Source: Demequina capsici
Lineage (GTDB): Bacteria > Actinomycetota > Actinomycetes > Actinomycetales > Demequinaceae
DNA length: 64,000 nt
Assembly: GCF_032102965.1 (NCBI RefSeq)
Contig: NZ_CP134880.1
Coordinates: 744,001-808,000 of the forward strand
Direction of reading: 5' to 3'
Position numbers and translations under genes: made by a program. Below are positions 1 through 64,000 of this stretch, piece after piece. The notes under the pieces are model-generated. The model searched no databases. It saw only the letters and a list, made by a program, of their open reading frames with translations, and was not told the DNA's origin. Position 1 is the first letter of the stretch. Each line of letters starts with the position of its first letter.

Positions 1-893
1 ACGCCGACGGCACGAGGGCGCTGGTCGACTCGCCGACCTACCTGGCGGGCGAGCTCGATAGGGAAGGGTGTGCGCTGGTGCATCCCGGCAAGCTCGCCGT
101 GGAGCTGGCGCGCGTGGCTGTGGAGCTGGGCGTCGTGATCCATGAGCGGTCCGCCGTGACGGAGCTGTGCGACGGTGGCGTGAAGACCGGCAGGGGTGAG
201 GTGCGTGCCGCTCGCACCGTGCTGGCCACCAACGTCTTCCCGTCGCTGCTCAAGCGCAACGCGCTCATGACGGTGCCCGTGTACGACTACTCGCTCATGA
301 CCGAGCCGCTGAGCGCCGAGCAGCGGGCATCGCTCGGGTGGGAGGGGCGTCAAGGAGTGGCCGACATGGCGAACCAGTTCCACTACTACCGGCTCACGGC
401 CGACGACAGGCTGCTCTTCGGCGGTTACGACGCCGTCTACCACCCGGGCCGCAAGGTCAAGGAGGCGTACCAGGACCGACCCGAGTCCTACGAGCGGCTG
501 ATGGGTCACCTGCTCACCACGTTCCCGCAACTCGAGGGCGTGAGGATCTCGCACCGCTGGGCGGGCGCCATCGACACCTGCACCCGCTACTGCGCGTACT
601 TCGGCACGGCTCGGAAGGGGACGGTCGCGTACGCTGCAGGCTTCACGGGTCTGGGCGTGGGGGCGTCGCGTTTCGCGGCGCGCGTGATGCTGGACCTGCT
701 CTCGGGTCACGAGACGGAGCTCACTCGGCTGGAGATGGTGCGCGAACGGCCGCTGCCGTTCCCTCCGGAACCTCTCGCGATGGTAGGGATCGGCATGACG
801 CAGTGGTCCCTCAACCAGGCCGACCATCGTGAGGGACGCCGCAATGCGCTCCTGCGGACTCTCGACCGGTTGGGCCTGGGCTTCGACTCGTGA
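1..893 (+). CDS. FAD-dependent amine oxidoreductase, DAO family (PuuB-like), 5' truncated
   Basis: The reading frame is open from base 3, so the N-terminus with the FAD-binding GxGxxG motif lies outside the window. What remains is the C-terminal two-thirds of a D-amino-acid-oxidase-fold flavoprotein: an HPGKLAVELARVA segment, typical of gamma-glutamylputrescine oxidase relatives, and a late GFTGLGVG motif that contacts the flavin in this family. Members oxidise amines or N-modified polyamines to aldehydes, releasing H2O2. The downstream gabT/gabD genes fit a putrescine-to-GABA-to-succinate route. Its stop overlaps the GTG of the cupin gene (GTGA), so the two are translationally coupled. Substrate is inferred from context; the family is clear. 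Confidence 0.8.
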   Translation, partial: ADGTRALVDSPTYLAGELDREGCALVHPGKLAVELARVAVELGVVIHERSAVTELCDGGVKTGRGEVRAARTVLATNVFPSLLKRNALMTVPVYDYSLMTEPLSAEQRASLGWEGRQGVADMANQFHYYRLTADDRLLFGGYDAVYHPGRKVKEAYQDRPESYERLMGHLLTTFPQLEGVRISHRWAGAIDTCTRYCAYFGTARKGTVAYAAGFTGLGVGASRFAARVMLDLLSGHETELTRLEMVRERPLPFPPEPLAMVGIGMTQWSLNQADHREGRRNALLRTLDRLGLGFDS

Positions 894-1294
894 CGGAGGA
901 GCACGCCGCGGACGCTGTATTGGAACCAGGGACGATGCTGGATCCGGGGATGTTGCTCGAGCCCGGTCGGTCGGTGGCGGTGGTCGAGCTGTCGGTGCCG
1001 CTCGAGGCGCTGCCCGACTCGCAGGTCGAGTCGGGCTCTCCGCTCGCGGGAGCAGTCGCGCTGACGGAGGTCGGCGGCGTCGAGGTGGGTGTGTGGGAGC
1101 ACACGCCTGGCGTCTCGACCGACGTCGAGGTCGACGAGGTCTTCGTGGTGCTGTCAGGCCGGGCGACGATCGACTTCACCGACGGCTCGGCTCCTGCGCT
1201 CGTGGTGGGGCCGGGCAGCATCGTCCGTCTCGCCGAGGGTCAGACGACGCGGTGGACCGTGACCGAGACGCTGCGGAAGGTCTACATCGCTTGA
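890..1294 (+). CDS. Cupin-domain protein (134 aa)
   Basis: Small single-domain cupin of the DUF861/Cupin_3 type. The core is visible in the second half: a tryptophan-glutamate stretch (VGVWEHTPG), the EVDEVFVVLSGRATI strand pair around residue 80, and VGPGSIVRLAEG. Such proteins accompany amine oxidases and aldehyde dehydrogenases in polyamine and ethanolamine loci, but their reaction is usually unknown. Start GTG overlaps the upstream stop by four bases, so it is co-expressed with the flavin oxidase. No signal peptide. Function beyond the fold cannot be assigned. Confidence 0.75.
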   Translation: MTEEHAADAVLEPGTMLDPGMLLEPGRSVAVVELSVPLEALPDSQVESGSPLAGAVALTEVGGVEVGVWEHTPGVSTDVEVDEVFVVLSGRATIDFTDGSAPALVVGPGSIVRLAEGQTTRWTVTETLRKVYIA

Positions 1295-1384
1295 GAAGCG
1301 ACACGCGTGGGCACTCCCGCCTGAGTCGCGCCCCAAGCGGCAGTGAGTCACCCGTCAGATGCAGCGAGGTCTGAGAAGCGACAC
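1292..1384. repeat. 13-bp direct repeat, 80 bp apart
   Basis: TGAGAAGCGACAC occurs at 1292-1304 (overlapping the cupin stop codon) and again at 1372-1384, between the converging cupin and PucR genes. It may be the trace of a small duplication. No function is evident. Confidence 0.55.
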
Positions 1385-1416
1385 TGGCTTACCCGGATGG
1401 GCGGGCGCGTGTGCGC

Positions 1417-2928
1417 CTATGTCGTGGCTGCCGGGTTCAAGGCGCCTGATGCGGTGAGCGCCGCCCATGCCTGCGAGCGGCCCGCGACCGTCGTGAGATC
1501 CAGCCCCAAGAGCCGCTGCGCCTGCTCGATGCGCGCGCGCACCGTGTGACGGTGCACCTCGAGCGTGCGTGCGGCGGCGTCGTGCCCGCATTCGGCGCCC
1601 ATCCAGGCGATCAGGGTCGGCATGAGCGCGGTTCCGTGCTCGCGGTCGTGCGCGCGCAGCGGCTCAAGGGTGGCCTCCGCGAGCTGCCTCGCATCGTCGT
1701 GTCCGAGAGCGGCGAGCATCCCGAGCTGTGCCGAGTCCTCGAAGCGGACGAGCCCTGTGCGGCCACGGGTGAGCGCGATCCGTGCTCGGGTGAGCGCGTC
1801 GCCGTACTCGTCCCAGGAGTGGGCGACTGACATCCCGACCGGCTCGGATACGGCGGCCAGCGCTACCTCGGCCCCGTTCGGTGGGCCGAGGATGATCGCC
1901 TCCGACTCGTGGCGCACCACCAGGAGCGTGGGATGCCGGCTCAGCGCCGTCATGAGGTGGGGCGAGGGATGCGGTGCGACAGCGACTGCGACCGGCGGGT
2001 GCGGCAGATGGATGCCCGCGGCGTCCGCGACCGCGCGCGCCAGTGAGTCGTCGCCCCGGTCGATCGCGGCGAGGATCCCGGCGGCGAGCACCTCTCGGCC
2101 GTGGTCCACGTCCGCGCGTCGTTCGCCTGCGGCTCCCGCGATCGCCGCAGCGGTGGTGACGACGCTGCGCGCCTGCTCATCCAGGCTCGCGGCGACGGCG
2201 AGCACCCCTTGCCCGCCGCCGTGCCCGAGCGTCTGCAGCGTCACCGGGGTGTCGCCCACGGTGAACGAGCCGCCCGCCGCGACCCTCCGGGCGGTGAGGC
2301 CCACGGCCTCGACCCGCACCCGCGCCGCGGCGTCGGCGTCCAGGCGGCCGGCGGGGTGCTCGTGCAGGAACCTGCCGCCCGCGTCGACCACTGCGACCCA
2401 GGCGTCGAGCCTCCGTGAGAGCTCCGCGATGACGGCGTCGGTCCCGCGGCGTCCCAGTGCGGCGACAGCGACGGCTCGCTGCGCGTCGAGCGCCCAGGTG
2501 CGGCGGGCGTAGGCGGCCGCGGCGACGGCCTCGGCGTTCGCGCGCGCGACTGCGATGAAGGGCGTTCGGTACGGCACCTCCCAGACGGGTATGGCGTGGA
2601 TCCGGCACGCGCGCAGCAGGGGGGCGGGGATGCCGTCGCGCACCACCTCGGTCCCGAATCCGAGGCCAAGGACGCCGCGGCGGCGGAGGCGCTCGACATA
2701 CGCGTCGTAGTCGGCATCCGAGTCCGCGTCGGCGAACTGCGTGCCGGTGGTGAGCAGGACGAGGCCTTCGGACAGGAACGGGGTGGGGTCCAGGAGGTCG
2801 GAGCTGTGGACCCAACGGATCTCGCGGTCGAGCGCGTCCGCGGGCAGGTCGGCGGGGTCGCTGGCGAGCCGCAGGTCGAGTCCGTGGCGCGAGAGCAGGG
2901 CGCGCAGCGTGGGGCGGGGGACGTCCAT
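1417..2928 (-). CDS. PucR/CdaR-family transcriptional regulator (503 aa)
   Basis: N-terminal PucR-type sensory domain (about residues 5-125, with the VHSSDLLDPTPFLSEG motif typical of the family), a middle GGDEF-like fold without catalytic residues, and a C-terminal PucR helix-turn-helix (EVHRHTVRARIEQAQRLLGLDL). The family senses purines, amino acids or polyamine catabolites and often activates the neighbouring catabolic operon. It is divergent from gabT across 91 bp that carry two TGTACA palindromes, so control of gabT-gabD is the obvious inference. The ATG at 2926-2928 was chosen because the family N-terminus begins there; longer upstream extensions run through the promoter region and are not family-like. 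Confidence 0.85.
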   Translation of the reverse strand: MDVPRPTLRALLSRHGLDLRLASDPADLPADALDREIRWVHSSDLLDPTPFLSEGLVLLTTGTQFADADSDADYDAYVERLRRRGVLGLGFGTEVVRDGIPAPLLRACRIHAIPVWEVPYRTPFIAVARANAEAVAAAAYARRTWALDAQRAVAVAALGRRGTDAVIAELSRRLDAWVAVVDAGGRFLHEHPAGRLDADAAARVRVEAVGLTARRVAAGGSFTVGDTPVTLQTLGHGGGQGVLAVAASLDEQARSVVTTAAAIAGAAGERRADVDHGREVLAAGILAAIDRGDDSLARAVADAAGIHLPHPPVAVAVAPHPSPHLMTALSRHPTLLVVRHESEAIILGPPNGAEVALAAVSEPVGMSVAHSWDEYGDALTRARIALTRGRTGLVRFEDSAQLGMLAALGHDDARQLAEATLEPLRAHDREHGTALMPTLIAWMGAECGHDAAARTLEVHRHTVRARIEQAQRLLGLDLTTVAGRSQAWAALTASGALNPAATT

Positions 2929-2944
2929 GGCCCGAGTCTGCCAC

Positions 2945-2976
2945 GGTGTACAGCAAGTGAACCAGGAATGTACACC
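2945..2976. promoter_or_regulatory. Candidate PucR operator: paired TGTACA palindromes
   Basis: GGTGTAC at 2945-2951 is mirrored exactly by GTACACC at 2970-2976. Each arm contains the self-complementary hexamer TGTACA (2947-2952 and 2969-2974), 22 bp apart, about two helical turns. The pair lies in the divergent pucR/gabT intergenic region, upstream of the gabT -10 box at 3007-3012. It fits a dimer-of-dimers operator. The bound protein is inferred from position only. Confidence 0.55.
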
Positions 2977-3019
2977 GCGGCGAGTGAGTGTCGGTAGGGC
3001 CGTCCCTAGGCTCGGCGCC

Positions 3020-4381
3020 ATGAGCACCCTTGAGGTATCCGCGGGCCCCACGGGAGGCCCGGCCCTGGCGCAGCAGCGTCGACTCGTCACCGCCATCCCA
3101 GGCCCCCGCTCGCAGGAGCTGCTGGACCGGAAGTCCGATGCTGTCGCCAGGGGAGTGGCCCACACCGTGCCGATCGCGGCCGTCGCGGCAGGCGGCGGCG
3201 TGGTGGTGGACGCGGACGGCAACTCGCTGATCGACCTGGGCTCCGGCATCGCCGTCACCTCGGTCGGCAACGCCCACCCCGCGGTCGTCAAGGCGGTCCA
3301 GGACCAGGTCGCGCGCTTCACGCACACGTGCTTCATGATCTCCCCGTACGAGGGCTACGTGGCCGTGGCGGAGGCGCTCAACCGTCTCACGCCCGGGGAC
3401 TTCCCCAAGCGTTCGGCCCTGTTCAACTCGGGTGCCGAGGCGGTCGAGAACGCTGTGAAGATCGCCCGCCACCACACCGGTCGCGCCGCGGTCGCCGCGT
3501 TCGACCACGCGTACCACGGCCGCACCACGCTCACGATGGCGCTCACCGCCAAGGCCAAGCCTTACAAGTCGGGCTTCGGGCCGTTCGCGCCCGAGGTCTA
3601 CCGCGCCCCCGCGTCGTATCCGTTCCGCGACGGCCTCAGCGGCGCAGAGGCGGCGAAGCGCGCCATCGCGGTGCTGGAGAAGCAGGTGGGCGGCGACCAG
3701 CTCGCGGCGGTCGTCATCGAGCCCGTGCAGGGAGAGGGCGGCTTCATCGTCCCGGCGGACGGGTTCCTGCCGGCGATCCAGGACTGGTGCCGCGACAACG
3801 GCATCGTCCTCATCGCCGACGAGGTGCAGAGCGGTTTCGCGCGGACGGGGACGATGTTCGCGTCCGAGCAGTTCGGCTTCACCCCCGACCTGGTCACGAC
3901 CGCGAAGGGCATCGCCGGTGGGCTCCCGCTGGCAGCGGTCACCGGCCGCGCCGAGATCATGGACTCCGCAGGCCCCGGCGGCCTTGGCGGCACGTACGGC
4001 GGCAACCCGATCGCCTGCGCCGCAGCGCTTGCCACGATCGACGCGTACCAGTCCGAGGACCTCGCGGCGCGGGCGGCGCAGATCGGCGCGCTGATGCGCG
4101 AGCGGCTCGACGCCCTCAAGGCGGCGGACCCACGGGTGGGCGACGTGCGCGGGCTCGGCGCCATGATGGCCATCGAGCTCGTGGATCCCACGACCGGCGA
4201 GCCCGACGCCGCGCTCGCAGGAGCCGTCGCCACGGGCGCGATCGCGCAGGGTGTCATCGTGCTGACGTGCGGCACGTACGGCAACGTTCTCCGCTTCCTG
4301 CCGCCGCTGTCCATCGGCGACGCGCTGCTGGGCGAGGGTCTGGACGTGGTGGCCGCGCTCCTGGCCGGGGGCGGCGCGTGA
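3020..4381 (+). CDS. gabT: 4-aminobutyrate aminotransferase (453 aa)
   Basis: Class-III PLP aminotransferase converting GABA and 2-oxoglutarate to succinate semialdehyde and glutamate. Visible family marks are the FNSGAEAVENAVKIAR motif, DEVQSGFARTG, and the PLP-lysine motif TTAKGIAGGLPLAAV. Length matches GabT. Start ATG 3020 sits 7 nt after a TAGGCT -10 box (3007-3012) with no Shine-Dalgarno, indicating a leaderless transcript. Its stop overlaps the GTG of gabD (GTGA), so the two form an operon that funnels GABA nitrogen to glutamate and carbon to succinate. Confidence 0.93.
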   Translation: MSTLEVSAGPTGGPALAQQRRLVTAIPGPRSQELLDRKSDAVARGVAHTVPIAAVAAGGGVVVDADGNSLIDLGSGIAVTSVGNAHPAVVKAVQDQVARFTHTCFMISPYEGYVAVAEALNRLTPGDFPKRSALFNSGAEAVENAVKIARHHTGRAAVAAFDHAYHGRTTLTMALTAKAKPYKSGFGPFAPEVYRAPASYPFRDGLSGAEAAKRAIAVLEKQVGGDQLAAVVIEPVQGEGGFIVPADGFLPAIQDWCRDNGIVLIADEVQSGFARTGTMFASEQFGFTPDLVTTAKGIAGGLPLAAVTGRAEIMDSAGPGGLGGTYGGNPIACAAALATIDAYQSEDLAARAAQIGALMRERLDALKAADPRVGDVRGLGAMMAIELVDPTTGEPDAALAGAVATGAIAQGVIVLTCGTYGNVLRFLPPLSIGDALLGEGLDVVAALLAGGGA

Positions 4382-5856
4382 GCGCCGGCCTGTTGGCACC
4401 CGCCGAGCGCGCGGTGATCACGGCGCTGCCGAGCGGGCTCTTCATCGACGGCGCCTGGCAGCCCGCGTCGTCAGGCAAGACCTTCGAGGTGCGCGACCCT
4501 TCCACGGGTGAGGTCCTCACCACGGTCGCGGACGCGAGCCCGGAGGATGCGGTGCGGGCGCTGGACGCAGCCGCAGGGGCGCAGGATGCCTGGGCGGCCA
4601 CTCCTCCGCGGGCGCGCGCCGAGATCCTGCGCAAGGCGTTCGACATCGTGCAGGAGCGCAAGGAGGACCTCGCGCTGCTCATGACGCTCGAGATGGGCAA
4701 GCCGCTCGCCGAGGCCAGGGGAGAGGTCGCCTACGGCGGCGAGTTCCTGCGCTGGTTCTCCGAGGAGGCCGTGCGGATCTCCGGCCGTTACGGTCTCAAC
4801 CCTGAGGGCACGGGCCGCATGGTCGTGTCGCAGCGCCCCGTCGGCCCCAGCTACCTCATCACCCCGTGGAACTTCCCGCTCGCGATGGCGACCCGCAAGA
4901 TCGCGCCCGCGCTCGCGGCCGGCTGCACCGTGGTCGTGAAGCCCGCGGCCCTCACGCCGCTCACCACGCTCGCGATGGTCGGCATCCTCGAGGAGGCCGG
5001 CGTGCCCGCGGGCGTCGTCAACGTGATCACGACCTCGAGCTCGCGCGGCGTGACCGCCCCGCTGCTCGCCGACCCGCGCCTCAAGAAGCTGTCGTTCACC
5101 GGGTCCACCGAGGTGGGCCAGGCGCTCATGAAGCAGGCTGCGGACCGCATGCTGCGCGTCTCCATGGAACTTGGCGGCAACGCGCCGTTCGTCGTCTTCG
5201 AGGACGCGGACCTGGACAAGGCCGTCGAGGGCGCCCTGGCAGCGAAGTTCCGCAACATCGGGCAGGCGTGCACCGCGGCCAACCGCTTCATCGTCCACTC
5301 CTCCGTGGCCGACGAGTTCGCACGGCGGGTCACCGAGCGCGTGACGGCCATGCGCATCGGCCGCGGCACCGAGGACGGCGTGACCATCGGTCCGCTCATC
5401 GATGACAGGGCGGTCGCCGCGTCCCTGGAGCTGGTGGACGACGCCGTGGCCAGGGGAGCGACGCTCACCACGGGTGGCACCGCCATCGACGGGCCCGGGA
5501 CGTTCCTCGCTCCGACCGTCCTCACCGACGTGCAGCCCGGCTCCGCCATCCTCGCGAACGAGATCTTCGGCCCCGTGCTCGCGATCGCGACGTTCGAGGA
5601 CGAGGACGAGGGCGTCGCGCTCGCCAACGCGACCGACTACGGGCTCGTGTCCTACGTCTACACCGAGGACCTGGCCCGTGGGCACCGCATGATCGACCGC
5701 CTCGAGACGGGGATGATGGGCCTCAACGCCGGGGTCGTCTCGAACGCCGCCGCGCCTTTCGGGGGCGTGAAGATGTCCGGGCTGGGCCGCGAGGGTGGCC
5801 TCGAGGGCATCCACGAGTACCTGTCCACGAAGTACACCCTGATCCCGGTCGGCTGA
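4378..5856 (+). CDS. gabD: NAD(P)-dependent succinate-semialdehyde dehydrogenase (492 aa)
   Basis: Aldehyde dehydrogenase superfamily. The catalytic glutamate lies in [12 protein letters not shown] and the nucleophilic cysteine in [21 protein letters not shown] and [20 protein letters not shown] are the cofactor-side motifs of GabD. It oxidises succinate semialdehyde made by the overlapping gabT product to succinate for the TCA cycle. GTG start at 4378 overlaps the gabT stop; the first GabD-like residues ([10 protein letters not shown]) follow about 18 residues in, so an internal start is possible but no better candidate has a ribosome-binding site. Confidence 0.92.
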
Positions 5857-5888
5857 GCTCAGCCGTCCTCCACCGCACAAGGAGAAGC

Positions 5889-7256
5889 ATGACCGCCTAC
5901 GCCGTCGTCAATCCCGCCACAGGGGAGACGCTCGCCACGTACCCGACCATGACCGACGCCGAGGTGGAGGTCGCGCTGGCCGCCGCCCAGACCGCCTATC
6001 GGTCGTGGGCGCGCACCACGACCCCCGCCGAGCGGGCAGCGTTGATCCGACGGGTCGCCCAGCTGCACCGGGAGCGACGCGACGAGCTCGCCGCGATCGT
6101 GGTCCGCGAGATGGGCAAGCCGCTGTCGCACGCGCTCGGCGAGGTCGACTTCGCGGCCGACATCACCGAGTACTACGCGGACAACGCGGAGAAGGTGACG
6201 GGGGACACCCCGATCGAGATCCTGGGCGAGGGGACGGCCGTGATCCGCCGCACGCCGATCGGCCCGCTGCTGGGCATCATGCCGTGGAACTTCCCCTACT
6301 ACCAGGTGGCTCGCTTCGCGGCGCCGAACCTGGCGGTGGGCAACACCATCATCCTCAAGCACGCTCCGCAGTGCCCCGAGTCGGCCGCCGCGATCCAGCA
6401 GATGTATCTGGACGCGGGCTTCCCGGAGGGTGCCTACGTCAACGTCTACGCGACGAACGAGCAGGCCGCGACCTTCATCGCGGACCCGCGCGTGCAGGGT
6501 GTGTCCGTGACCGGCTCGGAGCGCGCAGGTGCTGCGGTCGCGTCGCTCGCCGGTCAGCACCTCAAGAAGGTGGCGCTCGAGCTGGGCGGCTCCGACCCCT
6601 TCATCGTCATGTCGACGGACGACATGGACGCCGTGGTGGCGAACGCGGTCGAGGCGCGCATGGACAACTCGGGCCAGTCGTGCAACGCCCCCAAGCGGTT
6701 CATCGTGATCGACAGCCTGTACGACGAGTTCGCGGAGAAGTTCACCGCCGCGGTGGCGGGCACCGTGATGGGCGACCCGTTCGCCGAGGACTCCGAGATC
6801 GGCCCGCTGTCGTCGTTGCTGGCGGCGGAGCGGCTTCAGGCGCAGGTGGACAACGCGGTGGCGCAGGGCGCGACCCTCGTCACGGGAGGCACCCGCAGCG
6901 GAGCGTTCTACGCGCCGACGGTGCTGGCCGACGTGACGAAGGACATGGACGTGTACCGCGAGGAGCTGTTCGGGCCTGCGTCGACCCTGTACAGGGTCGA
7001 CTCCGAGGAGGAGGCGCTCGCCCTGGCGAACGACACGGGCTACGGCTTGGGCTCGTACGTGTACACGACGGACCCTGAGCAGGCCGATCGCATGGCGAGC
7101 GGCATCGATGCGGGAATGGTCTATGTGAACTGCGTGCTGGCCGACAGCCCGGAGCTGCCGTTCGGTGGCGTGAAGCGCTCCGGCACGTCGCGCGAGATGG
7201 GCCTGCTCGCGGCGGACGAGTTCGTGAACAAGAAGCTGGTGCGGGTCGCCAAGTAG
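5889..7256 (+). CDS. NAD(P)-dependent aldehyde/succinate-semialdehyde dehydrogenase, second paralogue (455 aa)
   Basis: A shorter aldehyde dehydrogenase of the GabD1/Sad type, beginning directly with the [10 protein letters not shown] motif. Catalytic residues are intact: glutamate in [10 protein letters not shown] and cysteine in [13 protein letters not shown] clear AAGGAG Shine-Dalgarno precedes ATG 5889, 32 bp after gabD, so it probably belongs to the gabTD operon. Two consecutive but dissimilar semialdehyde dehydrogenases suggest different substrates, for example succinate semialdehyde and 4-aminobutanal or another amine-derived aldehyde. The exact substrate is not decidable from sequence. 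Confidence 0.88.
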
Positions 7257-7344
7257 GCCCGTCGGAGGGGCGGCGTGGCGCGGGCCGAGGCCGACGCCGC
7301 GCCGCTTCTCCGTTCTCCGACCGGACTCGGGATTGACGCCGTAC

Positions 7345-7360
7345 ATACCCCCTGGGGTAT
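7345..7360. promoter_or_regulatory. CsoR/CstR-type operator over the rhodanese promoter
   Basis: ATACCCC and GGGGTAT form a perfect 7-bp inverted repeat separated by CT. This is the G/C-tract pseudopalindrome recognised by CsoR/CstR-family repressors (known for the family). It lies between a TTGACG -35 (7333-7338) and a TATAGT -10 (7358-7363), and its last three bases are the first three of the -10 box, so binding would block RNA polymerase. Two near-identical 16-mers occur at 7910-7925 and 38824-38839. No regulator gene of the family is in the window. Confidence 0.7.
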
Positions 7361-7370
7361 AGTTTCACGC

Positions 7371-7802
7371 ATGAAGAAGCACCTCGTTCGCGCCGCCCTC
7401 GCCGGCGCCTTGCTCACCCTGACCGTGCCCGGGCTCGCCGCCTGCTCGACCGACGACGCTGCCACGGTGCAGCCTGCCGACGTGGTCTTCGACGGCTCGC
7501 ACGTCGACTATGCGACGTTCGCCGCCGCGACCCAGGTGAGCGGCGTCACCGTGATCGACGTCCGCACCCCGAGCGAGTATGCCGCCGGTCACATCCCGGG
7601 CGCGATCAACGTCGACGTCAGCGCTGCGACCTTCCCGACGCAGATCGCCGGGCTCGACCCGTCGGCGGACTACGCGGTCTACTGCCAGTCGGGCAACCGC
7701 TCTCGCGCCGCCGTCGCCACGATGACGGCGGCGGGCTTCACCGCCCTGATCGGCCTCGAGGGCGGTATCGGAGCGTGGAAGGGCGACGTCGTCACCGGCT
7801 GA
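7371..7802 (+). CDS. Rhodanese-domain lipoprotein (143 aa)
   Basis: N-terminal lipoprotein signal: MKKH, a hydrophobic helix, then a GLAAC lipobox (Cys24). One rhodanese domain follows, with VTVIDVRTPSEYAAGHIPGAINV and the active-site loop CQSGNRSR; the cysteine is the persulfide-carrying residue. It is anchored on the outer face of the membrane and would move sulfane sulfur between donors and thiols. ATG 7371 is 7 nt after the -10 box with no Shine-Dalgarno: leaderless. The CstR-like operator over the promoter fits induction by reactive sulfur species (inference). Confidence 0.88.
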   Translation: MKKHLVRAALAGALLTLTVPGLAACSTDDAATVQPADVVFDGSHVDYATFAAATQVSGVTVIDVRTPSEYAAGHIPGAINVDVSAATFPTQIAGLDPSADYAVYCQSGNRSRAAVATMTAAGFTALIGLEGGIGAWKGDVVTG

Positions 7803-7823
7803 TCGCGCCCATGCGGCGCAGTC

Positions 7824-7858
7824 GACGGCCGGGAGCCCCTCGCGGGTTCCCGGCCGTC
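7824..7858 (+). terminator. Hairpin terminator after the rhodanese gene
   Basis: An 11-bp perfect GC stem, GACGGCCGGGA (7824-7834) with its complement at 7848-7858, encloses a 13-nt loop. It starts 22 bp after the stop codon. No T-tract follows, as is common in high-GC actinobacteria. Confidence 0.65.
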
Positions 7859-7909
7859 GGCGTTCCGCCGCGCGCATCGACCTCCCAAGCCTGTGAAACC
7901 GCTGGAAAA

Positions 7910-7925
7910 ATACCCCCTAGGGGAT
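7910..7925. promoter_or_regulatory. Second CsoR/CstR-type site, upstream of adhE
   Basis: A 16-mer reading ATACCCC-CTA-GGGGAT, matching the sites at 7345 and 38824 at 14 or more of 16 positions except for its right half-site (GGGGAT instead of GGGTAT). It lies 127 bp before the adhE start. A further inverted repeat, CCAAAT (7926-7931) with ATTTGG (7940-7945), abuts it. The real -10 is unclear; TATTTG at 7939-7944 is possible. No Rex-type TTGTGAA/TTCACAA operator was found here. Confidence 0.5.
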
Positions 7926-8051
7926 CCAAATGACCTGGTATTTGGGCCCATGGTCCCCGGGACCTTGGCACCGAGCATAAGTGGACATCACGCCTTAGAT
8001 TTCTAGGTGTCGGGACCCGATGGGGGAACCCGGTAGAGGAGAGAGTGAGAC

Positions 8052-10796
8052 ATGACCACCACAGCCCCGGACCAGAAGGCCGCCGCTCCCGTCGCAGAGA
8101 CGGTCGATGTCGCAGCCGCTATCGACGAGCTGGTCGCCAAGGCGCAGGTCGCGCTTCAGCAGTACAGCACCTTCACCCAGGCCGACGTCGACCTCCTGGT
8201 CAAGAAGGCGTCCGTCGCCGCACTGAACCAGCACGGCGAGCTCGCCGTCCTCGCGGTCCAGGAGACCGGCCGAGGCGTGTTCGAGGACAAGGCCGTCAAG
8301 AACATCTTCGCGTGCGAGCACGTGACCCACTCGATGGGCCCCATGAAGACCGTGGGCATCATCAACGAGGACCCCATCAAGGGCATCATCGAGATCGCCG
8401 AGCCCGTCGGCGTCGTCGCCGGAGTCACCCCGGTGACCAACCCCACCTCCACCGCGATCTTCAAGTCGCTCATCGCGCTGAAGACCCGCAACCCGATCAT
8501 CTTCGCGTTCCACCCGAGCGCACAGCAGTCGTCGGTCGCCGCGGCCAAGATCGTGCGTGACGCCGCGATCGCCGCGGGCGCCCCTGAGTACTGCATCCAG
8601 TGGGTCGAGACGCCGTCCATCGAGGCCACCGGCGCGCTCATGAACCACGACGGCGTCGCCCTCATCCTCGCCACCGGCGGCAACGCCATGGTCAAGGCGG
8701 CCTACAGCTGCGGCAAGCCGGCGCTCGGCGTCGGAGCGGGCAACGTCCCCGCGTATGTGCACAAGTCGGCCAACCTGGACCGCGCCATCAACGACCTGGT
8801 CATCTCGAAGGCCTTTGACAACGGCATGGTGTGCGCCTCCGAGCAGGCCGTCATCCTCGACGCCGACATCTACGACCAGTCGCTGGCCCTCTTCGACCGC
8901 CTCCACGCCTACAAGGCCACGGCCGCAGAGAAGGCGATGCTCGAGGAGTTCATCTTCGGCGTCCAGGCGAACGGCGAGAACTGCGCAGGCGCCAAGCTCA
9001 ACCCGAACGTCGTCGGCAAGACCCCGCAGTGGATCGCCGAGCAGTCGGGCTTCTCGGTCCCCGAGGAGACGTCGATCATCCTGGCCGAGGTGTCCACCGT
9101 CGGCGAGAGCGAGCCGCTGACCCGCGAGAAGCTCGCTCCGGTGCTGGCCGTCCTCAAGGCCGAGACCACCGAGCAGGGCCTCGACTACGCCAAGCGCATG
9201 GTCGAGTTCAACGGACTCGGGCACTCGGCCGCGATCCACGCGAACGACGACGAGCTGGTCAAGGAGTTCGGCAAGCTCTGCAAGGCGAGCCGCATCATCG
9301 TCAACTCGCCGTCCTCGCACGGTGGCATCGGCGACATCTACAACGCCCTGATGCCGTCGCTCACGCTCGGCTGCGGCTCCTACGGCCGGAACTCCGTGTC
9401 GGCCAACGTCACCGCGGTGAACCTGATCAACGTGAAGCGCATCGCCCGGAGGAACAACAACATGCAGTGGTTCAAGGTGCCGGCGAAGACGTACTTCGAG
9501 CCGAACGCGATCCAGTACCTGCACGACATGAACGGCGTGAACCGCGTCACCATCATCACCGACGCGACCATGACCCAGATCGGCATCGTCGACAAGGTCC
9601 TGGACATGCTGCAGCGCCGCGACAACCCCGTGTCGGTCCAGATCATCGACAACGTCGAGCCTGAGCCCTCCGTCGCGACGGTCCGCAAGGGTGCCGAGGT
9701 GCTCCGCGCCTTCAAGCCCGACACCATCATCGCCGTCGGCGGTGGCTCGCCGATGGACGCCGCCAAGGTCATGTGGCTGCTGTACGAGCACCCCGAGGTC
9801 GACTTCTCCGACCTGAAGGAGAAGTTCTTCGACGTCCGCAAGCGCGCCTTCCAGTTCCCGAAGCTGGGCGAGCTGGCCAAGCTGGTCTGCATCCCCACCA
9901 CGTCGGGCACCGGCTCCGAGGTGACGCCGTTCGCGGTGATCTCCGACCCGGAGAACGGCCGCAAGTACCCGCTCGCCGACTACGCGCTCACGCCGACCGT
10001 CGCGATCGTGGACCCGGTCCTGACCAAGAACCTGCCCGCCCGCGTGGCCGCGGACTCCGGTCTCGACGCCCTGACGCACGCCACCGAGGCCTACGTCTCG
10101 GTGTACGCCAACGACTTCACCGACGGCCTCTGCCTGCAGGCCATCAAGATGGTCTTCGAGAACCTCGAGAAGTCGGTGCAGGAGGGCGGCGACGCCGTCA
10201 AGGCGCGCGAGAAGATGCACAACGCCGCGACGATCGCCGGTATGGCGTTCGCCAACGCCTTCCTCGGCCTGGTGCACGCCATGTCGCACGTGACCGGCTC
10301 GACCTTCCACGTGGCTCACGGCCGCACGAACTCGATCTACCTGCCCCACGTGATCCGCTACAACGGCAAGGTCCCGACCAAGCCGACCTCGTGGCCCAAG
10401 GCCGAGTCCTACGTGGCTCCGCAGCGCTACCAGGAGATCGCGAAGCACCTGGGTCTGCCGGCCTCCACGCCGGAGGAGGGCATCGAGTCCTACGCCAACG
10501 CGGTCGCCGAGCTGCGCGCCAAGTGCGGTGTCGAGGGATCGTTCCAGGAGGTCGGCGTCGACGAGGCCGAGTTCATGGCCTCGCTCGACACGCTCGCGAT
10601 GAACGCCTACGCGGACCAGTGCGCGCCGGCCAACCCGCGCCTGCCGATCCTCGAGGACATGAAGATCATGATGGAGGCCGCGTACTACGGCACCTCCTTC
10701 GACGAGGTCGTCGCGTCCCGCAAGGCCAAGGCAGCGCAGGACAAGGCGCCCGCCGCGCCGGCCAAGAAGCCGGTGGCCAAGAAGTCCGCCAAGTAA
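8052..10796 (+). CDS. adhE: Bifunctional acetaldehyde-CoA/alcohol dehydrogenase (914 aa)
   Basis: Fused fermentative enzyme reducing acetyl-CoA to acetaldehyde and then ethanol, regenerating two NAD+. The N-terminal CoA-acylating aldehyde dehydrogenase (about residues 25-460) has its catalytic cysteine in GMVCASEQAVIL. The C-terminal iron alcohol dehydrogenase (about 475-890) shows GGGSPMDAAKVMW and the metal-ligand region DSGLDALTHATEAYVS plus LVHAMSHVTGSTFHVAHG. AdhE proteins assemble into spirosomes. A GAGGAGAGAG ribosome-binding site precedes the ATG. Unusual is a Lys/Ala/Pro-rich tail of about 25 residues (ending KKPVAKKSAK), absent from the enterobacterial enzyme. Confidence 0.96.
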   Translation: MTTTAPDQKAAAPVAETVDVAAAIDELVAKAQVALQQYSTFTQADVDLLVKKASVAALNQHGELAVLAVQETGRGVFEDKAVKNIFACEHVTHSMGPMKTVGIINEDPIKGIIEIAEPVGVVAGVTPVTNPTSTAIFKSLIALKTRNPIIFAFHPSAQQSSVAAAKIVRDAAIAAGAPEYCIQWVETPSIEATGALMNHDGVALILATGGNAMVKAAYSCGKPALGVGAGNVPAYVHKSANLDRAINDLVISKAFDNGMVCASEQAVILDADIYDQSLALFDRLHAYKATAAEKAMLEEFIFGVQANGENCAGAKLNPNVVGKTPQWIAEQSGFSVPEETSIILAEVSTVGESEPLTREKLAPVLAVLKAETTEQGLDYAKRMVEFNGLGHSAAIHANDDELVKEFGKLCKASRIIVNSPSSHGGIGDIYNALMPSLTLGCGSYGRNSVSANVTAVNLINVKRIARRNNNMQWFKVPAKTYFEPNAIQYLHDMNGVNRVTIITDATMTQIGIVDKVLDMLQRRDNPVSVQIIDNVEPEPSVATVRKGAEVLRAFKPDTIIAVGGGSPMDAAKVMWLLYEHPEVDFSDLKEKFFDVRKRAFQFPKLGELAKLVCIPTTSGTGSEVTPFAVISDPENGRKYPLADYALTPTVAIVDPVLTKNLPARVAADSGLDALTHATEAYVSVYANDFTDGLCLQAIKMVFENLEKSVQEGGDAVKAREKMHNAATIAGMAFANAFLGLVHAMSHVTGSTFHVAHGRTNSIYLPHVIRYNGKVPTKPTSWPKAESYVAPQRYQEIAKHLGLPASTPEEGIESYANAVAELRAKCGVEGSFQEVGVDEAEFMASLDTLAMNAYADQCAPANPRLPILEDMKIMMEAAYYGTSFDEVVASRKAKAAQDKAPAAPAKKPVAKKSAK

Positions 10797-10839
10797 GCGG
10801 CACACCCGGCGTCGGGACTGGACACTACCGACGCTGACC

Positions 10840-10878
10840 GGAAGGCCCCGGCCCCTCACAAGGGGGTCGGGGCCTTCC
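10840..10878 (+). terminator. Terminator after adhE
   Basis: GGAAGGCCCCG at 10840-10850 pairs perfectly with 10868-10878 around a G/C-rich loop, 44 bp after the adhE stop. Strong intrinsic terminator separating adhE from prfB. Confidence 0.8.
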
Positions 10879-10947
10879 GTCGTCCCGGCCGTTCCGGGTG
10901 ACAGGTCCGGGGTGCCGTGCGCCGCCGGAGCACTAGACTGACTCACC

Positions 10948-12060
10948 GTGGCTATTGAATTCCCGATCGAGCTCGCCGCCCTGCGGAACACCTTCACGCA
11001 GATCGAGGCGGTGCTCGACCCGACCTCCTTGAGGGAACGGATCGCCGACCTCGAGAAGCAGGCTGCAGCACCGGACCTGTGGGACGACCAGGAGAACGCG
11101 CAGGCCGTGACCAGCGCCCTCAGCGCCGCCAACAGCGAGCTCGCCCGCGTCACGGGATTCGAGCGCCGCATCGAGGACCTCGAGGTCCTGGTCGAGATGG
11201 GCGAGGAGGCCGACGACGCCGACACGCTCGCCGAGGCCGAGGTCGAGCTCGAGAAGCTGCGCAAGGACCTGTCCGCCATGGAGGTCCGCACCCTCATGTC
11301 CGGCGAGTGGGACGAGCGCAACGCCGTCGTCACGATCCGTTCAGGCGCGGGCGGCGACGACGCCACCGACTTCGCCGAGATGCTCATGCGCATGTACCTG
11401 CGCTGGGCGGAGCGCCATGGCTACCAGACCAAGGTGCTCGACACGTCCTACGCGGAGGGCGCGGGCATCAAGTCCGCGACCTTCGAGGTCAACGCCCCGT
11501 ACGCGTTCGGCACGCTGTCGGTCGAGGCGGGCACGCACCGCCTGGCACGCATCAGCCCCTTCGGCTCCGCCGACAAGCGCCAGACCTCCTTCGCCGCGGT
11601 GGAGGTGATCCCGCAGATCGAGTCCACCGACCACATCGAGGTCCCCGAGTCCGAGATCAAGGTGGACGTGTTCCGCTCCTCCGGCCCCGGCGGCCAGTCG
11701 GTCAACACCACGGACTCCGCAGTCCGCCTCACCCACCTGCCCACCGGCATCGTCGTCTCGATGCAGGATGAGAAGTCGCAGATCCAGAACCGCGCCGCCG
11801 CCATGCGTGTGCTCCAGTCGCGACTGCTGCTGCTCAAGAAGGAGCAGGAGGCGGCGCAGAAGAAGGAGCTCGCAGGTGACATCAAGGCGAGCTGGGGCGA
11901 CCAGATGCGCTCCTACTTCCTCTACGGTCAGCAGCTGGTCAAGGACCTCCGCACCGGCTACGAGGTGGGCAACCCGCAGATCGTCTTCGACGGAGACCTG
12001 GACGGACTGATCGACGCGGGCATCCGCTGGCGTCGTGCGCAGCAGTCGCAGCAGGACTGA
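10948..12060 (+). CDS. prfB: Peptide chain release factor 2 (370 aa)
   Basis: Class-I release factor recognising UGA and UAA. The SPF tripeptide that reads stop codons is in [14 protein letters not shown], and the GGQ motif that triggers peptidyl-tRNA hydrolysis is in [18 protein letters not shown]. The reading frame is continuous from GTG 10948: there is no internal UGA or Shine-Dalgarno slip site near codon 25, so the autoregulatory +1 frameshift of E. coli prfB is absent, as usual in actinobacteria. TAGACT (10934-10939) lies 8 nt before the GTG, suggesting a leaderless mRNA. ftsE follows, the common actinobacterial order. Confidence 0.96.
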
Positions 12061-12218
12061 CCGACCCCGGGGCGCGCCTCCCGGGAACGGTCCCGAGTTC
12101 CGGCGCGATGTGATCCATCGGACACTCCCTGGCGGCGTGGCCTCCCCGTGAGGCACGGTGACGCTACTTACCATGCACGAGGAGGTGCGGGTCCGTCCCC
12201 CCGCGCCTGGATGGCAGT

Positions 12219-12911
12219 GTGATTCGGCTAGAGAACGTCAGCAAGGTGTACTCGCGAGGTGCACGACCCGCGCTCGAGGGCATCGACATCGAGATCGAGC
12301 GCGGGGACTTCGTGTTCCTCGTGGGCTCCTCGGGCTCCGGGAAGTCCACCTTCCTGAAGCTCGTGCTTCGCGAGGAGCGCCCCACGGGCGGCGACGTCTA
12401 CGTGGCAGGCCGCCACCTCAACCGCCTGTCCGCCTGGCGCGTGCCGCACCTGCGCCGCGAGATCGGTGCGGTCTTCCAGGACTTCCGGCTCCTCCCGAAC
12501 AAGACGGTCTACGGGAACGTCGCCTTCGCGCTGCAGGTGATCGGCAAGGGCCGACGCGAGATCGACTCGACCGTGCCGGAGATGCTCGAGCTGGTGGGCC
12601 TCGCGGGCAAGGAACGGCGCATGCCGCATGAGCTGTCCGGTGGCGAGCAGCAGCGCGTGGCGATCGCTCGCGCCTTCGTCAACAGGCCTCCGATCCTGCT
12701 CTGCGACGAGCCCACGGGCAACCTGGACCCCGGCACCTCCGTCGGCATCATGCGCCTGCTGGACCGCATCAACCGCACCGGCACCACCGTGCTCATGGCG
12801 ACGCACGACGACGAGATCGTGGACCAGATGCGCAAGCGCGTCATCGAGCTCAAGGGCGGGCACATGGTGCGCGACCAGGATCGCGGCGTGTACGGGCTGG
12901 AGCGCGCATGA
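12219..12911 (+). CDS. ftsE: Cell-division ATP-binding protein (230 aa)
   Basis: ABC ATPase of the FtsEX complex. Walker A GSSGSGKS, signature [14 protein letters not shown], Walker [12 protein letters not shown] and the H-loop in [13 protein letters not shown] are all intact. Start is GTG 12219, where the FtsE family sequence ([14 protein letters not shown]) begins. Its stop overlaps the ftsX ATG. FtsEX does not transport a substrate; its ATP cycle drives FtsX to activate a periseptal peptidoglycan hydrolase, here encoded by the third gene. Confidence 0.95.
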
Positions 12912-13819
12912 GGCTCCGGTTCATCCTCGGCGAGGTCTTCAACGGGCTGCGCCGCAACTCGACGATGGCGCTGTCCGTCGTGCTCGTCACGTTCGTGTCG
13001 CTCACCTTCGTGGGCGCGGCCGCGCTCATCCAGACGCAGATCGGTCAGCTCCAGGACGACTGGTACGGCAAGGTCGAGGTGTCGATCTTCCTGTGCACCG
13101 ACCAGTCGGTCGAGCAGCAGTGCGCCCAGGGCGCGGCGACGCCCGCCCAGGAGGACGCGATCCGCGCCGTTCTCGAATCGGGCGCCGTGGCCGACCTGGT
13201 CCAGTCCGTCACGTACGAGTCGCAGCAGCAGGCCTACGACAGCTACGTGGCGCGGGCCGACAGCTCCCTCACGCAGTACCTCGAGCCGGAGTACATGCCC
13301 GCGAGCTTCCGCGTGAAGCTCGTGGACCCGTCGCAGTTCCAGGTGGTGGCCGACGCGACCCAGGGCCTCGCCGGCGTCGAGCAGGTGCAGGATCAGCGCG
13401 AGATCTTCGACCAGCTGTTCGCCTTCCTGAACGCGGCGACGCTCGTGGCGGCGGCGCTCGCCGCGGTCATGCTGCTCACCGCGGTCCTGCTCATCACGAC
13501 GACGGTGCGGCTCAGCGCGCTCAGCCGCAAGCGCGAGACGACGATCATGCGGATGGTCGGCTCGTCGCGCACGTTGATCCAGCTGCCGTTCATGCTCGAG
13601 GGCGCGGTGGCAGCGACCGCAGGAGCGCTGCTCGCGACGGTGACGCTGTGGTTCGGTGTCCGCTACCTGGTGCAGGACTGGCTCAGCTCGTCGGTCACCT
13701 GGGTCGACTACGTGAGCGCGGACGACGTGCTCGGCATCGCCCCTTGGCTGATCCTGATCGCTTTCGGCCTGGCGGCCGTGGCGTCCCTGCTCACGCTCGG
13801 AAGGTACACACGCGCATGA
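12908..13819 (+). CDS. ftsX: Cell-division permease-like protein (303 aa)
   Basis: Membrane partner of FtsE. One transmembrane helix near residues 20-45, an extracellular domain of about 130 residues containing two cysteines ([11 protein letters not shown]), then three C-terminal helices: the standard FtsX layout. The [26 protein letters not shown] coupling region marks the MacB/FtsX family (quoted here only as its central motif RMVGSS). It overlaps ftsE and the following hydrolase gene by ATGA on both sides, so all three should be made in equal amounts. Confidence 0.94.
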
Positions 13820-15129
13820 GAACGGTCTCTCGCCGACTCGCCTCGATCATCGCCGCGCTGATGGCGGTCGCGGTCAGCGGCGGGCTGCTCGTGGGCTCCG
13901 CCTCGGCGTCCGGCCCGGGTTCCGTGGCGACCTCCTCCTACGACGACGAGATCGCGGCCGCCGAGCAGAGCCAGGCGGACAACCAGCAGTCGTTGGACGA
14001 CCTCGAGAGCCAGATGGAGGACACCGACGCGGCGATCGTGGAGGCGAACCGCAAGCTCCAGGAGCTCCAGGACAAGCTGCCCGGCCTTCAGCAGCAGCTG
14101 GACCTGGCGCAGGAGCGCTACGACGCAGCCGTGCTCCAGCAGCAGATCGTCGCCGACAAGCTCGCGGCCGCGCAGGCGCAGGACCAGGCGCTGACGGACC
14201 AGATCTCGAAGGATGAGGATCGCGTCGGCACGATTCGTCAGGCGATCGCGGCGATCGCGCGCGACAGCTACATCGGCAACGACATCACCAGCCTGGGAGT
14301 CGTCCTGGGGGCGCAGTCGTCGGACCAGTTCGTGGCGGACTACGCGGCGCGTGACGCCGCGGCGAGGGTCCAGTCCAACGCGCTCGCGGAGATGGAGCAG
14401 ATCACGGCGGTGAACCGCAACCGCGAGACGCGCCAGACCGCGGTGCGGCAGGAGATCGAGCGGCTCAAGCTCGAGGCCGACCAGCTGGTGACGGAGGCGG
14501 AGGCTGCCAAGCAGGAGGCGGCTGACAAGAAGGCCGAGGTCGAGAGCGCGCTCGCCGAGCAGCAACAGCTCCAGTCGTACCTGGAGAGCCAGCGGCAGTC
14601 GTTCATGGATCAGCAGGCGCAGATCGAGGCGGATCAGGAGGCGGTGCGGCAGGAGCTGCGCGACCTTCTCGCGAAGGCCGCCGCTGAGGACGCGGCGTCC
14701 AGCCCGACGCCGATCGGCATCGGCGTCCTGAACTTTCCCACGAAGGTGCCGTACATCACCTCCAGCTACGGGATGCGCTACCACCCCGTGTTCCACTACT
14801 GGCGGCTGCACGCCGGCACCGACTTCCGTGCCTACTGCGGGACCCCGATCTACGCGGCCGCGTCGGGGAAGGTGCTGTGGGCCAAGTACAGGTCCGGGTT
14901 CGGCAATCAGGTGATGCTCAACCACGGCACCTTCAACGGCGACAGCCTGGCGACGAGCTACAACCATCTGTCCAAGTTCGCGGTGAGCGCCGGCCAGTAC
15001 GTGCTTCAGGGAGACCTGGTCGGCTACGCCGGCTCCACCGGCTCCGTGACGGCGTGCCACCTCCACTTCGAGGTGTACGTCAACGGCAACACTGTGGACC
15101 CCATGACCATCCTCGGCCCGGTGCCGTAA
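13816..15129 (+). CDS. Secreted M23 peptidoglycan hydrolase with coiled coil (437 aa), FtsEX-linked
   Basis: Signal peptide (about residues 1-32, ending SASASG), then about 250 residues of Gln/Glu/Ala-rich coiled coil in segments, then an M23/LytM metallopeptidase. The zinc ligands are present: the histidine and aspartate of LHAGTDFRA and the HLH of CHLHFEVYVNG. The architecture is that of EnvC and of actinobacterial RipC/Mtb Rv2190c-type FtsX partners, although those differ in catalytic domain. ATGA overlap with ftsX strongly suggests it is the hydrolase gated by FtsEX during septum splitting. Unlike EnvC, the active site is intact, so it probably cuts peptidoglycan itself. Confidence 0.9.
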   Translation: MRTVSRRLASIIAALMAVAVSGGLLVGSASASGPGSVATSSYDDEIAAAEQSQADNQQSLDDLESQMEDTDAAIVEANRKLQELQDKLPGLQQQLDLAQERYDAAVLQQQIVADKLAAAQAQDQALTDQISKDEDRVGTIRQAIAAIARDSYIGNDITSLGVVLGAQSSDQFVADYAARDAAARVQSNALAEMEQITAVNRNRETRQTAVRQEIERLKLEADQLVTEAEAAKQEAADKKAEVESALAEQQQLQSYLESQRQSFMDQQAQIEADQEAVRQELRDLLAKAAAEDAASSPTPIGIGVLNFPTKVPYITSSYGMRYHPVFHYWRLHAGTDFRAYCGTPIYAAASGKVLWAKYRSGFGNQVMLNHGTFNGDSLATSYNHLSKFAVSAGQYVLQGDLVGYAGSTGSVTACHLHFEVYVNGNTVDPMTILGPVP

Positions 15130-15217
15130 GGTCCCTCGTGGCTCGCGGCGGGGCCTACACTGGGAGGTCCGTGTCCGCGCGTGGGGCTGCCGCCCCGCAA
15201 GGTCGAGGAGGTGAGCG

Positions 15218-15685
15218 ATGGGCGACGGCGTCAAGGTGATCGCCACCAACCGGTCGGCTCACCACGACTACTTCATCGACGACACGTTCGAGGCGGGCGT
15301 GGCGCTGATGGGCACCGAGGTCAAGTCGCTGCGCATGGGCCGCGCGACGATCGGCGAGGGCTACGTGTACGTGGACCGCGGCGAGGTCTGGGCGGAGAAC
15401 CTGCACATCCCCGAGTATGTGCAGGGCACGTGGACCAACCACTCCGTGAGGCGCAAGCGCAAGCTCCTGCTCCACGCGCATGAGATCGAGGAGCTCGCTC
15501 GCAAGACGAGCGAGAAGGGCTACACGATCGTCCCGCTGAAGCTGTACTTCAAGGGCAGCAGGGTGAAGCTTGAGATCGGTCTGGCGCGAGGCAAGAAGCT
15601 CCACGACAAGCGCCAGACGCTGCGGGAGAAGCAGGACAATCGGGAGGCTGAGCGGGCCATGAGCCTGCGTCGCGCACGCGACTGA
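15218..15685 (+). CDS. smpB: SsrA-binding protein (155 aa)
   Basis: Small protein that binds tmRNA and places it in the A site of stalled ribosomes. Diagnostic motifs are GTEVKSLR, AENLHIPEY, KRKLLLHAHEI and the basic C-terminal tail KLHDKRQTLREKQDNREAERA, which fills the empty mRNA channel. A strong GAGGAGGTGAGCG ribosome-binding site precedes ATG 15218. Its RNA partner ssrA is about 5 kb downstream, not adjacent. Confidence 0.96.
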   Translation: MGDGVKVIATNRSAHHDYFIDDTFEAGVALMGTEVKSLRMGRATIGEGYVYVDRGEVWAENLHIPEYVQGTWTNHSVRRKRKLLLHAHEIEELARKTSEKGYTIVPLKLYFKGSRVKLEIGLARGKKLHDKRQTLREKQDNREAERAMSLRRARD

Positions 15686-15755
15686 GCCATCGAGTCCACA
15701 GGGTCCGCCTCGAGCGCCCCCCGGGGACACCACCGGCGCGCTGCGCCGATCTGGG

Positions 15756-16439
15756 CTAGGCTCGCGCGTCCGAGCCGTCGGGTGCCGTGTCCACGCGAGG
15801 CGGGAGCTCGAGCGCCGAGCGGAGGGTGTGACCCAGCAACGCGATCAGATCCGTCGTGCGCGGGTGCAGCGCCTCATGCGTCTGGAGGCCCTCCCATGTG
15901 GCGATCACTGCCGTCGCGCGTTCCTCCGGGCTCAACGGATCGGTGGTGCCACCGGTAGCCTCGCGTCGCGCGGAGATCGCCTGGGCGATGATGCCGCGGA
16001 GCAGCTCGTGCCGCTGCTGCAGGGCCGGGCGCGCGGGATGCCGCGGAGCGCCTGCCTCGGCGGTGAGCACGGACAGCAGCTGCACCAGCCCAGGCGAGTC
16101 GGCGTTGCTGCGTGCGACTGCGAGGAACGCCTCCACGAGCTCCTCGGCGGACATCCTGTCGTAGAGATCGAGCACCGAGGTGAGCTCGCCGTAGCCGTCG
16201 GGGATGCCCTGCATGTCGTGCCACTCGAGCACCTCGAGCAGCACGGCGACCCGGTCGCCGAAGTGGTCACGCAACGCGTCGAGGTCGACGTCGGACTCGC
16301 GCGCGATGCTCTCGAGAGTGCCTCCGTGGTAGCCCTTGGCCGCGAAGGTCGCGGCGACCCGTCCCACGAGCGCCCGTCGCTCCTCGTCTCGCGTCCCGGC
16401 GGCGCTCGTGGCGGAGATCGCTTGCTGCTGCTCTGACAT
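15756..16439 (-). CDS. TetR-family transcriptional regulator (227 aa)
   Basis: N-terminal helix-turn-helix (residues about 25-70: GYHGGTLESIARESDVDLDALRDHFG) and an all-helical ligand-binding C-terminal region. The recognition helix is unusual, lacking the common STxYxHF core, and has many acidic residues. It lies 101 bp downstream of, and on the same strand as, the MMPL exporter gene, so it may be co-transcribed with it. No palindromic operator is obvious near its own start. The ligand is unknown. Confidence 0.82.
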   Translation of the reverse strand: MSEQQQAISATSAAGTRDEERRALVGRVAATFAAKGYHGGTLESIARESDVDLDALRDHFGDRVAVLLEVLEWHDMQGIPDGYGELTSVLDLYDRMSAEELVEAFLAVARSNADSPGLVQLLSVLTAEAGAPRHPARPALQQRHELLRGIIAQAISARREATGGTTDPLSPEERATAVIATWEGLQTHEALHPRTTDLIALLGHTLRSALELPPRVDTAPDGSDARA

Positions 16440-16540
16440 GGTCCACCCCCGTCGTCATGTTCGCATATCTGCGAGGGAAGCGGGAGCGCCTGCGGGCCGC
16501 CACCTTCGGCAGGTGACGGCCCACAGGCAGCGACAGCCGG

Positions 16541-19123
16541 TCAGGCGGTCGGCGCCTCCTCGGCCTGCCCATCGGCCGACTCGTCGACGTGATGAGGGAC
16601 AGGGTGGGTGCGCTCGAGCGCAGCGCCCTCGACGTCGACGTTGGGGAGGATCCTGTCGAGCCAGCCGGGGATCCACCACGCCTTGTCGCCCGCCAGGTGC
16701 ATCAGGGCGGGCACGATCAGCATGCGCACCACGAATGCGTCCGCGAGCACGCCGACCGCCAGGCCGAAGCCCATCGGGCGGATCATCGCGATGTGGCTGA
16801 AGATGAAGCCGCCGAAGACGGACATCATGATGATCGCCGCAGCGGTGACGACGGCGCGGCCGTGACGTCGTCCGGCGACGACGGCGCGGCGGGCGTCGAG
16901 CCCGTGGATGTAGGACTCCCGCATGCCGGACGCGAGGAACAGCTGGTAGTCCATCGCGAGTCCGAACAGGATCCCCGTGAGGATGATCGGCAGGAAGTTC
17001 AGCACAGGCCCCGGGTCGTGGACGCCGAAGATGCCTCCGAGCCAGCCCCACTGGTACACGGCGGTGACCGCGCCGAACGCCGCGAACAGCGACAGGACGA
17101 ACCCGAGCGTCGCCATGAGCGGCACGAGCAGGGACCGGAAGACGACGATCAGGATCAGCAGCGACAGGCCCACGACCACGACGAGGTACACGGGCAGCGC
17201 CGAGGCGAGCTTCTCGGAGATGTCGATGTTGCCGCTCGCCTCGCCGGCCACGCCGAGCACGGTGCCGTCGTCGAGGGGGGAGAGGGCGCGCAGCTCGTGC
17301 ACCAGCGCCTCGGTCGACTCGCTCGACGGGCCCTCCTTCGGGATCACCTGGAACGCGAGGAACGAGTTGTCGGCGGACACGCCCGCAGGGCTGACCGCGA
17401 CGACGTCCTCGTTGGCCATGAGCGCGTCGACGATCGACACCTGGGCGGCGAGCAGGTCGTCGTCGGAGACCGCCTCCGGCAGGTCCGCGGTCACCAGCAG
17501 GGTGCCGTTGAGGCCCTCGCCGAACTCCTGGTCGGTGATCTTGTATGCCTGGTACTGGGTGGAGCTGGTGGGCTCCTGCGTGCCGTCGGGCAGGCCGAGC
17601 CGCATGGACAGCGCGGGGATCGCGATGACCAGCAGGACCGCGGCCGCACCGACCGCACCCAGGACCGCGCGCCAGGTGCGCATCGGCGCCACAGGCTTCT
17701 CGTGGTGCTCGGGAGCGCCGACCGTGGCGCGCGCCTTCCTGCCCAGCGCGCGCAGGCCGATCAGGCCCAGGAGCGCGGGGGTGAGCGTCACCGCGACCGC
17801 GACCGCCACGGCGACGGCGAAGGCGCCGACGGAGCCCATGACTCCGAGGAACGGGATCCCGGTGACGTTGAGCGCCAGCAGTGCGATGAGGACGGTGGTG
17901 CCGGCGAACACGACTGCGTTGCCCGACGTGCCGTTGGCGAGGCCGACGGACTCATGGACGTCCATGCCGCGTCTCAGCTGGGTGCGGTGCCGGTTGACGA
18001 TGAACAGCGAGTAGTCGATGCCGACCGCCAGCCCGAGCATCACGCCGAGGATCGGCGTGACGGAGGACATCTCGACAACGTCGGAGAACGCCAGCGCCGT
18101 CGCGACGCCGACCCCGACGCCGATGACCGAGGTGACGATGGGCAGGAGCGCCGGCAGCGCGGCGCGCATCATGACGAGCAGGACGACGAGCGCGAGCACC
18201 ACGCCGGCGATCTCACCGAAGCCGAGGATGCCTTCGACGGAGGTGGCGAGGTCGGCCGAGAAGTACACGTGGAGGTCGTCGGGCGTCGCGGCGGTGATGT
18301 CGTCGATGACCGCCGTCTTGTCCTCCTGCGCCAGGGTGAAGGCGGACTCGGAGAAGTGGACGATTCCGAGCGCGGTGGTGCCGTCCTCGGACACCGTCCG
18401 GATCTCGGAGGCCGCCGCGGCGAGCCGCTGGCCCAGGTCGAGCTGCTCGGTCTGGGTGGCGAGCTGCTCCACGCTGGCGTCGAGCTGGTCCTGCTGGGTC
18501 TGGATCTGCGCGAGGCCGTCGTCGATCTGCTGCTGCTGCGCGTCGATCTGCGCCTGCTGTGCGTCGAACTGGTCCTTCGCGTACTCGTAGGTGCCGTTCG
18601 CCTTCGCCGCCTGGATCGCGGCATCGAGCTGCGCCTGGCCTGCGTCGAGCTGCGACTGCCCGTCCTCAAGCTGCGCCTTCGCGGCGTCCAGCTGCTCCTG
18701 GCCGGAGGCGATCTGGTCCTGCGCATCGGCGATCTGCGCCTGGCCGTCGCTGATCTGCTGGAGCTGGTCCGCGATCTGCGCCTGGGTGGCGAACGGATCG
18801 ATGACGGAGTCCACGGAGGCGGTGTCGAGCGCCGCGTTGAGGGCGTCGGTGATCTCCTGCTGCTGAGCCTCGGTGAGCTCGGAGCCGTCGGCGCTCTGGA
18901 AGACGACTCTGGCGCTGAGGCCGTCGAGACCGTCGATCTCCTGCTTGAGCTGGTCCGTGACCCGCTCGGTCTCCGTGCCTGGGATGGAGAACGAGTCCGT
19001 GAGGGTGCCGCCGAATCCGAGGAACGCGGCCCCGGCGATCAGCAGGGTGGCGATCCATGCTCCGATGACGACGAAGGGATGCCTCGAGGATGAGGATCCC
19101 AGGCGATAGAGGAGGTTGGCCAC
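16541..19123 (-). CDS. MMPL/RND-family exporter with periplasmic coiled coil (860 aa)
   Basis: Membrane protein with the 12-helix RND-like plan: one N-terminal helix, a large external loop, a block of helices (about 280-480), a second loop and a C-terminal block. MMPL marks include the GIDYSLFIVNRHR and AMDYQLFLASGMRE motifs; the GxDY/MDY aspartates are part of the proton relay. The first external loop (about residues 115-230) is a long run of short Gln/Ile/Asp repeats (pattern QAQI-DAQDQI), predicted to be a coiled coil like that of YhgE/Pip-type proteins. GTG start is at 19121-19123. Divergent and downstream TetR genes suggest drug or lipid export under repression. Confidence 0.9.
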   Translation of the reverse strand: MANLLYRLGSSSSRHPFVVIGAWIATLLIAGAAFLGFGGTLTDSFSIPGTETERVTDQLKQEIDGLDGLSARVVFQSADGSELTEAQQQEITDALNAALDTASVDSVIDPFATQAQIADQLQQISDGQAQIADAQDQIASGQEQLDAAKAQLEDGQSQLDAGQAQLDAAIQAAKANGTYEYAKDQFDAQQAQIDAQQQQIDDGLAQIQTQQDQLDASVEQLATQTEQLDLGQRLAAAASEIRTVSEDGTTALGIVHFSESAFTLAQEDKTAVIDDITAATPDDLHVYFSADLATSVEGILGFGEIAGVVLALVVLLVMMRAALPALLPIVTSVIGVGVGVATALAFSDVVEMSSVTPILGVMLGLAVGIDYSLFIVNRHRTQLRRGMDVHESVGLANGTSGNAVVFAGTTVLIALLALNVTGIPFLGVMGSVGAFAVAVAVAVAVTLTPALLGLIGLRALGRKARATVGAPEHHEKPVAPMRTWRAVLGAVGAAAVLLVIAIPALSMRLGLPDGTQEPTSSTQYQAYKITDQEFGEGLNGTLLVTADLPEAVSDDDLLAAQVSIVDALMANEDVVAVSPAGVSADNSFLAFQVIPKEGPSSESTEALVHELRALSPLDDGTVLGVAGEASGNIDISEKLASALPVYLVVVVGLSLLILIVVFRSLLVPLMATLGFVLSLFAAFGAVTAVYQWGWLGGIFGVHDPGPVLNFLPIILTGILFGLAMDYQLFLASGMRESYIHGLDARRAVVAGRRHGRAVVTAAAIIMMSVFGGFIFSHIAMIRPMGFGLAVGVLADAFVVRMLIVPALMHLAGDKAWWIPGWLDRILPNVDVEGAALERTHPVPHHVDESADGQAEEAPTA

Positions 19124-19204
19124 GTCAAAGCCTTTCGGGGGTGTCTGTGGGGACGGGTGCGGCGACGATGCCTACGCTCACTCTAGCCGGATTCTCGCAG
19201 TTAC

Positions 19205-19218
19205 CCAACAGATGTTGG
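19205..19218. promoter_or_regulatory. TetR operator between the exporter and its divergent regulator
   Basis: CCAACA-GA-TGTTGG is a perfect 6+2+6 inverted repeat in the 137-bp divergent region between the MMPL gene (start 19123) and the TetR gene (start 19261). Position and symmetry fit autoregulation plus control of the exporter by the adjacent TetR protein. Confidence 0.6.
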
Positions 19219-19260
19219 ATATCACTCGCGAGCGAAGGCCGGACCTGGCACGATGTCCCC

Positions 19261-19845
19261 ATGGATGCCCGTGTCGCTCGCACCCGAGCGCGCCTCCAGG
19301 AGGCGCTGCTCCAGCTCGCCAGGGAGCGCCCGGCGAGCGACGTGTCGGTCAGCGACATCGCGGAGCGGGCAGGCATCAACCGCAGCACCTTCTACCAGCA
19401 CTATGCCGATCGTGACATGCTGCTGGCCGATGCGCTGGACGCGGCGGCGGAGAGGGCAGGCGCCGAGCTGAGGCACGTGGATCTGGATCCGGACGTGCCT
19501 CCCGCCATGCTGGGCGACTTCCTCGCGCATATCGCCGACAACGCGGACGTCTACCGTCAGGCGCTCATCGGGAATGCGAGCGGCGCCGTGATCGTGAGCC
19601 TGCGGGCGCGCGTCGGCGCCATGATCACGGAGGCCGAGCCGGAGGGCGGCTGGGATGCCCAGGCGGTGCCGCTGGAGGTCATGTCCGCCGGTGTCGCGGG
19701 CAGCGTCCTGGGCGTCATCACCGCCTGGCTGGAGCGGGAGCCGATGGAGCCGCCGGAGCTGGCGGCGCAGTGGGCGTGGAAGGCGCTCTTCGGGCCGGGA
19801 CGCACGCTCGCCCCGCGTCATGCAGGCGAAACACGCGAAGGTTAG
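19261..19845 (+). CDS. TetR-family regulator, divergent from the MMPL exporter (194 aa)
   Basis: N-terminal HTH is canonical: SVSDIAERAGINRSTFYQHYADRDMLL (recognition helix NRSTFYQHY). The C-terminal half is the TetR_C_33-type helical ligand pocket with a conserved GxxxGVITAWLE-like segment. ATG 19261 was chosen because the HTH begins about 12 residues later; a CACGAT box 6 nt upstream could be the -10 of a leaderless transcript. Probably the repressor of the divergent exporter through the palindrome at 19205. Confidence 0.88.
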   Translation: MDARVARTRARLQEALLQLARERPASDVSVSDIAERAGINRSTFYQHYADRDMLLADALDAAAERAGAELRHVDLDPDVPPAMLGDFLAHIADNADVYRQALIGNASGAVIVSLRARVGAMITEAEPEGGWDAQAVPLEVMSAGVAGSVLGVITAWLEREPMEPPELAAQWAWKALFGPGRTLAPRHAGETREG

Positions 19846-19919
19846 CATCGTGCCCACGCAGGCCCTCCGCTAGAGACGGGCCCCGCCTCTCGGGTCCTGC
19901 GCCGGAAGGTCCCCAGACC

Positions 19920-20687
19920 ATGTCAGACATCGTCGACAAGTCCGCAGTCGGACTCGATGCCCGCCAGTACCACATCGACATCGCGCCGGGGGAGGTGGGG
20001 ACCGTCGCGCTGCTGCCGGGCGATCCGTTCCGCGTTCCGTTCGTCGCGGAGTTCCTCGACCACGTGAAGGACGTCGCTCACAAGCGTGAGCACCGCACCA
20101 TGACCGGCTACTACAAGGGCCGCCTCATCACCGCCACGTCCACCGGCATGGGCTGCCCCTCCACCGCGATCGCGGTCGAGGAGCTCGCCCGCGTGGGCGT
20201 GACCTCCTTCATCAGGGTCGGTTCGTCCGCAGCGCTCCAGCCGGGTGTCGAGCCAGGAGACCTGCTCGTGTCCGAAGGCTCGCTGCGCAACGACGGCACC
20301 ACCGCCGCCTACGTCCACCATGGCTACCCGGCGATCCCCGACCTCGCGATCGCGCAGTCCCTCAAGGAGACCGCAGCCGCGGTGATGGCCGGCAGCGAGA
20401 GGTCCGTGTTCTCCGGCATCAACGCGACCGACGACGCGTTCTACGCCGAGGGCCCGGAGTGGATCGCCGAGCTCTCCAGGATGGGGATCCTCAACGTGGA
20501 GATGGAGAGCTCCGCCATGTACGTGGTCGCGCGGCTTCGCGGCCTGCGCGCGGGAATGGTCTGCGCCTGCTCGTCGAACCTCGTGACAGGCGACAGCGTG
20601 TACGGCGACAAGAACGCGCGGCTCAAGGAGGGCTGGATGGCGTCGATCGAGGCCGCGCTCGAGACCGCGGTGGCGCTCGAGCTGTGA
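19920..20687 (+). CDS. Nucleoside phosphorylase, uridine phosphorylase-like (255 aa)
   Basis: PNP_UDP_1 family enzyme that splits a nucleoside with phosphate to a base and ribose-1-phosphate. The phosphate-binding GDPFRV motif, the STGMGCPS segment, IRVGSSAALQ and the ribose-binding VEMESSAMYVVARL are visible. The sequence is closer to uridine phosphorylase (Udp) than to purine-specific DeoD. ATG 19920 lies 8 nt after GGAAGGT. Base specificity is an inference. Confidence 0.85.
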   Translation: MSDIVDKSAVGLDARQYHIDIAPGEVGTVALLPGDPFRVPFVAEFLDHVKDVAHKREHRTMTGYYKGRLITATSTGMGCPSTAIAVEELARVGVTSFIRVGSSAALQPGVEPGDLLVSEGSLRNDGTTAAYVHHGYPAIPDLAIAQSLKETAAAVMAGSERSVFSGINATDDAFYAEGPEWIAELSRMGILNVEMESSAMYVVARLRGLRAGMVCACSSNLVTGDSVYGDKNARLKEGWMASIEAALETAVALEL

Positions 20688-20729
20688 GCCGAGGGCGAAC
20701 GGCCCTACCGTCGTGTCGGTGCAACCCCT

Positions 20730-20735
20730 TACACT
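20730..20735 (+). promoter_or_regulatory. -10 box of the ssrA promoter
   Basis: TACACT at 20730-20735 lies 17 nt before the mature 5' end of tmRNA. A -35 element is not convincing (TCGTGT/GTGCAA region). The precursor would need 5' trimming by RNase P. Confidence 0.45.
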
Positions 20736-20752
20736 GGAGGCACAACTCCACA

Positions 20753-21115
20753 GGGGATGATCGGTTTCGACGTGTGTTTACTTCCTAGGGGAAGCGGGCC
20801 GAGGACGCAGGGTTATCTCGTAAACGCCCTCTGCAAACTATAGGTGCCGATTCCAAGCGCACCGACTTCGCCCTCGCTGCCTAAGCGAGCCTCGAAGTCC
20901 GTCAGCCCAGGCTAGATCCCGACCTGGTCCCTGGCGTCATCTAGGGAACTGGCTGCACCTCCTCGTCGTCGGGGGGTGCGGGACTCTTAGACGACTGGGC
21001 CTATCTCACTTGCTCGCCTGATGCGGGTGAGGGGCCGAGAAACACTTCTCAGGCTGCGCCCGGAGAAGACCTGGGTTTGGACATGCGGACGCGGGTTCGA
21101 TTCCCGCCATCTCCA
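20753..21115 (+). ncRNA. ssrA: Transfer-messenger RNA, one-piece
   Basis: The tRNA-like ends are clear: 5' GGGGATGATCGGTTTCGAC and 3' GGTTCGATTCCCGCCATCTCC, where GGGGATG pairs with CATCTCC; discriminator A is at 21115. CCA is not encoded (CTC follows). The tag frame starts at the resume codon GCC 20846 and reads ADSKRTDFALAA followed by TAA at 20882-20884, an actinobacterial tag ending ALAA for ClpXP/ClpAP recognition. It rescues stalled ribosomes with SmpB (15218). The clpS adaptor gene is also in the window. Confidence 0.95.
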
Positions 21116-21135
21116 CTCATCCCTGTTGTTGCAGG

Positions 21136-21175
21136 CTGAAGGCCGCCGCACCCGTTCCGGGTGGGCGGCCTTCAG
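21136..21175 (+). terminator. Terminator after ssrA
   Basis: CTGAAGGCCGCC-G-CACCCG pairs with CGGGTG-GGCGGCCTTCAG around a 3-nt loop with one bulged G. It starts 20 bp after tmRNA and also lies just beyond the 3' end of the converging gene at 21191, so it can serve both. Confidence 0.75.
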
Positions 21176-21190
21176 CGCATCGGGCCGGTG

Positions 21191-22009
21191 CTACGGCAGG
21201 GCAGGGGCCAGCCTGCGCTGCAGGGCATCGAGGTCGCGATCCGTGACGTCGGCCGGGTCTTCGTACGGGAGGCGGATCCAGGTGCCTCCGTCGCGCAGCG
21301 GAAGGGACACCTCAGCCAGGCCCTCGACTGCGCCCGGGCCGCCGACCGCCTCGAGCTGGCGGGGACCGAGCAGGGTGCTCCATCCGAAGCCCCACACCTG
21401 GTTCGCCACGTCCCGGCGCGACGGTGACAGGCGGTTCGCACATTCCCACGGGCTCTCGGCGAGCCTGACCGGATGCGTGGCCGCGGTGATGAAGCCCGCC
21501 GTGGCGCCGAGCGCCTCCGAGGCGTCGTGCACCCACCGCTCCAGCGCTCCCACCGCCCAGTCGAGCCGCGCGCCGCCGCCGTACATCGCCCATCGCTGCA
21601 TGGTGAGCGTCACGATCATCCCCCCGACAGGGGTGGCGCTCCATGCCACCGTCGTGGGGAACGTGCATGCGACCCAGGCCGCCTCCATGCGGGGGTCGTA
21701 CCGTCGGAAGTCCTCGCGGACGGCGGCCTGCATCACCGTCGATCGGGCGCTGAACGCTCCTGCCTCCGGTGGTCCCTCGCTCCAACGCGTCGCCACGAAG
21801 TCGGGATCGACGCCGTCGGCTCCCATCGGTGCGGAGGGATGGTCGAGGTCGTCCCGGACCGTGGACGCAGTGCTGCTCCACGTCAGCTCGATGCCCATGG
21901 AGTGTGCGACGACGTCCTCGACTCCACGCCTCAGCGTCTCGAGGACGACAGCCGCTGCCACCGTCGAGTCCTGGGCGGCTACCGCCCCGATCAGCATCGG
22001 CTCCGCCAC
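21191..22009 (-). CDS. Uncharacterised protein (272 aa)
   Basis: No family recognised. Soluble, no signal peptide, Trp-rich (for example WVACTFPTTVAW and WGFGWSTLL), with an alternating hydrophobic pattern typical of an alpha/beta fold. GTG 22007-22009 is chosen because GAGGAGG lies four bases upstream; an ATG four codons later would be too far from it. A TAGGGT -10 candidate lies further upstream. It faces ssrA convergently and focA divergently, so context gives no functional clue. Codon use matches the chromosome. Confidence 0.65.
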   Translation of the reverse strand: MAEPMLIGAVAAQDSTVAAAVVLETLRRGVEDVVAHSMGIELTWSSTASTVRDDLDHPSAPMGADGVDPDFVATRWSEGPPEAGAFSARSTVMQAAVREDFRRYDPRMEAAWVACTFPTTVAWSATPVGGMIVTLTMQRWAMYGGGARLDWAVGALERWVHDASEALGATAGFITAATHPVRLAESPWECANRLSPSRRDVANQVWGFGWSTLLGPRQLEAVGGPGAVEGLAEVSLPLRDGGTWIRLPYEDPADVTDRDLDALQRRLAPALP

Positions 22010-22140
22010 GCGACCTCCTCGTGTCCCCGTGACACGCACCCTATCGGCGTGGATGCGCGCACGCATTCCTGGACACCATGTCCCGGATGCTGGGACCTCT
22101 GTACCTCTCATACGGGTGATGCGACCTCTATCGTCGAACC

Positions 22141-22995
22141 GTGCTTTCACTTGAAGAGACCGTCGAGGTCCACGCCCACGCCGCCGAGCACAAGTCCGAG
22201 CTGGCGAAGACCCCCACCCGTCTGCTCGTGTCGGGCATGCTGGCCGGCATGTGGATCGGCGTCGGCGACGTCCTCATGTGGTCCGCCGCCGGCCCGTTCA
22301 TCGTCGCGGACGCCCCCGCGGGCAAGCTCGTCGCGGGCATCGTGTTCGCCGCCGCGCTGACCATCGTCGTGTTCGCGGGCTCCGAGCTCGCCACCTCCGC
22401 CATGATGATCCTGCCGCTCGGAGCGATCCGGAAGGCCATCACGTGGGTCCGCGCAGGCGTCCTTCTGCTCAGCGTGTTCTTCTCCAACATGGTCGGCGCG
22501 TTCGCCTTCGCCTGGGTGATCATGCAGACCGGCATCCTCAACAGCGGGCCGGCAGGTGACTTCTACGCCTCGTACCTCGAGGGCAAGATCGAGCACTCGT
22601 CCGCCGAGCTGTTCTTCCGCGGCGTCATGTGCAACGTCCTCGTCTGCATGGCGATCTGGGCCGCGGGCCGCCTCAAGAGCGAGGCCGGCAAGGCGATCAT
22701 CATCTTCTGGGGCGTGCTGGCGTTCATCACCTCCGGCTTCGAGCACGTCGTCGCGAACATGACGACCTTCGCGCTGGGCCTCATGGGACAGGGCGACGTG
22801 GCCGTCACCTTCGGCGACTTCGTCAACAACATGATCTTCGTGGGGCTCGGCAACCTGGTCGGTGGCGGCATCGTGGTCGGGGTCGCGTACGCGTACGTCG
22901 CTGGCAAGGTCGGTCGTGGCAAGGCGCCGATCGTCGTCGCCGAGGACGGCAAGGACTGGCGTACCGACGCCCAGGAGGTCGGCGTCGAGGAGTAG
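22141..22995 (+). CDS. focA: Formate/nitrite transporter family channel (284 aa)
   Basis: Six-helix FNT channel. Family signatures are visible: the Ω-loop region FAGSELATSAMMILPLG, SNMVGA in helix 3, and the second signature around GFEHVVANMTTFALGL, where the histidine is the central gating residue. FNT proteins form pentamers passing formate, nitrite or hydrosulfide. With AdhE nearby, formate from mixed-acid fermentation is the likeliest substrate, but no pflB or nirBD is in the window. GTG 22141 follows TATCGT (22129-22134) by 6 nt: leaderless. Confidence 0.88.
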   Translation: MLSLEETVEVHAHAAEHKSELAKTPTRLLVSGMLAGMWIGVGDVLMWSAAGPFIVADAPAGKLVAGIVFAAALTIVVFAGSELATSAMMILPLGAIRKAITWVRAGVLLLSVFFSNMVGAFAFAWVIMQTGILNSGPAGDFYASYLEGKIEHSSAELFFRGVMCNVLVCMAIWAAGRLKSEAGKAIIIFWGVLAFITSGFEHVVANMTTFALGLMGQGDVAVTFGDFVNNMIFVGLGNLVGGGIVVGVAYAYVAGKVGRGKAPIVVAEDGKDWRTDAQEVGVEE

Positions 22996-23176
22996 GTCGA
23001 CCGCACCGACGCTCCGGGTGCGAATCCGCGCTCGAGGCCGACGCGTGAGGTTGGCCACTCCTCATGCCCCCGCCGGTATCAGTATGTGGACAACCTGTCT
23101 CGCAATTCGGTAACCTGCTCGCAACATCCCCGCGCTCGACGGTGTGCGCAGACTCTTCGCGCACCCTGAGGACTCC

Positions 23177-24169
23177 ATGATCACGCTCGAGCAGGTCTCC
23201 AAGACCTTCACCGCCCGCTCCGGGCAGGTGCGCGCGCTCGACGATGTGTCGCTCCATGTGGAGCCAGGCGAGATCTACGGCGTGATCGGCCGCTCCGGCG
23301 CGGGCAAGTCCACGCTGATCCGCGCCGTGAACATGCTCGAGCGTCCCGACTCCGGCACGGTCACCGTCGACGGCGTCGAGCTCACCGGCCTCGACGGTGC
23401 CCAGCTCCGACGCGCACGTCAGCGCATCGGCATGATCTTCCAGCAGTTCAACCTCCTCGAGTCCCGCACCGTCCGAGGCAACGTCGAGCTGGCGCTCGAG
23501 ATCGCCGGCGTGGATCGCGCGGCGCGAAGGACGCGCTCGGCGGAGATCCTCGAGCTGGTCGGCCTGACCGACCGTGCGGGCGCCCGCGTCTTCGAGCTGT
23601 CCGGCGGTCAGAAGCAGCGGGTCGGCATCGCCCGAGCCCTCGCAGGCAACCCCAAGGTGCTGCTGTCCGACGAGGCCACGAGCGCGCTCGACCCCGAGAC
23701 CACCGCGTCGATCCTGGGCCTGCTTCGCCGGCTCAACGAGGACCTGGGCCTCACGATCCTCCTCATCACGCACGAGATGGACGTGGTGAAGTCCCTGTGC
23801 GACTCCGCCGCGCTCATGCGCGACGGGCGGATCGTCGAGTCAGGCCGTCTGGACGACATCGTCGTGCGTGGCGAGTCGCTCATGTCGCCCGACCTGTTCC
23901 CACTCGGCGAGCTGCCCGACGCGCGCGGCACCACGATCATCGAGATCACCTTCGTGGGCCTCGCCTCGGAGGAGCCGGTGATCTCGCGGCTCGCCCGCAC
24001 CCATGAGCTCGACGTCAGCCTCCTCGGTGCCGCGATCGAGACCATTCACGGACGCCAGACCGGACGCACCCGCCTCGAGCTCACGGGCTCCGCGGCACAG
24101 GTCGACGCAGCTGTCGCCGACCTCCGCGGCCAGGGACTCACCGTGGCCAGGGTGAGGGAGGCGCGATGA
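23177..24169 (+). CDS. metN: Methionine ABC transporter ATP-binding protein (330 aa)
   Basis: ABC ATPase with Walker A GRSGAGKS, Q-loop IFQQFNLL, signature LSGGQKQRVGIARAL and Walker B VLLSDEATSALD. The C-terminal 80 residues form the NIL regulatory domain that binds methionine and inhibits transport, diagnostic of MetN. ATG 23177 is preceded by GAGGA; an in-frame ATG 33 bp upstream lacks a ribosome-binding site. It overlaps metI (ATGA). No SAM riboswitch or S-box is recognisable in the 181-bp leader. Confidence 0.92.
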   Translation: MITLEQVSKTFTARSGQVRALDDVSLHVEPGEIYGVIGRSGAGKSTLIRAVNMLERPDSGTVTVDGVELTGLDGAQLRRARQRIGMIFQQFNLLESRTVRGNVELALEIAGVDRAARRTRSAEILELVGLTDRAGARVFELSGGQKQRVGIARALAGNPKVLLSDEATSALDPETTASILGLLRRLNEDLGLTILLITHEMDVVKSLCDSAALMRDGRIVESGRLDDIVVRGESLMSPDLFPLGELPDARGTTIIEITFVGLASEEPVISRLARTHELDVSLLGAAIETIHGRQTGRTRLELTGSAAQVDAAVADLRGQGLTVARVREAR

Positions 24170-24909
24170 CCGACGGCACGGACTGGTCCAAGCTCCTCGA
24201 CACCGTGTGGCAGGCCACGGGCGAGACCCTCTACCAGGTGGGTTGGACGCTGCTGCTCACCGCGGTGCTCGGCACCGTCATCGGCGTGCTGCTGGTGGTG
24301 ACCGACAAGGGCGGCATGCTCGAGGCGCCGTTCGGCTCGCGTGCGTTCGGCAAGATCCTGAACGTCGTCCTCCAGCTGATCGTGAACCTGGGCCGATCGA
24401 TCCCGTTCCTCATCCTCATGATCGCGCTGATCCCGTTCACCCGGCTGATCCTCGGCACCGCGTTCGGCGTCACCGCCGCGATCGTGCCGCTCACGATCGC
24501 CGCGGTGCCGTTCTTCTCCCGGATCGTCGAGATGTCGCTGCGCGAGGTCGCGCCTGGCCTGCTCGAGGCGGGCTCGTCGCTTGGCGCCACCCGCTGGCAC
24601 CTGGTCACCAAGGTGCTCCTGCCCGAGGCGTTGCCCGGGCTGATCCTCGGGTTCACGACGACCGCCGTGTCCGTCGTCAACTACTCCGCGATCGTCGGCA
24701 CCATCGGCGGTGGCGGCCTGGGCGACGTCGCCGTGCGCTACGGCTACCAGCGGTACGAGACCGAGTACATCGTCGTCGTCATCATCGTGCTCGTCGCGAT
24801 CGTCGCGTGCATCCAGGCCGTCGGCGGCTGGATGTCCATGCGAATGCGACGGGGCGGCACCCCTTCCGCGCGCTCTGCCGCCGCGGTGCCGCCCGCCCAG
24901 GGCCTCTGA
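24166..24909 (+). CDS. metI: Methionine ABC transporter permease (247 aa)
   Basis: Five- to six-helix BPD_transp_1 permease. The EAA coupling loop reads EAGSSLGATRWHLVTKVLLPEALPG (core EAGSSLGAT), and the family-specific GGGGLGDVAVRYGYQRY near the C-terminus marks MetI. The start overlaps the metN stop and metQ follows after 87 bp, completing the importer. Confidence 0.93.
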   Translation: MTDGTDWSKLLDTVWQATGETLYQVGWTLLLTAVLGTVIGVLLVVTDKGGMLEAPFGSRAFGKILNVVLQLIVNLGRSIPFLILMIALIPFTRLILGTAFGVTAAIVPLTIAAVPFFSRIVEMSLREVAPGLLEAGSSLGATRWHLVTKVLLPEALPGLILGFTTTAVSVVNYSAIVGTIGGGGLGDVAVRYGYQRYETEYIVVVIIVLVAIVACIQAVGGWMSMRMRRGGTPSARSAAAVPPAQGL

Positions 24910-24996
24910 CCGGACGCCCTGGACCCGCAGCTCTCAGCACCCTCGCCGCGCCGAGCGCGGCATGCCGCACCCTTCCCAAGAAAGCAGGAACCACCC

Positions 24997-25833
24997 ATGC
25001 GCAAGCACCTCCTTCCCCTCACCGCTCTCGCAGCGACCGCTGCACTCGCCCTCGCGGCCTGCTCGGGCTCGACCGACTCGGACGCGACCGCCTCCGGTGA
25101 CTCGACCGCCGGGCTGCAGACGCTCGTGGTCGGAGCGACCGCCGTGCCGGCGGGCGAGATCGTGCAGTACATCATCGACTCCGGCCAGGCGGCCGCCGCG
25201 GGCCTCGACATCCAGATCACGGAGTTCTCGGACTACAACACGCCCAACCCGGCACTGTCGGAGGGCGCGACCGACGTCAACCTCTTCCAGCACAAGCCGT
25301 TCCTGGACCTCTACAACGAGAACTCCGGTGACGACCTGGTGAGCGTCGGCGAGGTCTACCTGCCGCCGCTCGCGCTGTACTCCAAGAAGGTCGACTCCCT
25401 GGACGCCCTGCCCGAGGGCGCGTCGATCGCGCTGCCCAACGACGGGTCGAACGAGTCCCGTGCGCTGCTGCTGCTCCAGTCGGCGGGCCTCATCGAGGTC
25501 GCTGACGGCGGCTCCACCGTCGCGGACATCACGTCGAACCCCCACGGCTACCAGTTCCTCGAGGTCGACGCGGCCAGCCTGCCTGCCGCGCTCGACGACC
25601 AGGACGCCGCGATCGTGAACTTCTCGTTCGCGTCGGCCGCGGGCCTGTCGTCGGACCTGCAGCTGCTGTCCGAGGGCACCGACTCGCCGTACTTCAACAT
25701 CCTCGCCACGCGCGCCGAGCTTGCCGACGACGCCCGCGTCCTCGCGTTCTACGATCTGCTGACCTCGGCTGAGACCCAGCAGTGGATCGAGGACGAGTAC
25801 AACGGTCTCGTCGTCCCGGCGGCCGTGTCGTAG
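24997..25833 (+). CDS. metQ: Methionine-binding lipoprotein, NlpA/MetQ family (278 aa)
   Basis: Lipoprotein signal with lipobox LAAC (Cys22) followed by a Ser/Asp-rich linker. The mature part shows NlpA motifs: VVGATAVPAGEIV, NLFQHKPFLD (ligand-binding region), ALPNDGSNESRALLLLQSAGLI and a late NILATR. It delivers methionine to MetNI from the cell surface. A transcription terminator follows directly. Confidence 0.92.
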   Translation: MRKHLLPLTALAATAALALAACSGSTDSDATASGDSTAGLQTLVVGATAVPAGEIVQYIIDSGQAAAAGLDIQITEFSDYNTPNPALSEGATDVNLFQHKPFLDLYNENSGDDLVSVGEVYLPPLALYSKKVDSLDALPEGASIALPNDGSNESRALLLLQSAGLIEVADGGSTVADITSNPHGYQFLEVDAASLPAALDDQDAAIVNFSFASAAGLSSDLQLLSEGTDSPYFNILATRAELADDARVLAFYDLLTSAETQQWIEDEYNGLVVPAAVS

Positions 25834-25849
25834 CCGACTGCCACAGCGA

Positions 25850-25884
25850 GCGGCCCCCGTCCTCTTGGTGAGGGCGGGGGCCGC
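25850..25884 (+). terminator. Terminator after metQ, shared with the desaturase gene
   Basis: A 15-bp stem, GCGGCCCCCGTCCTC with its complement at 25870-25884 (one G-T pair), and a TTGGT loop, between the converging metQ and desaturase genes. Likely works in both directions. Confidence 0.8.
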
Positions 25885-25901
25885 TTCGCGTCCGGGCGGC
25901 G

Positions 25902-26966
25902 TCAGCGTCCCATCGCCACCCGCTCGGGGCAGTCGAACGGGTCGCGGGCCGCGAGGCCGACGCGGTTGAGGTAGGCGATGACGATCGAGTAGGACTCGAG
26001 GAGGCTCGTCTCCGTGTACGGCATGTCGATGGAGCGGCAGTGCTCGCGGACGATCGCGCGGGCGTGCGCAAGGTGGGGGCGGGCCATGTTCGGGAACAGG
26101 TGGTGCTCGATCTGGTAGTTGAGGCCGCCCATGAGGATGTTCATGGTCCAACCGCCGCGGATGTTGCGACTGGTGAGCACCTGCTTGGACAGGAAGTCCA
26201 GCCTGGCGTCGGCAGGGACGAGCGCCATGCCCTTGTGGTTGGGGGCGAACGAGGCGCCCATGTAGACGCCGAAGACGGCCATCTGGACGCCCACGAACGC
26301 GAAGGCCATGCCCAGCGGCAGGTACGCGAAGACGGGGATCAGGTAGAGCCCGAAGTGCAGGGCGATCGCAGGCAGCTCGGTCCACCGCTGGCGTCGGCTG
26401 CCTTGGGTGATCAGCGAGACGATGGAGCGGTAGTGCAGGTTGAGGCCCTCGAGGGTGAGGAGCGGGAAGAACAGCCAGCCCTGGCGTCGGGTGATCCAGC
26501 GGATCACGCCTCGCGCCTGGGCGGCGTCCTCCTCGACGAAGGAGATGGTGTCCTTGTCGATGTCGGGGTCCGCGCCCCGCTTGTTCGGGTTCGCGTGGTG
26601 GCGCGTGTGCTTGGTCATCCACCACTGGTGGCTGATGCCGACGACGACGGTGCTGAGCGCGCGTCCCAGACGATCGTTGGCGGGCCCGGTGCTCAGCACC
26701 GCGCGGTGCGAGGCCTCGTGGCCGAGGAAGGCCACCTGGGTGAGCACCAGCCCGAGCGCTGCCGCGATCAGCAGCTGGAACCACGAGTCGCCCAGCAGGA
26801 CGAACCCGGTCACGACGCCGCCGAGCGCCAGCGTCAGCGCCACGCCGTAGAGCGCGTAGAAGAGCGGCGCCCGCCTCAGGAGCCCCGTGTCACGGACGGT
26901 GGCGGCGAGCTCCGTGAAGGAGCGGGTGATGTGGTTGACGGGCGGGGACGGGTACGCCGAGGCCAT
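25902..26966 (-). CDS. Membrane fatty-acid desaturase (354 aa)
   Basis: Acyl-CoA/acyl-lipid desaturase with the three di-iron histidine boxes: GHEASH, HTRHHANPN and QIEHHLFPNM. The QIEHH form of the third box is that of front-end and Mycobacterium DesA3-like enzymes. Hydrophobic helices around residues 35-80 and 160-235 flank the boxes. It would introduce a double bond into membrane acyl chains using O2. ATG 26964-26966 is preceded by GGAG. A TAGCCT -10 candidate lies about 80 bp upstream. Confidence 0.92.
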   Translation of the reverse strand: MASAYPSPPVNHITRSFTELAATVRDTGLLRRAPLFYALYGVALTLALGGVVTGFVLLGDSWFQLLIAAALGLVLTQVAFLGHEASHRAVLSTGPANDRLGRALSTVVVGISHQWWMTKHTRHHANPNKRGADPDIDKDTISFVEEDAAQARGVIRWITRRQGWLFFPLLTLEGLNLHYRSIVSLITQGSRRQRWTELPAIALHFGLYLIPVFAYLPLGMAFAFVGVQMAVFGVYMGASFAPNHKGMALVPADARLDFLSKQVLTSRNIRGGWTMNILMGGLNYQIEHHLFPNMARPHLAHARAIVREHCRSIDMPYTETSLLESYSIVIAYLNRVGLAARDPFDCPERVAMGR

Positions 26967-27119
26967 GCGGTCTCCAGAAGTCGGGGGGACGTCGACTTCC
27001 CAGCCGAGGGCCGAACGCTCGCGCGCTCATCGTTCAGATGACCTCAGGCTACGCGACCGTAGGTTGTGTGTCACGGGTCTCGCGCGGCACGTCTCGGCGC
27101 CAGCGGTCCAGCGTGCCTT

Positions 27120-28838
27120 TCAGCGGCGCATGGCCAACGCGGCGGCGGACGCGAGCCTGGCGCGCAACAGCGGCTCCGACATCGGGCGGAAGCGCAGGAA
27201 GCCCTGCTCGTGCCTGATGCCTGCGCGTGCGACCGCCTCGCTCTCCGCCATCGTCTCGACCCCCTCGGCGATGATCTCCACCTTGAGCTGCGCCGCGATC
27301 CTCGCGATCACTGACAGCACCTCGGCATCGACCGCATTGCCCCGTCCCGCGCCCGCCACCACGGTCCTGTCGACCTTGATGAGGCTGAGCGGGAGCTGCT
27401 GCTGGAGCAGGCGCAGGGTGTCGAGAGACACGCCCACGTCGTCGAGCGCGAGGCTGACGCCCGCGGCGTCGAGCGCGGCGAGCTCCAGGGATGCGGCGTT
27501 GATGTCGCCCACGCGGGACAGCTCGGACAGCTCGAGCACGATGCGATCCGGCGCGACCCCCGCCTCGGCGATGGTGGTGAGCAGCTCGTCCGCCAGGCCG
27601 GGCGCCACGAGCGTCTCGGGAGAGAGGTTCACGTGCATGCGCAGGCGGCGAGCCGCCTCGAGCCCGTCGGCCTGCCAGCGCCGCAGCGACCGGCAGGCCC
27701 TGCTCAGCACCCAGCGGTCGAGCTCGAGAGTCGCGCCCTGGCGGACGGCACGCAGCTTGATGTCGGCGGGGAAGTTCGAGTCGTCGGCGGCGGTGTGGGC
27801 GCGCAGCAGCGCCTCGACGGCGGTGGGCATCCCCGTGGCGGTGTCGATGATCGGCTGGAACATCAGGTGGAGCGCGTCGGTGAGGATCGCGTCCACGCCC
27901 TGCGCCGACCGGCGTCCGTACTGGACGCGATCGCCTCCGCCGAGCTTCGCGGAGTACATGGCGGTGTCGGCGAGCCGCAGCAGCGCCTCCGCGTCGGCGC
28001 CGGGGCTGCTCTCGACGGCGACGCCGACGCTGGCGCGCGCCTGGGCGCTGTCGGGGAGGTCCGGGTCGTGCTGAGCCAGGGCCGCGCGGAGCCGCTCGCC
28101 GTAGGCCAGTGCCGCGTCCTCCGCGGTGATCGCGGCGGGGAGCCGCATGCGCGCCACGACCACGAACTCGTCACCTCCCAGGCGTCCGACGACGTCCGCG
28201 CCGCCGGCCACCGCGAGCAGTCGGCGCGACGCGGATCGGAGGAGCGCGTCGCCCGCGCCGTGGCCCAGGGAGTCGTTGACGTGCTTGAGGCGGTCCAGGT
28301 CCAGGAACGCGACGATGACGCGCGCGTCGCCGTCGTCGAGGCCTGCGATCGCGTCCTCGAGCCCCGCGATCACGCGGGCGCGAGTGGCGAGGCCGGTCAG
28401 CCCGTCGGTCTCCGCGCGTCGGGCCGCGTCGTCGGCGAGCGCCCGCATGAGGCGGACCGGCCTGATGATGCCGAGCGCGTCTCCGTCGGCGCCCACGACG
28501 GGCAGGTCGCGGAAGCCCTCGGGTGCCTCGGACCCCATCATCAGCGCGGCGGCTGTCGCCACGGGCGTGTCGGGGGTGACCGCGGGCATGCCCCAGTGGG
28601 TGAGCTCGCCGATGCCCTGCCGCGCGAGCAGCTGGCGGCCGTAGCCGTACGCGCCCGCCATGCTGTGGAGGAAGTGCTCGCGGCTCACCACGCCGAGCTC
28701 CCCGTCGTCAGCGCGCACGAGCAGCGTGTGGCGGTTTCCGCGGTTGAAGATGTGGGCGCCGACCTCGCTGCACGGGGTGTCGGAGGGCACCATGAGGCAG
28801 TGCTCGACGAGTGGTTCGATCGTTGCTTCAGACGTCAT
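27120..28838 (-). CDS. CBS-GGDEF-EAL cyclic-di-GMP protein (572 aa)
   Basis: Order of domains: two CBS-like repeats (about 5-135), GGDEF (about 140-310) and EAL (about 320-570). The cyclase motif RLGGDEFVVV (GGDEF at 221-225) is intact. In the EAL domain, EAL (342-344), NLS, ELSE, KVD and EGVET are retained, but the DDFGTG loop has become DDVGVS (466-471) and the final QGY is QGF, so phosphodiesterase activity may be weak. CBS domains usually bind adenosine nucleotides, suggesting that energy status sets c-di-GMP turnover. ATG 28836-28838 has GGAGGG ten bases upstream. Confidence 0.88.
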   Translation of the reverse strand: MTSEATIEPLVEHCLMVPSDTPCSEVGAHIFNRGNRHTLLVRADDGELGVVSREHFLHSMAGAYGYGRQLLARQGIGELTHWGMPAVTPDTPVATAAALMMGSEAPEGFRDLPVVGADGDALGIIRPVRLMRALADDAARRAETDGLTGLATRARVIAGLEDAIAGLDDGDARVIVAFLDLDRLKHVNDSLGHGAGDALLRSASRRLLAVAGGADVVGRLGGDEFVVVARMRLPAAITAEDAALAYGERLRAALAQHDPDLPDSAQARASVGVAVESSPGADAEALLRLADTAMYSAKLGGGDRVQYGRRSAQGVDAILTDALHLMFQPIIDTATGMPTAVEALLRAHTAADDSNFPADIKLRAVRQGATLELDRWVLSRACRSLRRWQADGLEAARRLRMHVNLSPETLVAPGLADELLTTIAEAGVAPDRIVLELSELSRVGDINAASLELAALDAAGVSLALDDVGVSLDTLRLLQQQLPLSLIKVDRTVVAGAGRGNAVDAEVLSVIARIAAQLKVEIIAEGVETMAESEAVARAGIRHEQGFLRFRPMSEPLLRARLASAAALAMRR

Positions 28839-28929
28839 GTCAGGGTGTCCCTCCGGACCACCATTCGGCAGGATCGGTGGTCGCGTGAGGTTTCTCACGT
28901 CCGGATGTGTCGCGCAGTGCCGTTCGCGG

Positions 28930-29805
28930 TCAGGCGTCCACGGTGACTCGGATGCGCGATCCCCACGGGTCGGCGAACGTGGAGGTGCGGCCATCGTCCG
29001 TGACCAGGATCCTGCGTGCCTCGAGCCGTTCGCGCAAGGCGCCGAGGTCGTCGGCCGTGGGAAGCACGATGTCCATGGTGCCGAGGCCGAGGGAGGCGGC
29101 GCGGGGGCCGGCGCCCCGTGAGTTCCACGTGTTCAGCCCCACGTGGTGGTGATAGCCGCCGGCGCTGACGAAGAGAGCGGAGCCCATGTCGACGATCTCG
29201 TCGAATCCGAGCGCGCCGACGTAGAACTGCTTCGCGGTGGGGATGTCTCCCACCTGCAGGTGGACGTGGCCCACGCGGGCGACGCCGGTGGGGCGCTGCA
29301 CCTCGGCGTCGGTGAGGTTGTCGGTGAGGAAGCGGTTCGGGTCGAGGAACAGCGTGTCCATGAGCGGCCTGCCGTCGGGGCCTCGCTTCCAGGAGTCGCT
29401 GGGGCGGTCGAAGTAGAGCTCGACGCCGTTGCCCTCGGGGTCGTCGAAGTAGAAGGCCTCGGATACAAGGTGGTCTGCGGAGCCGGTGTACCTGCCCAGG
29501 CCGGACTGCGCGACCCTTGCGACGGCCGCGGCGAGCGCCTCGCGCGTGTCGAAGAGCACCGCGGTGTGGAAGAGGCCCGCACCGGATCGGTCGAAGCGAG
29601 GCAGGCCCGGTGTGTGCGAGAGCGTCATGGTGGGCACGCCGTGGCGGCCGAGCACGTGGGTGCCGCCGCTCTCGGCGAGATGGTCCAGCGCGACGACGTC
29701 GCGGTAGTACGCGAGCATGGCGTCGAGGTCCTCGACGTGGAGCTCGACGGGGCCCATGCGGGTGCCGGCGGAGAGGAGGTCGTCGACGGGACGGGTGGTG
29801 GTCAT
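28930..29805 (-). CDS. VOC-family ring-cleaving dioxygenase-like protein, two domains (291 aa)
   Basis: Two tandem vicinal-oxygen-chelate modules: about 12-130 (VELHVEDLDAMLAYYRDVVAL, ending in EAFYFDDPEGNGVELYFDRP) and about 165-285 (VGHVHLQVGDIPTAKQFYVGALGF). Putative metal ligands are the histidine of LHVE/HVHLQV and the glutamate of GVELYFD. The relatives are CatE/YfiE and catechol-2,3-dioxygenase-like proteins induced by quinones. It is divergent from a marR gene across a 22-bp palindrome, the usual layout of quinone/catechol-stress modules. Substrate unknown. Confidence 0.85.
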   Translation of the reverse strand: MTTTRPVDDLLSAGTRMGPVELHVEDLDAMLAYYRDVVALDHLAESGGTHVLGRHGVPTMTLSHTPGLPRFDRSGAGLFHTAVLFDTREALAAAVARVAQSGLGRYTGSADHLVSEAFYFDDPEGNGVELYFDRPSDSWKRGPDGRPLMDTLFLDPNRFLTDNLTDAEVQRPTGVARVGHVHLQVGDIPTAKQFYVGALGFDEIVDMGSALFVSAGGYHHHVGLNTWNSRGAGPRAASLGLGTMDIVLPTADDLGALRERLEARRILVTDDGRTSTFADPWGSRIRVTVDA

Positions 29806-29826
29806 GGGATGCTCCCGACGGGGAAG

Positions 29827-29848
29827 GGTAGTTGTAACTACAACTACC
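29827..29848. promoter_or_regulatory. MarR operator: 22-bp perfect palindrome
   Basis: GGTAGTTGTA at 29827-29836 and its exact reverse complement at 29839-29848 are separated by AC. The site lies in the 91-bp divergent region between the VOC gene and marR, 22 bp from the VOC start codon. It stands out as AT-rich against the genome. A MarR dimer binding here would repress the VOC gene and could also affect marR. Confidence 0.75.
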
Positions 29849-29896
29849 ATAGTTCCCCTTATTTGAAGCGTCAAGCAGTCCGGGTATGATAACCGC

Positions 29897-30370
29897 ATGA
29901 CCGCCGAGCAGCTCGACAGCCGCGAGGACGCCCTCTGGCAGGACGTCCTCGCGCTCAGCATGCTGCTGCCCGCCGCGATCGACGAGGAGCTGCACCGCGA
30001 AGCCGGCCTCAGCCTCTTCGAGTTCTCCGTCCTCGCCATGCTCTCACGCAGGTCCGACCGCACCGAGACGATGTCGAGGCTCGCCCAGGCCACGTACTCG
30101 TCCGCGTCCCGCATGTCGCACGCCGCCAGCCGCCTCGAGGAGCGGGGCCTGCTCGAGCGCACCGCCTGCCCCACCGACAGACGCTCGATCTTCGCGCACC
30201 TCACGGACGCGGGCCTCGAGAAGGTCCAGTGCTCCGTGCCGGTGCACACCGCCGGCATCCGACGGCTCGTGCTCGACGGGCTCGGCGACGAGGATCGCGA
30301 GCACCTGGCGCGGATCCTCGAGATCCTCCTGCGCAACGGCGGCATCGCCGGCGACACCTGCCGCGCCTGA
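29897..30370 (+). CDS. MarR-family transcriptional regulator (157 aa)
   Basis: Winged-helix MarR protein: LSLFEFSVLAMLSRRSDRTETMSRLAQATYSSASRMSHAASRLEERGLLER spans the HTH (core TMSRLAQAT), followed by the wing CPTDRRSIFAHLTDAG containing the conserved DxRS. No cysteine lies in the sensing position at the N-terminus, but two are present (in TACPTD and VQCSVP), so oxidation sensing is possible. ATG 29897 follows TATGAT (29885-29890) by 6 nt: leaderless. Probable repressor of the divergent VOC gene. Confidence 0.9.
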   Translation: MTAEQLDSREDALWQDVLALSMLLPAAIDEELHREAGLSLFEFSVLAMLSRRSDRTETMSRLAQATYSSASRMSHAASRLEERGLLERTACPTDRRSIFAHLTDAGLEKVQCSVPVHTAGIRRLVLDGLGDEDREHLARILEILLRNGGIAGDTCRA

Positions 30371-30453
30371 GCCCTTCGGCGACCGCCGCTCCCGCGCTGC
30401 CTCCCTGGCACCCGAGCTGCCGCGCCCAGCACGCCCGACGCTAGGCTCGGCCC

Positions 30454-31407
30454 ATGCTCATCGCCGCCGTCGCGACGCTCGTCGGGCTCGCCGCGCTCGC
30501 GTGGAGCGCCGACCACTTCGTGAACGGCGCGTCGGCCGTGGCGCGCAGGCTCGGCATGGCGCCGCTGCTGGTCGGCATGCTCATCATCGGCTTCGGTACC
30601 TCGGCCCCCGAGCTGGTGGTGTCCGCCTTCGCCGCCTCGGACGGCGCGCCCGAGCTCGCGATCGGCAACGCGTTCGGCTCGAACGTGGCGAACATCGGCC
30701 TCATCCTGGGCATCACCGCGATGGTGGTGCCCATCGCCGTGCACCGAGGCGTCCTCAGGCGCGAGCTGCCCGCGCTGATCGTCGTCACCGTCATCGTGTG
30801 GCTGCTCCTGGCCGACGGGACGCTGTCGCGTCTCGACGCCGCCGTCCTGGGCGCCGCGCTCGTGGCTCAGATCGGCTGGGCCGTCGTCGTGGGAGGACGC
30901 CACGCAGACGACGAGCTCGCACGGGAGGTCGAGAGCGAGCCCCCTCTGGGCGCCGCTCGCGCGTGGACGTCCCTGATCGCGGGTCTCGTGCTGCTGGTCC
31001 TGTCCTCCAGGCTCCTGGTGTGGGGCGCCGTCGGCATCGCCGAGCGTCTCGGATGGTCCGACCTGGTGATCGGGCTCACCGTCGTCGCCATCGGCACGTC
31101 GGCGCCCGAGCTCGCGTCCGCCCTTGCCGCTGTGCGCAAGGGCGAGAACGACATGGCGCTCGGCAACGTCATCGGCTCCAACCTGTTCAACACGCTGGGC
31201 GTGCTCGCGGTCGCAGGCCTCATCGCCCCTGCCGACGTGGACCCGCACATCCTCACCCGCGACCTTCCGGTCGTGCTGGGGCTCACGGTGCTGCTCGTCG
31301 TGTTCGCGCTCTGGCCCTGGAACCGCGGTCGCATCAGCCGCACCGAGGGCGGGATCCTGCTCACGCTCTGGCTGGGCTACACCGCATTCCTGCTGGTCAC
31401 CGCCTGA
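30454..31407 (+). CDS. Calcium/sodium antiporter, CaCA family (317 aa)
   Basis: YrbG-type exchanger with two homologous halves in inverted topology. The alpha-repeats are GFGTSAPELVVSAFAA with GNAFGSNVANIGLILG, and AIGTSAPELASALAAV with GNVIGSNLFNTLGVLA; the glutamates in SAPEL are ion ligands. About ten helices. A CaCA protein of this size exports Ca2+ in exchange for Na+ or H+. ATG 30454 follows TAGGCT (30442-30447) by 6 nt: leaderless. Confidence 0.92.
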   Translation: MLIAAVATLVGLAALAWSADHFVNGASAVARRLGMAPLLVGMLIIGFGTSAPELVVSAFAASDGAPELAIGNAFGSNVANIGLILGITAMVVPIAVHRGVLRRELPALIVVTVIVWLLLADGTLSRLDAAVLGAALVAQIGWAVVVGGRHADDELAREVESEPPLGAARAWTSLIAGLVLLVLSSRLLVWGAVGIAERLGWSDLVIGLTVVAIGTSAPELASALAAVRKGENDMALGNVIGSNLFNTLGVLAVAGLIAPADVDPHILTRDLPVVLGLTVLLVVFALWPWNRGRISRTEGGILLTLWLGYTAFLLVTA

Positions 31408-31471
31408 CGCACGAGTGGGGAACACCACCAGACCCTGTCAGACGGCGCTTTCCCAGGACTACCCTGACCGC

Positions 31472-32227
31472 GTGACCCCAGCTCTCCAGATCACCGGCCT
31501 CCGGAAGGCGTTCGGCGCGACCATCGCCGTCGCGGGCATCGACCTGGAGATCCCGCAGGGCTCGTTCTACGGCGTCGTCGGACCGAACGGTGCGGGCAAG
31601 ACCACCACGCTGTCGATGGCCACGGGATTGCTGACTCCCGACGCGGGCGTGGTGCACGTGCACGGCATCGACCTGTGGCGTGAGCCTCAGCGGGCGAAGC
31701 CCCTGCTCGGCGTGCTCCCCGACGGGCTCCACACCTTCGATCGCCTCACCGGAGCCGAGCTGATCTCCTACGCAGGGCTCCTGCGCGGGCTGCCCGCGGA
31801 CGAGGTGCGCGCGCGGCGCGACGACCTGCTCGCGGCGCTCGACCTCGACTCCGCCGGCCGGACGCTCGTCACGGACTACTCCGCGGGCATGACCAAGAAG
31901 GTGGCGCTCGCCTGCGCCCTGGTCCATGCGCCACGCGTGCTCGTGCTCGACGAGCCCTTCGAGGCGGTGGACCCCGTGAGCGCGGGCGCGATCAGGCGCA
32001 TCCTGCTCACCTTCGTCGAGGACGGCGGCACCGTGGTGATGTCGTCGCACGTGATGGCGCTCGTCGAACGGCTCTGCGACCGGGTGGCGATCGTCGGGTC
32101 CGGCAGGGTCCTCGCGGAAGGCACGCTCGACTCGGTGCGCGCAGGTCAGGACCTCGAGGCACGTTTCGTGGAGCTCGTGGGTGACGTCGCCGACCAGAGG
32201 GACCTGGCGTGGTTGCGACGATCCTGA
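31472..32227 (+). CDS. ABC transporter ATP-binding protein (251 aa)
   Basis: Walker A GPNGAGKT, signature YSAGMTKKVALACAL (LSGGQ replaced by YSAGM) and Walker B VLVLDEPFEAVD. This form of the signature is typical of actinobacterial exporter ATPases paired with large multi-spanning permeases. GTG 31472 follows TACCCT (31460-31465) by 6 nt: leaderless. Its last 19 nt overlap the permease gene. Cargo unknown. Confidence 0.9.
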   Translation: MTPALQITGLRKAFGATIAVAGIDLEIPQGSFYGVVGPNGAGKTTTLSMATGLLTPDAGVVHVHGIDLWREPQRAKPLLGVLPDGLHTFDRLTGAELISYAGLLRGLPADEVRARRDDLLAALDLDSAGRTLVTDYSAGMTKKVALACALVHAPRVLVLDEPFEAVDPVSAGAIRRILLTFVEDGGTVVMSSHVMALVERLCDRVAIVGSGRVLAEGTLDSVRAGQDLEARFVELVGDVADQRDLAWLRRS

Positions 32228-33861
32228 GCCTGCGCTGGCGCACGACCGTCCAGTCGTTGCGGCGAGACTGGTGGCGCCTTCTGGTCGTGATCGCGGGTGC
32301 GGTGTGGTCCCTGTCGCTGCTGCCGTCGCTCGTCTGGGCGGAGCGCGCGCTCGAGATGCAGTTCCCGTCCGTCCGCACCGACGCCCTGGTGATCTGCGGC
32401 GCCGTGCTGATGCTCGGATGGCTGCTGGTGCCGCTGCTCGTGACGGGCCTCGATGACACGCTCGACCCTGCGCGGTTCGCCTCCTTCGGAGTCGATGCGC
32501 GCCGGATCATGCCTGGCCTCGCGGTGGCGGCGTTCCTCACCGTGCCCGCGATGTTCACCATGGTCGCGATGCTGCTGCTGGCGGTCTCCTGGAGGGACGA
32601 CTGGCCTGCGCTCGCCGTCGCGCTCGCCGGCGCGATGCTCACGGTCGCGATGATGATCCTGTCCGGCCGGGTCGCGGTCATGTGGGCCGCGCGGCTGCTC
32701 ACCGGCCGCCGTTCGCGCATGATCGCGGCCGCGGCGGGAGCGGCGGGACTTGCGATGATCACGCCAGCCGCGTTCGCGCTGATGCGGCAGGGCCTCGAGA
32801 CGGTGCTCGACTACGACGTCCCCACGCTGATCTCCGCGCTCGGCGTCACGCCGCTCGGCGCCGGGCTCGCAGCGCCTGAGCTCGCAGCCCAAGGGCGATG
32901 GTCTCAGGCCGCGTGGCACCTGGCGCTCGTGCTCGGCTGGTGCCTGCTGCTCCTGGGAGCCTGGAGGGACAGCGTCGCGCGCGCGCTCGTCACGCCGCCG
33001 TCGCGCTCCGCGGGCGTGGCCCGCCGCGACGATCGGGTGCTCGGCGCGGAGGAGGCCGCGACCGTGCGCCTGGCGCGCCATGACTCGCGACAGGGTCGCG
33101 CGTCAGCGCTCGTGCGCGGCGCGGCGCGCCTGCGATCCGGCCCGATCGTCCGTGCCGTCCGCAGCCGTGCTCTCACCTACTGGATGAGCGATCCCCGCTA
33201 TCTCGCGGCGGGCATCGGTGCCCTGGTGGGTCCCGTCGTCATGTTCGGCGTCCTGCTGCCGGCGATCGGCACCCCACGATGGACCGTCTTCCTCATGCCG
33301 GTGGCGGCCGCCACCTCGATCGCCTGGGGTCGCCACAACGACGTCGCGTACGACTCCACGGCGCTCTGGCTCGACGTCGTGTCCGGCAGGCTCGGGCGGC
33401 ATGTGATGCGCGGCCGCGTCGAGGCGCTGCTCGCGTGGGCGGTGCCCGTCGTGGTCGCGGCCTCCGTGGCGGCCGCCTGGGTGGCGCATCGATGGGACCT
33501 CGCGATCGGGCTGACGGCGGCGTCTCTCGGGGTCCTGGGCACGACGCTCGGCATCTCCGCGGTGCTGTCCGTGTGGATGCCCTATCGCGCCCCCCAGCCG
33601 GGCGCGAATCCCTTCGGCGCCGAGGTCGGCTCCGTGGGAGCCGGGCTCGCCGCCCAGCTGCTGTCCTCGGTCGCCTCCGTCGTCACCGCGCCGCTGGTGC
33701 TCGTGCCCTTCGTGCTCGCCGTGGCCGTCCATCCCGCCTGGTCGGTGGTCGCGACGGGCACGGGGCTGGGGCTGGGCACGGCGGGCGTGGTGCTCGGAGT
33801 GCGCTTCGCCGGGGACCTCTACGACGCGCGCAGCGGCCGGCTGCTGTCCGCAGTGGTGTGA
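32209..33861 (+). CDS. ABC exporter permease, large integral membrane protein (550 aa)
   Basis: About 10-12 hydrophobic segments in two halves separated by a basic cytoplasmic linker (residues 260-310, Arg-rich). It overlaps the ATPase gene by 19 nt, so the two form an ABC-2-like exporter. No cargo-specific neighbour is present. The GTG at 32209 is the first start in frame and places MVATILSLRWRTTVQSLRRDW before the first helix. Confidence 0.85.
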   Translation: MVATILSLRWRTTVQSLRRDWWRLLVVIAGAVWSLSLLPSLVWAERALEMQFPSVRTDALVICGAVLMLGWLLVPLLVTGLDDTLDPARFASFGVDARRIMPGLAVAAFLTVPAMFTMVAMLLLAVSWRDDWPALAVALAGAMLTVAMMILSGRVAVMWAARLLTGRRSRMIAAAAGAAGLAMITPAAFALMRQGLETVLDYDVPTLISALGVTPLGAGLAAPELAAQGRWSQAAWHLALVLGWCLLLLGAWRDSVARALVTPPSRSAGVARRDDRVLGAEEAATVRLARHDSRQGRASALVRGAARLRSGPIVRAVRSRALTYWMSDPRYLAAGIGALVGPVVMFGVLLPAIGTPRWTVFLMPVAAATSIAWGRHNDVAYDSTALWLDVVSGRLGRHVMRGRVEALLAWAVPVVVAASVAAAWVAHRWDLAIGLTAASLGVLGTTLGISAVLSVWMPYRAPQPGANPFGAEVGSVGAGLAAQLLSSVASVVTAPLVLVPFVLAVAVHPAWSVVATGTGLGLGTAGVVLGVRFAGDLYDARSGRLLSAVV

Positions 33862-33905
33862 GAAGGCCCACCGTGCATCCGTGCCCGGCGGTTACGATGG
33901 GCCGC

Positions 33906-34190
33906 ATGAGCGAGCCGAACCTTCCCGTCGAGCAGCCCCAGGGCGGCACTGCCACGATCGAGCGCACCGAGACGCGTGAGCTGGTCGAGCCGGGCGACGC
34001 CGAGCGCTTCGCGCACTACGTGCGCAAGGAGAAGATCCTCGAGTCCGCGATGACGGGCGATCCGGTCATCGCGCTGTGCGGCAAGGTGTGGGTGCCCGGG
34101 CGCGACCCGAACCGGTTCCCGGTGTGCCCCGCCTGCAAGGAGATCATCGACGGCGTCTTCGGCAGCGACGACGGCGACGGCGATTCCTGA
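33906..34190 (+). CDS. DUF3039 protein (94 aa)
   Basis: Small conserved actinobacterial protein. The core is HYVRKEKILESAMTGDPVIALCGKVW followed by CPACKEI; Cys residues at CGK and CPAC look like a small zinc site. The C-terminus is an acidic Asp/Gly run. Function unknown. ATG 33906 follows TACGAT (33893-33898) by 7 nt: leaderless. It precedes clpS. Confidence 0.85.
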   Translation: MSEPNLPVEQPQGGTATIERTETRELVEPGDAERFAHYVRKEKILESAMTGDPVIALCGKVWVPGRDPNRFPVCPACKEIIDGVFGSDDGDGDS

Positions 34191-34236
34191 GCCGTTGCTG
34201 GCGACCGACGCGCGCGGCGCGCCGTAGGCTGACCCC

Positions 34237-34524
34237 GTGGCATTCCAGGAGGACCTCTCGCCTGAGGGAAGCGTCGCCACCCGGCCGGCCGACGCCTGGG
34301 TGACGATCGTCTGGAACGACCCCGTCAACCTCATGTCCTACGTGACGTACGTCTTCCAGACCTACTTCGGATTCTCCCGCACCGAGGCGGAGCGCCGCAT
34401 GCGCGAGGTGCATGAGCATGGGCGCAGCGTCGTGAGCACCGGAACGCGGGAGCGCATGGAGGTGGATGTGCAGGCGATGCATTCGTACGGGCTGTGGGCC
34501 ACCCTTCAGCGGAGCGGCGAATGA
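34237..34524 (+). CDS. clpS: ATP-dependent Clp protease adaptor (95 aa)
   Basis: ClpS binds N-degron substrates and hands them to ClpA/ClpC. Visible motifs are [22 protein letters not shown] (core NDPVN) and the VHEHGRSVV segment; the N-degron pocket residues Asn, Asp and His are conserved. GTG 34237 follows TAGGCT (34225-34230) by 6 nt: leaderless. The stop overlaps the DUF2017 start (ATGA), the same order as Rv1331-Rv1332 in Mycobacterium tuberculosis. Confidence 0.94.
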
Positions 34525-35156
34525 GGGGGTTCGAGCGCCAGGGCGACACCGTGGTCGCGGTGCTCGACGAGGAGGAGCGCACGGTGATCGCGCGGATCAT
34601 CGCCGATGTGGGGCTGCTGCTGGGCGACGTGCGTTTCGGCGCGCAGGACGATGAGGACGACGACGAGCCCGACGATGAGAAGGCGCTGTTCGACGGGCTC
34701 GCGGACCTGGGCGGCGTCCGCACGCAGCCGGTGGATCCCGCGGTGCTGAGGCTCCTGCCCGACGCCTCGCCGGCGGATGCCGAGGTGTCGGCGGAGTTCC
34801 GTCGGCTCACCGAGGGCGACCTGCGCGCCTTGAAGCTGGACCGGCTGCGACGCATGTGGGATCAGCTGGGCGCGGACGGTGACGCCTGGGTCCTCAAGGT
34901 CGACGAGGCGATGCCCACGGCCGCCGCCTTCACCGATGTGCGGCTGGTGCTCGCGACCCGGCTTGGTCTCGACACCGACGAGGACGTGGATCGTCTGCAT
35001 CAGGAGATCGACGAGGGGGTGCGCGCGCTCGACGAGGACGAGGACGCGCCCGTCGACCACGAGAGGGTGTGGCTCGGTATGCTCTACCAGGCCCTCAGCT
35101 GGCTTCAGGAGACGCTCGTGGGGTGCCTCGCGGCGGGACAGGAGGACGATGTCTGA
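34521..35156 (+). CDS. DUF2017 protein (211 aa)
   Basis: Acidic, soluble actinobacterial protein that regularly follows clpS. It has an N-terminal domain with [20 protein letters not shown], an Asp/Glu-rich linker (about 46-60) and a C-terminal helical part. Function unknown; the tight coupling (ATGA with clpS, 8-nt overlap with murI) suggests a role linked to proteolysis or just shared expression. Confidence 0.85.
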
Positions 35157-35952
35157 CGCTCCTATCGGGGTGTTCGACTCGGGCGTCGGCGGGTTGACCG
35201 TGGCGCGAGCGATCATGGACATGCTTCCGCACGAGTCCATCCACTACGTCGGTGACACCAAGTTCGGCCCGTACGGTCCGCTGCCCATCCAGGAGGTGCG
35301 GCAGCACGCGCTCGACATCATGGACGCGCTCGTCGACGATGGCGTGAAGATGCTCGTCATCGCCTGCAACACCGCCTCTGCGGCGGTGCTCCGTGACGCA
35401 CGCGAGCGGTTCTCGGCCGAGCGTGGCGTGCCGGTGGTCGAGGTCATCATCCCGGCGGCGCGACGCGCGGCCTCGCTGACGAAGGAGGGCCGCGTCGGCG
35501 TGATCGGGACCGTGGCGACGATGACGTCGGGCGCCTATGCGGACGCGCTCGCGGCCGCGCCGCAGATCGAGGTCACCAGCCAGGCCTGCCCCAGGTTCGT
35601 CGAGCTCGTCGAGGCGGGCGTCACGTCGGGCCCGGAGGTCATCGAGGTGGCGGAGGAGTACCTGGCGCCGCTGAAGGACGCGCAGGTCGACACGGTCATC
35701 CTGGGCTGCACCCACTACCCGATGCTCGCCGGCGCCATCGGCTACGTCATGGGCCCGGACGTCACGCTCGTCGACTCGGCGACGGAGACGGCGATCGACG
35801 TGTACCGCGCCCTCGTGAAGGCGGGGCTGGAGCGGGCGCCGCATTCGGTTCCCGTGCACCGCTTCTTCGCGACGGGGGAGAAGGAGCGCTTCGAGCGGCT
35901 CGCCCAGCGCTTCCTTGGCCCCGTGGTCGGCTCCGTGGAGGACCTTTCGTGA
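35149..35952 (+). CDS. murI: Glutamate racemase (267 aa)
   Basis: Makes D-glutamate for peptidoglycan. Both catalytic cysteines are present: IACNTASAA and LGCTHYPML. Substrate motifs [12 protein letters not shown] and GDTKFGPYG are intact. GGAGG lies 5 nt before ATG 35149, within the end of DUF2017. The MBL gene follows by GTGA overlap. Confidence 0.96.
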
Positions 35953-36716
35953 GGCTCACCGTCGTCGGCTGCTCGGGCTCGCTGCCCGGACCGGCGTCCC
36001 CGGCCTCGTGCTACCTGCTGCAGGCGGACGACGCGGACGGTCGCACGTGGAGCATCGTCCTGGACCTGGGCTCCGGTTCGGTCGGAGCGCTGCAACGGTA
36101 TGTGGACCCGCGCGACGTGGATGCGATCGCGATCTCGCATACGCATGCGGACCACTGCGCGGACCTGGCGGTGCTCGACGTCCTGCTGAAGTACCACCCT
36201 GACGGCCCCATCGCGCTGCCGGTCCACGGTCCGTTCGGACTGGCGACGAGGATCGCCGAGCTGAGGGGCGCCGACGACCATTCGGAGGCGCTCCCCGCGT
36301 ATGCATGGCAGCCGGGCGCGCCCGTGTCGATCGGGCCGATGACGGTCACGTGCGCCGCGGTGGAGCACCCTGTGCCTGCGTACGGGCTGCGGATCGAGGG
36401 ACCGTCCGAGCAGGGCGGCACCGCGGTGCTCGCATACTCGGGCGACTGCGACGTCTGCCCTGGTCTGGGCGAGGTGGCGGCCGACGCGGACGTGCTGCTG
36501 TGCGAGGCGTCGTTCCTCGAGTCGGAGGATGCGCCGCGCGGACTTCATCTCACCGGTGCGCGCGCGGGCCAGGTGGCGCAGGTCGCCGGCGTGGGCCGTC
36601 TGCTCCTCACGCATGTGCCGCCGTGGACCGAGCCCTACGAGGTGGTGGCGGAGGCGGCCGCGGAGTATGCGGGCCCGCTCGACGCGGTCCACGCCGGCAT
36701 GCGCGTGTCGTTGTAG
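35949..36716 (+). CDS. MBL-fold metallohydrolase, Rv1339-like (255 aa)
   Basis: Metallo-beta-lactamase fold with the metal motif [11 protein letters not shown], a second histidine ([10 protein letters not shown]), the aspartate in YSGDCD and the late histidine in LTHVPPW. The murI-MBL-rph-rdgB order is that of Mtb Rv1338-Rv1341; Rv1339 has been described as an atypical cyclic-AMP phosphodiesterase, so a cyclic nucleotide or phosphodiester substrate is plausible here (inference from orthology). GTG start overlaps murI. Confidence 0.86.
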
Positions 36717-36783
36717 CGGGCGCGTCGTCGGCCTCGTGGGAGGCGTCCGGAGCGGACGTTCAGGGCGGGTAGTCTCGGGTGGC

Positions 36784-37512
36784 ATGACTGATCGCGCCGA
36801 TGGACGCCGCCCGGACCAGCTCCGACCCGTGACTCTCGAGCGAGGGTTCCAGACGAACGCCGAGGGCTCGTGCCTGGTGACGTTCGGAGGGACCCGCGTG
36901 CTGTGCTCCGCGTCGTTCACCGTGGGAGTGCCGCGGTGGAAGAAGGGCTCCGGCGAAGGCTGGGTCACCGCCGAGTACGCGATGCTTCCCCGGGCGACCA
37001 ACACCCGCAACGATCGTGAGAGCGTGCGTGGCAAGATCGGCGGTCGCACCATGGAGATCTCGCGGCTCATCGGCCGCTCGCTGCGCGCGGTGGTGGATGT
37101 GAAGGCGCTCGGCGAGAACACGATCGTGCTCGACTGCGATGTGATCGACGCCGACGGCGGCACGCGGACCGCGGCCATCACGGGCGCATACGTGGCGCTG
37201 GCGGACGCGATCGCATGGGGCCGTGCGAACGGTGCCATCGCTGCGGGTGCCAGGCCGCTGACCGGCTCCGTGTCCGCGATCTCCGTGGGCATCATCGACG
37301 GTACGCCGATGCTCGACCTGCCGTACGTCGAGGACGTGCGTGCGGAGACGGACATGAACGTGGTCATGACCGGCGATGGCGGCTTCGTCGAGGTGCAGGG
37401 AACGGCCGAGGGCAAGCCGTTCAGCAAGGCCGAGCTGGACGCGCTCCTGGAGCTCGCGACCCTGGGCAACCTGGAGCTCGCGGAACTGCAGCGGAAGGCC
37501 CTGGAGGGCTGA
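36784..37512 (+). CDS. rph: Ribonuclease PH (242 aa)
   Basis: Phosphorolytic 3'-exoribonuclease that trims tRNA 3' ends. Motifs: [53 protein letters not shown] (core [10 protein letters not shown]) and the [16 protein letters not shown] catalytic region. Full length. ATG 36784 follows TAGTCT (36770-36775) by 8 nt: leaderless. rdgB starts 5 bp after its stop. Relevant here because several tRNAs and tmRNA in the window lack an encoded CCA. Confidence 0.96.
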
Positions 37513-37516
37513 GCCG

Positions 37517-38140
37517 ATGAGCGAGACCCGCCCGATCGTCGCGTTCGCGACCCACAACGCCCACAAGATCGACGAGGTCTACTCCATCCTGCGCGAGCGG
37601 GTGCCGGGCCTCGAGCGTGGTCACCTCTTGAGCGCCGCGGAGGCGGGTGCCCCTGCCCCGGTGGAGTCGGGCATCTCCTACGAGCAGAACGCGCTCATCA
37701 AGGCGCGGGAGCTGTCGCGGCTCACGGGGCTGCCAGCGATCGCCGACGACTCCGGTCTGAGCGTGGACGTGATGGGCGGCGCGCCGGGCATCTTCTCCGC
37801 GCTGTGGAGCGGTCGTCACGGTGCGGACAGGGAGAACCTCGAGCTCCTGCTCGCGCAGATGGAGGACATCCCTGACGCCAACCGGCAGGCGGCTTTCGTC
37901 TGCGCCGCGGTCATGGTGCACCCGGACGGTCGCGAGATCACGGAGATGGGGATCATGGGTGGCAAGCTCACGCGCGAGCCGGCGGGCGCACGGGGCTTCG
38001 GCTACGACCCGATCTTCATCGCCTGCGGCCAGAGCGTCACCAACGCCGAGCTGGACCCCGAGGTCAAGAATGCGATCTCGCACCGTGGAGCGGCGTTCCG
38101 CGCCCTCGCGCCGCACGTCGCGGCATTGCTGCCGCGCTGA
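37517..38140 (+). CDS. rdgB: Non-canonical purine NTP pyrophosphatase (207 aa)
   Basis: RdgB/HAM1 enzyme hydrolysing ITP, dITP and XTP to the monophosphates. Motifs: FATHNAHKIDEV, the catalytic ADDSGLSVD, GAPGIFSALWSG and GFGYDPIF. The last 26 bp of gene plus stop region are duplicated once immediately downstream (see repeat at 38120). Confidence 0.95.
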   Translation: MSETRPIVAFATHNAHKIDEVYSILRERVPGLERGHLLSAAEAGAPAPVESGISYEQNALIKARELSRLTGLPAIADDSGLSVDVMGGAPGIFSALWSGRHGADRENLELLLAQMEDIPDANRQAAFVCAAVMVHPDGREITEMGIMGGKLTREPAGARGFGYDPIFIACGQSVTNAELDPEVKNAISHRGAAFRALAPHVAALLPR

Positions 38141-38175
38141 GGGTGCAGGGCGGCATTGCTGCCGCGCTGAGGGTG
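38120..38175. repeat. Tandem duplication of the rdgB 3' end (30-bp period)
   Basis: A 26-bp unit covering the last codons and stop of rdgB (38120-38145) recurs exactly at 38150-38175 after CAGG. It probably arose by slippage; the second copy lies between the converging rdgB and NUDIX genes. No coding effect. Confidence 0.85.
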
Positions 38176-38179
38176 TGGG

Positions 38180-38725
38180 TCAGGGCAGGACGCCGCAGAA
38201 GGCGAGCGCCTGCTTGAGGAGCGCCTCCTGGCCGCCCATCATCTCGCCGGCGATGTCCTCCGAGGCTGCTTCCTCGGGGGTGAACCAGGCGATGTCGAGC
38301 GCGTTCTGGCTGGGCTCGCAGTCGCCGTCCACGGGTACCACGAAGGCGAGGGCGACGGCGTGCTGCCGGGAGTCGTGGTACTTGGTGATGCCACGGGTCG
38401 GGAAGTACTCGGCGACGCTGAACGGCGCGGGGTCGAGCGGGAGCCGGGGGAGCGCGACGGCGCCCAGGTCCTTCTCGAGGTTGCGCACCAGCGCGTCGCG
38501 GATGGTCTCGTGGTACATCACGCGGCCTGCGACGATGGCGCGCGAGATGACGCCGTCGTCGTCGGCTCTGAGGAGGAGTCCTACGTGCGTGAGCTCGCCT
38601 CGGGGATTGATCCGGACGGGGATCGCGTTGACGTACAGCAAGGGAAGCTCGCTGCGGACGTGGTTCAGCTCTCTGTCGCTGAGCCAGCCCGAGGGCTCGG
38701 AAGGCAGTTCGGCCATATCCGTCAT
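38180..38725 (-). CDS. NUDIX-fold protein, DUF4916 type (181 aa)
   Basis: NUDIX-related fold with N-terminal GWLSDRELNHVRSELPLLYVNAIPVR typical of DUF4916. The box is degenerate: in GRVMYHETIRDALVRNLEKDLG the REUXEE core has become RNLEKD, so metal-dependent pyrophosphatase activity is doubtful. Full family length. It converges on rdgB, an unrelated nucleotide-cleaning enzyme. Function uncertain. Confidence 0.78.
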   Translation of the reverse strand: MTDMAELPSEPSGWLSDRELNHVRSELPLLYVNAIPVRINPRGELTHVGLLLRADDDGVISRAIVAGRVMYHETIRDALVRNLEKDLGAVALPRLPLDPAPFSVAEYFPTRGITKYHDSRQHAVALAFVVPVDGDCEPSQNALDIAWFTPEEAASEDIAGEMMGGQEALLKQALAFCGVLP

Positions 38726-38823
38726 GAGTCTTTTCTACCGCGCCCGGGCGTGTGCCTCGCACATGCGCGCCGGGCGTGACAACCTGAGAGCTGGGAAATG
38801 AAAGCCGAGCCGAGTGCGTTAAG

Positions 38824-38839
38824 ATACCCCCCAGGGTAT
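38824..38839. promoter_or_regulatory. Third CsoR/CstR-type operator, over the thioredoxin promoter
   Basis: A 16-mer with ATACCC and GGGTAT arms around CCCA. Its last three bases start a TATTAA -10 (38837-38842), the same geometry as at the rhodanese promoter (7345). It is 20 bp upstream of the trxA start and just downstream of a T/A-containing -35 region (GCGTTAAG). Confidence 0.68.
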
Positions 38840-38858
38840 TAATGCCGAGAGAGGAATC

Positions 38859-39227
38859 ATGGCTACCGTCAACCTGACCACCGACACGTTCGAAGAGACC
38901 GTCGCGAAGGACGGCATCGTCCTCGTCGACTTCTGGGCCGACTGGTGCGGCCCGTGCAAGCGCTTCGCGCCGATCTTCGAGGAGTCCTCGAAGGAGCACG
39001 GCGACATCGTGCACGCCAAGGTCGACACCGAGGAGCACCAGGAGCTGAGCATCAAGTACGGGATCACCGCGATCCCCACGCTGATGGCCTTCCGTGACGG
39101 CATCATGGTGTTCAACCAGGCCGGCGCGCTCCCTGGCCCCGCGCTGAAGCAGCTCGTCGACGCCGTCGAGGGCCTCGACATGGACGAGGTCCGCCAGAAG
39201 ATCGCAGAGCACGAGTCCCAGGCCTGA
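38859..39227 (+). CDS. trxA: Thioredoxin (122 aa)
   Basis: Single thioredoxin domain with the redox motif WADWCGPCKRFAPI and the cis-proline in AIPTLMAFRDG. A C-terminal helix of about 15 residues exceeds the usual length. No signal peptide, so cytoplasmic. GAGAGGA precedes ATG 38859. Thioredoxins reduce protein persulfides, which together with the CstR-like operator suggests a role in sulfane-sulfur stress rather than being the general housekeeping copy (inference). Confidence 0.92.
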   Translation: MATVNLTTDTFEETVAKDGIVLVDFWADWCGPCKRFAPIFEESSKEHGDIVHAKVDTEEHQELSIKYGITAIPTLMAFRDGIMVFNQAGALPGPALKQLVDAVEGLDMDEVRQKIAEHESQA

Positions 39228-39273
39228 GCCCGGCTCCACGACGCGTCGGGCGTGAGCCCGATCCCAGACCTCG

Positions 39274-39306
39274 CGCGCGGGTCGACCCTCCCGGTCGGCC
39301 CGCGCG
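39274..39306 (+). terminator. Hairpin after trxA
   Basis: CGCGCGGGTCGACC pairs with GGTCGGCCCGCGCG (one G-T) across a 5-nt loop, 46 bp after the trxA stop. It also lies downstream of the minus-strand tRNA-Leu. Confidence 0.65.
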
Positions 39307-39377
39307 TCGTCATGCTCGGTGAGACGAGCCCTCGCGGCATCGGCTCGCCCTGAGCAGCCGACGCCCGAGCGCCACGG

Positions 39378-39459
<82 letters not shown>

Positions 39460-39597
39460 GCGACGCCAGTGTACGGGCGCACGGCGCGACTGCTCGACGG
39501 CTTGCTGGGCACGTCCTTCCATGCCATCCGCGTCATAGTGACCGCCTCTGTCCGTCTCCTGAAGTGAGAACGTCGAGGTCACGGGGGTGGAGGGACG

Positions 39598-40377
39598 ATG
39601 CATTCGACGAACAGGTTCGACGCGCGCTGGACGGCGATGCTCGACGATGCCTTCGCGGGCGTCGGCGTGAAGGTGCATGTGCAGCCGGTGGTCGAGCTGA
39701 CCACCGGCAGGGTGATGTCGTACGAGGCGTTCGCCCGCTTCGACAACCCCCAGGCGGGCGGGGCAGGCCCCGTCGTCTGGTTCGCCCGGGCGCGAGAGCG
39801 GGGGCAGGTGGGGGAGCTGCAGGCGGCTGTGCTGCGCGAGGTGCTGAGCCTCGCCCCGCGCCTGCCCGGAGGCGCGCTGCTGGGCGTCAACGTGGAGCCC
39901 GACGCGATCGCCTCGCCCCAGACGCGCGAGGTGCTGCTCGATCACGGCGACCTCACCGGCGTCGTCATCGAGCTCACCGAGCACGCCCCGTGGAGCTGGA
40001 GCGAGGTGGGGCCCACGGTCACGGAGCTGCGCGCCCGCGGGGCCAGGATGGCGATCGACGACGCCGGCACCGGCTACGCGGCTCTCGAGAAGATCGCGTT
40101 CCTGGACCCCGTCACGCTCAAGCTCGATCGCAGCATCGTCTCCGGCCTGGCGGCGTCACCCGACCAGGAGATCGCCATCGACCGGCTCGGGACGCTCGCC
40201 CGCCACGCGGGAGCGGTGCTCGTCGCCGAAGGCGTCGAGAGCCTCGATGACGCGCGCCGCCTGATCGACTGCGGCGTGCCCTACGCCCAGGGCTATCTGC
40301 TGGCCCCGCCGGGTCCGCCGTGGCCGGCTCCCGACCCTGTCGCCGTGCACGCCCTCGCGCGCATCACGGCCGCGTAG
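39598..40377 (+). CDS. Stand-alone EAL-domain phosphodiesterase (259 aa)
   Basis: The protein is a single EAL domain without sensor. Catalytic motifs are ELTEH, IDDAGTGYAAL, LKLDRSIV, AEGVES and QGYLLAPP, all well conserved; the signature itself reads EAF instead of EAL (SYEAFARF), where the glutamate is retained. It should hydrolyse c-di-GMP to pGpG. The stop is 6 bp from the converging bcp stop. ATG 39598 has GGAGG 8 nt upstream. Confidence 0.87.
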   Translation: MHSTNRFDARWTAMLDDAFAGVGVKVHVQPVVELTTGRVMSYEAFARFDNPQAGGAGPVVWFARARERGQVGELQAAVLREVLSLAPRLPGGALLGVNVEPDAIASPQTREVLLDHGDLTGVVIELTEHAPWSWSEVGPTVTELRARGARMAIDDAGTGYAALEKIAFLDPVTLKLDRSIVSGLAASPDQEIAIDRLGTLARHAGAVLVAEGVESLDDARRLIDCGVPYAQGYLLAPPGPPWPAPDPVAVHALARITAA

Positions 40378-40383
40378 CGGCGG

Positions 40384-40854
40384 TCAGGCGATCGCCAGGT
40401 CACGGCGCAGCTTGGCGACGTGACCGGTGGCCTTCACGTTGTACTGCGCCAGCTCGACGGCACCGTCCGGGCCGACCACCACCGTCGACCGGATCGAGCC
40501 GACGATCGTCTTGCCATAGTTGTTCTTCTCGCCCCAGGCGCCGTACGCCTCCTGGATGGCACGGTCCTCGTCGGACACGAGCGTGAAGGTGAGACCCTCC
40601 TTCTCGCGGAACTCCGCGAGCTTCGCAGGCGAGTCCTTCGAGATGCCGACCACGGTGTAGCCGGCGGCATTCAACGCGCTGAGGGAGTCGCGGAAGTCGC
40701 AGGCCTCGGTGGTGCAGCCCGGAGTCATCGCGGCCGGGTAGAAGTACAGGATGACGTGCTCCCCGCGGTGCTCGGCCAGGGTGAAGGTGCCCTGGTCGGT
40801 CGCTGCGGTGAAGTCCGGGGCGGCGTCGCCCTTGCTCAGTCGGATGTCGCTCAT
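40384..40854 (-). CDS. bcp: Thioredoxin-dependent peroxiredoxin (156 aa)
   Basis: BCP/PrxQ type. Peroxidatic cysteine in YPAAMTPGCTTEACDFRD with the resolving cysteine five residues later (CTTEAC), the atypical 2-Cys layout. LYFYP and GISKDSPAKLAEF are present. Reduced by thioredoxin, for which a gene lies 1.2 kb away. Start ATG 40852-40854 was chosen over an upstream in-frame ATG because the family begins with SDIRLSKGDAAPDF. Confidence 0.93.
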   Translation of the reverse strand: MSDIRLSKGDAAPDFTAATDQGTFTLAEHRGEHVILYFYPAAMTPGCTTEACDFRDSLSALNAAGYTVVGISKDSPAKLAEFREKEGLTFTLVSDEDRAIQEAYGAWGEKNNYGKTIVGSIRSTVVVGPDGAVELAQYNVKATGHVAKLRRDLAIA

Positions 40855-40988
40855 GGTGGTGCCAACGCTACCGGCGTGCACAGGATTCCGAACCGTGTGC
40901 GACGTCCACATCCGTGCTCGGCTCCCGGCCGCGCCTCGCGTGTGCCGCTACTCTGGCGCCGGGGCAGGGTGAGGGGAACGAGGGGACC

Positions 40989-43900
40989 ATGACCGACGAC
41001 GAGGTGGCTGGGCACCAGGCGCGATGCCCGATCTGCACAGAGCCGTGCGACCCCGGGGCGGAGCTCCGCTGCCGCAGGTGTCACGCGGACCTCAGGGATC
41101 CCGCGTTCGCGCAGATCGTCGAGCTCGACGCGCAGATCGCAGCCTTCCGCGCCGAGTACGACGCGCTCGCGGTGCGGTGGCAGCTCGTGCTCGCCGCCCG
41201 GAAGGCGTCATGGGCCGCGCTCAATCAGACGCGCGTGACGGCGGCCCCCCAGGTCGCGGCAGGCCCTGCGGCTCGACCTCCTTCACCTGTCGTGCGTCCG
41301 GGTTCGCCCCGCCGTCGCAGCACCCTCCGGGACTCGCTCACCGCACCCATGCTGCTCGGTCTGGCCGGCGCCACGCTGCTGATCGCCTCAGCAGTGGTGT
41401 TCGTGGCCGTCACCTGGGACACGTTCTTCCCGCCCGCGCAGGCGTTGCTGCTGCTCGTGCTCGCCGCAGCCACAGGCTGGCTCGCCGACTGGTTGACGCG
41501 ACGAGGTCTCGGAGTCTCGGCGGGCGCCGTGGGCGTGGTGTCCATGGCGTTCGCCGGCACCGCCGTGGTCGCGCTCGCGCGGGCGCTGACGGTGCTGGGG
41601 CCCTTCACGACAGCGGTCGCCGCCCTGGCGGCCGGGGCGGCAGGCACAGCGCTCGCGCGTCGCGGCATCGCGTGGGTCGCCGCAACGTCCGCCGTGGCTC
41701 TCGCGGTCGCAGGCCTGGGCGCGGCATTCGCCGGAGGCTTCGAGCACGGGGTCGTCGGATGGACGGTCTGGGGAAGCGGCGCCGCTGCGGCATTGGCGCT
41801 CCTGTCGCGACGATGGCTCGACGGCACCCCGCGCACGGCTCTCGAGCATGCATCCGTGGGGCTCGTTCCCGTGATCGCCCTCGGCGCCGTGCTGCTGGGC
41901 TGGGGAGACGCCCAGATCGCGTGGGCGTGGCTTCCCGCGGCTGTCGGCGTCGGCATGGTGGCGTGGCTGCCCGCCATCGCCGCGATGCCCGCCGTGGCGG
42001 TCGCCACCGGCGTCGGCGCTGCCATGGCGTCGGCCCTGCCCGACCCGGGTGCGGCGATGATCCTCGTGGCGGCGCTCGCCTCCGCGGCGCTCGCGGGCGG
42101 GCTCCGGTTCCCTGAGCATCGGATCGCGATCCTCAGAGGGCTGCTCCCTGCCGCTGTCGGCACGGGCATCGCAGCCCTGGGCGTCCTCGGTGACTCGGTC
42201 GTCGCGCTCGGCAACGATGGCACGGAGGCGGCGCTCACGCAGGAGCCCGGGATGCTGCTCGCCGGGCTCGTGTGCGCCGCGCTCGCGACCCTGGTGATAC
42301 GCGGCTGGGACGCGCCGCAGGCCGACGGGGTGGTCTTCGGCGGCGCTGTGCTTCTGGTCGCCCTCCTGCCGCCCATCGCAGTCGAGCTGCGGCCAGAGCC
42401 CACGGCCGCCGGCCTCTCGGTGGCGACCGTGCTCGTGGCCGTCGCCGGTGCGGGCGTGGCGCGTGCCTGGCAGTCCGGCCCCGCGCGCCGGCTCATCTCG
42501 GTCGTGGCAGTCGCGCTCGGCGGTGTTGGCGGCCTGCTCGCGGTCGCGGCATGGGCTGACGCAGGGTCCTCGACGGAGGTCTCGGCACTTGCGCTGGCGG
42601 TGCCTGTGGCTCTTGCCGCAGGGCTGGCGCGATGGTTCCCGCGCGCCCTTGGATCCCTCGCGTTCGCGCTGCCGTCGCTGGGCGTGGCGGCGACCGTGCT
42701 GAGGCTGACCGCCGATGCAGGGTGGGCGATGGCCGCCCTGGCACTCTCCGGCACGGTGCTGGCGTGGATCGCGTCCCGGATGTCGTCGATCCGGCGCCTC
42801 TGGGCGCTGCCCGGTGCAGTCCCCGCGCTCCTCGCCGTCTGCATCGCGGGACTGGTCACCGTCTCCCAGCTCGCCGCGTGGGCGGTCTCGAGCGGCGAGA
42901 GGGAGCCGACGCTCACGCACCCCGCACTCGGCGTCACGATGGTCGCGGGTGTGCTCGCGGCCGCTTCCGCGAGGCCACGAGCACGGGCTCGCGCGCTGCC
43001 GCGTGCCGGCCGCGCAGATCTCAGGGCCGCGATCGAGATCGCGGGCGTGGCTGCGCTCCTCGCCGCCGCGATGCAGGTGGTGCTCGCCTGCGACGCAGGC
43101 GGCATGGTGCTCACGGCGGTCGCTGCCGTCGGTGTGGGGACGTCGCTCGTGGTCGCGGCATCGGCGTGGTGGTGGGACGCTCCCGCCGCTCGCCTCGCAG
43201 CATTCCTGGGTGCCAGCATCTGGACATCGATGCTCGCCGTCATGGTGCTCATGGCGATCGCCGAAGGCGCCGTCGTCGGCTGGCGGGGCGCGCTCGTCGT
43301 CAGTCTGGCCTCCGTCGCGCTCATCCTCGGCGCGCGATGGCGTGCGACCGTGACGGTGCCGTTCGTCGTCGCGGTGCTGCCGCTGCTTCCGGCAGCGCTC
43401 GTGACCGAGGCGTGGGGCAGGCTCGACGTGACAAGCCTGACTGCCGCAGCCATGGGCGCCGCCGCCTCGTGGGTGCTCACCATGCTCCCTCGCCGCGTCG
43501 CTCGGCGTGCCGCGCTCGGACTCGTCACGTCCGCATTGGTGACCCTGCCAGCCATCGTGCTCGCCGGCGGCGACTGGATGCTGCGACTGCTCGCGCCCTG
43601 GGATCGCGGGGCGACCGCGAGCTGGAGCCTCACGCCTGTGCTGCTCGCGGCGGCGATCGGCACCGGCGTCATGGCGACCCCCTGGGGCCGGCTCCAGCGC
43701 GTGTGGATCGTCGTGGCGCTTCTCATCGGGTCGCTCGCCGCCCTTCCTGCGTCGCTGGCGTGGGTCATCGCCGCGGTCGCCGCGATCGGGAGCGTGCTGG
43801 TGCCTACCCGGTTCGGCCTGCGCGCGCGGCACTCCTTCGTCCTCGCGGCCGTGGCTGTGCCGTGGGCGGGGCCGCACGCGTGGCCGATGTCAGGGGTGAT

Positions 43901-44714
43901 GCTCGCACTGGCGTTGGTGCTCGCCGTCCTCGCGCGTCGCGACCACGCACGCAGGTCGTGGCTCGCCCATTCGAGCCTGCTCGCTCTTTCACTGTCAGCG
44001 TGGCTCGCGTGCGTAGGCGCCGATGCCTCGCCGCTCGCTCCCGCGCTCGCGGTCGGCACCTACGGCGCGGGCCTGTCGGCGTTGCTTCGGCTGCGCCTGC
44101 TGGTGCGCGATCACGCGGTGACAGGGCTGTCGGTGATCTCCGTGCTGGCCGCCGGCGCCGCAATCGACATGCACAGTCTCACGTACGCGGGTCTCACCTC
44201 GCTCGTCGCATCCGCGGCGTGGCTGGTGCTGCGCCCGGAGGTGGGTCTCATCGCGCGGTGGATCGCAGGGATCTTCGCAACAGCAGGAATCGGTCTGCTG
44301 CTCGTGAGCGCGGGGATCGACACGCTCGAGGCCTACACGCTGGCGCCCGCTGTCTGGGCGATCGCCGAGGGTGTCGCGTGGATGCGGAGGGACGTCCAGG
44401 TGCCGAGCGTCACAGCCGTCGGCGGCGGGCTGGCGCTCGCGATCGTGCCCAGCGTGATCGCGCTGGCGATCCAGCCGGGCGCGCTGGTGCGCACCTTGCT
44501 GCTCACTGTGGCGATCGCCTTCCTGGCCTTCGCCACAGTGCTGCTCCGTTGGCTCGCACCCGCCGTCGCGGCAGCCTCGACGGCCATCGCGGTCGCGCTC
44601 GCACAACTGCTCGTCGCGGACCAGCTGCTGCCCAGGTGGGTCTCGTTCGCGGTCGTCGGGGCGGTGCTGATCGCGCTCGCGGCGACGTACGAGAGGCTCA
44701 AGGAGCTGCGCTGA
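40989..44714 (+). CDS. Giant polytopic membrane protein, SCO7613 type (1241 aa)
   Basis: N-terminal cytoplasmic part with a zinc ribbon (CPICTEPC...CRRCHADL, about 13-38) and a short helix, then from about residue 120 some 30 hydrophobic segments to the end. Such proteins are known from actinobacteria as SCO7613 C-terminal-domain membrane proteins; function unknown. GAGGGG lies upstream of ATG 40989. The gene is followed by tRNA-Lys and the island. The codon use is that of the chromosome, so it is outside the island. Confidence 0.8.
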   Translation: MTDDEVAGHQARCPICTEPCDPGAELRCRRCHADLRDPAFAQIVELDAQIAAFRAEYDALAVRWQLVLAARKASWAALNQTRVTAAPQVAAGPAARPPSPVVRPGSPRRRSTLRDSLTAPMLLGLAGATLLIASAVVFVAVTWDTFFPPAQALLLLVLAAATGWLADWLTRRGLGVSAGAVGVVSMAFAGTAVVALARALTVLGPFTTAVAALAAGAAGTALARRGIAWVAATSAVALAVAGLGAAFAGGFEHGVVGWTVWGSGAAAALALLSRRWLDGTPRTALEHASVGLVPVIALGAVLLGWGDAQIAWAWLPAAVGVGMVAWLPAIAAMPAVAVATGVGAAMASALPDPGAAMILVAALASAALAGGLRFPEHRIAILRGLLPAAVGTGIAALGVLGDSVVALGNDGTEAALTQEPGMLLAGLVCAALATLVIRGWDAPQADGVVFGGAVLLVALLPPIAVELRPEPTAAGLSVATVLVAVAGAGVARAWQSGPARRLISVVAVALGGVGGLLAVAAWADAGSSTEVSALALAVPVALAAGLARWFPRALGSLAFALPSLGVAATVLRLTADAGWAMAALALSGTVLAWIASRMSSIRRLWALPGAVPALLAVCIAGLVTVSQLAAWAVSSGEREPTLTHPALGVTMVAGVLAAASARPRARARALPRAGRADLRAAIEIAGVAALLAAAMQVVLACDAGGMVLTAVAAVGVGTSLVVAASAWWWDAPAARLAAFLGASIWTSMLAVMVLMAIAEGAVVGWRGALVVSLASVALILGARWRATVTVPFVVAVLPLLPAALVTEAWGRLDVTSLTAAAMGAAASWVLTMLPRRVARRAALGLVTSALVTLPAIVLAGGDWMLRLLAPWDRGATASWSLTPVLLAAAIGTGVMATPWGRLQRVWIVVALLIGSLAALPASLAWVIAAVAAIGSVLVPTRFGLRARHSFVLAAVAVPWAGPHAWPMSGVMLALALVLAVLARRDHARRSWLAHSSLLALSLSAWLACVGADASPLAPALAVGTYGAGLSALLRLRLLVRDHAVTGLSVISVLAAGAAIDMHSLTYAGLTSLVASAAWLVLRPEVGLIARWIAGIFATAGIGLLLVSAGIDTLEAYTLAPAVWAIAEGVAWMRRDVQVPSVTAVGGGLALAIVPSVIALAIQPGALVRTLLLTVAIAFLAFATVLLRWLAPAVAAASTAIAVALAQLLVADQLLPRWVSFAVVGAVLIALAATYERLKELR

Positions 44715-44789
44715 CGGCCGCGTCCACGCGGCTCTCTGGTCGATTTCACGTATCTACGATCACCTGCTATTGTTGTTTCTCGCGCACGA

Positions 44790-44865
<76 letters not shown>

Positions 44866-44869
44866 ACGG

Positions 44870-44913
44870 CATCTTCTCGATTGGAATCGCAAGAATTCGC
44901 GATTGGGAAGATG
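44870..44913. repeat. Nested inverted repeats just behind tRNA-Lys
   Basis: Outer arms CATCTTC (44870-44876) and GAAGATG (44907-44913); inner arms AATCGC (44885-44890) and GCGATT (44899-44904). It could form a cruciform or act as the tRNA terminator. Its position 5 bp from the CCA makes a recombinase-related role conceivable. Confidence 0.5.
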
Positions 44914-45012
44914 AGTCAAGATTCAGGGCGGTTCGGTCACTCTAGACGGGTGGCGGGGCCGCCCTTAGTCGTATCTGCGGGGGATCGCGGCCTGATTGCT
45001 GCGGAAACGAGC

Positions 45013-45053
45013 ACGCCGGGATGGCGGAGCACATGGCTCCGCCACCCCGGCGT
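45013..45053. terminator. Strong hairpin after tRNA-Lys and the HIRAN gene
   Basis: An 18-bp stem starting ACGCCGGG (one A-C mismatch) and a 5-nt ACATG loop, followed on the plus strand by CGTTTCTTG. It lies between tRNA-Lys and the converging HIRAN gene and can end transcription from both. Confidence 0.75.
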
Positions 45054-45206
45054 CGTTTCTTGTGAAGTTCGGTGTCGGCTTGCGGGTTTACGCGGCCCTG
45101 GCAAACTTGCCGGGCGGCGCCGGCCTCTCGGGCCTGTCCTTGGAGGGGCCAAGCTTGCCTGCGATGCGGATCGGCAGATCCAAACGGGCGGGCGCGTCGC
45201 TTCCTC

Positions 45207-46415
45207 CTAGTCGTCCCACTCGTAGGTTGCGCGCGTGGGTCGGTTAAGGTCGACGGTCTTCGGGCCGAGCGATGCGAGCCACTCCTCGGACACGTCCTGA
45301 GCCTTCAGCGTGTCGAGCGTGACGTCTGCCTTGAGGGCGTTGCCCCTCAGGCCCGCGTGCGCTACCGCTGTCTGTCCGCGCTCTTCGACGAACTTCACTA
45401 GCGGCAGCAGGTTCGCCGACTGGGTGGGGGAGAGGATGCCGACGCGCTCCCCATCGATGCGCACCTCGACTGTCTCGGTCGCTGAGCGTGCGCGGATCTC
45501 GTGGATCGCGTGGAGCGTGACCGCCATCGTGACCGTGTCGCCATTGGTGTACTTCGTGAGGACATCCATGTGGTCCTCTTCCTTTGTCACCTGGATCTTC
45601 GCGCCACGCGGCAGGACAACGCCTTCACTCGGCGGTTGGTTGGCCGGCGCGATCTCGTCGGGACGCGGAAGTCTGACGGTCACGCGGGCTTTCCAGCCGC
45701 TCTGGCGGACAGCCGCCCAGACCCTTACTGGGACCTCGAGGTAGCCCCCGGCCCGCTCCACTTTGGCCAGCAGTGGCGCCCACCTGCGGGCCGTGTCGCG
45801 ATCGAAGTACCCGACGTGCTGCCCGCGCACCCACACTGCGACAGCGTGCGAGTCGTGGGGGTTGTCGAAGTCGGGCACGATCGCCGCGACGTCGTTGATC
45901 TGGCCGCCGTTGGAATCCGTGGGGATGCGTCCGCCGAACAGGGCGATGAATGCGTCGGGGTGGTAGGACTCGCCGACGACCTCGAGTTGGTCGCGGCACG
46001 CGCCCCACGGCTCAAGCGCTTCCCCTATCGGTGGCGGTGCGAGGTGGTTGCCATCCGGGGTCGTGGAGATGTGGACGGGCTGGAACGGCAGTGCCGCCTC
46101 GGCGGCTTCGCGCTGCTTCGCATTGCGCCGCGCGAGGTACCACACAGAGCCCGCGATGAGACCCAAGACGATCGCGACGAGAGCACCGCCCGGGCCGTCC
46201 TCGCTCGAGAGGTTCATCATCCCACCGAGGACCAAGACGATCCCGATCCACAGGGCGACCCCTCGGGATGAGCCGGTGCTGCCCGACCGGGCATCTGGAA
46301 GCCCATCGACCCGCTGGTGATGCTCGGTCCAGTCGTTGCCATCCCAGAAACGCACCTGCCCGCGCGACTCAGTCGTGTACCAGCCCGCGCGTGGCGCTAC
46401 CTGCCCCTCAGTCAT
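45207..46415 (-). CDS. DUF2510-membrane-HIRAN protein (402 aa)
   Basis: N-terminal DUF2510 motif (GWYTTESRGQVRFWDGNDWT, about 9-28), two adjacent hydrophobic segments (about 50-95), then a HIRAN domain (about 135-205: VVGESYHPDAF ... VPDFDNPHDSHAVAVWV ... VGYFDRDTARRWAPLL). The C-terminal region repeats a loosely HIRAN-like or OB-like pattern (VRIDGERVGILSPTQSANLLPLV). HIRAN domains bind damaged or 3'-ended DNA in helicases such as HLTF; membrane-linked actinobacterial versions are uncharacterised. ATG 46413-46415 has GAGGGG upstream. First gene of the island. Confidence 0.75.
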   Translation of the reverse strand: MTEGQVAPRAGWYTTESRGQVRFWDGNDWTEHHQRVDGLPDARSGSTGSSRGVALWIGIVLVLGGMMNLSSEDGPGGALVAIVLGLIAGSVWYLARRNAKQREAAEAALPFQPVHISTTPDGNHLAPPPIGEALEPWGACRDQLEVVGESYHPDAFIALFGGRIPTDSNGGQINDVAAIVPDFDNPHDSHAVAVWVRGQHVGYFDRDTARRWAPLLAKVERAGGYLEVPVRVWAAVRQSGWKARVTVRLPRPDEIAPANQPPSEGVVLPRGAKIQVTKEEDHMDVLTKYTNGDTVTMAVTLHAIHEIRARSATETVEVRIDGERVGILSPTQSANLLPLVKFVEERGQTAVAHAGLRGNALKADVTLDTLKAQDVSEEWLASLGPKTVDLNRPTRATYEWDD

Positions 46416-46605
46416 CACGTGCCCCTCAGTGTGTTGTCCCCACTTCGCACCATAGCCACGGGTCTCACAGTTGGGAAGGGGCGTCGGCGTTGGCGCGACT
46501 GCCCAGGCAGACATCGGCTCGCGTCAGTACTGCGTGTCAGTCCGGGGCGATACGCTCGGCGTTGCAGCCGGACATCGGCGGTGTTGAGGGAATCGAGGTG
46601 CGCAC

Positions 46606-47847
46606 ATGCTTGGGCTGTCCAACCGTGAGACCGCGCTCGCGCTGTGGATCGCGGTCATCGCCGTCGCAGTCCTCGCGACGCCCGGAGCGCGCAAGGTGCT
46701 CCCAGGCTTGGTCAAGCAGCTGGTCGCCTGGAAGATCCTTGTCCCGCTGACAACCTTCACCGCCTACATGGCGGCAGTGACGTGGTCAGCCGCGAAGCTC
46801 GGCTGGTGGGATTGGAGCCTGATCGGCCCCACGATCTTCTGGTTCCTTACCTCAGCGCTTGGCTTGTTTCTCAGTTCGAATGATGCGATCAAGAACAAGG
46901 CTCACTATCGACGCGTGATCGCAGGCACGATCGGGGGCCTGGCGCTCCTCGGGGTCCTCGCCGACTTGTACAGTTTCCCGCTGGGCTGGGAGTTCCTCCT
47001 GCAGGGCGCGATCGGATTCCTGGTGATGCTCAGCGCCGTCGCCGCACGCAAGGACGAGACCAAGGCCGTCGCCACCGGCAGCAATATCCTTGTCGGCGTT
47101 GTGGCTCTGGCGATTCTGGGATTCTCGCTCGTGCATCTCGTTGGAGACATCCGCGCAGGTGACATGGACTGGCTCGGCCTCGGCAGGGGAACCTTCCTGC
47201 CCATATGGATGACCGTCGCAGCAGCGCTGTTCCTGTGGCCGCTGTCGCTGATGATGGCGTACGAGAAGGCCTTCGTGTACCTCAAGATCGCGAAGCTCAC
47301 ACCTAGGCAGCGACGGCGGGCCAGGCTTGCGCTGCTGCTGGCCTGCGGGCCACGCACGACCCAGGTAGGGCGCGTCAACATGAACACGATGATCCGCATG
47401 GGCCGCGTCGAGAGCGTGCGCAGCTCGGTGGCGGAGTATCGCGTGTGGCGTGCCGAGCAAGACGAGAAGGAACGTCCGCTGCCGCCCGCGCAAGCCGAAG
47501 CGAAGGCGACGAGAGACGTGCTCACATGGATCTCGACCTGCCACATGGGCTGGCATCGAAGACGCGAAGGAACATACCGGCCTGACCTGATCGACATCCT
47601 CGACAAGGACTTCGTCAAGAAGGGCCTGCCCGACGACCACAGCATCGGCCACGAGGTCTCACCGGACGGCAAGGCCTGGCGTGCGTGGCGGCAGATGTCG
47701 GACGGCCGCTACGTCGGGATCGGGGCTGCGGAGATCCCACACGAGGAATGGCACTACGAGGGCGGCAACGCCCCTTCCGGCTTCCCGCCTGCAGCGGACT
47801 GGGTTGGGCCGTTGGCGTTCGCAGCCGAAGGCAGCTTCTGGGATTGA
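46606..47847 (+). CDS. Membrane protein of unknown function (413 aa)
   Basis: About seven transmembrane segments in the first 230 residues (for example ALALWIAVIAVAVLA and IWMTVAAALFLWPLSLM), then a basic cytoplasmic tail of about 180 residues with many Trp/His/Arg. No family recognised. A GTTGAGGGAATCGAGGT stretch precedes ATG 46606. Sits 69 bp upstream of the 805-aa gene on the same strand, so possibly an operon. Lower-GC codon use than the chromosome. Confidence 0.6.
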   Translation: MLGLSNRETALALWIAVIAVAVLATPGARKVLPGLVKQLVAWKILVPLTTFTAYMAAVTWSAAKLGWWDWSLIGPTIFWFLTSALGLFLSSNDAIKNKAHYRRVIAGTIGGLALLGVLADLYSFPLGWEFLLQGAIGFLVMLSAVAARKDETKAVATGSNILVGVVALAILGFSLVHLVGDIRAGDMDWLGLGRGTFLPIWMTVAAALFLWPLSLMMAYEKAFVYLKIAKLTPRQRRRARLALLLACGPRTTQVGRVNMNTMIRMGRVESVRSSVAEYRVWRAEQDEKERPLPPAQAEAKATRDVLTWISTCHMGWHRRREGTYRPDLIDILDKDFVKKGLPDDHSIGHEVSPDGKAWRAWRQMSDGRYVGIGAAEIPHEEWHYEGGNAPSGFPPAADWVGPLAFAAEGSFWD

Positions 47848-47916
47848 GCAACGGCTCTCGTCGCAGTCGACCGCTACTGTTCGAGGCATCAGTGCAGGTC
47901 AAAGGGGGGTGCACGC

Positions 47917-50334
47917 GTGGATGAGCCCGAGGTGATTCGCTTCTTCGCTGATCCCGTCAATGAAGCGCCAGTCGTGGAGCGCCACATGGCGCTCTTGGCG
48001 GAGATGCGCCTCGAAGGCGAGAACCATGCCGAATACGTGAATCGCATGCCCTCCTTCATTGAGGCGCAGTCTGGAGAGATCCGGCGTCTCACTGCCGACG
48101 CAGACGCGTTCGACGTCGTCGAGCTCCTGCGCATGTACGTCCAAGGCTTCGTGGTCAACGGAGCACTGACCGCAGCGGTCGACGGCATCGCAGGCGCGTT
48201 CCAGGTCGTTGCGACCTTGATGGCAGGTCGCGGCTACAGGGAGCCGGAACGTCCCCTGCCAGCACACGCCTTGGCCGCTGACATCCCACTGATCCACAAG
48301 ATGGCCGTCCAGATTCTCGTCGCCGCCGGCGCGGTCACGAGCGAGCTCGCAGAACGGGAACAGCACGGATCGCTGTCCAAACTCGCTGCCGACTACGCCC
48401 ATCAGCAACTGTCCGTGCACGTCCTGGGCTACCCGCACTACACGGACCAGATCGAGCGAGACATCTTCGACGGATTCGACGAAGACCTACGCAACACCGC
48501 GGGCTTCACGTACGCCGAGGCCATCATCGTGCGCGACACGATCACCGAGATCCTCAACGAGCGCTTCAACGCGTCCCTCCAAGGCGTTCCTGACCCAACC
48601 CCCGACGACGACGGGCGCGTTCCATTCGAGCGGCTGTGGGATCACGTGACATCTCCGAGCCACCTGACGGCGCGGCCCGCTCAGCGGTGTTCCGTGACAG
48701 CGTGCGAGGTCGCGGCCCGAGCACGGCTTCCTGTTGCCGTCGTCGGCGCGATCATGGACGCCTTCGCTATCGAACTCGCGGCAGACGACGTGGGCATCAG
48801 CCTCCTGCAGCACCACCTCGACGCGACGGAGCCGGTACGAGGCAAGCAACTGCTCAAGCACGGCGAAACGTATGCCTCGATCGGGCTCCCACTCGGCTCA
48901 GGCTCGCTGAGACTGCACCTCGAAGATCCACTGAAGGCAGACGCGAAGACGTGGAGAAAGTTCCAGCGTCACCGTGGTGCAGTGTGTGAGCGCGAAGCGG
49001 TACGCCACATCAGCCAGCTGATCCGGAGCGACCCTGCCCACACGAACGTGGAGTACTACTTCCCCAAGGACGGAATGCCTGCCACCGCGCTGGGGCGATC
49101 CTGCGCCGACCCGGCGAAGGTCGGTGAAACGGCGGAGGCGGATGCGCTCTACGTCGTCGAGGACGTCGCCTTGTGTGTGGAAGCCAAGGGCCGCTCGGTG
49201 TCCGTCCAAGCGAAAGCTGGTCACGTACAGCGCCTCACCCGAGACCTCAAGCAGATCGTGGGCGACGGAGTCCGTCAGGCCTCGCGCCTTGAGGAACTGA
49301 TCGAAGTCAACGGTGGCCTATGGCTCGGAAACCGTACCTGGCTAGACCTGTCACAGATCCGAGAGATCCGCTCCATCGTCGTCTCCCTCGATCACGTCGC
49401 ACCGCTCGCGGCCGCAGGCAGCGAGCTCGTCCGCGCCAACGTGATCAGCAGCGACCGCTTCGCCTGGGTGACATCCCTGCACGACCTCGCGGTCATCGCC
49501 GACGTCCTCGACCGTCCCGCAGAGTTCCTGCTGTACCTACGACGCCGCACCGAACGCGCGGTCGCCCTGAAGTGCTCCGCCCTCGACGAACTCGACATGC
49601 TGATGGCGTTCCTCGCTGGCGACCTCGTCACCCCGACCGACCCGACGGAACTCCACGAGAAGTGCCCGCATATCGATCCGCCTACGCAGGCCCAGCTCGA
49701 CCAGTACAGGCTCGACACCGCGCCGACGGTCATCAGTACCTACACCCAGCCGCTCGACGCCTGGGAGAGCCAATTCGAGAAGTGGGCCTACAGCACGTTT
49801 CCCAAGCCGACCTTCCGCGCGAACCCACGGATTCTCAAGATCGTCGACTTCCTTCTGGCCGGCTTCAAACCAGGTTGGCTGCGCGCGTCGGCGGACCTCC
49901 TCAACCTCTCAATGCACATGCAGGTGCACGTCGCCGGCTCGATCAAGCGGGTGCTCCAGGCGACGCGAGCAGACGGCCGCTCGCACAACTTGGCCATCGT
50001 CCAGCCGAACCCCTGGGGTTTCCCTCTTCTGGCGGTGTTCACGTGCCCGACGCAAGGAGACTTCCCGTACGCGCTCGACGCCCTCGACAAGTACGCGTCA
50101 GCCAAGGCCGCACAGTTCGGTGCTGATCGCGCGCTGGGAGTCATGTACAGCGCACGAGGCGCGGTCATCGCTGTCCGCTACGTCTCCGATCCCGCCACGT
50201 CGGGAGTCGACAACTTTGCGGCCGCCGCTGAACTGGGCCTTGACGCGGCTCTCGCGGCAAACGCGAGCCTGCCCCCGTCCGCGCGACGATCGACGCGCAG
50301 GCTCCGAGGCGAGCGTCGAGACCGACGGCGCTGA
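47917..50334 (+). CDS. Large protein with PD-(D/E)XK nuclease-like motif (805 aa)
   Basis: No full-length family recognised. Around residues 405-425 the sequence EADALYVVEDVALCVEAKG has the spacing of a PD-(D/E)XK nuclease core: an acidic residue before a strand (D in EAD), a hydrophobic strand, then ExK (EAK). The N-terminal half is helical; the C-terminal tail is very basic (RRLRGERRDRRR), fitting nucleic-acid contact. No membrane segments. GTG 47917 has AAAGGGGGG upstream. It may be a nuclease effector of the island or a stand-alone anti-phage protein. It lies 152 bp before the AAA+/TIR operon. Confidence 0.55.
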   Translation: MDEPEVIRFFADPVNEAPVVERHMALLAEMRLEGENHAEYVNRMPSFIEAQSGEIRRLTADADAFDVVELLRMYVQGFVVNGALTAAVDGIAGAFQVVATLMAGRGYREPERPLPAHALAADIPLIHKMAVQILVAAGAVTSELAEREQHGSLSKLAADYAHQQLSVHVLGYPHYTDQIERDIFDGFDEDLRNTAGFTYAEAIIVRDTITEILNERFNASLQGVPDPTPDDDGRVPFERLWDHVTSPSHLTARPAQRCSVTACEVAARARLPVAVVGAIMDAFAIELAADDVGISLLQHHLDATEPVRGKQLLKHGETYASIGLPLGSGSLRLHLEDPLKADAKTWRKFQRHRGAVCEREAVRHISQLIRSDPAHTNVEYYFPKDGMPATALGRSCADPAKVGETAEADALYVVEDVALCVEAKGRSVSVQAKAGHVQRLTRDLKQIVGDGVRQASRLEELIEVNGGLWLGNRTWLDLSQIREIRSIVVSLDHVAPLAAAGSELVRANVISSDRFAWVTSLHDLAVIADVLDRPAEFLLYLRRRTERAVALKCSALDELDMLMAFLAGDLVTPTDPTELHEKCPHIDPPTQAQLDQYRLDTAPTVISTYTQPLDAWESQFEKWAYSTFPKPTFRANPRILKIVDFLLAGFKPGWLRASADLLNLSMHMQVHVAGSIKRVLQATRADGRSHNLAIVQPNPWGFPLLAVFTCPTQGDFPYALDALDKYASAKAAQFGADRALGVMYSARGAVIAVRYVSDPATSGVDNFAAAAELGLDAALAANASLPPSARRSTRRLRGERRDRRR

Positions 50335-50486
50335 CAGAACGCCTGGTTGAGTCCGTTTGTCCGGTCCATTCGGTAGCGACCCGAGGGGGCCTCAATGGCA
50401 GCAACAGTTTCCTGACCGCCTGGTTGTGCTCCGACGGCGGCGTGTCCGGGGGCACCTGTGTCAGAGGTCTGTGATCTCATCCCTAT

Positions 50487-51353
50487 ATGACTTTCGCAGA
50501 TCCAGGATCGACGTCGAGCCAGACCATTCCGGACCGATTTTCCCATGCCGTCAATGAGCACCTAGTTTTCAACTTCGCCGGTATTGAGTCTTGGCCACTT
50601 GTGTTGGGGATATTCGGTAGGCCCGGTGACGGTAAGAGTTTCCAGCTGCGCAGGCAGTTGGAACAGGCGGGTGTGCTGCCGATCTCAATTAACGCGGCGG
50701 ACTTGGAGAGCGATCGCGCGGGGTTGCCAGGGAAACTCGTGCTTGAGAAGTACGAGGACGCGGGGCACCGCATCGGTGAGGGCACCCCCGCCACACTTGT
50801 GGTCGACGATTTCGATACGACAGTCGGGGAGTGGGCGCAAAGCACGACCACGGTGAATCATCAGCAGGTCCTCGCTCAGCTCATGCACTTGGCAGACAGC
50901 CCAACGCAAGCCGGCGGAAAGAGCCTCCGCCGCGTGCCCGTCGTGATCACTGGAAATGATCTGTCGAAGGTGTACCCCCCGCTTCGAAGGCCAGGGCGGA
51001 TGCGCGCATTCCCGTGGCTACCCACCCATGAAGAGCGCCTCGAAATCGTGACTGGAATCCTCGGCGCGGTCCTTGCTCCAAGCAGTATCGAGCTGCTCCT
51101 TCGAGAGTTGCCCGATGCCCCAATCGCCTTCTTCTCCGACTTGTACGTGGACATTCTCGCCCGAGCGGCGGAAGATGAAGTGCGTCGAGCAGCGGGGTCG
51201 CTCGGGGCATTGATACAACCGCGAAGCACTGCCCGAGGGGAACTGGAGAGCAGACTCGCGAACAACAATCTGCGGGCCGAGGAGATTCACTCGCTTGCGC
51301 TGAGCGTCTGGAACGAGCGCTCGATCGCGACGCAATCGTACGTTGGGGGATGA
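50487..51353 (+). CDS. AAA+ ATPase related to RuBisCO activase (288 aa)
   Basis: Walker A GRPGDGKS (44-51), Walker B TLVVDDFD (103-110), sensor-1 ITGND (154-158) and an arginine-finger region RRPGRMR (167-173). Beyond these generic motifs, several stretches match RuBisCO activase: GKSFQ after Walker A, ADLESDRAGLPGKL (activase: GELESxxAGEPxxL), VNHQQVLAQLMHLADSPT (activase: VNNQxVxxxLMNxADNPT), and VPVVITGNDLSKVYPPLRRPGRM (core TGNDLS, activase TGNDFSTLYAPLIRDGRM). No carbon-fixation gene is nearby. It probably remodels a neighbouring protein. First gene of the five-gene operon; its stop overlaps the next start (ATGA). Confidence 0.82.
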   Translation: MTFADPGSTSSQTIPDRFSHAVNEHLVFNFAGIESWPLVLGIFGRPGDGKSFQLRRQLEQAGVLPISINAADLESDRAGLPGKLVLEKYEDAGHRIGEGTPATLVVDDFDTTVGEWAQSTTTVNHQQVLAQLMHLADSPTQAGGKSLRRVPVVITGNDLSKVYPPLRRPGRMRAFPWLPTHEERLEIVTGILGAVLAPSSIELLLRELPDAPIAFFSDLYVDILARAAEDEVRRAAGSLGALIQPRSTARGELESRLANNNLRAEEIHSLALSVWNERSIATQSYVGG

Positions 51354-51883
51354 GGATTGCCGTGAGCACGTATACGTATTCCTACGCCTACACGCGCGCA
51401 CAGGCTCTCGTAGACCAGGTTGACGTGCTGTTTACCGCGGCCGGGATCGACCAAGGAGCCACCGCAAAGGTCTGCTTCGGCGTCAACCAGAAGTGGTTGA
51501 CTGCGGTCGGTCTCTATCTGAGCCGCGACGGCAACCGCGTGTACGAGGTTGAAGCGCGGATCAACTGGGCTGCTCACTCTGACCGCGCCACGCTCGACTT
51601 CTCAACAGATCTTCCGGGCTGGGACGGGACTGCATCACCTGAAGCCTCGATCTTGGGAGCGCGCTTCGCTGCAAGAGCCCGTGACCAGGGCCTCGCGCCG
51701 CACTACTGGGTTCGTTTCACGACCGAAATCACAGCAGATCCGGCACGGCACAGTGAACTGTGCCCCAAGGTAGGAGTCAGTTACGGCAGTCATCCTCCCG
51801 AATGGCGCAAGTCGCCGTCCGAATCAACGATCCGGCTCCAGGACCTCGGCGAAGTCGGGCTATCAGAGCGCAGTGCGCTTTAG
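51350..51883 (+). CDS. Unknown protein, possibly HORMA-like (177 aa)
   Basis: Translationally coupled to the AAA+ gene (ATGA), which makes it the likely client. It begins with a Ser/Thr/Tyr-alternating strand (AVSTYTYSYAYTRAQALVDQV), then has strands KVCFGVNQKWLTAVGLYL and RVYEVEARINW, and ends with a tail containing SESTIRLQDLG. This resembles bacterial HORMA proteins, which open with a similar S/T/Y strand and helix and are opened by TRIP13-type AAA+ ATPases through their tails. The similarity is a pattern match only; no family could be confirmed. No membrane segment or enzyme motif. Confidence 0.5.
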   Translation: MRIAVSTYTYSYAYTRAQALVDQVDVLFTAAGIDQGATAKVCFGVNQKWLTAVGLYLSRDGNRVYEVEARINWAAHSDRATLDFSTDLPGWDGTASPEASILGARFAARARDQGLAPHYWVRFTTEITADPARHSELCPKVGVSYGSHPPEWRKSPSESTIRLQDLGEVGLSERSAL

Positions 51884-51898
51884 GCGAGAGGCTCCAAA

Positions 51899-52447
51899 AT
51901 GGCACGCAACATCTTCCTGTCCTTCCACCAGGCCGACGAACTCGAAGTGAACATCTGGCGAAGGCGCTTCGGAGGGTACTTCAATGAGATTCGCAGTCTC
52001 GGTCTCAGTGAGTACGGAGATGACTTCGCTGACCACATCGAAAGCGGTGACAGCGACTACGTCATGCGCAAGATCCGCGAGGACAAGATCGCTGGTACGT
52101 CATGCACGGTGGTACTCATAGGCAAGTGCACTTGGGCACGTCGTTACGTGGACTGGGAGATAGCGGCGACGCTACGAAACTTCAATGACAGCCAGCGCGG
52201 TGGACTTATCGCAGTGCAGTTGCCCGGCGCGCAGGACAACGGCTGGTCGAAGCTGCCCCCGCGCCTGGACCTCAATGTCGAGAGGGACAACGGCGTCGAC
52301 GTGGGCTATGCGCGGTTCTATCCTCCAGCTCCGAGTGACGGCACTATTGCGCAATGGGTGGAGGACGCTGTCGCTCGACGTGACACGCTAGACCCAGCGA
52401 CCGGCTCGACAACCGGGCTGATGGTAAGAAGCCGCTCCTGCGAGTGA
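51899..52447 (+). CDS. TIR-like protein, ThsB/DUF1863 type (182 aa)
   Basis: Starts at once with the TIR-like first strand NIFLSFH (4-10), followed by MRKIREDKIAGTSCTVVLIGKCTWARRYVDWEI (motifs VVLIG 71-75, W79, and Glu87 in DWEI). That order, strand-SFH, a basic helix, TxVVLIG, then WxxYVDWEI, is that of ThsB of Thoeris (DUF1863), where the late glutamate belongs to the NAD+-processing site. It should make an NAD-derived signal on activation. 15 bp after the previous gene; GGCTCCAA lies directly before its ATG. Confidence 0.82.
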   Translation: MARNIFLSFHQADELEVNIWRRRFGGYFNEIRSLGLSEYGDDFADHIESGDSDYVMRKIREDKIAGTSCTVVLIGKCTWARRYVDWEIAATLRNFNDSQRGGLIAVQLPGAQDNGWSKLPPRLDLNVERDNGVDVGYARFYPPAPSDGTIAQWVEDAVARRDTLDPATGSTTGLMVRSRSCE

Positions 52448-52491
52448 CATCGCATGACTCCTAGACACCAACTTGAGGGGAGCGGCTCCAA

Positions 52492-53715
52492 GTGACTGTA
52501 GCGCCACCGATTCTCGACGTTTTCGTGGTTTGGCATCCAGACGATGTCGAAGGTCGCGAACGCTTCACTGAGATACATGAGCACTTCCACAGTCCAGCGT
52601 TCTCCGGTCTCGCAGGCGGAGCGGTTGAAGTGTACGGACGCAGCGAGCCGTGGACAGACGGTAGCGCACCACGCCCTTTTGGTATCGAAGAGCCTCTTTG
52701 TGAGGGTCTCCCCGCCGCACAGTTCAACATGATCGTGGTTGTTGTCGACGCGAACCTGCTCCGCGCCGGTGCCGACCCAGGTAACCCGTGGAATGCATAC
52801 CTTCACGAGATAGTCCGGCTGAGGAAGGATCACGGCGTCGGGGTGTTTCCGATCATTGCGGAAGGGCTGAACTGGGAGACCAGCGTCGTGGGCGCGATCC
52901 TTGGTGAAGTTCAGAGCCTTCCGCAGGCTGTGAGCAGGGACCGCGGGTTGCTCGGACGCGAGCTCGCACAGGCGATATCTCAGCAGATCCGGGGGAGAGC
53001 GGGGTTGTCTGAGCGACTGACGGTGTTCGTCAGTCACACCAAGCATGGTTCACTAGCGGAGGCAAAGGATGTAGGTCCGGCGATGTACGAACACGTACGA
53101 GACTTCATCCAGAGCTCGCACCTGTCGGCCTTCTTCGATGCGCAGGACATTCAGCCCGGTGACGCTTGGGCCGACACGCTCGAGCAGGCCGCTGCCAGCA
53201 GTGCGCTACTGATGATTCGCACCGATGTGTACGCCGCCCGTGAGTGGACTCAGCGCGAGGTTTGCACGGCGAAGCGCAGCGGCATGCCGGTCGTTTGCAT
53301 GCATGCGCTGACTGCGGGTGAGGAGCGGGGCTCCTTCCTCATGGACCACGTTCCGTCAGTAGTGAGTCACTTGGGTGACCCCGGACCTGGAGTCGCACGC
53401 GCTCTCAATCGGCTGGTGGATGAGACACTCAAGTACACCCTCTGGCGAGCGCAGACTTCGTATCTGTCCGACCACGGCTTCGACTGGCTTCCGGCCCAAT
53501 CCCCCGAGCCGACCACTCTTGCCCCTTGGTTGATTGCGCACCAAGAGGTTGCCCCGGACGACAAGCATCTCTGGGTGATACACCCTGACCCACCGCTCGG
53601 CGAAGCCGAGCGCGAAGTCCTGCTGGAACTATGCGCGATGGCTGGCTTCAAGGTTGACGTGGACATCCTGACTCCACGGACATTCGCCGCTCGCGGCGGA
53701 GAGCTCAAGAGATGA
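52492..53715 (+). CDS. Tandem TIR-domain protein (407 aa)
   Basis: Residues about 7-140 look like a divergent TIR fold (ILDVFVVWHPDD ... QFNMIVVVVDANLL). Residues about 176-280 are a clear TIR domain: LTVFVSHTKHG, AFFDAQDIQPGDAWADTLEQAAASSALLMIRTDVYAAREWTQREV; the W252-x3-E256 pair matches the catalytic glutamate region of NAD+-cleaving TIRs. The last about 55 residues (HLWVIHPDPPLGEAEREVLLEL ... DILTPRTFAARGG) look like a segment that precedes SLOG domains in related proteins. GTG 52492, preceded by GAGGGG and GGCTCCAA. Its stop overlaps the SLOG gene (ATGA). Confidence 0.78.
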   Translation: MTVAPPILDVFVVWHPDDVEGRERFTEIHEHFHSPAFSGLAGGAVEVYGRSEPWTDGSAPRPFGIEEPLCEGLPAAQFNMIVVVVDANLLRAGADPGNPWNAYLHEIVRLRKDHGVGVFPIIAEGLNWETSVVGAILGEVQSLPQAVSRDRGLLGRELAQAISQQIRGRAGLSERLTVFVSHTKHGSLAEAKDVGPAMYEHVRDFIQSSHLSAFFDAQDIQPGDAWADTLEQAAASSALLMIRTDVYAAREWTQREVCTAKRSGMPVVCMHALTAGEERGSFLMDHVPSVVSHLGDPGPGVARALNRLVDETLKYTLWRAQTSYLSDHGFDWLPAQSPEPTTLAPWLIAHQEVAPDDKHLWVIHPDPPLGEAEREVLLELCAMAGFKVDVDILTPRTFAARGGELKR

Positions 53716-54542
53716 CCGAGCCGGCCCTCATCCCGCAGGACGCGCTCTCATCTCGGAGAATCGCCCTTTCTGTCTCCGAGAGCGCCGACCTAGCGCGTCT
53801 TGGACTCAATGAGCAGCACTGTCGGCTGGTTGTTGCTGAGGTGAGCAGAGCGATCATGCTTGCAGGGGGAACCGTCGTGTACGGGGGCCACCTCGGTGTC
53901 GGCGGCTACACGGAGATACTCATTGATGAAGCTCAGCGCTTCGGTGGTGGGCGTCCCGTCCTGGAGATCGCACTTCCCGAGTCCGAGTATCGCAAGTTGA
54001 ATGCGTCCGACTTGATCAGGGCCGATCGGAGGCTCGGCGAAGTCGGCCAACTGACGTTGGTGACGGAGCTCGGATATGCCGTCGGGATCGGCAGCGCGTT
54101 CGATAGCGATTGGTCTCTTGACGCGGCGAGAGCACTCACTGCGATGCGGGCGCGGGTTGCGCGCGAGACCACGGCTCGACTTATCGTTGGGGGTCGCCTC
54201 GTGAACTACGCCGGTACCGAGCCCGGTGTCATCGAGGAAGCTCGACTCACGGTTGAAGCCGACAAATTGCTTCTTGCTGCGGGCGGCTACGGAGGTGCGT
54301 CAGCCGCGGTCGCGCGTGAGCTCTACCCTCAGTCCGTCGACGGATGGTTTCCACAGGTTTTTCCGGCGCATGCCGACGATCCCAGGGTCGCTGCCGCACT
54401 TGACGCGCTGCGGCAGTCTCGGGACGGATCGTCCGCGGAGTATGACCTTGACGAGGGACTTCTGCGGCTCCTGACGAACAGCCACAGGCCGGCTGACATC
54501 GCAGTTGCCGCGGTACGACTTCTGTCGGGCCTCGCGGACTGA
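53712..54542 (+). CDS. Stand-alone SLOG-domain protein (276 aa)
   Basis: Rossmann-like SLOG fold, family of LOG/DprA-type nucleotide-binding proteins. Visible: IALSVSESADLARLGLNEQH at the start, the glycine motif VYGGHLGVGGYTEIL (56-70), a second half with LIVGGRL and the closing LLAAGGYGGAS. SLOG domains bind NAD-derived or nucleotide signals; in Thoeris ThsA the SLOG domain senses the cyclic-ADP-ribose isomer made by the TIR protein. Here it has no fused effector, although a short C-terminal helical part (about 215-276) follows. Last gene of the operon; a terminator lies 207 bp beyond. Confidence 0.78.
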   Translation: MTEPALIPQDALSSRRIALSVSESADLARLGLNEQHCRLVVAEVSRAIMLAGGTVVYGGHLGVGGYTEILIDEAQRFGGGRPVLEIALPESEYRKLNASDLIRADRRLGEVGQLTLVTELGYAVGIGSAFDSDWSLDAARALTAMRARVARETTARLIVGGRLVNYAGTEPGVIEEARLTVEADKLLLAAGGYGGASAAVARELYPQSVDGWFPQVFPAHADDPRVAAALDALRQSRDGSSAEYDLDEGLLRLLTNSHRPADIAVAAVRLLSGLAD

Positions 54543-54926
54543 GTATCGGATTGCGCGGAGGTATCGCGCGGTCCGCCCTCGTTGCCCACTCCTGAGCAGT
54601 GCGCTGACCTGGCGGCCACGAGATGGGCTGGGCACACCGAGCTCCGTGCTGCGGAGTGTGGAGAAGAATTCGAGGTTCCACGGAGAAGAAGCTTTGGAGC
54701 CCCGGTATCCACCCTGGTAGTTCCCAAACGCGAACACACCACCAACATCGAAGGCCCGGTCCGAATGGACCGGGCCTTCGTGCATGTTCGGCATGTTCCG
54801 CGTCGGGTGCCGGGCCCCGAAGCAGGGGCCGTGGCGCAGGGCCGGCGGTTCCGGGGTGATCTGCGTCGCGACGGCGCCGGTCGCGGAAGCAGCGTTGTTC
54901 ATGCGCCGCAGCCCGGTGCGCGGCGG
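54543..54926. other. Right junction of the island, 384 bp without a gene
   Basis: No convincing coding frame and no copy of the tRNA-Lys 3' end. Composition is mixed, with AT-richer pieces such as GAAGAATTCGAGG and GAAGAAGCTTTGG. A perfect hairpin at 54749-54780 closes it; chromosomal genes resume at 54927. Confidence 0.6.
54749..54780. terminator. Perfect 14-bp hairpin at the right edge of the island
   Basis: CGAAGGCCCGGTCC with its exact complement and a GAAT loop. It can terminate the defence-type operon from the left and the alpha/beta-hydrolase gene from the right. Similar CGAAGGCCCG hairpin arms recur at 56576. Confidence 0.85.
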
Positions 54927-55802
54927 TCAGGCGGCGGTACTGTTCCCGTCGTGGCGAGCGGCGAACTCCAACGCCGTGTCGGCCACGGTCCTCCAGCCCG
55001 AGTCGATGACCAGCGAGTGGCCGCGTCCCGGGATCTCGACGAACTCGGTGGCTGCCTCGTTGCGGGACTGGAGGCGGTACGCGGCGTGCGAGACCGCGCG
55101 CGGCACGATGTTGTCGCGCTCGCCCGAGATCACGAGCAGTGGGCCGCGGGCCGGGTTGCGGGTGTCGACGCGGGTCGCGGTTCCCCGGGTGAAGTTCGCG
55201 GTTGCGGCCTGGAACAGGGGTCGGCCGGGGGCTGCGACGTGGAACATGTCGTAGAGGTCGTGCGCCTCGTCCTCCTCCACAGAGTTCGCGAATCCGTACC
55301 TGAACTCGTCGAAGGACAGGGTGACCGTGCGCTTCCTGTTCGCAGGGTTGCCCAGCACAGGCGACGCCGCCTTCAGCGTCGAGGCGGGCAGCGGGAGCAC
55401 GCCCTTGAAGGGTGCCGGGTCGATGGCCACGGTGGCGGCGGCGAGTCCGAGGTCTGCGATGCGCTGCGCGAGCAGGCCTCCGAAGGAGTGCCCGATCACC
55501 ACGGGGCGGCGGTGAAGCGCGGAGGCGATCTCGGCGATGTGGTCGGTGACCTCCTGGACGCCCACTCCTGCGAAGGAGCCGGGGTTCGTGCGGGCGTCGG
55601 CGACGTTGGCGGGCTCCTGCGGCCATTCGGCGGCGACGACGGCGTAGCCGGCGTCCTCCAGGTGGTCGCGCCAGGCGTCCCAGCTTCCTGCGAGCAGCCA
55701 GAGTCCGTGGATCAGCACGGCGGCGGGGCGGGCCGAAGCGTTGGCCTGCGCGATCTGGTCGAGCTCGCGTGCGGTGAGGGTGGTGGTCGTGGTGGTGTTC
55801 AT
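54927..55802 (-). CDS. Alpha/beta hydrolase (291 aa)
   Basis: Hydrolase fold with nucleophile elbow GHSFGG (serine), oxyanion region VLIHGLWLLAGSW, and late acid/histidine in SGERDNIV and PGRGHSLV. The N-terminus is Thr-rich. No signal peptide. It is divergent from a tetR gene over two related operators, so it is probably induced by a small compound that it hydrolyses. ATG 55800-55802; GGACAGCACC precedes it, a weak ribosome-binding site. Confidence 0.88.
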   Translation of the reverse strand: MNTTTTTTLTARELDQIAQANASARPAAVLIHGLWLLAGSWDAWRDHLEDAGYAVVAAEWPQEPANVADARTNPGSFAGVGVQEVTDHIAEIASALHRRPVVIGHSFGGLLAQRIADLGLAAATVAIDPAPFKGVLPLPASTLKAASPVLGNPANRKRTVTLSFDEFRYGFANSVEEDEAHDLYDMFHVAAPGRPLFQAATANFTRGTATRVDTRNPARGPLLVISGERDNIVPRAVSHAAYRLQSRNEAATEFVEIPGRGHSLVIDSGWRTVADTALEFAARHDGNSTAA

Positions 55803-55870
55803 GGTGCTGTCCTTGTCGGGATGGGCCGTGGCCGGCCGGGATGTCCTGGTCGGTCGACCTGGACGCGTGA

Positions 55871-55886
55871 GAGAACGACCGTTCTC
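55871..55886. promoter_or_regulatory. TetR operator 1
   Basis: GAGAACG-AC-CGTTCTC, a perfect 7+2+7 inverted repeat in the divergent hydrolase/tetR region. It contains the core AACGAYCGTT shared with the site at 55941. Confidence 0.65.
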
Positions 55887-55940
55887 GCTTGTTTCATTCC
55901 CGATTCGTCGAGATCGACGCTCAGGGCATGAATCGGGGGT

Positions 55941-55950
55941 AACGATCGTT
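55941..55950. promoter_or_regulatory. TetR operator 2
   Basis: AACGATCGTT, a perfect palindrome directly upstream of the TAGCGT -10 box (55955-55960) of the tetR gene, 67 bp from the matching core of operator 1. Position fits autorepression. Confidence 0.55.
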
Positions 55951-55967
55951 CTGGTAGCGTGAGCAAG

Positions 55968-56534
55968 ATGACAGCACCAGGCGGCGTCAGCACGGATCCG
56001 CGCGAGCGTCTCGCGTCGACCGCGTCGGACCTCTTCTACAGGGAGGGGATCCACTCCGTCGGAGTGGACAGGATCCTCGCCGAGGCCGGCATGTCCCGGG
56101 CCACCATGTACCGCCACTTCGGCGGCAAGGAGGACCTGGTGGTGGCGTACCTGCAGCGTGAGGACGCCCTGATCCGCGCCCAGGTCGCCTCGGCGGACGC
56201 GGATGGCGGGCTGTTGAGGGCGGCGGTCCACGGGATCGCCGACGATGTGGAGCGGCGGCACACTCGTGGCTGCCCCTTCATCAACGCCGCGGCGGAGTAC
56301 CCCGACGAGGCGAGTGCGGTGCGGCGGCTCATCGCCACCCACCGTGCCTGGTTCCGGGGCGCGCTCACCCAGGCGGCTGCGGCCGCGGGCGTCGCCGATC
56401 CTGAACGGGTGGCGGGAGCTCTCATGATGCTGCGCGACGCAGCCCTCGTGGGCGGTTACCTCGACGGCGCGGCTTCGATCCGCTCGGCGTTCCTGGACGC
56501 AGCGTCGGCGGTGTCAGGGGTGGACCTCACGTGA
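55968..56534 (+). CDS. TetR-family regulator (188 aa)
   Basis: HTH: HSVGVDRILAEAGMSRATMYRHFGGKEDLV. The C-terminal domain has RGCPFINAAAEYPD, typical of the TetR group that controls hydrolases and oxidoreductases. ATG 55968 is preferred over GTG 55959 because the -10 box TAGCGT (55955-55960) overlaps the GTG; a transcript would start at the ATG, leaderless. It should repress itself and the divergent hydrolase. Confidence 0.9.
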   Translation: MTAPGGVSTDPRERLASTASDLFYREGIHSVGVDRILAEAGMSRATMYRHFGGKEDLVVAYLQREDALIRAQVASADADGGLLRAAVHGIADDVERRHTRGCPFINAAAEYPDEASAVRRLIATHRAWFRGALTQAAAAAGVADPERVAGALMMLRDAALVGGYLDGAASIRSAFLDAASAVSGVDLT

Positions 56535-56575
56535 CCGCCGCGCCGGGCCATCTGGGCCGGCGCAGCGCGGCATGA

Positions 56576-56609
56576 CGAAGGCCCGACTCCCCCGGGGGTC
56601 GGGCCTTCG
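56576..56609. terminator. Terminator between tetR and the osmoprotectant operon
   Basis: A near-continuous palindrome: CGAAGGCCCGAC pairs with GTCGGGCCTTCG around a C/G-rich tip. It lies between the converging tetR gene and the binding-protein gene. Confidence 0.8.
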
Positions 56610-56686
56610 TGGTGGTCGGTACGCCGTCTCGGCGATCCGACGGGGCGCCTCCCGGCGAGCCCGCGCGTCCTTGGTGCGGCGTGGCG

Positions 56687-57685
56687 TCAGCCCAGAGCGC
56701 CGTCCGAGCTGAAGACGAGGCCGAGAGCCACGTCCCCATCGGTGATCGCCGTCTTCGTGAGCGGACCGCCCGCGTCGAGCGACAGGAACGAGTCGATCTT
56801 GATGCCGTAGGTGTCCTCGAGGCCCACCTGGCAGAAGGCGCGCTCGGGGCACTCGGCGGGGCCGCCGAGGATGATCGGACCGCAGGCGGCCGCGAGCTCC
56901 GACAGCGTGGTCACGCCGTACGCGTCGACGAAGCCCTGCGTCGTGGCGAACGCGTTCTGGTCCTGAGCGGCCGAGGCGGTGCCGAACACGATCCCGGACT
57001 GCTCCGCCAGGGGAGCGACGGCCGCCATCGTGGTGTCGATGTCGCCCGACGCGATGGTCGCGGCGTCGGCACCGTTGATCGCCTTGTTGAGGTACTCGGT
57101 GGCGGTCGCCGCGTACTCAGGGACGATGTCGATCTCGCCGGACTGCAGCGCAGGCATGTAGGTCTCGCGGGACCCGATGGTCCGCACCTCCACGGTGTAG
57201 CCGGCGTCGCGGAGGACCGCGGCGTAGATCTCGCCGAGCGTGATGTTCTCGGAGAAGTTCGCCGTTCCCACCACGAGGTCTCCCGTGCCTGACTGGGGCG
57301 CGGTGAGCCCGTTGTCGGACACGAACTGAGCGGCGACGTCAGCGGAGGTCTGGCGCTCCACGTCGACCGACTTGTTGAGCTGGATGAGGGTGGGAGTGTC
57401 GAGCGCCGCCGAGACCACGTCGAGCGCGGCCATCACGGGGTCGGTCGCGGAGTCGGCGTTGACCGCCGGCACCACGTTGTCGGACAGCTGGAGGTTCATG
57501 TCGTCGGCCAGGACCACGAGCGTGTCTCCTGCGACGGGGGTGCAGGCCTGGGCCTGCATTGAGGCGGACTCCGTGGTGCCTGCGCTCATCGAGTCGGAGG
57601 CGGATGGGTCCTGGTAGGTGGTGCAGCCGGCGAGCGCGACAGCGGAGATCGCGACGGCGGCCAGAAGGCCGGAACGGGTGTGCAT
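56687..57685 (-). CDS. OpuC-type osmoprotectant-binding lipoprotein, apparently circularly permuted (332 aa)
   Basis: Lipobox LAGC (Cys21). Residues about 55-127 (LVVLADDMNLQLSDNVVPAV ... LNKSVDVERQTSADVAAQFVSDNGL) correspond to what is normally the C-terminal end of an OpuAC domain (VLEDDK...PVV...LN..VD.....VA..FL...GL). Residues about 136-332 are the normal N-terminal lobe (VVGTANFSENITLGEIYAAVL ... GEIDIVPEYAATATEYL), and the protein stops at DGDVALGLVFSSDGALG, exactly where the missing end would follow. So the order is swapped. It should still bind glycine betaine, choline or proline for the permeases encoded upstream. Confidence 0.85.
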   Translation of the reverse strand: MHTRSGLLAAVAISAVALAGCTTYQDPSASDSMSAGTTESASMQAQACTPVAGDTLVVLADDMNLQLSDNVVPAVNADSATDPVMAALDVVSAALDTPTLIQLNKSVDVERQTSADVAAQFVSDNGLTAPQSGTGDLVVGTANFSENITLGEIYAAVLRDAGYTVEVRTIGSRETYMPALQSGEIDIVPEYAATATEYLNKAINGADAATIASGDIDTTMAAVAPLAEQSGIVFGTASAAQDQNAFATTQGFVDAYGVTTLSELAAACGPIILGGPAECPERAFCQVGLEDTYGIKIDSFLSLDAGGPLTKTAITDGDVALGLVFSSDGALG

Positions 57686-57834
57686 CGGTGCTCCTCGTCA
57701 GGTAGACGGACACGGGTGCAACCCCGGCCATGCCGGGATTGTTCCCCTCGCCTGGATGGACCAGGGCTGATGGTGTTCGTCGCCGGACCCCTTCCGGACG
57801 GGTGGCGGCGACGGCGCCGTCATCAAGTCAACCC

Positions 57835-58566
57835 CTAAGGGCTGACACGCGCACGGGCACGCAGCGGCGCGGGCGTCAGCCGCACCTGCAGCCGACCCAG
57901 GATCCAGTCGACGGAGAGGCTCAGCGCCGCCACCAGCAGCCCTCCCGCGAGCACCTGCCCGTAGCGCTGCGTGGCCAGGCCGGTGTTGATGATGACGCCC
58001 AGCCCACCGCCCGCGACGAGTGCCGCCAGCGGCACGGTCGCCACCGTCTGCACGGTCGCCGTCCTGAGCCCGGCCGCGATGAGCGGCCAGGCGAGAGGGA
58101 GCTCGACGCGCGTCGCCACCTGGAAGCGGGTGAGTCCCTGGCCCAGGGCGGCCTCGCGAAGGTCCGCGTCCACGTCTGCCATGCCCGTGTAGGCGTTGGT
58201 GAGGATCGGCGGGAACGCGAAGATGGCCGCAGCGAGGACGACCGCATGGTTGCCGAACCCGATGGCGGAGGCGGCGAACAGCGTCAGCAGGGCGAGGGTC
58301 GGCATGGCGCGGGTGACGTTCGCGACGACGACCGTGGTGGTGCCGCCCCGGCGCAGGTGACCGAGCCACACGCCGAGCGGCAGCGCGAGCGCAGACGCGG
58401 CGAGGACCGCGCCCAGGGACATGCCCAGGTGCTCGATCGTGAGCGCCAGGATGGAGTCGCGGGGAAGCACCCACTGGCCCGGTGCCACCTCGCGCAGCAC
58501 GCCGTACTGACCCAGCCAGCTGGCGGGGTCCGTCAGGTAGTCCCAGGCGTCGGAGATGACGCTCAT
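57835..58566 (-). CDS. Osmoprotectant ABC permease, OpuCB/CD-type (243 aa)
   Basis: BPD_transp_1 permease with about five helices; EAA loop EAALGQGLTRFQVATRVELPLAWPL (core EAALGQGLT), followed by GGGLGVIINTGLATQ. ATG 58564-58566 overlaps the stop of the other permease gene (ATGA). It forms the channel with the 221-aa permease and is powered by the divergent ATPase. Confidence 0.9.
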   Translation of the reverse strand: MSVISDAWDYLTDPASWLGQYGVLREVAPGQWVLPRDSILALTIEHLGMSLGAVLAASALALPLGVWLGHLRRGGTTTVVVANVTRAMPTLALLTLFAASAIGFGNHAVVLAAAIFAFPPILTNAYTGMADVDADLREAALGQGLTRFQVATRVELPLAWPLIAAGLRTATVQTVATVPLAALVAGGGLGVIINTGLATQRYGQVLAGGLLVAALSLSVDWILGRLQVRLTPAPLRARARVSP

Positions 58567-59228
58567 GCGGCCCGCCTCCTGCGCATCCAAGGCATCGCGA
58601 CTCGACCCAGCAGCACCAGCGCGAGGTCCAGGATCAGCGCCAGCAGCAGGCACAGGATCGACGCGGTGAGGATCTGGGCGCGGTAGTCCGACTGGAAGCC
58701 GCGGAACATCAGCTGACCCAGGCCCCCGTACCCGACGACGACGCCCACGGTGACGAGCGCGACGGTGGACACGGTCGCGATGCGCAGACCCGCGAGGATG
58801 GACGGCAACGCGTTCGGGAGCTCGACGGTCAGCAGCAGGCGCGTGGGGGAGTAGCCCAGGCCGCGAGCCGCGTCCACCACGTCGGCGTCCACGCCCTCCA
58901 GGCCCACGAGCGTGTTGCGCACGAGCACCAGCAGCGCGTAGACCACCAGCCCGATCAGGACCGTCGTCCGGCCGATCCCGGTGAAGGGTGCGAGCAGCGC
59001 GAAGAGCGCGAACGAAGGGACCGTGTACATGACCCCGCTGACCCCCATGATGGGCGCGGCGAGGCGCGGGACGCGGCGCGCGAGCATGGCGAGAGGCAGT
59101 GCGACCGCCGCGGCGATGAGGATCGCCTGCAGCGTCAGCGTCGTGTGGATGCCGAGCTGCCTGAGCACCTCGTCGGAGTTGCGCGCGAGGTAGTCCCAGG
59201 AGAACCACGGATTGGGGACCTCGTCCAT
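58563..59228 (-). CDS. Osmoprotectant ABC permease, second subunit (221 aa)
   Basis: Same fold: SGVMYTVPSFALFALLAPFTG, EAA-type loop DAARGLGYSPTRLLLTVELPNALPSI (core DAARGLGY) and VGYGGLGQLMFRGFQ. The ATG at 59226-59228 lies 86 bp from the divergent ATPase gene. With the 243-aa permease it forms a heterodimer, as in OpuC/Opu YehWY systems. Confidence 0.9.
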   Translation of the reverse strand: MDEVPNPWFSWDYLARNSDEVLRQLGIHTTLTLQAILIAAAVALPLAMLARRVPRLAAPIMGVSGVMYTVPSFALFALLAPFTGIGRTTVLIGLVVYALLVLVRNTLVGLEGVDADVVDAARGLGYSPTRLLLTVELPNALPSILAGLRIATVSTVALVTVGVVVGYGGLGQLMFRGFQSDYRAQILTASILCLLLALILDLALVLLGRVAMPWMRRRRAA

Positions 59229-59314
59229 CGTGCCAGCGTACACAGGCCTCCGACACGGGATGCCGCGGCGTGGGGAGGGTGCGCGCGGGCTCGCCGACGG
59301 GCTACCGTGGCCGG

Positions 59315-60079
59315 ATGGATCGCACCGGCATCGTCCTCGACGGAGTCCGCAAGGAGTACGCCGACGGCACGGTCGCGGTCGGCTCGCTCGACCTCGAGGT
59401 GCGCGGAGGCGAGATCCTCGCACTGGTCGGCCCCTCCGGCTGCGGCAAGTCCACCACGCTGCGCATGGTGAACAGGCTCGTGGAGCCGTCCGCCGGCTCG
59501 ATCACGGTCGCGGGCACCGACGTCATGGACGTGGACCCCGTCCAGCTGCGGCGCGGCATCGGCTACGTCATCCAGCATGTGGGGCTGTTCCCGCACAGGA
59601 CCGTCGCGCAGAACGTCGCCACCGTGCCTGGGCTGCTCGGTTGGGACAAGGCCGAGACGAAGGCACGGGTGGAGGAGCTGCTCGCGCTCGTGGGCCTGCC
59701 CGTGGAGGACTACGGCGCCCGCTATCCGCACGAGCTGTCGGGCGGTGAGCGTCAGCGGGTGGGCGTGGCGCGCGCCCTGGCGGTGCGGCCGCCGGTGCTG
59801 CTCATGGACGAGCCCTTCGGCGCGGTCGACCCGCAGGGGAGACGTCGCCTGCAGCGGGAGTTCGCGGCCATCCAGCAGGAGCTCGGCACCACGGTCATCA
59901 TGGTCACGCACGACATCCGGGAGGCGGTGCTGCTCGCCGACCGCATCGCGGTCCTGAGCCGCGGCGGGGTGCTGGAGCAGCTGGGCACGCCTGCCGAGGT
60001 CACCGAGGCGCCGGCGAACGACTTCGTGGAGGACTTCCTGGCCGACTTCGACGTGGAGCCGCGTCAGGCCGGCGACTGA
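59315..60079 (+). CDS. Osmoprotectant ABC transporter ATP-binding protein (254 aa)
   Basis: Walker A GPSGCGKST, Q-loop VIQHVGLFPHRTV, signature LSGGERQRVGVARAL, Walker B LLMDEPFGAVDP, H-loop VTHD. It ends soon after the catalytic domain, so it lacks the CBS pair that some OpuCA proteins use as ionic-strength sensors. ATG 59315 follows TACCGT (59303-59308) by 6 nt: leaderless. Divergent from the two permeases and the binding protein. Its 3' end overlaps the converging DUF4126 gene by 16 nt. Confidence 0.92.
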   Translation: MDRTGIVLDGVRKEYADGTVAVGSLDLEVRGGEILALVGPSGCGKSTTLRMVNRLVEPSAGSITVAGTDVMDVDPVQLRRGIGYVIQHVGLFPHRTVAQNVATVPGLLGWDKAETKARVEELLALVGLPVEDYGARYPHELSGGERQRVGVARALAVRPPVLLMDEPFGAVDPQGRRRLQREFAAIQQELGTTVIMVTHDIREAVLLADRIAVLSRGGVLEQLGTPAEVTEAPANDFVEDFLADFDVEPRQAGD

Positions 60080-60846
60080 CCCCTCGGGGTGGCTTCAGCG
60101 GGCGCATCGGGACTCTCTGCTGACGGAGCACTGTCCGCGGATCCGCCGCCGCGGGAGCCGAGCCGTTCGCGATACTCGCTGGTCCAGGCCCGCCAGCGCT
60201 CGCGACGGGAGCCGCGTCCGTCCGCCTGCGCGGCCTCGCGCGCCAGGCGGCTCTGGGTCTGGAGCAGCGACTTGTGCTTGCGTCGTCTCCGGCCGGACGT
60301 GACGATCCGGTAGAACATCACGCCGAGCACCACGAAGACGATCACCACGAGCACGGGGATGAAGATCGCGAGGAACGAGAGGCCGACGGCGATCGCGTCC
60401 TCCGCGAACGATGCGAGCGGTGCGCCGGTTCCCCCCGTGGAGGCGTTCACGGCGGGCCGTGAGGCGGTCTTGGAGATATGGACCACGGCCGCGATCACCG
60501 CGCCGACGATGCCTGCGATCAGGGGATGGTCCGTCCAGAACCGGTGGTCGTCGAACTCTGCCGCCGAGGCGCTCGCCGCGAAGATGACGCCGCCGACCAG
60601 CGGACGCACCGCGGTCTGGATCAGGTCGTTGACCGTGTCGACGCCGGGGATCTTGTCCAGCACCACCTCGGCGGCCAGCAGGACCAGCCCCAGGATGAGG
60701 ACCGGCCAGGACTGCAGCCACATCAGCTGGTCGGGCAGCTCCACCACGTCGGTGAACCGCGCGAAGATCCCGACGATCACCAGCGGGATGAAGGCGTTGA
60801 GGCCCGCCGCGGCGGAGAGGCCGGCACCGGTCAGTGCGGCGAACAT
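60064..60846 (-). CDS. DUF4126 membrane protein (260 aa)
   Basis: Begins with the family motif GAGLSAAAGLNAFIPLVIVG; about five helices (residues 5-185), with VLDKIPGVDTVNDLIQTAVRPLVGG diagnostic of DUF4126, then a basic cytoplasmic tail of about 75 residues. AGGAGG lies 6 nt before ATG 60844-60846. Function unknown. Confidence 0.87.
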   Translation of the reverse strand: MFAALTGAGLSAAAGLNAFIPLVIVGIFARFTDVVELPDQLMWLQSWPVLILGLVLLAAEVVLDKIPGVDTVNDLIQTAVRPLVGGVIFAASASAAEFDDHRFWTDHPLIAGIVGAVIAAVVHISKTASRPAVNASTGGTGAPLASFAEDAIAVGLSFLAIFIPVLVVIVFVVLGVMFYRIVTSGRRRRKHKSLLQTQSRLAREAAQADGRGSRRERWRAWTSEYRERLGSRGGGSADSAPSAESPDAPAEATPRGQSPA

Positions 60847-60933
60847 GTGAACCTCCTGGATCGGCCGCCCGGGTAGAGCGCGCACGGCACCACGATAACG
60901 TCCAGCCGCCAGGGCCGGCCGCTCCGGAGACGC

Positions 60934-60965
60934 GAGAGGCCCCCGGCCTGGGCCGGGGGCCTCTC
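60934..60965 (-). terminator. Terminator of tRNA-His
   Basis: GAGAGGCCCCCGGCC with its exact complement and a two-base centre, directly downstream of the minus-strand tRNA-His. It also separates the tRNA from DUF4126. Confidence 0.8.
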
Positions 60966-60973
60966 GACCTCCA

Positions 60974-61050
60974 TGGGGTGGCTGACGGGACTTGAACCCG
61001 CGGCCCTCGCGACCACAACGCGATGCTCTACCAGCTGAGCTACAGCCACC
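60974..61050 (-). tRNA. tRNA-His (anticodon GTG)
   Basis: On the minus strand GTGGCTG pairs with CAGCCAC, with the extra 5' G (61050) and discriminator C that define tRNA-His; anticodon loop TTGTGGT between TCGCG and CGCGA gives GUG. T-arm GCGGGTTCAAGTCCCGT. CCA is encoded (60974-60976 complement). Confidence 0.95.
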
Positions 61051-61117
61051 ATCGGCTCCTACGAGAAGAGCCAGCGAAAAGTGTACCCGACGCGTGGGCG
61101 TGCAGAGTACAGCGGCG

Positions 61118-61756
61118 TCAGTCCGCGGTGGACTCCGCCTGGACGTGTGCAGGCGTGCCCGTGGTGGACACCTTCTGGGCTGCGGCGCGGGAGGCGTCGG
61201 AGTCGGGTCCGGGCAGCGGGGCGAGGACCGTCTCGCGGTAGTAGCGCAGCTCCACGATCGAGTCCTGGATGTCGCCCAGCGCGCGGTGGCCGCCGGTCTT
61301 CTCAGGGGCGTTGAAGAACACCCTCGGGTACCAGCGACGCACGAGCTCCTTGAGCGAGCTGACGTCGACCACGCGGTAGTGCAGGCGTTCCATGAGCTGC
61401 GGCATGTCCCGCTCCAGGAACGCCTTGTCCATGCCGACGGTGTTGCCCGCGAGCGGGGGGCGGGTGCCTGCAGGCACATGGGCGTCCACGTATGCGAGCA
61501 CCTGGCGCTGCGCGTCCTCCATGGTGGTGCCGTGCTCGAGCTCGGGCAGCAGGCCCGACGTCGCGTGCATGTTCGTCACGAAGTCGTTCATCTGCGCCAT
61601 CGCCGCGTCCGGCGGTCGGATCACCACGGACACGCCGTCGCCGAGCACGTTGAGCTCGGCGTCCGTGACCAGGCAGGCGACCTCGACGAGCGCATCGTTC
61701 TCAAGGTCCAGCCCGGTCATCTCGCAGTCGATCCAGACAAGGTGATCAGAGGCCAT
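61118..61756 (-). CDS. orn: Oligoribonuclease (212 aa)
   Basis: DnaQ-fold DEDDh exonuclease that degrades di- to penta-ribonucleotides, including pGpG from c-di-GMP breakdown. Motifs: LVWIDCEMTGLD (DxE), GNTVGMDKAFLERDMPQL, and HRALGDIQDSI (late H and D). An alanine/serine-rich tail extends the normal length by about 25 residues. ATG 61754-61756 follows TAGAGT (61764-61769, minus) by 7 nt: leaderless. Two EAL proteins in the window would supply its pGpG substrate. Confidence 0.95.
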   Translation of the reverse strand: MASDHLVWIDCEMTGLDLENDALVEVACLVTDAELNVLGDGVSVVIRPPDAAMAQMNDFVTNMHATSGLLPELEHGTTMEDAQRQVLAYVDAHVPAGTRPPLAGNTVGMDKAFLERDMPQLMERLHYRVVDVSSLKELVRRWYPRVFFNAPEKTGGHRALGDIQDSIVELRYYRETVLAPLPGPDSDASRAAAQKVSTTGTPAHVQAESTAD

Positions 61757-61812
61757 GGCATTCACTCTAGGGGGTGAGGGGGACATCGCCTGTTGACGCC
61801 CTCCGGGCCATG

Positions 61813-61838
61813 TGGTTAGTTAGTAGAGTAACAAACCA
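61813..61838. promoter_or_regulatory. GntR/YtrA-type operator
   Basis: TGGTTAGTTA (61813-61822) and TAACAAACCA (61829-61838) form a 10+6+10 inverted repeat with one mismatch. It covers the TAGAGT -10 box (61824-61829) of the GntR-ABC operon, so the encoded regulator would repress its own operon. Confidence 0.7.
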
Positions 61839-61852
61839 ATGTGGAGGTGCTG

Positions 61853-62209
61853 GTGGACGACGGACGGCCCCTGTTCGAGCAGATCGCCGACGCCCTCGAG
61901 GGCGCGGTGCTCGACGGTTCGATGCCGGAGGGCACGCAGGTGCCGTCCATCAACGAGCTCGCGGTGTTCCACCGGATCAACCCGGCCACCGCCCTCAAGG
62001 GCGTCAACCGCCTGGTCGACGCCGGCATCGTCCACAAGAGAAGGGGGATCGGGATGTTCGTGACGGAAGGAGCGCGAGCGCGACTGCTCGAGGAGCGTCG
62101 GGGAGACTTCGTCGCCCGGCACCTCGCGCCCGTCGTCGCCCGCGCCAAGGCGCTCGGGATCCAGCCCGACGAGCTGGCCGACCTGATCAGGAAGGAGATG
62201 GCGCGATGA
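61853..62209 (+). CDS. GntR-family regulator, YtrA type (118 aa)
   Basis: Short GntR protein: winged helix DGRPLFEQIADALEGAVLDGSMPEGTQVPSINELAVFHRINPATALKGVNRLVDAGIVHKRRGIGMFV, followed by a helical dimerisation tail with no ligand-binding domain (YtrA subgroup). GTG 61853 is preferred because GGAGG (61843-61847) lies five bases upstream; GTG 61841 is an alternative start. It overlaps the ABC ATPase gene (ATGA) and probably binds the palindrome at 61813. Confidence 0.88.
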   Translation: MDDGRPLFEQIADALEGAVLDGSMPEGTQVPSINELAVFHRINPATALKGVNRLVDAGIVHKRRGIGMFVTEGARARLLEERRGDFVARHLAPVVARAKALGIQPDELADLIRKEMAR

Positions 62210-63093
62210 CCGCAGTGCTCGAGGCCGCCGGCCTCACCAAGCGATTCGGCAGCGTCACCGCGGTCGACGACGTGACGTTCCGCATCGACAAGCCGGGCGT
62301 CCACGGACTGCTGGGCCGCAACGGCGCCGGCAAGTCGACGCTCATGAACCTGCTCACGGGGCAGGACTTCGCCACTGCGGGAAAGGTCCGCGTGCGAGGC
62401 GAGAGCCCGCTCGAGAACGCACGGGCGATCGGTGAGGTCGCCCTCATCAAGGAGTCGCAGGTCTACCCCAAGGCGTACAAGGGCAAGCACGTCCTCAAGG
62501 CGGCCTCGTGGGTGTTCCCGCATTGGGATCACGCCTTCGCCGCCAGGCTCGTCGACGACTTCGCCGCTCCGCTCGACCGCAGGATGGAGAAGCTCTCGCG
62601 TGGCCAGCGCTCCGCGATCGGCGCGGTCGTCGCGCTCGCGTCGCGCGCCGAGGTCACGCTGCTCGACGAGCCGTACGCCGGCCTCGACGCCGTCGCGCGT
62701 CAGGTGTTCTACGACCACCTGCTCGAGGACTTCGCCGAGCATCCCCGCACGGTGCTCATGTCGACGCACCTGATCGACGAGGCCGCGGACCTCTTCGAGC
62801 GGGTCCTCGTGATCGACCACGGTCGCATGGTGATCGACGCGTCCGCCGACGACCTGCGCGGCACGGCGCTGAGGGTCGTGGGACGCGCCGCGGACGTCGA
62901 CGCCGTCATCGGGTCGCGCACGGTGCTCCACCGTGAGGCGCTCGGCGGAACAGCCGCAGTCACCGTGGATGGCGCCGACCCGGCGCTGCGGGCCGCCGCC
63001 ACCGCCGCGGGCCTCGAGCTCGCACCCGTCTCGCTCCAACAGCTCATCGTCCGTCGAACTGGGGCGTTCGCCCCGGAGGAGGTCGCGTCATGA
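62206..63093 (+). CDS. ABC transporter ATP-binding protein (295 aa)
   Basis: Walker A GRNGAGKST, signature LSRGQRSAIGAVVALAS (LSGGQ replaced by LSRGQ), Walker B VTLLDEPYAGLD, H-loop MSTHLIDEAADL. About 75 extra C-terminal residues (from RGTALRVVGRAADV) resemble the regulatory extension of YtrB-like ATPases. Overlaps genes on both sides. With the GntR gene it forms a YtrA-type operon, usually induced by cell-wall-active agents (family knowledge). Confidence 0.9.
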   Translation: MTAVLEAAGLTKRFGSVTAVDDVTFRIDKPGVHGLLGRNGAGKSTLMNLLTGQDFATAGKVRVRGESPLENARAIGEVALIKESQVYPKAYKGKHVLKAASWVFPHWDHAFAARLVDDFAAPLDRRMEKLSRGQRSAIGAVVALASRAEVTLLDEPYAGLDAVARQVFYDHLLEDFAEHPRTVLMSTHLIDEAADLFERVLVIDHGRMVIDASADDLRGTALRVVGRAADVDAVIGSRTVLHREALGGTAAVTVDGADPALRAAATAAGLELAPVSLQQLIVRRTGAFAPEEVAS

Positions 63094-63866
63094 CCGTCCA
63101 CGCCGCACCTGCTGCCCCCGTCGTCGCGCCCGCCCTGCCGCTGGCCCGTCGTCTCAGCGCCGTGCTGCGGATCCATCTGGCGAATCCGTGGCAGACGCTC
63201 ATCACCCCGTGGATCATCATGGCGCTCATCTTCGGTGTCAACGCCGGCATCTGGGGCCTGGTGGCGTACTCCGCAGGCGGAGCGGACAAGGTCGAGCCCG
63301 GTGCGTTCCAGAACAACGGGGGCGTCACCTGGCTCTACGTGTTCATGCTGGTGGTCGCGGTGCAGGCCATGCACTTCACCTTCAGGTTCGCCCTGGGTTT
63401 CTCCATCACCCGGCGCGACTACTACGCGGGCACGCTGCTGTACTTCCTGCTGCTCGCGGTCGTCTACACCGCCGGCCTCACGGTGCTCGCCGCGCTCGAA
63501 CGCGCAACAGGCGGATGGTGGCTCAACGGTGGCTTCTTCGCGCCGATGATGCTGGTCGACGCGCCGATCGCCGTGGTGGCCTACTACTCGTTCGCGGGGC
63601 TCCTGCTGGCCTTCACGGTCGGAGCCACCGCAGCGGCCGTATGGGTGCGGTGGGCCGCCGCGGGCCTGTACTGGATGTTCGGCATCCTTGCCGTGGCGCT
63701 CGTCGGAGGCCTCTGGGGCGTCACCGTCGCGCACGCGTGGACGTCCGTCTGGGGCTACCTCACGGACACGCCTCTCGCGGTGCTCGTGACGTGGACCCTC
63801 CCCGTCACCGCGCTCGCGGCGATGGCCGGCCATCTGCTGCTGCGCCGAGCGCCGCTGCGCTCCTGA
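63090..63866 (+). CDS. ABC exporter permease (258 aa)
   Basis: Six hydrophobic helices, starting around residue 38 (WQTLITPWIIMALIFGVNAGIW). No recognisable family beyond the ABC-2 permease type. ATG-coupled to the ATPase gene by a 4-bp overlap. Third gene of the GntR-ABC operon. Cargo unknown. Confidence 0.8.
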   Translation: MTVHAAPAAPVVAPALPLARRLSAVLRIHLANPWQTLITPWIIMALIFGVNAGIWGLVAYSAGGADKVEPGAFQNNGGVTWLYVFMLVVAVQAMHFTFRFALGFSITRRDYYAGTLLYFLLLAVVYTAGLTVLAALERATGGWWLNGGFFAPMMLVDAPIAVVAYYSFAGLLLAFTVGATAAAVWVRWAAAGLYWMFGILAVALVGGLWGVTVAHAWTSVWGYLTDTPLAVLVTWTLPVTALAAMAGHLLLRRAPLRS

Positions 63867-63878
63867 ACGTCAGGACGA

Positions 63879-63904
63879 GGGTCGGGGCTCACGGGCCCCG
63901 ACCC
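63879..63904. terminator. Bidirectional terminator at the end of the permease gene
   Basis: GGGTCGGGGC and GCCCCGACCC around TCACGG, 13 bp after the permease stop and directly beyond the end of the converging partial gene. Confidence 0.78.
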
Positions 63905-63909
63905 CGTGC

Positions 63910-64000
63910 TCAGTCCTCGAGGTCGGCCGACACGGGACGCGACGAGAAGGTGCCGCGCAGGAACTGCTTGGGCCAGTAGTCGACCTCGGCGCCCAGCTCG
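63910..64000 (-). CDS. 3' end of an unidentified gene (30 codons)
   Basis: The frame is open into the window edge and ends at TGA (complement of 63910-63912). The visible C-terminus includes VDYWPKQFLRGTFSSRP and ends SADLED. Too short to identify; codon use is normal for the chromosome. Confidence 0.6.
   Translation of the reverse strand, partial: ELGAEVDYWPKQFLRGTFSSRPVSADLED

Follow-up and report, generated by a model that had tools for sequence, protein, structure and literature searches.

What could a bacterial operon do that sets a predicted HORMA protein and an AAA+ ATPase beside two TIR proteins and a SLOG protein? In eukaryotes, HORMA proteins and TRIP13 control the checkpoints of mitosis and meiosis, and bacterial HORMA proteins with TRIP13 control the CD-NTases of CBASS. 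The five genes studied here, from Demequina capsici, are of interest because known bacterial HORMA switches pair with another alarm enzyme and another ATPase. We propose, with our confidence evenly divided for and against, that the operon is an anti-phage suicide circuit in which the HORMA protein and the ATPase would gate the small TIR protein, the SLOG protein would read the resulting signal, and the long TIR protein would kill. We infer the function of this circuit throughout, building on parts that come from sequence, i.e., the gene linkage, the ATPase family, both catalytic glutamates, the unit of SLOG and long TIR, and the split ancestry of the operon.

Gene content and organization of the operon

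All positions are given within the window, the whole stretch of 64,000 nt that we analyzed (assembly GCF_032102965.1, contig NZ_CP134880.1, positions 744,001-808,000, forward strand). An earlier note on this DNA had placed five open reading frames on the plus strand at 50487..54542, and we could verify coordinates and strand for all of them:

50487..51353, + strand: RuBisCO-activase-like AAA+ ATPase, 288 aa (Pfam AAA, 45.7 bits; best PDB matches RuBisCO activase)
51362..51883, + strand: predicted HORMA-fold protein, 173 aa, or 177 aa from ATG 51350 (AF2 model and Foldseek; start from homologues)
51899..52447, + strand: small ThsB-like TIR, 182 aa, with putative catalytic Glu87 (Pfam ThsB_TIR, PDB 6lhy, position of the glutamate)
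52492..53715, + strand: long TIR, 407 aa (Pfam TIR_2; W252/E256 in 20 aligned rows)
53712..54542, + strand: SLOG cluster-2 protein (LD_cluster2), 276 aa (PF18163; 4 bp overlap with the long TIR gene; fusions)

The spacing is as read before, with an ATGA in which the stop codon of the ATPase gene overlaps the earliest start available to gene 2, gaps of 15 bp (genes 2/3) and 44 bp (genes 3/4), and an ATGA overlap of genes 4 and 5 that is kept in 4/4 loci compared. However, the start of gene 2 is most likely GTG 51362 and not ATG 51350, because a length of 173 aa is found in 60 of the 71 listed homologue clusters and those that were aligned begin at the GTG 51362 residue. The first ATGA is therefore more likely part of a ribosome-binding stretch than a coding overlap.

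All five genes recur in the same order and with near-identical spacing in three other actinobacterial genomes (L001, L002, and L037), which together with the window are all readable loci that hold the HORMA gene. The absence of any consensus promoter match for the operon would fit a group of chance neighbors, but we find this hardly credible because order and spacing are kept in 4/4 loci. HORMA and ATPase clusters also share contigs: the longest-contig size of 22 of the 44 HORMA clusters on contigs of at least 3 kb matches that of an ATPase cluster, compared to at most 2 of 44 with sizes shifted. Homologues of the operon genes thus do co-occur elsewhere, a point that the earlier note had left to be checked.

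An activase-like ATPase and a predicted HORMA protein

The ATPase carries a Walker A motif (GRPGDGKS), a D-x-D Walker B motif (VVDDFD), and the motif GRM..F.W past sensor 1. Its initial description as activase-like agrees with a single-sequence search of the PDB, in which the three best sequences are RuBisCO activases (122-136 bits, E=1.2e-38) and the next AAA protein scores 42 bits, and a profile search gives the same picture (RuBisCO activases at 163-166 bits, E=1.6e-47; next AAA protein at 46.6 bits). TRIP13 is absent from the best 60 of the 97 PDB matches to this profile, and with RuBisCO activases so far ahead in both searches we reject a TRIP13-type identity. Judged by sequence relationship, the protein belongs to the RuBisCO activase family. 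It shares with the activases of plants and cyanobacteria the AAA+ core over residues 22-238, including GRM..F.W and the D-x-D Walker B motif, but its operon partner is a HORMA protein and its genome has no RuBisCO match—the large subunit (PF00016) was not found there by a search that was positive in 5 of 14 genomes as a control, and we reject a RuBisCO-related role on these grounds. Homologues of the ATPase form 347 clusters, and no relatives were detected in plasmids at E 1e-10.

Sequence models do not recognize gene 2, with no match in Pfam, PADLOC, NCBIfam, or PHROGs and neither a HORMA protein nor anything else meaningful when its profile was compared to PDB sequences. The top Foldseek matches of its AF2 model (pLDDT 77) are bacterial HORMA proteins, and we therefore predict a HORMA fold, in support of what had been proposed as a HORMA-like candidate. 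Both ends of the protein (residues 1-10 and 160-173) are conserved and predicted to be disordered. No relatives were found in plasmids, viral contigs, or phages, and among sampled genomes (phylum, 396; family, 47; order, 396) a match came from its own genome only. In the phylum and order searches, scoring was limited to 8 candidates per genome, and the genome-wide scan recovers close relatives only because its query was one sequence.

Two different TIR proteins and a SLOG partner

The small TIR protein was rightly called ThsB-like, with 60.7 bits for Pfam ThsB_TIR (PF08937; cut-off 21.2) and a match to B. cereus ThsB (PDB 6lhy, E=2.6e-4), and it is the sole protein of the operon matched by PADLOC (2023), as ThsB with 42.6 bits. 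A glutamate at the catalytic position is kept in 14/14 aligned small TIRs and also in a fifteenth row, which is a piece of a long TIR (L014). No candidate for a closure motif was seen by eye in the aligned C-terminal tail of the small TIR.

The long TIR protein consists of an N-terminal half (residues approximately 1-165), a TIR domain (approximately 172-335, with Trp252/Glu256), and a conserved C-terminal linker. The description "tandem TIR" is supported by its second half, which matches Pfam TIR_2 (31.9 bits, cut-off 28) and the profile of the small TIR (probability 97%), but gains no support from the first half, which matches neither TIR profile (probability 0.7%). A search of the PDB by sequence returned nothing meaningful. 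W252 and E256 are invariant in 20/20 aligned long TIRs, and the protein is a predicted NADase. Loss of catalytic residues, which the earlier note had considered as evidence against its model, is not what the alignments indicate, as both TIR proteins keep the glutamate.

The SLOG assignment of gene 5 is borne out by 139.8 bits for PF18163 (cut-off 25.3), while its match to STALD (Sir2- and TIR-associating SLOG) stays at 17.8 bits under a cut-off of 24 and its sequence finds nothing meaningful in the PDB. We could not uphold the view that it stands alone: its gene overlaps that of the long TIR, and the two proteins are fused in 13 relatives found (six listed homologues of 678-690 aa, L016-L018, and L030-L033), on which grounds we rejected a free-standing SLOG reader. 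Judging from the fusions, SLOG is one half of a long TIR/SLOG unit, so that a role of the long TIR as effector is more likely than one as a second signal maker, contrary to the idea that both TIRs produce signals. Single-sequence queries found neither SLOG nor the long TIR in viral contigs.

The extra N-terminal half of the long TIR could also mean that this protein senses infection, as staphylococcal ThsB1 does, and enlists the small TIR to act as a cyclase in the manner of ThsB2; SLOG would then be an effector or signal-acting enzyme, and HORMA and ATPase would set the threshold. A precedent for this division of labor is described for Sau-Thoeris, where ThsB1 binds the capsid protein with its putative active-site residues 242 and 318 being dispensable, while signal production falls to ThsB2 (putative active-site residues 6 and 81; PMC12578639), and another paper proposes a role of SLOG on ribosyl N-glycosidic bonds (PMC9503650). 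Nevertheless, we consider a sensor function unlikely given that the long TIR is fused in its relatives to SLOG, the ligand-binding half of the Thoeris effector, that Glu256 never varies in the alignment, and that the operon has no further killing domain according to Pfam.

Split ancestry and apparent exchange of modules

The closest relatives of the first three genes of the window operon lie elsewhere than those of the last two. Compared to L001, identity is 78% for the ATPase, 83% for HORMA, and 87% for the small TIR versus 53% for the long TIR and 51% for SLOG. In a tree of long TIRs that omitted P0257 (99% identical to the L037 protein and tied to HORMA by an equal-size contig), the window protein groups with P0193 and P0194 (100/99) and falls outside a clade of six others (100/100), three of which come from read HORMA loci and three of which are tied to HORMA by equal-size contigs. 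An AU test likewise rejects its joining L001/L002/P0256 (p=1.3e-5). Modules appear to swap between loci, since the long TIR that accompanies the ATPase, HORMA, and small TIR genes of the window belongs to another clade than in their relatives.

Long TIR and SLOG without HORMA or ATPase occur from E. coli to cyanobacteria, including 19 of the 23 loci compared, where absence means no tblastn match to the window proteins at E 1e-3 and may miss distant versions. This sample is uneven, as L001 and L002 were retrieved via HORMA, L008-L012 and L014-L022 via SLOG, L013 via the DNA of a relative, and L030-L033, L036, and L037 via the long TIR. Seven of the 19 loci (L008, L010, L011, L013, L014, L021, and L036) have a MazG_C/Nmad2/HMUDK cassette; there, nucleotide-modification-type genes lie near the same long TIR-SLOG unit in place of HORMA and ATPase.

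That so many loci lack a HORMA/ATPase match would also suit an assembly or safety device in which these two proteins keep the TIRs folded, apart, or silent while infection is sensed elsewhere, e.g., by the N-terminal half of the long TIR. We view this possibility with doubt, because the ATPase-HORMA pair is as close to its relatives as the small TIR is, unlike the effector pair, and because the different cassette near other loci fits alternative inputs.

Comparison with known defense systems

Thoeris type I combines a ThsB TIR with ThsA, a SIR2-SLOG protein. The operon shares the ThsB-like small TIR and the link of a SLOG domain to a predicted NADase, but here a TIR would take the NADase role, HORMA and the activase-like ATPase come in addition, and SLOG is a separate LD_cluster2 gene with STALD under its cut-off. 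Pfam matched SIR2 in none of the five proteins, as previously stated, and without a ThsA that has SIR2 and SLOG we reject membership in this type. The "Thoeris type III" of NCBIfam, for which a literature search that could not reach most subscription journals found no paper, is a distant relative as judged from sequence scores: the TIR of its ThcB4 model weakly matches the long TIR (29.8 bits, cut-off 220), and ThcA does not match the window SLOG but weakly matches 4 of the 15 family SLOGs (three relatives' SLOGs at 19-23 bits versus 110). Membership is rejected with both models so far below their curated cut-offs.

CBASS type III (CD-NTase, HORMA, and TRIP13) resembles the operon in that a HORMA-fold protein is encoded next to an AAA+ ATPase and to an enzyme that makes a signal or is predicted to do so, but here this enzyme would be a TIR and the ATPase one of the RuBisCO activase family. 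The claim that no CD-NTase is present stands for the SMODS family (PF18144), which has no match in the genome (control positive in 3 of 14 named genomes, 2 of them over the cut-off), and CBASS is rejected accordingly. The same literature search, again short of most subscription journals, found no description of the five-gene composition, in agreement with the earlier impression of an undescribed system and with PADLOC matching gene 3 only.

A candidate circuit and its implications

In the proposed circuit, HORMA would close on a phage or host peptide and, once closed, license the small TIR to make an NAD-derived signal of the ADP-ribose type. The ATPase would act on the conserved N-terminal tail of HORMA and reopen it, keeping the circuit off. 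SLOG would bind the signal of the small TIR and switch on the long TIR, which would deplete NAD and stop the infected cell. For Thoeris, two papers describe a SLOG domain that binds the signal produced by a TIR and turns on an NADase (PMC11204291, PMC10022894).

If so, HORMA checkpoints would not be bound to CD-NTases and TRIP13: a HORMA switch run by the activase family would gate second-messenger signaling by TIR and act as a plug-in module on the input side, recombining with various long-TIR/SLOG effectors, with sister loci using the nucleotide-modification cassette, a generalization that we think could equally turn out right or wrong. This would place one branch of the RuBisCO activase family in bacterial immunity. 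HORMA remodeling may proceed without TRIP13, and the operon ATPase may bear on the origin of plant and cyanobacterial RuBisCO activase. Finding HORMA beside a non-TRIP13 AAA+ protein and TIR in all four readable loci suggests that HORMA conformational switching is a transferable input to immune signaling. It becomes testable whether an activase relative remodels HORMA, whether HORMA licenses TIR enzymes, and whether TIR systems are built from swappable input and effector cassettes.

The operon as cargo of a genomic island

Two further features concern the surroundings of the operon:

44866..54748, no strand assigned: genomic island carrying the operon (between tRNA-Lys and the hairpin; empty site in L039; G+C)
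54749-54781, + strand: hairpin claimed as operon terminator (fold z -6.2; beside tRNA-Lys in one congener)

The single terminator ascribed to the operon is indeed a hairpin 3' of it (fold of the 56 nt at 54735-54790, -33.3 kcal/mol, z -6.2), but it starts 207 nt past the last stop codon and we found no T run there. In L039, the only congener compared, the site is empty and this hairpin recurs (97% over 33 bp) at a distance of 4 bp past tRNA-Lys. Because of this position, it is probably the terminator of tRNA-Lys that was displaced by an insertion of approximately 9.9 kb (44866-54748). The island has a G+C content of 63.6% compared to 70.2% in the remaining window. No integrase was found among the eight island proteins scanned, and the window holds no second copy of the tRNA-Lys 3' end with up to 3 mismatches allowed.

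Location on a tRNA island, together with a weak conjugation-like match beside L037 (TrbL/VirB6, 21.9 bits under a cut-off of 25.9), might suggest a stress or signaling module without anti-phage role, e.g., a toxin-antitoxin-like or plasmid-competition device. We judge this quite improbable, as ThsB-type TIRs, SLOG domains, and bacterial HORMA proteins are all contained in known anti-phage systems. Moreover, the earlier note had asked about proximity to known defense genes, and defense-like genes are seen near three relatives, with a KwaB-like gene near L001, a type IIG RM system near L036, and an AriA-like gene near L013.

Organization and conservation of the operon

The five plus-strand ORFs that an earlier note had placed at 50487-54542 are present and form a real and conserved operon, a variant made of known parts.

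Genes of the operon (50487-54542, + strand, ORF reading), with Pfam matches
Gene 1, AAA+ ATPase, 288 aa: AAA, 45.7 bits, above cut-off
Gene 2 (predicted HORMA fold), 177 or 173 aa: no match
Small TIR, ThsB-like, 182 aa: ThsB_TIR, 60.7 bits, above cut-off
Long TIR, 407 aa, 52492-53715: TIR_2, 31.9 bits, above cut-off
SLOG protein, 276 aa: LD_cluster2 (SLOG), 139.8 bits, above cut-off

A genome scan with the HORMA gene matched two actinobacterial loci, L001 and L002, each with all five genes, and a search with the long TIR added a third such locus, L037. The HORMA gene is rare, occurring in its own genome only among 396, 47 and 396 sampled genomes. When 44 HORMA clusters were set against 119 of the 347 ATPase clusters by the length of the longest contig, 22 had a partner of equal length; set against 119 of the 784 long-TIR clusters, 4 did. 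With shifted lengths, either comparison gave at most 2. Junctions measure 8 (counted from GTG 51362), 15, 44 and -4 bp in the window, 8/15/42/-4 bp in L001, 6/14/43/-4 bp in L002 and 10/14/41/-4 bp in L037. The ATGA overlaps proposed earlier thus hold for long TIR and SLOG in all four HORMA loci, but gene 2 probably does not begin at the ATGA of the first junction, since 60 of 71 homologue clusters are 173 aa long and the aligned homologues begin with the residue encoded by GTG 51362.

By homology, gene 1 is a member of the RuBisCO activase family, in line with its original description. Its top three PDB matches in a single-sequence search are RuBisCO activases (E 1e-38 to 2e-34, 122-136 bits; next AAA protein only 42 bits), and a profile of 24 homologues gives activases 163-166 bits and the next AAA protein 47 bits, with TRIP13 not found among the best 60 of 97 matches. 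The organism's own genome (one contig, 3.08 Mb) yielded no match to the RuBisCO large subunit and none to SMODS nucleotidyltransferases, the latter agreeing with the reported lack of a CD-NTase.

A genomic island at tRNA-Lys

The operon has 61.4% G+C, the island stretch around it 63.6% and the remainder of the window 70.2%. In G437, the one congener compared, a hairpin follows tRNA-Lys after 4 bp (L039:3354-3466), and the same hairpin lies in the window at 54749-54781, 9.9 kb away from tRNA-Lys. This points to an island at 44866-54748 that separates tRNA-Lys from its probable terminator; the hairpin once assigned to the operon probably belongs to the tRNA instead. Neither a second copy of the tRNA end in the window nor an integrase among the scanned island proteins was found. 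The right flank also differs from G437: L039, the congener's locus, gives no DNA match to 54782-56680, where genes of alpha/beta hydrolase and TetR-like type lie. Three further genes lie in the island:

45207-46514, -: HIRAN + DUF2510 protein, 435 aa
46606-47847: 413-aa protein of no clear family, adjoining the HIRAN gene
47917-50334: 805-aa protein, closely preceding the operon

The 805-aa protein is without a match in Pfam, PADLOC, NCBIfam and PHROGs. None of the three proteins was matched in L001, L002 or L037, and the five genes are therefore the conserved unit of the island.

TIR proteins and the long TIR-SLOG unit

The description of the small TIR as ThsB-like is borne out by its Pfam score and by the match of residues 1-96 to Bacillus cereus ThsB (6lhy, E 2.6e-4). 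Glu87 is kept in all 14 small TIRs aligned and also in the fifteenth row, a long-TIR piece from L014. The reading of the long TIR as a tandem TIR is half supported: its second half matches the small TIR profile (97% probability), but its first half matched neither TIR profile (0.7%). Trp252 and Glu256 are kept in 20 of 20 aligned long-TIR rows. Residues 1-165 form a conserved N-terminal half, and residues 336-407 a conserved C-terminal block (HPDPPLG...TPRTFA.RGG) ahead of SLOG.

The SLOG protein does not stand alone as first supposed; judged by gene arrangement, it is one unit with the long TIR. The two genes overlap by 4 bp in all four HORMA loci, and among the 120 long-TIR homologues listed of 784, at least six, of 678-690 aa and 55-70% identity, also carry PF18163. 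Single-ORF fusions are annotated in Gloeothece, Aureispira and Priestia and occur in four actinobacterial genomes. A long-TIR match, partial in length in L014, L017, L020 and L022 and split by an IS3 element in L014, adjoins SLOG in 13 of the 14 loci for which SLOG was the sole query (L008-L012, L014-L022). The core version on an E. coli chromosome (L013:6121-10024; hits H14-H29) comprises two small TIRs, long TIR and SLOG. A Klebsiella query matched in some part 39 of 5426 genomes, none over more than 80% of its length, and the 16 best of the 20 matches listed reach 71% coverage, spanning long TIR and SLOG, with 71% identity.

Apparent exchange of inputs and effectors

Among 23 distinct loci compared, 3 have all five genes, and 19 have long TIR and SLOG but match neither HORMA nor ATPase. 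The last, L012, lacks a long TIR and has a small TIR together with a weak SLOG. MazG_C, Nmad2 or HMUDK genes are found in 7 of the 19 (L008, L010, L011, L013, L014, L021, L036) and in none of the four HORMA loci, and would be a second kind of input cassette, perhaps concerned with modified thymidine nucleotides; the remaining 12 yielded neither cassette with these queries. HMUDK is a 5-hmdU DNA kinase helical domain. L014 and L021 also carry a uracil-DNA glycosylase, and L013 a thymidylate synthase.

Window and L001 share 78/83/87% identity in the first three genes and 53/51% in the last two, for which L001 and L037 share 67/58%. In the long-TIR tree, which carries a long-branch warning for L010, L011 and P0273, the window groups with P0193 (a Microbacterium MAG) and P0194 (Glaciibacter superstes; support 100/99), whose longest-contig sizes are absent among HORMA clusters. 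L001, L002 and L037 form one clade (100/100) with P0247, P0250 and P0256, which equal-sized longest contigs tie to HORMA. Joining the window with L001/L002/P0256 was rejected (p=1.3e-5) in a test picked after the identities were known. The ATPase tree sets the window, L001, L002 and P0082 apart from L037 (92/95). Neither the HORMA tree (p=0.06) nor the ATPase tree (p=0.19) alone rejects the opposite grouping, so the apparent swapping of inputs and effectors rests on the effector tree and the identities.

Proposed mechanism and relation to known systems

In type I Thoeris, a TIR produces a cyclic ADP-ribose signal that is bound by the SLOG domain of a SIR2-SLOG fusion, the SIR2 part being an NADase (PMC11204291 and PMC10022894). 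The operon's SLOG is tied to a TIR instead, which makes the long TIR the likely effector, a predicted NADase, and the small TIR the likely source of the signal. The long TIR could alternatively be the sensor, a role modelled on Sau-Thoeris (PMC12578639). The HORMA-ATPase pair is conserved to the small TIR's degree. In 2020, Ye et al. reportedly described a TRIP13-HORMA pair regulating cGAS-like enzymes. The bacterial TRIP13-HORMA pair is described as a conformational threshold switch (PMC7159879), and from this switch and the shared conservation we propose that closed HORMA would activate the small TIR and the activase-like ATPase would reset HORMA.

NCBIfam (June 2026) holds Thoeris type III models, ThcB4 and ThcA. 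The long TIR reaches 29.8 bits against a ThcB4 cut-off of 220, the relatives' SLOGs from E. coli, Klebsiella and Priestia score 19-23 bits where the cut-off is 110, and 4 of 15 aligned SLOGs match to some extent, the window's SLOG not at all. The long TIR-SLOG core is thus distantly related to an already catalogued entry. A literature search with most subscription journals outside its scope found neither a publication on Thoeris type III nor a description of HORMA, TIR and SLOG as one system or of the HORMA/activase input; PMC7159879 alone contained all three terms.

At the relatives' loci, a KwaB-like gene (L001:8894-9841, -; PADLOC 45.6 bits) adjoins the five genes in a Leifsonia MAG, the operon of L002 is directly preceded by a remnant of a C5 cytosine methylase comprising its C-terminal part (L002:6627-6911), and a type IIG restriction enzyme (L036:1120-3981; PADLOC 964 bits) is close to HMUDK and long TIR-SLOG.
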